Shown in pieces: positions 1 to 22,942 of a DNA stretch of 22,942 nt. The first letter of the stretch is position 1. The number at the start of each line of letters is the position of its first letter. The notes beneath the pieces are model-generated. The model was not told the DNA's origin. It saw nothing but the letters and a program-made list of their open reading frames with translations, and ran no database searches. A program made the translations under genes and the position numbers. Source of the DNA: a virus; IMG/VR virus record IMGVR_UViG_3300027833_000231, positions 1-22,942 of that record; one strand, written 5' to 3'.

Positions 1-72
1 GGTGGTGCAGAAAGACCACCAAGTAATGTACAACAGAAATTTGATTATCCAAAGAGTAAATCAGAGGCGTAA
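1..72 (+). CDS. 3' end of an upstream structural gene (partial)
   Basis: Frame 1 is open from the first base and encodes 23 residues ending in DYPKSKSEA, then TAA at 70-72. The next gene starts 2 bases later, and this gene's final codons carry that gene's ribosome site (GAGG at 64-67), which supports real coding. In T4-like marine phages the gene before gp53 is often a tail-tube cap or initiator protein (gp48/gp54), but 23 residues cannot establish this. The product is unknown from this window. Confidence 0.55.
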   Translation, partial: GGAERPPSNVQQKFDYPKSKSEA

Positions 73-74
73 AT

Positions 75-902
75 ATGAGCTTTTTTAGACAATTCCCTAC
101 CATTAACTATGACCTAAAGAAAGATGGGTCAATCATGCGTATGGTTAATATCTTTCGTAATGTAAGACCACTGCAGAATTATGTAGACAATCCATCATTA
201 TATAAATTCTATGAAATTAAAAACGGCGAAAGACCTGATACTGTATCACAAAGGTTATATGGTACACCTGATTTCTATTGGACATTCTTTGTTATTAATG
301 AATTTTTACATGATGGATATAAAGTGTGGCCATTATCACAAGAACAGTTATTTGATTATATAAAAGAACAGTATAATGGGTATGCAGTTACAACTAATCC
401 TGTTATTGTACGAACAGGAGATGGTACCATTAGTGAATTCAGAGACTCTTTATCTGGTAAATTTCAGTTAGGAGAAACAATCACAGGGTCTGTATCAAAT
501 GCAGTAGGTACACTGACAAAGAAAAATCTTGATATGAATCAATTAATCATTCAAGATATGCAGAATACTAATAGATATTCAGGCGATGGTGCTGTTAATA
601 ATAATAATTACGAGCTATTAGTTGGATCAACCACAAATGATAGTGTGAGTTCATATGAAGTGTTTAACTATGCAGATGCACCACATCACTATTATATTAC
701 AGATGAGGATGGGGTCAATAGAGAGTATACTAATATGACCTTTATTAATCAGACAGTCGCAACACCTGCTGCCAATTTAAAAGCAGTTTCTAATAGACAA
801 TATGTTAATGATTTAAATGAAGAGCGTAGTAAAATCAGAGTCATTAACCCTAATTTCATCGGCAGATTCATAGAAAACTTCGAGAGCTTATTAAATGAGT
901 AG
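75..902 (+). CDS. 53: Baseplate wedge protein, T4 gp53-like
   Basis: 275 residues. The N-terminal 100 residues are typical of the gp53 family: an opening of the type FRxFPxIxYD, then a LysM-like stretch around residues 40-85 with YKFYEIKNGERPDTVSQRLY and GTPDFYWTFFVIN. In T4, gp53 (196 aa) clamps the gp6-gp25-gp7 wedges together around the hub. This protein is longer because of an extra segment at about residues 105-215, which includes GETITGSVSNAVGTL (134-147), a beta-type motif also seen in the gp8-like and DUF4815-like proteins downstream. GAGG at 64-67 lies 7 bases before ATG, supporting this start. The 3' end overlaps the next gene by 8 bases (ATGAGTAG), suggesting coupled translation. 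Confidence 0.85.
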   Translation: MSFFRQFPTINYDLKKDGSIMRMVNIFRNVRPLQNYVDNPSLYKFYEIKNGERPDTVSQRLYGTPDFYWTFFVINEFLHDGYKVWPLSQEQLFDYIKEQYNGYAVTTNPVIVRTGDGTISEFRDSLSGKFQLGETITGSVSNAVGTLTKKNLDMNQLIIQDMQNTNRYSGDGAVNNNNYELLVGSTTNDSVSSYEVFNYADAPHHYYITDEDGVNREYTNMTFINQTVATPAANLKAVSNRQYVNDLNEERSKIRVINPNFIGRFIENFESLLNE

Positions 903-1269
903 TCTATCACAGAATAGAGTAGGACCTGACGGCGTTGCATCTACTCCCACAACATATGAAGTTGTAGGTATTACATTAGAAGCCAATAACGTAAAGAATG
1001 AATCAAATACACCTTATCTTTATGATATTACAAATATGGTTGCGTATTTCTCTGTTATAGAATCATTAGAGTCACCAGGGCTAGAGATCATATTATCTGT
1101 AGGTGATACATTAAATGTAATGGAGAAACTTAAGCTATCAGGTAACGAGCAGATCAGTATTAAAGTCAAGAGAAAAGAACCTAGCAAGGAAACGAAATCA
1201 TTCACAATAGCCACGCGTATAGCAGAGATCTTTAATTATAAGAGACTTAAGCCTGGCCTGTCTACATAA
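895..1269 (+). CDS. Baseplate hub protein, gp27-like, N-terminal part (frame-disrupted)
   Basis: 124 residues, starting inside the end of gp53; GAGAG at 882-886 precedes the ATG by 8 bases. The sequence has the beta-rich look of the first tube-forming domain of gp27/gpD-type hubs (SVIESLESPGLEIILSVGD, then ATRIAEIFNYKRLKPGLST). It ends at TAA 1267-1269, created inside a perfect 20-bp tandem duplication. Reading from copy 2 at 1269 instead gives KPGLSTYNIRCVTEHMY and continues without a stop into the ORF at 1314. I therefore read this as the first part of one hub gene spanning 895-2246 (443 codons with one repeat copy removed; T4 gp27 is 391 aa). The split may be a real mutation, an assembly error, or a mixed population. 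The hub assignment rests on gene order (before the gp5-like spike) and on the C-terminal part. Confidence 0.75.
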   Translation: MSSLSQNRVGPDGVASTPTTYEVVGITLEANNVKNESNTPYLYDITNMVAYFSVIESLESPGLEIILSVGDTLNVMEKLKLSGNEQISIKVKRKEPSKETKSFTIATRIAEIFNYKRLKPGLST

Positions 1270-1288
1270 AGCCTGGCCTGTCTACATA
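1249..1288 (+). repeat. Perfect 20-bp tandem duplication splitting the hub gene
   Basis: AAGCCTGGCCTGTCTACATA occurs at 1249-1268 and again at 1269-1288 with no mismatch. The unit itself contains GCCTG twice in a row. Because 20 is not a multiple of 3, the second copy moves the frame: copy 1 reads K-P-G-L-S-T-stop, while copy 2 reads K-P-G-L-S-T-Y-N-I-R and joins the downstream open frame. No X-XXY-YYZ slippery heptamer is visible in the 1251-1269 window where a -1 shift would have to occur. Confidence 0.97.
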
Positions 1289-1313
1289 TAACATTCGTTG
1301 CGTCACAGAGCAC

Positions 1314-2246
1314 ATGTATATTAATAATCTAAAGCTATTAAAAACTCCTTTTAACGGCACTCCATTAGAAGTAATAAAGTATATTAGTAAAAGCATATTA
1401 GATGTTAAAGTAGAAAGCTCAGAAGGATCTAAAAACATTATTAAGGGTATCTTTCCGAATGTCAGACCTCTGCAGGGTATTCAATGGCTATTAAGGCAGT
1501 GTTTCGATCAAAGCACACCATTCTTTTACTATCAGACATTGAATAATAACGCACAAATACACTGTAAATCATATAAAGCTCTCTTAGGAGCAGATACATA
1601 TGATACCTATACATATAGTCCATTCATTGATACAGATATAGCATTAGAAACAGAAGAAGGCTACGAGTATGAAAGGACTAATATAAGAGATATTACATCA
1701 GATTACCATCAAGGCAAGTTTCTATCGGCTTATAATGGGGCATATGGGGCAACACTGCATACAATAGATGTATCCGAGAAGAAGTATTCAAAGAATGTAT
1801 ATGCATATAGTGGGAGTAATTTACGGTTAAATCAACACATACCATTTAGCGTATCAGAAAGGGCGAAGGTGCAGGATGCTATATTTTCTTCGTATAGCGA
1901 GTCAAAGAGTTATTTTATATCCCTGAATTCAAAGGCCTTTAATGACTCTCAGAACTATATGAGCCCTTCTCCAGCCGACTTACCTAAGGCAATGGCTTAC
2001 TTGGAGAACCTTAATTACCAGAAACATACCATTCAGATTGCGGGTGACTTTGATATGAGCGTAGGGAAAAAGATTAAAGTGGAGATAAGAAAGGCCCAAG
2101 AAGATGCAGAGGGGTCTGGCATAGATAAACTCCAATCAGGTGTCTACTTAGTGACACAGATAGAACACATATTTGATAAGGGATTCTATCAATACTTAAC
2201 GATTCAAAAAGATTCTAGTGAGGTGGATTTAGATGCTACAAAATGA
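1314..2246 (+). CDS. Baseplate hub protein, gp27-like, C-terminal part
   Basis: 310 residues from the first ATG; the same frame is open back to 1251. The stretch IFPNVRPLQGIQWLLRQCF (about residues 48-66), followed by a TPFFYYQ segment, is a hallmark of gp27/gpD-like tail hub proteins, which form a trimer that joins the tail tube to the central spike. The C-terminal part (IQIAGDFDMSVGKKIKVEI, then LVTQIEHIFDKG) resembles the closing beta domain of these hubs. No good Shine-Dalgarno lies before ATG 1314 (only CAGAG at 1306-1310), so this ATG is more likely an internal methionine of a longer 443-residue protein than a true start. The end overlaps the gp5-like start by 14 bases, matching the hub-then-spike partnership known for T4 gp27-gp5. 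Confidence 0.75.
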   Translation: MYINNLKLLKTPFNGTPLEVIKYISKSILDVKVESSEGSKNIIKGIFPNVRPLQGIQWLLRQCFDQSTPFFYYQTLNNNAQIHCKSYKALLGADTYDTYTYSPFIDTDIALETEEGYEYERTNIRDITSDYHQGKFLSAYNGAYGATLHTIDVSEKKYSKNVYAYSGSNLRLNQHIPFSVSERAKVQDAIFSSYSESKSYFISLNSKAFNDSQNYMSPSPADLPKAMAYLENLNYQKHTIQIAGDFDMSVGKKIKVEIRKAQEDAEGSGIDKLQSGVYLVTQIEHIFDKGFYQYLTIQKDSSEVDLDATK

Positions 2247-2991
2247 TATGTTCGTAGGTGGACAGTTTGCATGGTTTATAGGTGAGGTCAGAGATGTATC
2301 TGATCCGAATAAATCAAATAGAGTGCGAGTATTACCTTTTGGTTACTATGATTCTACTATAGAGAAAGAACACTTACCATGGGCTACTGTAATGATGCCT
2401 AATACGTTTGCTTCTATGCAGGGTATTGGAGGGAATCATCAATTAATGGTAGGGTCGTGGGTGATTGGATTCTTCCGAGACGGTAATAGTGCTCAAGACC
2501 CTGTTATCATGGGAACCTTTGCTTCTGAGACGGCAGGTATTAGTGATTTACCTATAGAGACGAATGAGCACTACCCTAATAATAAGGTACATAAGACAGA
2601 GGGTCTGCATATAGTAGAGTTTGATAATGAGCCTGGTGAGGAACGAATAGAGATTACTCATAAAGACCTACATAAATTTAAGATGACCGGTGCTGAGATT
2701 GAAATCAAACACAAGAGTGGTACAGTAATTAATATCAATGAACAAGGCACGGTGCTAATAGACGCAGTAAACGATATCGTGAACATAGATGGTAATACTA
2801 CTATTACTGGTACCCTAACGGTATCTGCCGCAACTACGCTTCAGGACACCTTAGCTGTGACAGGAGCACAGACTAATAGTAGTACCATTGTGGCGAGTGA
2901 TACCATTAAGGATAGTGGGGCTACGTTGGCCACTCATACACATACTATATCAGGTGGTTCTTCTGCTGGTAAAACAAAGAAGCCTGATTAA
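2233..2991 (+). CDS. 5: Central spike protein, gp5-like, without lysozyme domain
   Basis: 252 residues. Residues about 8-110 look like the gp5 OB-fold domain (GEVRDVSDPNKSNRVRVLPFG, then HLPWATVMMPNT and GSWVIGFFRDGN with PVIMGTF). A short linker leads to a repetitive beta-helix stem (about 150-230: SGTVININEQGTVLIDAV, GNTTITGTLTVSAATTLQ). The tip contains THTHT, with His235 and His237; HxH at the spike tip binds iron in the phage P2 spike gpV. T4 gp5 (575 aa) has a lysozyme domain between the OB fold and the stem; it is absent here, as in many marine T4-like phages. The ATG at 2233 is preferred over 2248 because GAGG at 2220-2223 lies 9 bases upstream. It overlaps the hub gene, with which its product should assemble. 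Confidence 0.85.
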   Translation: MLQNDMFVGGQFAWFIGEVRDVSDPNKSNRVRVLPFGYYDSTIEKEHLPWATVMMPNTFASMQGIGGNHQLMVGSWVIGFFRDGNSAQDPVIMGTFASETAGISDLPIETNEHYPNNKVHKTEGLHIVEFDNEPGEERIEITHKDLHKFKMTGAEIEIKHKSGTVININEQGTVLIDAVNDIVNIDGNTTITGTLTVSAATTLQDTLAVTGAQTNSSTIVASDTIKDSGATLATHTHTISGGSSAGKTKKPD

Positions 2992-3007
2992 ACACTTACA
3001 TAAAAGG

Positions 3008-3015
3008 TATAAATA
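3008..3015 (+). promoter_or_regulatory. Candidate T4-type late promoter before gp25
   Basis: TATAAATA is an exact match to the T4 late promoter recognised by the gp55 sigma factor, and sits in one of the few intergenic gaps (2992-3020). With the usual spacing, transcription would begin about 6 bases after the box, at or next to the gp25 ATG (3021), giving an almost leaderless RNA. That is unusual and lowers confidence. Confidence 0.5.
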
Positions 3016-3020
3016 ACTAT

Positions 3021-3497
3021 ATGGCTAATATAAACGACGGCGACATAATCACTTCTCCTGCTATCTTATCGGATAGGAGTGTTTCTGGTAGAGTATATAA
3101 ATCATCTAATGTATCTCGTGCAAAGGGTTATAGTGATTTAGACTTAAAGCTGACAGTACATAAAATCAGACAAGACATTGTACCACTACGGGATGACCAA
3201 GCGGTTAAGAATGCTTTAAAGAACTTAATATTAACCAACTTCCATGAACGTCCCTTTCAACCTAGTACAGGTGCTAATTTAAGGGGTTTATTATTTGAAC
3301 CTGCTGATGCCATAACAGAACTTGCATTAGAGGATAATATCAGAAGAGTTATTAAGGCTGAACCTAGAGTACAACCTATATATGTGGCGGTTGATGACTT
3401 GGCTGATAAGAACGCATATAGAATAACAGTAAAATTTTTAATTAAACAGTCTGACCAAGAGGCAACAGTCGAGATTGTATTACGCAGATTAAGGTAG
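3021..3497 (+). CDS. 25: Baseplate wedge protein, gp25-like (GPW/gp25 family)
   Basis: 158 residues (T4 gp25 is 132). The central part has the family pattern: KIRQDIVPLRDDQAVKNALKN, TNFHERPFQPSTGANLRGLL, then the EPR motif at 114-116 within IKAEPRVQPI, ending in a beta segment that closes with VLRRLR. In T4 gp25 and P2 gpW, this conserved EPR region belongs to the wedge core that binds gp6/gp53 and starts sheath assembly. The N-terminal 35 residues (SPAILSDRSVSGRVYKSSN) are an extension relative to the core. The only nearby ribosome-site candidate is a weak AAGG at 3004-3007, 13 bases before ATG. The gene directly precedes gp6, as in many contractile systems. Confidence 0.88.
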   Translation: MANINDGDIITSPAILSDRSVSGRVYKSSNVSRAKGYSDLDLKLTVHKIRQDIVPLRDDQAVKNALKNLILTNFHERPFQPSTGANLRGLLFEPADAITELALEDNIRRVIKAEPRVQPIYVAVDDLADKNAYRITVKFLIKQSDQEATVEIVLRRLR

Positions 3498-3501
3498 AAT
3501 T

Positions 3502-5355
3502 ATGGCAACTAATTTAAATGTAACAGAACTTGATTTCGATCAGATTAAAGATAACCTAAAGAATTATCTTAAGCAACAGACGGAGTTTAATGATTATAAC
3601 TTTGAAGGTAGTGGCTTGTCAACACTCCTTGATGTACTTGCATATAATACACATTATAATGCCGTTGCTGCACACTATTCATTAAATGAAGCCTTTCTTG
3701 ACTCTGCACAGATACGTGGTAATGTGGTCACAAGGGCTAAATTACTAGGATATGTACCAAGATCGGTACTTGCACCTAAGGCTACTATTAAATTAGTGGT
3801 TGACAATAGTGCAGGTCCTTCTTTCCCCACTACATTAACTCTACCAAGAGGTACTAAACTCACTACTACGGTACAGGGAGAAACATATCAGTATGTTGTA
3901 GTAAACTCTCAAACGGTTACAGGTAGTGCGACTCAACAGTTTACATTTGATACCGTAGAGATTGCCGAAGGTACCTATAAATCTCTCTTATACAGAGTTG
4001 ATAATGACATTGAGTCACAGAAATTCCAGATATCGGATAGTGATGTTGATACTTCTACATTAAGAGTTCGTGTACAAGAGAATGAAGAAGCACTGACCTA
4101 CGACATTTATAGTAGGTTTGAATCACTCTTAAATGTAGACTCTGCCTCACAGATACATTATATACAAGAAAACACTAACGGCAAGTATGAAGTATACTTT
4201 GGTGATGGTGTTATTGGTAAGAAACCTATTAATAATAATATCGTTACCTTAGATTATATCTACACGCATGGTGATGAAAGTAATGGGGCATCTACGTTTA
4301 CCCTATCATCTACGCTTGGCGGACTAGTTAACGCTAACTATACAGTAACTACGGTGACTCCAAGTGCGGGTGGTGCAGATAGAGAGTCTATGGAGTCTAT
4401 TAGGTTCAACGCACCCTTGACCTTTACTGCACAAAATAGAGCCGTTACATCAGATGATTATAGAGCTATCATACTTAAATCATTCTCTAATGTCTCCTCT
4501 ATTAGTACATGGGGTGGTGAAGATAATGACCCTATTGATTTCGGTAAGGTATATGTAGCCATTAAGCCTTTAACAGGAGCCACCTTGACCGCTGCCGAAA
4601 AGTTAACAATTAAGGATACCGTATTAAAGGGCAAAAATATCGTGTCTATTACGCCCGAAATTGTAGACCCTAACTTTACTAATTTAGAGCTTGATGTCTT
4701 CTTTAAGTACAACCCTAACCTAACAGATAGAACTAATGTTGAACTACAAGGTGTAGTAAGAGATACTATTAGTGACTACAACTTTAATAACCTCAATAAA
4801 TTTGATGGCGTGTTTAGGTACTCACAAATATTGAAAGCCATAGATAGTTCTGATAGGTCTATTCTAAACTCTACTATCAGACCTTATATGTTCCAGACTA
4901 TAGCGGCTAAGACTACACGTAATCTGAATAACTTTAACCTAACATACGCTTCTGGTATCTTTGAATCAGGTTCCGAAAAAGAGTTTATATTAAATTCTAC
5001 CGCATTTAAAATTGGGGGTGTTGACCATTACTTAGGTGATAAGGTGGTTACAGGGTCTGCTAATAGAACCGTTATTGTATACAAGATAGTTGATGGTGCT
5101 AATATTACAGTGATTAATAATGCGGGTAGTATAGAAGCTTCTACAGGTAGAGTGGTTATTAATAATTTTGCTGTAGATACTAATACAAATATTAAGGTAA
5201 CAGTGATTCCTAATAGTTTGGATATTGCGCCTAAGAGAGACCAGTTATTAAATATTGATCAGACTTATGTGTCTATATCTGCAGAGGTTGATACTATCTC
5301 TACTGCAGGTGCATCTGGTTCAATCGACTATACAACTAATTCAAGGTTAAGATAA
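3502..5355 (+). CDS. 6: Baseplate wedge protein, gp6-like (baseplate J family)
   Basis: 617 residues (T4 gp6 is 660). It opens with LDFDQIKDNLKNYLKQQ and NFEGSGLSTLLDVLAYNTHYNA, the characteristic start of gp6-like wedge proteins. A J-like core runs at about 288-400 (GGADRESMESIRFNAPLTF, AVTSDDYRAIILKSF, VYVAIKP, PNFTNLELDVFFKYNPN). gp6 forms the dimer that makes the inner ring of the baseplate. AAGG at 3491-3494, inside the last codons of gp25, lies 7 bases before ATG. Only 4 bases separate the two genes, and the gene ends one base before its downstream partner, consistent with coordinated wedge production. Confidence 0.88.
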   Translation: MATNLNVTELDFDQIKDNLKNYLKQQTEFNDYNFEGSGLSTLLDVLAYNTHYNAVAAHYSLNEAFLDSAQIRGNVVTRAKLLGYVPRSVLAPKATIKLVVDNSAGPSFPTTLTLPRGTKLTTTVQGETYQYVVVNSQTVTGSATQQFTFDTVEIAEGTYKSLLYRVDNDIESQKFQISDSDVDTSTLRVRVQENEEALTYDIYSRFESLLNVDSASQIHYIQENTNGKYEVYFGDGVIGKKPINNNIVTLDYIYTHGDESNGASTFTLSSTLGGLVNANYTVTTVTPSAGGADRESMESIRFNAPLTFTAQNRAVTSDDYRAIILKSFSNVSSISTWGGEDNDPIDFGKVYVAIKPLTGATLTAAEKLTIKDTVLKGKNIVSITPEIVDPNFTNLELDVFFKYNPNLTDRTNVELQGVVRDTISDYNFNNLNKFDGVFRYSQILKAIDSSDRSILNSTIRPYMFQTIAAKTTRNLNNFNLTYASGIFESGSEKEFILNSTAFKIGGVDHYLGDKVVTGSANRTVIVYKIVDGANITVINNAGSIEASTGRVVINNFAVDTNTNIKVTVIPNSLDIAPKRDQLLNIDQTYVSISAEVDTISTAGASGSIDYTTNSRLR

Positions 5356-5356
5356 T

Positions 5357-7558
5357 ATGTCAGAAAGTAACTCACCAGGATATATCGAGACTTTAGCCTC
5401 TAGTAAGAAAAAGACTAAAGAGAACCTGAGAGTACAACAGGTAATACCAAGTGAGATTTTAGAAGCAAGTGGTGATACGGGTATTCAGTTACTCTTAGAA
5501 AAATACTACGACTTCATGAACCTCAATGAGTTTATATATGAGCAAAATGAGACTCATACAGACCTAGTTTTGGATGGCGTTGCACGTTTTCGTATCTCTG
5601 ATCCGAACAATGAAAACAATCAGTTTTATACAGATGAACAGGGTAGTAGTTCTACATTAACTATTAAGGGACAAGACGGTAATACTGCTACAGTGGCTCT
5701 CAATAGTACTAATGTGGCTATATCAAATGGTAACGAACTTCCTGGCTCATTAAGAAATAGTACATCTGAAATAGGCAAGACAATGACCATCAGTGGTTTA
5801 TCTGCCTATAATGGTGATGTCGCAAGTTTAACCACACCGATTAAAAATTGGGTAGGCCCTGGTCCCTCTTATGTCTTAAATGCCATAGAGGACTTTATGG
5901 ACATTGACAAGAACTCTGATAGTGAGCTAGACGCGACTCATCAGTACCTAGAAATGATGCAGAAAGAAATTGCCTCTGCCATTCCAAGAGGACTACTGGT
6001 AAATAAAAATACGCTTTATAAAAGAATCGTAGACTTCTATAAGGTAAGAGGTTCGTCTGATTCTATTGAGACATTCTTTAGGTTACTCTTTAACGAAGAA
6101 GTTGAAATTGAGAGACCTTATGATAATACTCTCATACCTTCATCAGGAGATTGGTTCAGTGATACTAATCAGTTTATTTCTAATAAGGGATTTCTTTCTG
6201 AAAAGAAAATAAAGATACATGACAGTTACAGATACCAAAAATATTCTTACCTCATTAAAACAGGTAAAAATTTAACTGACTGGGAATATACGTTTAACAG
6301 ATTAGTACATCCTGCTGGATTTATCTTCTTTGGAGAGATTCTGATCCTTATTAATATGGTAAGAGATGCTCTTGGTGATGGTAAGGTAGAAAAGGGTATT
6401 AATGTACCTACTAAGAATCCGGTGACTGGCTTAATAGTAGATCAATTAGTGAATGCGTATGGCAGAACTAATAGGTTTACTCTCTCCTCTATGCCTGGTA
6501 TACAACCTGGTGTTATTGGTGCGGAAGACTTACCATTACTCGTAGAGATGTTCGCAGCTATGTTTGGACCTTCTCCAAAGGCTCTCATTAATAAGACAGC
6601 AATTCTTTCGCCTGTTATTAATAGTAGTGGAGTCATGACTGCGGTAGAGATAGTTAACCAAGGTCATAATTATACTTCACCCCCAACAATTACATTCTCT
6701 GGTACAGGTACCGGTGCTGCGGCTACTGCAGTATTAAATGTTGAAGGTGGTATTGATTCTATTACTGTAGACCAAGGTGGTAGTGGTTATACAGAAATAG
6801 CGGCTACTGTACCTGCTCCTGCTAGTGGTGCTGGTAAAGTTGGTGCCATAATTTATTCCACAGATGCTAATAAATTATATCGTTCGGCTCCTATTATTAC
6901 ATTGGACGCTCCTACAGCAGTTGATCAAGATGGTGTTTTACTTACAAGTAATATACAGGCAACTGCAGAGTTTGTGATGGAACCTACTTCGGTAGAACTA
7001 CTGCGTTTAACTAGCACAGGTACTAACTACACGAGTGAACCGTCAGTTACTATTGCATTACCTACAGGTAGTGGTGGTACAAGAGCAACTGCAAGAGCAA
7101 TTATTAATGATGTGGGCCAAGTAGATGGTCTCTTTATTACAGATCCTGGTTCTGGTTATCTTGGTATTCCTGATGTACAGATAATTGGCGGAGGCGGTGG
7201 TGGTGCAACATGTGTACCTCTTCTGACCCCAACAGAAATAGCCAGTATAAATATTACCAATGAAGGTAATGGTTATGTTTTAGATCCAGTTGTTAAATTA
7301 GGCTCTTCAATGGTGATTGAATCAAGAGCAAAAGAGACTGGCATGTATTTAAAAGTTATGCTCAATCATCTTTTAGATGGAACAAGGACTATACAAAGTA
7401 ATAACTACTTTAATAATAAAGGTAATGTTCCTAAATATAGTCATAGAAGGTTTAATTTAAATCAGACTATTGAACAATTCGGAAGTCAAACCATACAATC
7501 AAACAATATAAATAGTATAAATAGATATAACACAAATTCTTTTATAGACTTAAATTAA
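5357..7558 (+). CDS. Baseplate protein in gp7 / P2 gpI position, with C-terminal GY repeats
   Basis: 733 residues. It sits directly after the gp25-gp6 pair, where T4 has gp7 (1032 aa) and P2 has gpI. Residues about 175-340 contain VNKNTLYKRIVDFYKVRGS and DSIETFFRLLFNEEVEIE, a pattern I know from T4-like marine phages and comparable to the gpI-type wedge arm that carries fibres. An insert at about 85-165 (ITIKG/TISGLSAYNGD type) interrupts the N-terminal region. Residues about 420-650 hold five copies of a beta repeat ending in GxxY...P (NQGHNYTSPP, QGGSGYTE, STGTNYTSEP, DPGSGYLGIP, NEGNGYVLDP). The C-terminus is Asn-rich (INSINRYN), and its codons create two late-promoter matches. AAGG at 5343-5346 lies 10 bases before ATG. 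Equivalence to gp7 is inferred from position. Confidence 0.7.
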   Translation: MSESNSPGYIETLASSKKKTKENLRVQQVIPSEILEASGDTGIQLLLEKYYDFMNLNEFIYEQNETHTDLVLDGVARFRISDPNNENNQFYTDEQGSSSTLTIKGQDGNTATVALNSTNVAISNGNELPGSLRNSTSEIGKTMTISGLSAYNGDVASLTTPIKNWVGPGPSYVLNAIEDFMDIDKNSDSELDATHQYLEMMQKEIASAIPRGLLVNKNTLYKRIVDFYKVRGSSDSIETFFRLLFNEEVEIERPYDNTLIPSSGDWFSDTNQFISNKGFLSEKKIKIHDSYRYQKYSYLIKTGKNLTDWEYTFNRLVHPAGFIFFGEILILINMVRDALGDGKVEKGINVPTKNPVTGLIVDQLVNAYGRTNRFTLSSMPGIQPGVIGAEDLPLLVEMFAAMFGPSPKALINKTAILSPVINSSGVMTAVEIVNQGHNYTSPPTITFSGTGTGAAATAVLNVEGGIDSITVDQGGSGYTEIAATVPAPASGAGKVGAIIYSTDANKLYRSAPIITLDAPTAVDQDGVLLTSNIQATAEFVMEPTSVELLRLTSTGTNYTSEPSVTIALPTGSGGTRATARAIINDVGQVDGLFITDPGSGYLGIPDVQIIGGGGGGATCVPLLTPTEIASINITNEGNGYVLDPVVKLGSSMVIESRAKETGMYLKVMLNHLLDGTRTIQSNNYFNNKGNVPKYSHRRFNLNQTIEQFGSQTIQSNNINSINRYNTNSFIDLN
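7507..7523 (+). promoter_or_regulatory. Tandem pair of candidate T4-type late promoters
   Basis: TATAAATA occurs exactly at 7507-7514 and again at 7516-7523, as a perfect 9-bp direct repeat (TATAAATAG twice, 7507-7524). Both lie in the last codons of the preceding gene, encoding INS-INR. Predicted starts are near 7520 and 7529, leaving about 60-65 bases of leader before the gp8-like ATG at 7587. Two adjacent exact matches in front of a new gene make a promoter role plausible. Confidence 0.55.
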
Positions 7559-7586
7559 AAGAAAGTAACTTATAGGATAAATTAAA

Positions 7587-8981
7587 ATGGCAGCAATTAT
7601 TACAACCCCTTTCAGAGTTCTCAATGCGGAGAATTTCAAGGAAGATGTAGCAGATGCAAGCACTAGTGTTTATCTAGGTATTGGTAAATCTGATGCCTGG
7701 TCCAATACCACAAGTGATTTAACTGATACAACTCCTTTCGTACCTGGTGATCATAGAGATGATATTAATGAAGCATATCAGCAAATGATTGCTATGAAAT
7801 TAATCAACGCATCTGATGTATCTCATGTGGTACCAAGATATAACTATGCAGACGGAGAGAGTTTCGTTGCATGGGATTCAGATGATTCAGATATTTTCGA
7901 TAAGAAGTTTTATTGTATCACTTCTGAATTTAAAGTTTATAAATGTATTAAAGCCGGTGGTGGTGCAACTAGTGCTCAACCAGTGCATACAACTACTAAT
8001 CCTGTAGCACTTGGTGATGGTTACACATGGAAATACATGTATACAGTTGCCACAGCTGATTCAGAAAAATTCTTAACAAATTCATATATGCCAGTTAGTA
8101 CATTAGACTTTACTGTAGCAGCTAATGGAACTGCAAGTATTCCTACTGCTCTTTTGGATACAGATGTTAGATACCCACAAACTGCTTCTCAGGTTGCTTC
8201 ATATAATTCTACTACCGCTGCCGGTATTGAAAGAATTGAAGTTGTTAATGGTGGTATCTATTCTGCAACTCCTACTGTAACTATTACAGGAGACGGCACA
8301 GGTGCTACGGCAACAGCAGTAATGAGTGGTTCAGGTTCTACACAAACAGTTGCAAGTATTACTGTTAACGCGAAGGGCTCAGATTATACTGTTTCAGATA
8401 TTACCTTTAGTGCTGGTGATGCTAGTGCTAGAGCAGTAATCGCTCCTCAATCAGGACATGGTACAGATCCAGTCGGAGAACTGGGTGCTTTCTTTGTTGG
8501 TTTAAATACACAACTTGATGGAGCAGACGGCGGTGATATTACAATCGGTAATGATTTCAGGCAAGTAGTGATTGTAAAGAATCCTTATTCAACTGGTACA
8601 ACTGTTGCTACTTCACCTACTTTAAAAGCTACTAAATATATTCAATTGGCTTCAGGCCAGAATGTAACAAACTTTGTAGTTGACCAAGTTATTACTGGTG
8701 GTACTTCAGGTGCCAAAGCATACCTAGTTGAAATTGATGCATCAAATTTAAAATTGTATTATTACCAAAATTCAAAAACAGGTTATGGTGCATTTGCAAA
8801 CAATGAAGTAATTACAGGCTCGAATCCAACTGGAGGTTCTTCTACTACTCATGCTAGTACAGCAGTTAATGCGGCAGAAGTAGTGAAAGGTAGTGGACAA
8901 TTAGTCTTCTTGGAGAATAGAGCACCAATTAATAGAAGTGCTTCACAGATTGAAGATATTAAATGCATTATTGAATTCTAA
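7587..8981 (+). CDS. 8: Baseplate wedge protein, gp8-like
   Basis: 464 residues (T4 gp8 is 334). It opens with MAAIITTPFRVLNAENF and SVYLGIGKSDAW, followed by GDGYTWKYMYTV (143-154) and FLTNSYMPV (162-170), a block typical of gp8 in T4-like marine phages. A second family block is PQSGHGTDPVGELGAFFVG (287-305) with NDFRQVVIVKNPY (322-334), and the C-terminus RAPINRSASQIEDIKCIIEF is also typical. gp8 is a dimer in the wedge that contacts gp7 and gp10. Extra segments compared with T4 are a GY-type repeat at about 212-285 and two ITG motifs (GGTSGAKAYL at 371-380; NEVITGSNPTGG at 406-417). AGGA at 7574-7577 lies 9 bases before ATG. Confidence 0.82.
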   Translation: MAAIITTPFRVLNAENFKEDVADASTSVYLGIGKSDAWSNTTSDLTDTTPFVPGDHRDDINEAYQQMIAMKLINASDVSHVVPRYNYADGESFVAWDSDDSDIFDKKFYCITSEFKVYKCIKAGGGATSAQPVHTTTNPVALGDGYTWKYMYTVATADSEKFLTNSYMPVSTLDFTVAANGTASIPTALLDTDVRYPQTASQVASYNSTTAAGIERIEVVNGGIYSATPTVTITGDGTGATATAVMSGSGSTQTVASITVNAKGSDYTVSDITFSAGDASARAVIAPQSGHGTDPVGELGAFFVGLNTQLDGADGGDITIGNDFRQVVIVKNPYSTGTTVATSPTLKATKYIQLASGQNVTNFVVDQVITGGTSGAKAYLVEIDASNLKLYYYQNSKTGYGAFANNEVITGSNPTGGSSTTHASTAVNAAEVVKGSGQLVFLENRAPINRSASQIEDIKCIIEF

Positions 8982-8990
8982 TTTAGAATT
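8974..8990. repeat. AT-rich palindrome at the end of the gp8-like gene
   Basis: AATTCTAA (8974-8981) and TTAGAATT (8983-8990) are perfect inverse copies around one base and include the stop codon. RNA could form a 7-bp stem with a 3-base loop. It has no GC-rich stem and no T run, so I do not call it a terminator. Confidence 0.5.
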
Positions 8991-9010
8991 TAGAAACGAG
9001 AGAAATATAA

Positions 9011-12000
9011 ATGGCTATTAGTAATATAAAACAATATAACGTCGCTCCTTATTACGATGACTTTGACGAAACAAAAAATTATCATAGAATTTTGTTCCGA
9101 CCAGGTTTCGCAGTCCAGGCTAGAGAATTAACTCAGTTACAAACTGCACTTCAAGCTCAAATTGATAAATTGGGCCAATATACATTTAAAGATGGTGATA
9201 GAGTTTTAGACGGTAAACTATCATTATATACTGATTACCATTATGTCAAATTAGAAAATACTCACAGTAGTAGTTCTGTAACAAGTGTAAATTTATTTGT
9301 TGGTACTACTATTACTGGTGCAACATCTGGGTTAACTGCAGAAGTTCTTCATGCCGTTGCTGAATCCTCTGGTGATCCTATTACTCTTTACTTGAAATAT
9401 ACTAATTCAGGTACTAATCAAGAGAAGGTATTTACTGCTGGTGAAACTATTACATCTGATGCTGATGTCGCTAAGTCTGCTACTGTTGGTGGTGCTAGTG
9501 GTTCATCTATTGCAAATCAAACGGGTGTAGGTTCTAGTGTATCTATTTCGGAAGGTGTTTATTTCATCTCGGGTAATATGGTACATGTGCCAAAGGAAAC
9601 TTTAATTCTTGACAAATATACTAACACACCAACATATATTATTGGACTATCAATTAGTGAATCAATAAAATCATCAGCTGATTCTGGTTATACTGATCTA
9701 GTTGATAACGCGCAAGGCACTTCTAATGAATCTGCTCCAGGCGCAAATAGATATGTTATTGATACTACACTAATTAAAGAAAACATAAATTTAGCTTCTA
9801 GAGCAACTGATGATTATATTCATTTAATGACAGTTAATAACGGGATCGTTTTTAAGAAGAACGAGAATCCTGTTGATACAGAATTGTCTACAAGGCTAGA
9901 AACTAGAACATCAGAAGAAAGCGGAGATTATGTCACTGGCCCATTTATTCTTGACATTAAGGAACATTTAAATGCAAATAATAATAATGGTTACTTGGTG
10001 GCCGGTCAAGGTGGAGATGATGATAAGATTGCAATCGGAGTTGAGCCTAGTGTTGCCTATATAGACGGCCGTAGAGTAGAAAAAACTGGTACAGAACACA
10101 TTGTTTTAGATAAAACCAGAGCAGCTTCGGACGAATTTGTAATACCAGAGACTATTCAGTCTATCGGCTTTGGTAACTATTTAAAACTAGACGAGAACGA
10201 ATGCGAAGGCATTCCAGATATTAACAGTCTAACAGTTATTGATTTAAAGAACTCAAGTGGAACAGACATTGGTACATGTAGAGCAAGGGGTCTGGAATAT
10301 GATGGTGCTGAAACTTTATTTAGATTATATGTCTTTGATGTAACCATGGACTCTGGCCAAGCATTTGGTAGTGTTGCAAAACTTGGACAAGGATCCACAT
10401 TTGAAGCTAATTTACATTCTAGTGCATTGGGTAAGAGATTTGATACAGGTAATAACTCCCTTGTATTTCCACTACCAGCAACTTCTATTAAAACATTAAA
10501 AGATGGCTCCAATCATACAGCAGATATTGATGTTCGTGTAAGATTATCAGGTCAAAGTGTATCAGGTGGTAGTGTTACTTTTGGTTTACCTTCTGGTACG
10601 ACATTATCTAATGATGATGATGTAATATTTCATAGTGGTGCTTTAGGTGATAACCAAGACATTTTAGAAATTGCAGATTCAAATGTATCTGGTGTTGCGA
10701 CAAACAGTATTACAATTAGTGGTTTAACTGCTTACAACGGCGAGGCAGCTGTCATCATTTGTACAGTAAGAAAGTTAAATGCGCAGGCCAAAACAAAAAC
10801 AAAAATATTAAATGCTACTACTACTATTACATATGATGCCGCACAATCAGTATATCCATTAGCCGAAGTTGACATTTTAGGAATTAAAACAATTACTGAT
10901 GCATCAGGCAATGATTATGCTGATAGATTCTTATTAGATAATGGACAAAGAGAATCATTCTATGATATTGGTAATGTAATTTTAAAAGGTGGTGAATCAC
11001 TTCCTGCTGGTAATTATACTGTAACGTTTGACTGTTATAGACACAATACTGGTGGTGATTATTTTTCTGTTGATTCATATGACTTTGCAAACGATTATGC
11101 ATCTATACCAACATTTAATGGTATTAATTTAAGAGATGCTATTGACTTTAGACCAACTAAAGCAAGAACAGGTGCAACTGCCGGTTCCGAATTTTCTTCT
11201 GGTACAGGAGAGATTGCAACAAATATGATTGCTCCTGTAGGAACAGTTGAACTTAAAATTACTCACTTCTTAGGTAGAATTGATAAGATCTTCTTAACAA
11301 AGTCTGGAGACTATAAAGTAGTTAAAGGAACATCTTCATTGTTCCCAGTTGAGCCAGAGTCAATTGAAGACTCAATTCACTTATACAATATTAAATTAAA
11401 TCCTTATGTCTTTAGTGTTTCAGATGTTTTAGTAACACCTATTGATAATAAGAGATACACAATGAGAGACATTGGTGCTCTCGATAAAAGAGTTAAAAAT
11501 TTAGAATATTATACATCTCTGTCATTGTTAGAAAAGAGTGCTGTTGAATCTCAAATTTTGGATTCAAATGGAGATGCAAGATTTAAAAATGGATTTATTG
11601 TTGATGGTTTCTATGGACATAATGTAGGTGATACAAGTCACCCAGATTATGCTGTATCCATTGACAAAGAAAATGGTATCCTAAGACCTAAGTTTGATGA
11701 AAGAAATATTAACCTAGTAAGAAAAACAGGTGATTCTGGTACAGCAGTTAAATCAGCTAAGGGTGGTATTATTACTATGCCTTATACAAATGTTACAGAA
11801 TTAAATCAACCTTATTCTTCTTATGCAGAATTTGTTAACCCATACAACGTGATCATTTGGGATGGCACAATTAAGTTGTCTCCAGAATCAGACGAATGGA
11901 AAGATGTAGACCAAAGACCTGATATTATCATTGATGATAATTCTATCTATGAGCAGTTTGTTAATATGGCAGAGTCTGACGGCATCTTAGGTACCGTTTG

Positions 12001-14308
12001 GAATGAATGGGAAACCAACTGGACAGGTAAAGAATTAATCTCATCTTCTAGTCAGAATCAAAGCGGAATGAGAGCTTCAGAGGCTGAAAGATTAACTGGT
12101 ACTGCTAATAGTCGGGGCAAAAGTAGAGCTGAAGTTAGAACTACAGTAAATGCATTCACTGAAACTGGTACTGCTTCAAGAGATGGTATTGAATCATTTG
12201 TAACATCAGATGTTCAATCTAAAGTTATGGGTAATGTGGTAGTAGAAACTAACTTTATCCCATTTATGAGATCTAGAAAGATTTTCTTCCAAGCAGAATT
12301 ACTAAAACCATCTACAAGAGTATATCCATTCTTTAATGGTGTTGATGTTTCTGCATATTGTAGAGAAGAATCTGCAATGACTGAATTCTCTGATAGATCA
12401 AGTGTTACCACTTATGGAAATGCTACTACACATCCAAGCGGCAGTGGTAATCTAACAACAGATGCATCAGGTAGAGTTATAGGTTCATTCGTAATACCTA
12501 GAAATGATGCACTTAAATTTAAAACTGGTACTAGAGAATTTAAATTAACAGATTCATCAACAAACAATGATGCTAATTCTACTACTAAGGCTATTGAAAA
12601 TTTTTATGCACAAGGCATCTTAGAGACATTCCAGAGAACAATTGTTAATACAAAGGTTCCTAGAATTGCATACAGAGAAGTGAATCAAAGCAAAACAGTC
12701 ACAAAAAGAACAAATGAAACCAATCATGAATTAATTAGGTATTATGATCCTATTGCAGAATCCTTTGTTATTAAAACAGAAGGTGGTATCTTTACTACTA
12801 GTGTTGAGTTATTCTTTAATCAAATTGATTTAAATATTCCGATTTGTATTTCTATTAGAGAAGTAGAAAATGGTTACCCAACACAAAGAATTATTCCAGG
12901 CGCAGACGTTGTGGTATATCCTACTGATATTGCATCAACACCTGCTAACTTTGCAAATGCTAATGCATCAAGTTCCACAACAATTAATTGGGACTTTCCT
13001 GTTTACCTAAAAGAAGGTACAGAATATGCAATCGTTGCAATTTCAAACTCAGACAAATATAAAGTTTATGTTGCAGAAACAAGTAAATTTGATTTAACAG
13101 ATATTGATAAGAGAATTACTAAACAGCCATTTGATGGTGTATTCTTTACCTCTGCTAATGCTTCTACTTGGACTCCAGAACAAAATAAAGATCTTAAATT
13201 TAAATTAAATAGAGCTTCATTTACTGGTTCATCTGCAGAAGTTAATTTTGTAAATGATGCAGTGCCTCTAAAAACACTAGGATTAAATCCATTGGTGTTT
13301 GAACAAAATGTTACAAGTTCAACTTGTAGAATTAGAGTGATGCATAAAAACCACGGTATGTATGGAGTTGATGGTAATCACTCAGTAAGTATTGCAGGTG
13401 TTTCAGGAACAGTAAACAATATTGTGGCGTCAGCACTTAATGGTAACCATACAGTAAATGATGCTGAACTTGATTCATATACTATTACAGTAACGGGCCA
13501 GGCTGCATCGACAGGAATTAGAGGTGGTGGTACTGCCGTAACTGCTTCTGAAAATCAGATGTATGATGTACTAAAATTAAATGCTTCTACCATTGAATTT
13601 GATAAAGCAGGAATTAAATATTTTCACACTGGTTTAACTGGTTATTCACAAGATGGACAGAATGATTCAGGACAATCATTTTACACATATGATAGTGAAC
13701 AAGAAATTTTAGGCAATAAAAATATTCAGTTTGAAAAACCATATATGATTGCCTCAGAAAGAAATGAAGCATTTAAAAGTTTAGCTTCTAAACCATTCCA
13801 ACTAAGGTGTGTATTAAGTAACAGCGGTAAAGAAAATCTTTCTCCTGTAATTGATTTAAATAGAACATCTTTATTTACTATTCAAAATAGAATTAATAGT
13901 CCTGAGGAACATCAAGCAAATTATAGTACTTATGTTGCTGAATCTTCTGGAACAGGCTCATCTGCAGCTGCTAAATATATCACTAAACAAGTAACTCTTA
14001 ATACTGATGCTAATGTATTAGATGTTTATATAAATGCAAATAAACCAAAGAATGCTGATATCGAAGTTTGGTATAAAATTACCGATGATTCTGATGTTGA
14101 TTTTGATGCTATTGATTGGAGTGAAATGACTCCAGACCAAATAGTACCAACAAACAGTAATGGTGTATATTCAGAGGTTCATTACCAGAAAGACTTTACT
14201 ACTCTAAATACTCCTTTCAGTAAATTCAGTATAAAGGTTGTATTAAAAAGTGTAAGAAGTACAGATATTCCAACTATTAGAGACTTTAGGGCAATTGCGA
14301 CAACATAA
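9011..14308 (+). CDS. Large baseplate/fibre-associated structural protein, DUF4815-like N-terminus
   Basis: 1765 residues. Residues 10-75 (NVAPYYDDFDETKNYHRILF, RPGFAVQARELTQLQTALQ, KDGDRVLDG) match the DUF4815 pattern, found at the N-terminus of large tail structural proteins. An ITGATSGLTAEV motif follows at about 101-112. Residues about 1075-1105 hold NFIPFMRSRKIFFQAELLKP and VYPFFNGVDVSAYC, and residues about 1240-1300 hold YDPIAESFVIKTEGGIFTTS and REVENGYPTQRIIPGA. These are blocks I recognise from very large virion proteins of marine T4-like phages. The role is probably in the outer baseplate, where T4 has gp10 and neighbours, but no direct equivalence is shown. GAGAG at 8998-9002 lies 8 bases before ATG. 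The stop overlaps the next gene as TAATG. Confidence 0.75.
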   Translation: MAISNIKQYNVAPYYDDFDETKNYHRILFRPGFAVQARELTQLQTALQAQIDKLGQYTFKDGDRVLDGKLSLYTDYHYVKLENTHSSSSVTSVNLFVGTTITGATSGLTAEVLHAVAESSGDPITLYLKYTNSGTNQEKVFTAGETITSDADVAKSATVGGASGSSIANQTGVGSSVSISEGVYFISGNMVHVPKETLILDKYTNTPTYIIGLSISESIKSSADSGYTDLVDNAQGTSNESAPGANRYVIDTTLIKENINLASRATDDYIHLMTVNNGIVFKKNENPVDTELSTRLETRTSEESGDYVTGPFILDIKEHLNANNNNGYLVAGQGGDDDKIAIGVEPSVAYIDGRRVEKTGTEHIVLDKTRAASDEFVIPETIQSIGFGNYLKLDENECEGIPDINSLTVIDLKNSSGTDIGTCRARGLEYDGAETLFRLYVFDVTMDSGQAFGSVAKLGQGSTFEANLHSSALGKRFDTGNNSLVFPLPATSIKTLKDGSNHTADIDVRVRLSGQSVSGGSVTFGLPSGTTLSNDDDVIFHSGALGDNQDILEIADSNVSGVATNSITISGLTAYNGEAAVIICTVRKLNAQAKTKTKILNATTTITYDAAQSVYPLAEVDILGIKTITDASGNDYADRFLLDNGQRESFYDIGNVILKGGESLPAGNYTVTFDCYRHNTGGDYFSVDSYDFANDYASIPTFNGINLRDAIDFRPTKARTGATAGSEFSSGTGEIATNMIAPVGTVELKITHFLGRIDKIFLTKSGDYKVVKGTSSLFPVEPESIEDSIHLYNIKLNPYVFSVSDVLVTPIDNKRYTMRDIGALDKRVKNLEYYTSLSLLEKSAVESQILDSNGDARFKNGFIVDGFYGHNVGDTSHPDYAVSIDKENGILRPKFDERNINLVRKTGDSGTAVKSAKGGIITMPYTNVTELNQPYSSYAEFVNPYNVIIWDGTIKLSPESDEWKDVDQRPDIIIDDNSIYEQFVNMAESDGILGTVWNEWETNWTGKELISSSSQNQSGMRASEAERLTGTANSRGKSRAEVRTTVNAFTETGTASRDGIESFVTSDVQSKVMGNVVVETNFIPFMRSRKIFFQAELLKPSTRVYPFFNGVDVSAYCREESAMTEFSDRSSVTTYGNATTHPSGSGNLTTDASGRVIGSFVIPRNDALKFKTGTREFKLTDSSTNNDANSTTKAIENFYAQGILETFQRTIVNTKVPRIAYREVNQSKTVTKRTNETNHELIRYYDPIAESFVIKTEGGIFTTSVELFFNQIDLNIPICISIREVENGYPTQRIIPGADVVVYPTDIASTPANFANANASSSTTINWDFPVYLKEGTEYAIVAISNSDKYKVYVAETSKFDLTDIDKRITKQPFDGVFFTSANASTWTPEQNKDLKFKLNRASFTGSSAEVNFVNDAVPLKTLGLNPLVFEQNVTSSTCRIRVMHKNHGMYGVDGNHSVSIAGVSGTVNNIVASALNGNHTVNDAELDSYTITVTGQAASTGIRGGGTAVTASENQMYDVLKLNASTIEFDKAGIKYFHTGLTGYSQDGQNDSGQSFYTYDSEQEILGNKNIQFEKPYMIASERNEAFKSLASKPFQLRCVLSNSGKENLSPVIDLNRTSLFTIQNRINSPEEHQANYSTYVAESSGTGSSAAAKYITKQVTLNTDANVLDVYINANKPKNADIEVWYKITDDSDVDFDAIDWSEMTPDQIVPTNSNGVYSEVHYQKDFTTLNTPFSKFSIKVVLKSVRSTDIPTIRDFRAIATT

Positions 14309-14508
14309 TGAATAAAATAAAAATAGACAACAATTTTGACCTAGAAAGAGATTTAACAAATCATGCCGTTATAAATAATAATAAGACGGCATATAATCAA
14401 AGATTATCTCAAATAGCTAAGAGAAATAAACAATCGGATGAACTTGCTGAAATGAAAAATGACATTGCAGAAATTAAAGCACTATTAAAAAATTTAGGTG
14501 GTAAATAA
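14308..14508 (+). CDS. Small coiled-coil protein between two giant structural genes
   Basis: 66 residues, highly charged. The second half (about 31-62: QRLSQIAKRNKQSDELAEMK, then DIAEIKALLKNL) shows heptad-like spacing of I/L/M expected of a coiled coil. It has no signal peptide or membrane segment. It overlaps both neighbours by one base (TAATG at each end), and I see no strong Shine-Dalgarno of its own, so translation is probably coupled to the 1765-residue gene. Its last codons contain AGGTGG (14496-14501), the ribosome site of the next gene. Small coiled-coil genes at this place are familiar from marine T4-like phages; function is unknown, with an assembly factor or trimer adaptor as guesses only. 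Confidence 0.7.
   Translation: MNKIKIDNNFDLERDLTNHAVINNNKTAYNQRLSQIAKRNKQSDELAEMKNDIAEIKALLKNLGGK
14370..14377 (+). promoter_or_regulatory. Possible T4-type late promoter inside the 66-residue gene
   Basis: An exact TATAAATA encoded by GTT-ATA-AAT-AAT. It could give RNA starting near 14384, about 125 bases before the 1843-residue fibre gene. It lies within coding sequence rich in AAT/ATA codons, so chance is a serious alternative. Confidence 0.28.
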
Positions 14509-17500
14509 TGGCCGACAACGAAATTAAAATTTTAAAATCTAATACATTCGAGGAGTGGAGACAAAAGTCAAATGAAGTCTCACTAAACCTTGGAGCTGAT
14601 GATAGATTAGATTCTAGGTTAACAGATAAAGTATTTAAACACGATAATGTGTCGGGTTTAAAATTAAATATTATTGATGGTGATGATGATAATTCAAAGA
14701 CGCAAGTTTTTCCGTTAATAACAGATACCTCTATTGATAATACTGCGGGTTACATTATTCTTGCAGATAGTACAAGTATTCCAAGTGCATTTATTGCTGG
14801 TGCTGGTGTTGGCCAAACAGGCGGTTATTCGGCAACAATTGAGTCTATTGTAACGATTGATAATAAACCAAAAATCTTGGTAAAAAATTCTACGGGTAAT
14901 TTTAATTCATCACTTGATTTAAGTGTTGGTGGTTCATCGATTGCTAATGCTAATGTTTTAAGATTAATTTCTGAATCATATGATAAAGCAGCAATTAGAG
15001 TACTGGATGGTTCTACAGAATTAACTCAAGGCCTTGCAGCTGCTGATTATCATATTCCTAATGCTACAGGTAAAGTTATATTAACAGGAAGTCCTGATTT
15101 AACTAAGTTTACTGAAGGTTCTACTGTTTATCAAGATAGTGCTAATAGAAGTACATTAGCTCAAGTTGAAGATAATGCATCATGGCATGGTACAGTATAT
15201 CATGCTGGAACATCACATCTTTATATTAAATCTCATAGTGGAACTTATAGTGCTAGTGCTCAAATTAGAATTTTAGGTTATACTGCAGCTCAGGCAAAAG
15301 TTGCTGGCGCTGAACATACTGCATTCACTCCATTTGATCAAACCACAGGGCATATAGTTGAATTTAATTCTTCATTAAGTATTAATGATGATATTAAAGT
15401 TATTGCAACTGATTTAGTTACAGCAATTAACGAAGTACAAGATGATATTGGAACAGTAGAAAATTTAACAACTAGTGCGACTGATTTACAATCAGCAATC
15501 AATGAACACGAAGCAGACCTATTTAATGTAGAGGGTGGAACAAAAAGAACTCTTGCAAATTTAAAAACTACTGATAAAACTTCTATCTTAGATTCTATTA
15601 ATGAAATCTATGATGATATTCACACAACAGATAGTGTCACATTAGGTACTGATGCTAATTATCTTGTTGGTGGTGTTAATGAATTAGAGACTGCAGTAAG
15701 AGGTAATTTAAGTAACTATAATCTTGGAACAACTAATCAAACCGATGGTGTTATTGGTGCAGTTAATGAATTAGAAGCAGCCCTAAGAGGTACAAATACT
15801 AATTATACTGTAACTGCAGGTACTAATATACGTGACGGATTAAATGCAGTATATGCTGATATTCATACTGCGGGGTCCGTAACACTTAATACTGGTGCCA
15901 ATTACCTTGTAGGTGGTATCAATGAATTAGAAGTTGCCCTAAGAGGCACAGCTCTAACTAATTATACTTTAACTACTGCTTCTTCGGATGGAGTCATTGG
16001 TGGAATTAATGAACACGATGCAGAATTAGGAACAATTACTTCTGCCGCTATGGGTACTGATGCATCAACTGTATCAACTGCAATACTTGAGCTTGAAACT
16101 GCACTTAGAGGAACAACAGGTAATTATGTAACATGGGGTGCTGGTGCTAATATTGCTGCTACTGATGTCCGTGGTGCTATTGTTGAATTAGGAACAACAA
16201 TCGGTAGTGGTGTTATTACAGGTACCGATACTGAGGCAGTAGGTGCAGCAAACTTAACAGTAGCAGTTAATTTACTTAATACTGCAATCGGTGATTCAGA
16301 TATTTACAATACCGGAACTTATGGTTCCACTACAATTGCTGGAACATTAGATAATCTAAAAACTGGTGTAGTCAATAATGACACAGACATCGGTAAGGTT
16401 ATGAAATTAATTGATGGTGCCGTAACTGTTGATAATAGTATTTCATTCACTGATTTGGCCGCTACGCACATTAAAGGTGCAATTAACGAGATTTCAGGAA
16501 CAACTATTACTGCTGGTGCTGGTTTAGCAGGTGGCGGTAATTTAAGAAGTGATAAAACAATCAATGTTGTTGGTGCAACAGATGGTGGTATTACTGTTAA
16601 CGCCAATGATATTGAAGTTGATTCAACTGTAATCAGAACAACTACTACAACCGGTCAGACTTTTGATCAGGATATTACATTTACTACAGGTAACACACTT
16701 ACAATTCCTGATGGTGCAACTCTTGACATTGATGGTACACTTCTAATTGGTGGAGGTGCTGGTTCATCTCTATCCTTTGATACAGCATTTATTACTCTTG
16801 CTTCTAGTGCAAGTTCAGAAGGTATTGAAATTGATAGAAGTGCTATCAATATTAATGGTGCTGTTGGTGGTGCAACTTCACCAACACTCGATGCAAAAAT
16901 TCAGTGGAACGAAGGTGTAGTTGGAACCAAACCAGATAGAGCTTGGCAGGCAGTAGGTATTGACGATAGTGGAAATGCTCTTACTGCAGATATTGTAACA
17001 TTCTATAATGCTCAAGATTTAATATCCAATAACACAGAAACAGATTTAAATGCCACCTGGGATTCTACAAATCAAAACTTTGACTTTGCATTAAAAACTA
17101 CAGGTGTTTCTGCAAATTCATATGGTAGTACAACGGCAATTCCTGTATTAACTATTGATAATAAAGGTAGAATAACAGCTGCAACGACCGCAAGTATTGT
17201 TACAGAATTAACATTTAGTGCAGAAACTAATAGTGGCGGCTCTGGGCATCAAGTAATTAATCTTGCATCTGAAACACTTCACTTTGATGGAGTCGCAAAT
17301 CAGATTGTAACAGAGGCCAAAGATGATGAAGTTGAATTTGGTTTACCTACTGATTTAAGAGCTCCAGGCACACTAAGAGTACTAAGTAATACTCAGTCTA
17401 CAAGCACAACATCGGGATCATTAAGAGTTGCAGGTGGTGTTGGTATTGCTAAAGATGTTTATATTGGCGGCAACTTAACTGTATCTGGTTCTACAACTCA

Positions 17501-20039
17501 GGTAAATTCAAATCAGGTTAACATCGGCGATAACATCATTGTTTTAAACGCTGATGAAACTGGTACTCCAACACAGAATGCTGGTTTTGAAGTAGAAAGA
17601 GGTAGCGTTACTAACCGTTCATTAATTTGGAACGAATCAACTGATACTTGGCAGGCCCAGGCATCAAACGGAACATACTATAATATTATTACAGAACAAA
17701 CTGATTATGATAATTGGAACTTAGCGGCTGAAGGTGTTTCTGGTTCGGAAAGTATTACAACTGCAGAAACTGTGACATTTAATCAAGCTGCTGGTTTAAC
17801 AGTAACAAGAAGTGGTTCAACGATTGAATATGGTCATGCAGATACATCAACTCTTTTAGGTCAGTTAGGTACTGGTACTGGTGGTTATGTAATCCAAGAC
17901 TTTACAGTTGACGGTTTCGGTCATGTTACTGCAATTGATGAAGTTAATTTAGATGACAGATACATCAGATCTTGGAATGCTAAAGACCATGATGGTACAA
18001 CATACTCTATCACACAAAATGATACACTTTGGTTTAAAGAAGGCACCGGTATGGATGTCAACTTTACTGCTGATGATGTATTAACCTTTACAAATACAGA
18101 TAGAGGTTCATCTCAAAATATCTTTAAGAATGTACAATTAAGAAATTCTGCACATACTGCTTTAGGAACCTTGGTTGCTGATAATAATAATGATACATTA
18201 ATCATCGATGCAGGTAACAGTGGAATCACATTAGTTGCTGATGACGTTTCGGGTGATAGATTCTCTATTAGCCATACTGATACTTCAAGTGTTGCTAACT
18301 TAACTTCTAATAATTCAAATGGAGTTGTATTACAAGATATTGACTTTGACTTTGACACATTTGGTCACACAACAGTGGCAGGTGTAACAACTGTTGATTT
18401 AGATAGCAGATATATTAGATCATTCCAAGTTGAAGATGGAGATGGAACAGAAGTCACAATCAATCAGGCCAATGAATGGAAATTTGTAGAAGGCACTGGT
18501 TCAGGTGCATCAATTGATATTAACTGGAGCGATGTAAGTAATGGTTCAAATGCGGATCCCTATGATCTAACATTTGCTGTTACTAATACCGATAAGGGTT
18601 CTGATCAAAACATATTTAAAAATGTTACAGCTAGGAACGAGGCCAACACGGTTTTAGGAACTTGTACTGCGGATAATAATAATGATACACTTTATCTTGA
18701 CGCAGGAAACAGTGGTATTACATTATCAGTTACCCCAGCATCAGATATTATACATATTAATCATGCTGACACTTCAACACTATCAGGCGCACAAGGCTCC
18801 AGTGGAATTGCATCATTTTCAGTTGATGGATATGGCCATGTAACTGGTGTGACTACAGCAACCTATGATAATTATAGTTCGTGGACTGCAAAAGATCATG
18901 ATGGCACAACATATGGTATTACCTCTGGTGATACTTTGTGGTATAAAGAAGGCACCGGTATGGATGTCAACTTTACTGCTGATGATCAATTAACCTTTAC
19001 AAATACAGATAGAGGTTCAAGTCAGAATATCTTTAAAACTATGTCTGTTAGCTCTACTGATAGTGGTTATTCTTGGTCAGAGACCGGCTACGTTACTGCA
19101 AATAGTAATGCAACAACCTTAACCTTTGTTGAAAGCACAGGCATTGACATTGACAGAGATGATACTAATAAGGCTATTAGATTCACAAACACTGCTCCTC
19201 ACGTTGGAACAAACCTTTCATGGTCCAGAACAGCCAGTGTTTTAACAGTAACATCATCTACTGGTAATAATGTTGAGTTACCATCTGCAGATGCGAATGG
19301 TCCGGGTGTATTAACAGTAGGTGGTTATAATAAACTTACTGGTATTGCAAGTAATGCTGAAGTTAACCAGAATGCATTCTCAACAATTACAATTGGTACA
19401 GCAGGAGCCGGGGGAACTAATTTTAATGCGGCATCAAAAACAGATACATTATCAATTGCATTTGGAAGTGAATTTGATCTGACTAATAACACATCACAAA
19501 TGTCTTCGACTATTAACTTAGATACTGATCAAAGAAACCATGTCAGGAAAATGGGCACTATCAACACTGGTAATATGACAATCGATGCCAGCGGAACTGG
19601 ATATATTTATTTTGATAGTCATAGTGGGACGAGTGATACAACAGGAACACATGAACTTAGATTTTCTGCTGGTGGTCAAATTGATGCCGCTGGAGATATT
19701 ATTGCATTCTCATCAGCAACCTCGTCAGATAGAAAATTAAAAGAAAATATCCAAAAGGTTGAAGGCGCATTAGAGTTAGTATCACAACTAGATGGAGTTA
19801 CCTTTGACTGGAAAGATAAAGAAAGAGGTTCAGCTGCTGGTGTAATTGCTCAGAATGTAGAAGAAGTATTACCTTCAGCTGTTAAAGATGTAGATACTCT
19901 AAGCGAAGAAGGTGAGACACATAAGGTTGTAGATTATAACCAACTATCTGCTCTCTTTATTGAATCAATAAAAGAATTAAAAGAAGAAAATAAATTACTC
20001 AGGGCAGAAATTGAGGCCCTAAAAGATATAAATAGGTAG
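14508..20039 (+). CDS. Giant tail fibre with C-terminal S74 intramolecular chaperone
   Basis: 1843 residues. The N-terminus (KILKSNTFEEWRQKSNEVSL) is a probable attachment region. Residues about 300-600 carry about ten short helical repeats of the AINELExAL / GGINELEVALRG type, expected to form a trimeric coiled stalk. A fibre module with LTVSGSTTQVNSNQVNIGDN lies around 995-1015, and three repeats of about 150 residues at about 1150-1520 carry KDHDGTTY, EGTGMDVNFTADD and NTDRGSSQNIFK. The C-terminus from about 1725 is an S74 chaperone: SDRKLKENI with Ser1740 and Lys1745, the Ser-to-Lys +5 spacing known in phage endosialidases, then GVIAQNVEEVLP, VDYNQLSALFIESIKEL and a terminal coiled coil. 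Such domains trimerise the fibre and then cut themselves off before the Ser, here leaving about 1739 residues. AGGTGG at 14496-14501 is 6 bases before ATG. Confidence 0.85.
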   Translation: MADNEIKILKSNTFEEWRQKSNEVSLNLGADDRLDSRLTDKVFKHDNVSGLKLNIIDGDDDNSKTQVFPLITDTSIDNTAGYIILADSTSIPSAFIAGAGVGQTGGYSATIESIVTIDNKPKILVKNSTGNFNSSLDLSVGGSSIANANVLRLISESYDKAAIRVLDGSTELTQGLAAADYHIPNATGKVILTGSPDLTKFTEGSTVYQDSANRSTLAQVEDNASWHGTVYHAGTSHLYIKSHSGTYSASAQIRILGYTAAQAKVAGAEHTAFTPFDQTTGHIVEFNSSLSINDDIKVIATDLVTAINEVQDDIGTVENLTTSATDLQSAINEHEADLFNVEGGTKRTLANLKTTDKTSILDSINEIYDDIHTTDSVTLGTDANYLVGGVNELETAVRGNLSNYNLGTTNQTDGVIGAVNELEAALRGTNTNYTVTAGTNIRDGLNAVYADIHTAGSVTLNTGANYLVGGINELEVALRGTALTNYTLTTASSDGVIGGINEHDAELGTITSAAMGTDASTVSTAILELETALRGTTGNYVTWGAGANIAATDVRGAIVELGTTIGSGVITGTDTEAVGAANLTVAVNLLNTAIGDSDIYNTGTYGSTTIAGTLDNLKTGVVNNDTDIGKVMKLIDGAVTVDNSISFTDLAATHIKGAINEISGTTITAGAGLAGGGNLRSDKTINVVGATDGGITVNANDIEVDSTVIRTTTTTGQTFDQDITFTTGNTLTIPDGATLDIDGTLLIGGGAGSSLSFDTAFITLASSASSEGIEIDRSAININGAVGGATSPTLDAKIQWNEGVVGTKPDRAWQAVGIDDSGNALTADIVTFYNAQDLISNNTETDLNATWDSTNQNFDFALKTTGVSANSYGSTTAIPVLTIDNKGRITAATTASIVTELTFSAETNSGGSGHQVINLASETLHFDGVANQIVTEAKDDEVEFGLPTDLRAPGTLRVLSNTQSTSTTSGSLRVAGGVGIAKDVYIGGNLTVSGSTTQVNSNQVNIGDNIIVLNADETGTPTQNAGFEVERGSVTNRSLIWNESTDTWQAQASNGTYYNIITEQTDYDNWNLAAEGVSGSESITTAETVTFNQAAGLTVTRSGSTIEYGHADTSTLLGQLGTGTGGYVIQDFTVDGFGHVTAIDEVNLDDRYIRSWNAKDHDGTTYSITQNDTLWFKEGTGMDVNFTADDVLTFTNTDRGSSQNIFKNVQLRNSAHTALGTLVADNNNDTLIIDAGNSGITLVADDVSGDRFSISHTDTSSVANLTSNNSNGVVLQDIDFDFDTFGHTTVAGVTTVDLDSRYIRSFQVEDGDGTEVTINQANEWKFVEGTGSGASIDINWSDVSNGSNADPYDLTFAVTNTDKGSDQNIFKNVTARNEANTVLGTCTADNNNDTLYLDAGNSGITLSVTPASDIIHINHADTSTLSGAQGSSGIASFSVDGYGHVTGVTTATYDNYSSWTAKDHDGTTYGITSGDTLWYKEGTGMDVNFTADDQLTFTNTDRGSSQNIFKTMSVSSTDSGYSWSETGYVTANSNATTLTFVESTGIDIDRDDTNKAIRFTNTAPHVGTNLSWSRTASVLTVTSSTGNNVELPSADANGPGVLTVGGYNKLTGIASNAEVNQNAFSTITIGTAGAGGTNFNAASKTDTLSIAFGSEFDLTNNTSQMSSTINLDTDQRNHVRKMGTINTGNMTIDASGTGYIYFDSHSGTSDTTGTHELRFSAGGQIDAAGDIIAFSSATSSDRKLKENIQKVEGALELVSQLDGVTFDWKDKERGSAAGVIAQNVEEVLPSAVKDVDTLSEEGETHKVVDYNQLSALFIESIKELKEENKLLRAEIEALKDINR
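18035..19019 (+). repeat. Long near-identical direct repeat inside the giant fibre gene
   Basis: A 76-base segment at 18035-18110 recurs at 18944-19019, 909 bases (303 codons) later, with only 2 mismatches (GTA versus CAA after GATGAT). A third, diverged protein-level copy lies between them (FVEGTGSGASIDINWSD with LTFAVTNTDKGSDQNIFKNV, about 18484-18630). Copies one and three are thus far more alike than either is to the middle one. Confidence 0.9.
20027..20034 (+). promoter_or_regulatory. Candidate T4-type late promoter before the BppU-like gene
   Basis: An exact TATAAATA, embedded in the last codons of the giant fibre (GAT-ATA-AAT-AGG-TAG). The predicted start near 20040 leaves a short leader of about 12 bases that still contains AAGGA (20042-20046) before ATG 20052. 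This spacing suits transcription of the three-gene block 20052-22179. Confidence 0.58.
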
Positions 20040-20051
20040 GTAAGGAATAAA

Positions 20052-20390
20052 ATGGCAATTATATCTAACATAGTTATTGACCAAGGCACATCTTTTTCCG
20101 CAGAGATTGATGTATCGGATAACGAAGGTAATATATTACCACTTACCGGCTATACAGCAGCAGGGCAGATGCGTAGAACATATAGTTCAACTACGGCTAC
20201 TGACTTTACTGCAGTTGTTTCTAGTGCGCTAGAAGGCACGGTAAAAATATCATTAACGCCCACGCAGACAAATAGTTTGAAGGCTGGAAGATATGTATAT
20301 GATGTGGAAATAACAGCTGCTGATGGTGCTATAACCAGAGTAGTTGAAGGGCAAGTAGAGGTAACACCAGGAGTAACGAGGGCTTCTTAA
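20052..20390 (+). CDS. BppU-like / Ig-like baseplate-associated protein
   Basis: 112 residues, predicted all-beta. The patterns DQGTSFSAEIDVSDNEGNIL, LTGYTAAGQMRRTYSST, then LKAGRYVYDVEIT and TRVVEGQVEVTPGVT are common in small virion proteins of marine T4-like phages and resemble the N-terminal domain of the BppU baseplate upper protein. This kind of domain usually joins receptor-binding fibres to the baseplate, which fits its place before two fibre-related genes. The ATG at 20052 is preceded by AAGGA with a 5-base spacer. The next ATG follows the stop without a gap. The family call is from pattern memory; the specific role is inferred. Confidence 0.65.
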   Translation: MAIISNIVIDQGTSFSAEIDVSDNEGNILPLTGYTAAGQMRRTYSSTTATDFTAVVSSALEGTVKISLTPTQTNSLKAGRYVYDVEITAADGAITRVVEGQVEVTPGVTRAS

Positions 20391-20636
20391 ATGGCTATTA
20401 GAGGAAAGATTAGGCAGACTAATCAGATAAAAGGTAAGAAAACCGGCCAAAATGAAATTGTTGCACAGACTGTAAAAATCAGTGCACAAGGACTAACACT
20501 TGGTGACCTTGCTAATGTAAATGTAAACGGACAGTCAGACGGCGCAATGATGATCTATGACGGTTCAGTAGGCGAATATAAAATTACAACTCAGATTGAA
20601 AATGAAAATCTGAACATAATTGGAGGCACATACTAG
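20391..20636 (+). CDS. Small fibre-related protein ending in GGTY
   Basis: 81 residues. The N-terminal half is basic (RGKIRQTNQIKGKKTGQN); the second half (GLTLGDLANVNVNGQSDGAM, MIYDGSVGEYKITTQIE) resembles a small virion protein family in marine T4-like phages. It ends in NLNIIGGTY, nearly the same as the IIDGGTY end of the next fibre. GAGGG at 20378-20382, inside the previous gene, lies 8 bases before ATG. The codons for the two glycines (GGA GGC) form the GGAGG ribosome site of the following gene. Function is unknown; an adaptor or fibre cap is possible. Confidence 0.65.
   Translation: MAIRGKIRQTNQIKGKKTGQNEIVAQTVKISAQGLTLGDLANVNVNGQSDGAMMIYDGSVGEYKITTQIENENLNIIGGTY
20622..20626 (+). promoter_or_regulatory. 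Ribosome binding site GGAGG deciding the start of the 513-residue fibre
   Basis: GGAGG lies 11 bases before ATG 20638 and inside the Gly-Gly codons of the upstream gene. It supports ATG 20638 over an in-frame TTG at 20620, which would overlap this site. Confidence 0.7.
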
Positions 20637-20637
20637 T

Positions 20638-22179
20638 ATGTCGAATTTAACAAGAATTAAAATATTATCTACGGGTTCTAACACCAACTCCCCTAGTAAT
20701 TTAAAAACCGGTGAACTTGCATACTCTTATGAGCAAACTTCAAAAGGTCAAGCACAAGCAGGTGAGCGATTATATATCGGTTCGGGTACAGAAAGCGGTG
20801 GTGTCGCTTCTTCGATTGATATTATCGGTGGTAAGTATTTTACTAACCTATTATCACATGTACATGGCACAACAACAGCTAACTCTGCATTAATTGTAGA
20901 CGGCAATAAACACATTACCGAATTAAATATTGGTAGTCTTGCATTAGAAAGTACTGGTGGTTCAGGACAAGTTGTTACAAGTATTTCTACTTCTACTTCT
21001 TTAACTGGGGCCAGTAACTCTCAATTAGTAACTGCACTAGCGGCAAAAACTTATATTGATGCTCAAATTACTGCTCAAGATTTAGACTTCCAAGGTGATA
21101 ATGGTGGTGCATTATCTATTGACTTGGATTCAGAAACATTAAGTATTCTTGGTGATACAGGAATTACAACCACAGGTTCAGGTAATCAAGTACTTATTGA
21201 CCTGAATGATACTGCAGTAACACCAGGATCATACGGTTCACAAACTGCTATTCCAACATTTACAGTTGACCAACAAGGTAGATTAACAGATGCTGGAACA
21301 GTAACTGTTGCTACTGCTCTTACTGTTGATGGTGATAGTGGTACAGGAGATGTTGATCTCTTAACAGATGATTTACAAATCACAGGGACAGCAAATGAAA
21401 TTGTAACTGCTGCTTCTAAATCAGGAACAGATGTAACTCTTCAAATTGGTTTACCCAACGATGTGACTATCGGTCAGGATTTATCTGTTACTCGTGATAC
21501 TACTGTAACAAGAAACTTAACTGTTAATGGTAATACAATTCTTGGTGATACCACTTCTGATACAGTAACTACTGGCGGTAATTTAACAGTTGGTGGTAAC
21601 TTAGTTGTTAACGGTACTACAACATCTGTTAATTCAACTAATATCTCACTAGATGATCCAGTCTTAGTCTTAGCTGATAATACTTCAGCGGCTGACGGTA
21701 TTGATAGAGGTATCAGATTTAAGTGGCATGATGGTAGTGCTGTTAAAGAAGGTTTCTTTGGATTTGATATTCAAACAGAAAGATTTGTATTCACCAATGA
21801 TGAGGACTTTAGTGGAGGCGAGAATGCTTCAACACCATGGTCAGATGCAGCATTTGGTGGACTTTATGCAGATAATATTAAGATTGCGATTGACGGTACC
21901 AATGAAATCAGTACAGGCTCTGGTAATTTAATTCTTGATTCTGCAGGCGGTACAGTCCAGGTTACAGATAACTTAGATGTTACCGGTGCATTAACATTAG
22001 GAACTCAACTTGCAATTGCAGAAGGTGGTACTGGTCTAACTAGTGTTACTAATAATTCTGTTATGGTTGTTACAGGATCCGGTATTAATTTTGTTACAGG
22101 TACTCAAGGTAAATTAATTCAGTTTAATTCCTCAGGTGTTCCAGTAGCTTCTGATATTATTGATGGTGGAACATACTAA
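20638..22179 (+). CDS. Tail fibre protein
   Basis: 513 residues. The N-terminus has an anchor-like block, SPSNLKTGELAYSY (about 19-32) with GERLYIG, then GGKYFTNLLSHVHGTTTANS, typical of tail fibres in T4-like marine phages. The middle is repetitive beta structure (VTPGSYGSQTAIPTFTVDQQ; LTVGGNLVVNGTTTSVNST). A module around 355-415 (DRGIRFKWHDGSAVKEGFFG and TERFVFTNDEDF) is a widely shared fibre module. The C-terminus (LAIAEGGTGLTSVTNNSV, GKLIQFNSSGVPVASDIIDG then GTY) also follows a familiar fibre ending. It should assemble as a trimer on the baseplate, possibly with the products of the two small genes before it. The start at 20638 is one base after the upstream stop. Confidence 0.8.
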   Translation: MSNLTRIKILSTGSNTNSPSNLKTGELAYSYEQTSKGQAQAGERLYIGSGTESGGVASSIDIIGGKYFTNLLSHVHGTTTANSALIVDGNKHITELNIGSLALESTGGSGQVVTSISTSTSLTGASNSQLVTALAAKTYIDAQITAQDLDFQGDNGGALSIDLDSETLSILGDTGITTTGSGNQVLIDLNDTAVTPGSYGSQTAIPTFTVDQQGRLTDAGTVTVATALTVDGDSGTGDVDLLTDDLQITGTANEIVTAASKSGTDVTLQIGLPNDVTIGQDLSVTRDTTVTRNLTVNGNTILGDTTSDTVTTGGNLTVGGNLVVNGTTTSVNSTNISLDDPVLVLADNTSAADGIDRGIRFKWHDGSAVKEGFFGFDIQTERFVFTNDEDFSGGENASTPWSDAAFGGLYADNIKIAIDGTNEISTGSGNLILDSAGGTVQVTDNLDVTGALTLGTQLAIAEGGTGLTSVTNNSVMVVTGSGINFVTGTQGKLIQFNSSGVPVASDIIDGGTY

Positions 22180-22182
22180 ACT

Positions 22183-22272
22183 CCTCTCCTAGTTGTTATA
22201 AATAGAATAAAGGTTTATATAACCTAACATAATTTTATAAGCTCTATATAGAGATTGAACAAATAGGAGAGG
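22183..22272 (+). promoter_or_regulatory. Inverted repeat that can hide the ribosome site of the next fibre gene
   Basis: The left arm at 22183-22197 (CCTCTCCTAGTTGTT) pairs with the right arm at 22258-22272 (AACAAATAGGAGAGG) at 14 of 15 positions; the one mismatch is G22192 opposite A22263. The right arm contains the Shine-Dalgarno AGGAGAGG (22265-22272). Between the arms lie two small palindromes, AGGTTTATATAACCT (22211-22225) and CTCTATATAGAG (22242-22253). The late-promoter match begins on the last base of the left arm, so RNA from it would lack that arm. Folding energy was not computed. Confidence 0.75.
22197..22204 (+). promoter_or_regulatory. Candidate T4-type late promoter of the last fibre gene
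   Basis: An exact TATAAATA in the only long intergenic gap of the window (22180-22278). The predicted start near 22210-22211 coincides with the first base of the AGGTTTATATAACCT hairpin and leaves a leader of about 68 bases before TTG 22279. I see no other gene or clear terminator in this gap. Confidence 0.65.
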
Positions 22273-22278
22273 CCAAAA

Positions 22279-22942
22279 TTGAGCCAGACAGTCAAATTAA
22301 GAAGATCCGCAACAAGCGGGTCGGTTCCAACAACATCTGCATTAGCACTCGGCGAATTAGCCATAAACACTTACGATGGTAAACTGTATCTTAAAAAGAG
22401 CGTAAGTGGTACAGAAACAATTGTAGAAATTGGTGCTAATAATCTAGCAGACACATTCAATATATACGAATATGCAGTAACATCTAATACCACAGTCTTT
22501 AGTGGCTCGGATCAAAATGGAACTACTCTTGCATATACTACTGGCTCTCCTCCAAAGGTTGCTGTATTTTTAAATGGTCTTCTTCTTGATTGGGGAACAG
22601 ACTTTACGGCTACAAACGGAACAAGTGTTACTCTTACTTCAGCCGCTGTATCAGGCGACCTAGTTCAAATTCAAGCTTATAAATCAGAAATATATACAGG
22701 TTCTAATTTAACATTCCCTGATAATGTAAAAGCACTATTCGGTGATGATAGTGATTTACAGATTTACCATGATGGTAGTCATAGTTATATAAGAGATGTA
22801 GGCACAGGCAATTTGCATATAGACGGTACTCGAGTACTATTGAGGTCTGCTTCTAGTGCAGATATGGTTAAAGCTATTGGTGCTGGTGCAGTAGAACTTT
22901 ACCACAATGCTATTAAAAAGTTTGAGACAACAAGCACTGGTG
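22279..22942 (+). CDS. Tail fibre protein, N-terminal part (runs off the window, TTG start)
   Basis: 221 residues are visible. The opening, SQTVKLRRSATSGSVPTTSA then LALGELAINTYDGKLYLKK, is a classic phage fibre N-terminus; a domain with VAVFLNGLLLDWGTDFTATN (about 95-115) follows, then the marine-phage fibre repeat DLQIYHDGSHSYIRDVGTGN and VELYHNAIKKFETTSTG. The start is TTG: an in-frame TAG at 22264-22266 lies 12 bases upstream of the TTG, no in-frame ATG is near, and TAGGAGAGG ends 6 bases before the TTG. GELA plus GKLY also occurs in the preceding fibre (GELA, GERLYIG), suggesting the same kind of attachment. Confidence 0.8.
   Translation, partial: MSQTVKLRRSATSGSVPTTSALALGELAINTYDGKLYLKKSVSGTETIVEIGANNLADTFNIYEYAVTSNTTVFSGSDQNGTTLAYTTGSPPKVAVFLNGLLLDWGTDFTATNGTSVTLTSAAVSGDLVQIQAYKSEIYTGSNLTFPDNVKALFGDDSDLQIYHDGSHSYIRDVGTGNLHIDGTRVLLRSASSADMVKAIGAGAVELYHNAIKKFETTSTG

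Follow-up and report, generated by a model that had tools for sequence, protein, structure and literature searches.

The question raised by this locus is how the dose of a phage tail fibre might be set relative to the genes upstream of it. Fibres decide host range, and to our knowledge the way in which marine phages control fibre dose is not known; in T4, a switch based on a hidden Shine-Dalgarno sequence (SD) is known from genes for lysis, for a capsid protein and for homing endonucleases. The window analysed here, i.e. the whole 22,942-nucleotide (22.9 kb) stretch of the virus record IMGVR_UViG_3300027833_000231, comes from an uncultured marine T4-like phage and encodes homologues of the T4 baseplate proteins gp53, gp5, gp25, gp6 and gp8, with gp8 being nearest to those of T4-like phages of Methylophilales and Pelagibacter (31-33% identity). 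At its end two fibre genes follow each other on the plus strand. The upstream gene (20638-22179), for which relatives were found, starts with ATG at 20638 and ends with TAA (22177-22179); the downstream gene (22279-22942), which runs off the window, starts 99 nt past this stop with a TTG that is kept in relatives, and an in-frame TAG at 22264-22266 makes an earlier in-frame start impossible.

A preliminary description of this stretch had reported a 15-bp inverted repeat (14 paired) over the SD of the downstream fibre gene and a late promoter beginning on the last base of the blocking arm, and both were confirmed. The left, anti-SD arm CCTCTCCTAGTTGTT (22183-22197, plus strand) begins 3 nt past the upstream stop codon, and the right arm AACAAATAGGAGAGG (22258-22272, plus strand) holds the SD AGGAG (22265-22269); 14 of the 15 positions pair, with one G/A mismatch, and the SD is covered. 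The putative T4-type late promoter TATAAATA (22197-22204, plus strand) has as its first base the last base of the left arm, and judging from T4 late promoters (PMC2988020) its RNA would be expected to start near 22210/22211. None of 1000 dinucleotide shuffles of the left arm equalled the real arm in pairing with the SD region, and the fold of 22180-22290 amounts to -24.9 kcal/mol (z = -3.1; 1/200 shuffles as good). Folding with and without the left arm is in keeping with the earlier proposal that read-through RNA hides the SD, the predicted cost of opening the SD being 10.7 kcal/mol in read-through RNA vs 0.55 kcal/mol in RNA from ~22211 (difference +10.1), in the predicted fold of which the SD is open. 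The promoter placement likewise supports a late-promoter RNA without the arm, with the start site assumed. What the preliminary description missed were two conserved hairpins in the leader and the conservation of the TTG start.

From the arms, the promoter position, the covariation and the conservation of hairpins and TTG, all seen in the sequence, we infer promoter use, SD closure in vivo and an effect on dose. With moderate confidence, we regard 22180-22280 as a translational control leader of the tail-fibre gene. RNA begun locally at the late promoter (~22210) would start past the anti-SD arm, carry two small hairpins with the SD open and be translated from the weak TTG. Read-through RNA from the upstream fibre cluster would contain the arm, which would pair with the SD and close it, and this RNA would then either give no downstream fibre or do so only while the arm is held open by a ribosome completing the upstream one. 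The downstream fibre would thereby have its dose set independently of the upstream genes or in relation to them, and the arm would be an optional extra on a hairpin leader of wider distribution.

For T4 e and I-TevI a late promoter within an SD-sequestering helix is established, and in e, soc, 49 and I-TevI the read-through RNA hides the SD while the late RNA does not (PMC3014915, PMC2988022). The parallel to e and soc drawn in the preliminary description fits as far as the logic of hidden SD and promoter is concerned: the 5' arm precedes the late promoter or lies inside it, the SD is predicted to be closed by a helix in the read-through RNA, and the late-promoter RNA, given the assumed start site, is without the 5' arm. 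It fits less well in that the read-through RNA is early or middle in these T4 cases and probably late here, where tail genes lie upstream with a likely late promoter of their own. The TTG start, the two conserved hairpins inside the loop and the presence of the arm in only part of the clade are further differences.

The motif TATAAATA alone is not rare (7 in the window vs 4.3 expected by chance), and we read 22197-22204 as a promoter because its position is conserved in relatives, not because of motif rarity. Another copy at 20027-20034 (plus strand) is a possible late promoter of the upstream fibre cluster and source of the read-through RNA, and most relatives have a TATAAATA ~570 nt 5' of the fibre; no intrinsic terminator was found in 19900-22942. 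Since the neighbours are tail genes, and given the TATAAATA at 20027, the read-through RNA here is probably itself late; with tail genes as neighbours, the timing control of T4 e does not transfer directly. Moreover, the arm directly follows the upstream stop, so that a ribosome terminating there would prevent it from pairing. We therefore favour control of dose, whether the read-through RNA is silenced or coupled, over control of timing, and rate silencing and coupling to upstream translation as equally likely. Judged by sequence comparison, the locus is a real, partly conserved example of a switch of known kind, placed in a new setting on a hairpin leader; the gene predicted here to be under hidden-SD control encodes an adhesin, and covariation is seen in relatives.

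Using upstream-fibre and leader-motif searches we gathered 33 comparable junctions, some of which are near-copies; one unrelated match (L190) was excluded, and the matches of a motif scan with TAGGAGAGGNNNNNNTTGAG over viral contigs were unspecific and discarded. Promoter, SD and TTG start are retained in nearly all junctions. As promoter, 30 of the 33 have exactly TATAAATA, L299 has CATAAATA and L095 has TATAAGTA, whereas L098 has none. The start is TTG in all 33; most patterns that fetched extra junctions contained ATTG, and junctions fetched by protein similarity alone also have TTG. The distance from upstream stop to promoter (with the stop or promoter set by eye for L286, L085 and L300) is 0-9 nt in 24 junctions and 12-28 nt in eight, namely the window (= L281), L081, L283, L286, L297 (= L106), L301 (= L094), L001 (= L083) and L096.

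An anti-SD arm is present in 8/33 junctions, which are all those with at least 12 nt between stop and promoter, and the arm adjoins the promoter. When every arm is paired with the SD region of its own junction, the total over seven of these (L081 was omitted as a near-copy of the window) is -113.7 kcal/mol vs a mean of -91.9 for reassigned arms, and 4 of 5,040 reassignments paired as well as the true one; such permutation tests ignore descent, and the armed junctions cluster on the tree. Dinucleotide shuffles were as good as the arm in at most 1/1000 cases for the window, L081, L297 and L301, in 15-25/1000 for L096, L001 and L283, and in 138 for L286. The predicted cost of SD opening in read-through minus late RNA has a median of +6.9 kcal/mol in armed vs 0.05 in unarmed junctions, with an effect of only 2-5 kcal/mol in L096, L001 and L286. 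On the upstream-fibre tree the armed state requires four changes, at least two of which are forced by well supported branches.

The compensatory changes in the two arms that the preliminary description had called for were thus found as covariation among the armed relatives, and the eight armed junctions are consistent with a switch in these phages; most relatives have no arm. Loss of pairing with the SD kept, which that description had named as evidence against the switch, comes close to what we see, 24/32 promoter-bearing junctions keeping promoter, SD and TTG without an arm, and the hidden-SD switch is for this reason not a property of the whole clade. It might be argued that any purine-rich SD will find a partner in pyrimidine-rich sequence ahead of the promoter, such that the arm is a by-product and only the leader hairpins matter, for mRNA stability or as a protein site, as would agree with an arm absent in most relatives and with hairpins present and covarying in all of them. 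We hold this to be quite unlikely, since each arm is matched to the variable sequence that flanks its own SD, and the arms of the window, L081, L297 and L301 beat at least 999 of 1000 shuffles; on these comparisons, the blocking arm looks selected but optional.

Common to all related leaders are two hairpins between promoter and SD, in the window H1 (AGGTT-TATAT-AACCT, 22211-22225, plus strand, a slightly degenerate copy) and H2 (CTCT-ATAT-AGAG, 22242-22253, plus strand), both resting on covariation and folding. Among 27 distinct leaders 99.6% of the cells pair, a percentage that is partly by construction as the hairpins were located by stem search, and double changes occur in 63 cells vs 14.3 in shuffles; positions were fixed by hand before counting for H1 in three leaders and for H2 in one. 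Sliding the pairing partner abolishes the covariation signal, and the stronger evidence for the leader, as read from the alignment, is the range of compensating pair types at fixed positions. The loops are ATAT, AAAT, ACAT, TAAT or TCAT, i.e. of the form NNAU, and a U-A pair closes the loop in every aligned leader. A covariance model of the leader gave one strong match per record, at the downstream fibre gene, in 17/17 contigs, the weak extra matches being for the most part these palindromic hairpins read on the other strand; no match was obtained in Melnitz, Mosig or HTVC008M, the nearest cultured phages by gp8. Structured leaders are known from T4-like cyanophages as the Rfam manA and wcaG RNAs (PMC2864571), and the present leader resembles these in being a structured leader in marine phages and differs in that no Rfam 15 family matched the window leader or its carriers (E up to 1). 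As far as the open-access literature is concerned, the hairpin leader appears to be undescribed, and possible roles of the hairpins are protection of the RNA 5' end, aid in SD closure or protein binding.

A DNA palindrome as the conserved unit was considered and is unlikely, as some loops break the palindrome while the stems compensate. The same variation, which points to RNA, bears on the reading that the junction is a conserved recombination border for exchange of fibre modules with the repeats as DNA sites; this we consider highly improbable, even though the hairpin type occurs at fibre borders of both T4-like and siphovirus-like contigs and PeSL (promoter-early stem-loop) cassettes are, according to PMC4503421, thought to act in this way in T4-type phages. 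PeSLs share with our junction a promoter and a stem-loop at borders of exchangeable genes. In a PeSL the promoter is an early one and the stem-loop resembles a terminator; our junction has a putative promoter of the late type, and neither an early (sigma-70 type) promoter nor a terminator-like stem-loop was found in 22180-22280.

The hairpin type extends beyond these leaders. Most downstream-fibre homologues retrieved through protein similarity have an ATG start, and 22 of 31 of their junctions carry a hairpin whose loop is of this type, often GCGTATATACGC. A pattern scan on this core yielded 118 stretches with 70 distinct cores and a compact layout, in which the upstream frame ends in DGGTF or similar, followed by 11-20 nt, a short anti-SD at the hairpin foot, ~8 nt, the SD and ATG; since hairpin and start were prescribed by the pattern, information comes only from the arm and the SD. 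The arms in compact junctions fit their own SD better than swapped ones (0/20,000 as good; 80/20,000 with 14 divergent clusters), and strong SD closure by compact elements was unsupported by the predicted opening energy (2.86 vs 2.60 kcal/mol with shuffled upstream sequence, p = 0.17), which indicates weak closure. L098 represents the compact arrangement within the T4-like clade; at 2306-2415 it has, instead of a late promoter, a long hairpin with CTCCT at its foot that can pair with AGGAG.

These junctions bear on a rival account in which coupling is the main role, i.e. the arm ties the downstream fibre to ribosomes finishing the upstream fibre, the two proteins are made in ratio and the late promoter only adds RNA. 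In its favour, the arm lies as close as 3 nt to the upstream stop, the compact-junction hairpin is 11-20 nt past the stop in 68/69 cases, and structures that close a ribosome binding site and are opened by upstream ribosomes are established in other systems (PMC12548453). The locus resembles the coupled pairs f1 VII-IX, MS2 coat-lysis and rpmI-rplT in that the SD of the second gene is closed, here by prediction, through sequence close to the upstream stop (PMC12548453), and differs from them in that a separate late promoter would bypass the coupling, which is putative here. Borders between phage genes are short anyway, which makes the nearness of stop and arm weak evidence, 99 nt from stop to start is long for coupling, and most T4-like relatives are armless and have no closure to relieve. 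Coupling as the main role is an unlikely explanation, though one of appreciable probability, and we retain the leader with separately or relatively set dose as the preferred reading.

Outside the T4-like group, the hairpin type, often with a short anti-SD, lies between fibre genes of siphovirus-like contigs, one carrier being so classified since it encodes a tape-measure and a distal tail protein. In a survey of 16 cultured or single-cell phage records it was found 5' of fibre-family genes in P-SSM2, AG-345-E02, AG-345-F15, S-CAM9, S-8S55, S-PRM1, DSL-LC02, DSL-LC03, S-B43 and S-CBS2; matches inside coding sequence in Vibrio 1.208.B and MED4-213 are probably due to chance, and the type was not found in Vibrio 172P1, Sf-CH8, S-SCSM1 and IME08. 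The second hairpins of the cyanophages are only ~3 bp, and the first hairpin of S-8S55 (loop TTAT) was read by eye. In S-B43 (L324 300-395) CACTT, which forms the 5' side of the first hairpin, could also pair with a putative SD AGGTG, a possible alternative structure. Over all loci, at least 127 of 133 hairpins with a following SD and open frame precede fibre-type N-termini, a count biased by loci having been fetched with fibre queries and patterns. The occurrence in many marine phages suggests a shared control of fibre amount. More tentatively, and with less than even confidence, we propose that U-A-closed ANAU (more rarely NNAU) hairpins, occurring alone or in tandem and frequently with an adjoining anti-SD, may constitute an undescribed class of tail-fibre leaders in T4-like and siphovirus-like marine phages that would set fibre translation, possibly via a factor reading the loop. 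As the type is common to the cultured cyanophages P-SSM2, S-CAM9, S-8S55, S-B43, DSL-LC02, DSL-LC03 and S-CBS2, the RNA element is open to direct testing.

Other features of the window were noted. A TATAAATA at 3008-3015 lies 5 nt 5' of the ATG (3021) of the gp25 homologue and, if used, would give a nearly leaderless RNA, and two TATAAATA boxes with 1 nt between them (7507-7523) are located ahead of the gp8 homologue at 7587. The 1843-aa ORF at 14508-20039 is a repeat-built structural protein with direct repeats (17967-19036) of 161 nt at 84% and 146 nt at 71%, and a 20 bp perfect tandem duplication (AAGCCTGGCCTGTCTACATA, 1249-1288) is present at the 3' end of a 124-aa ORF (895-1269).
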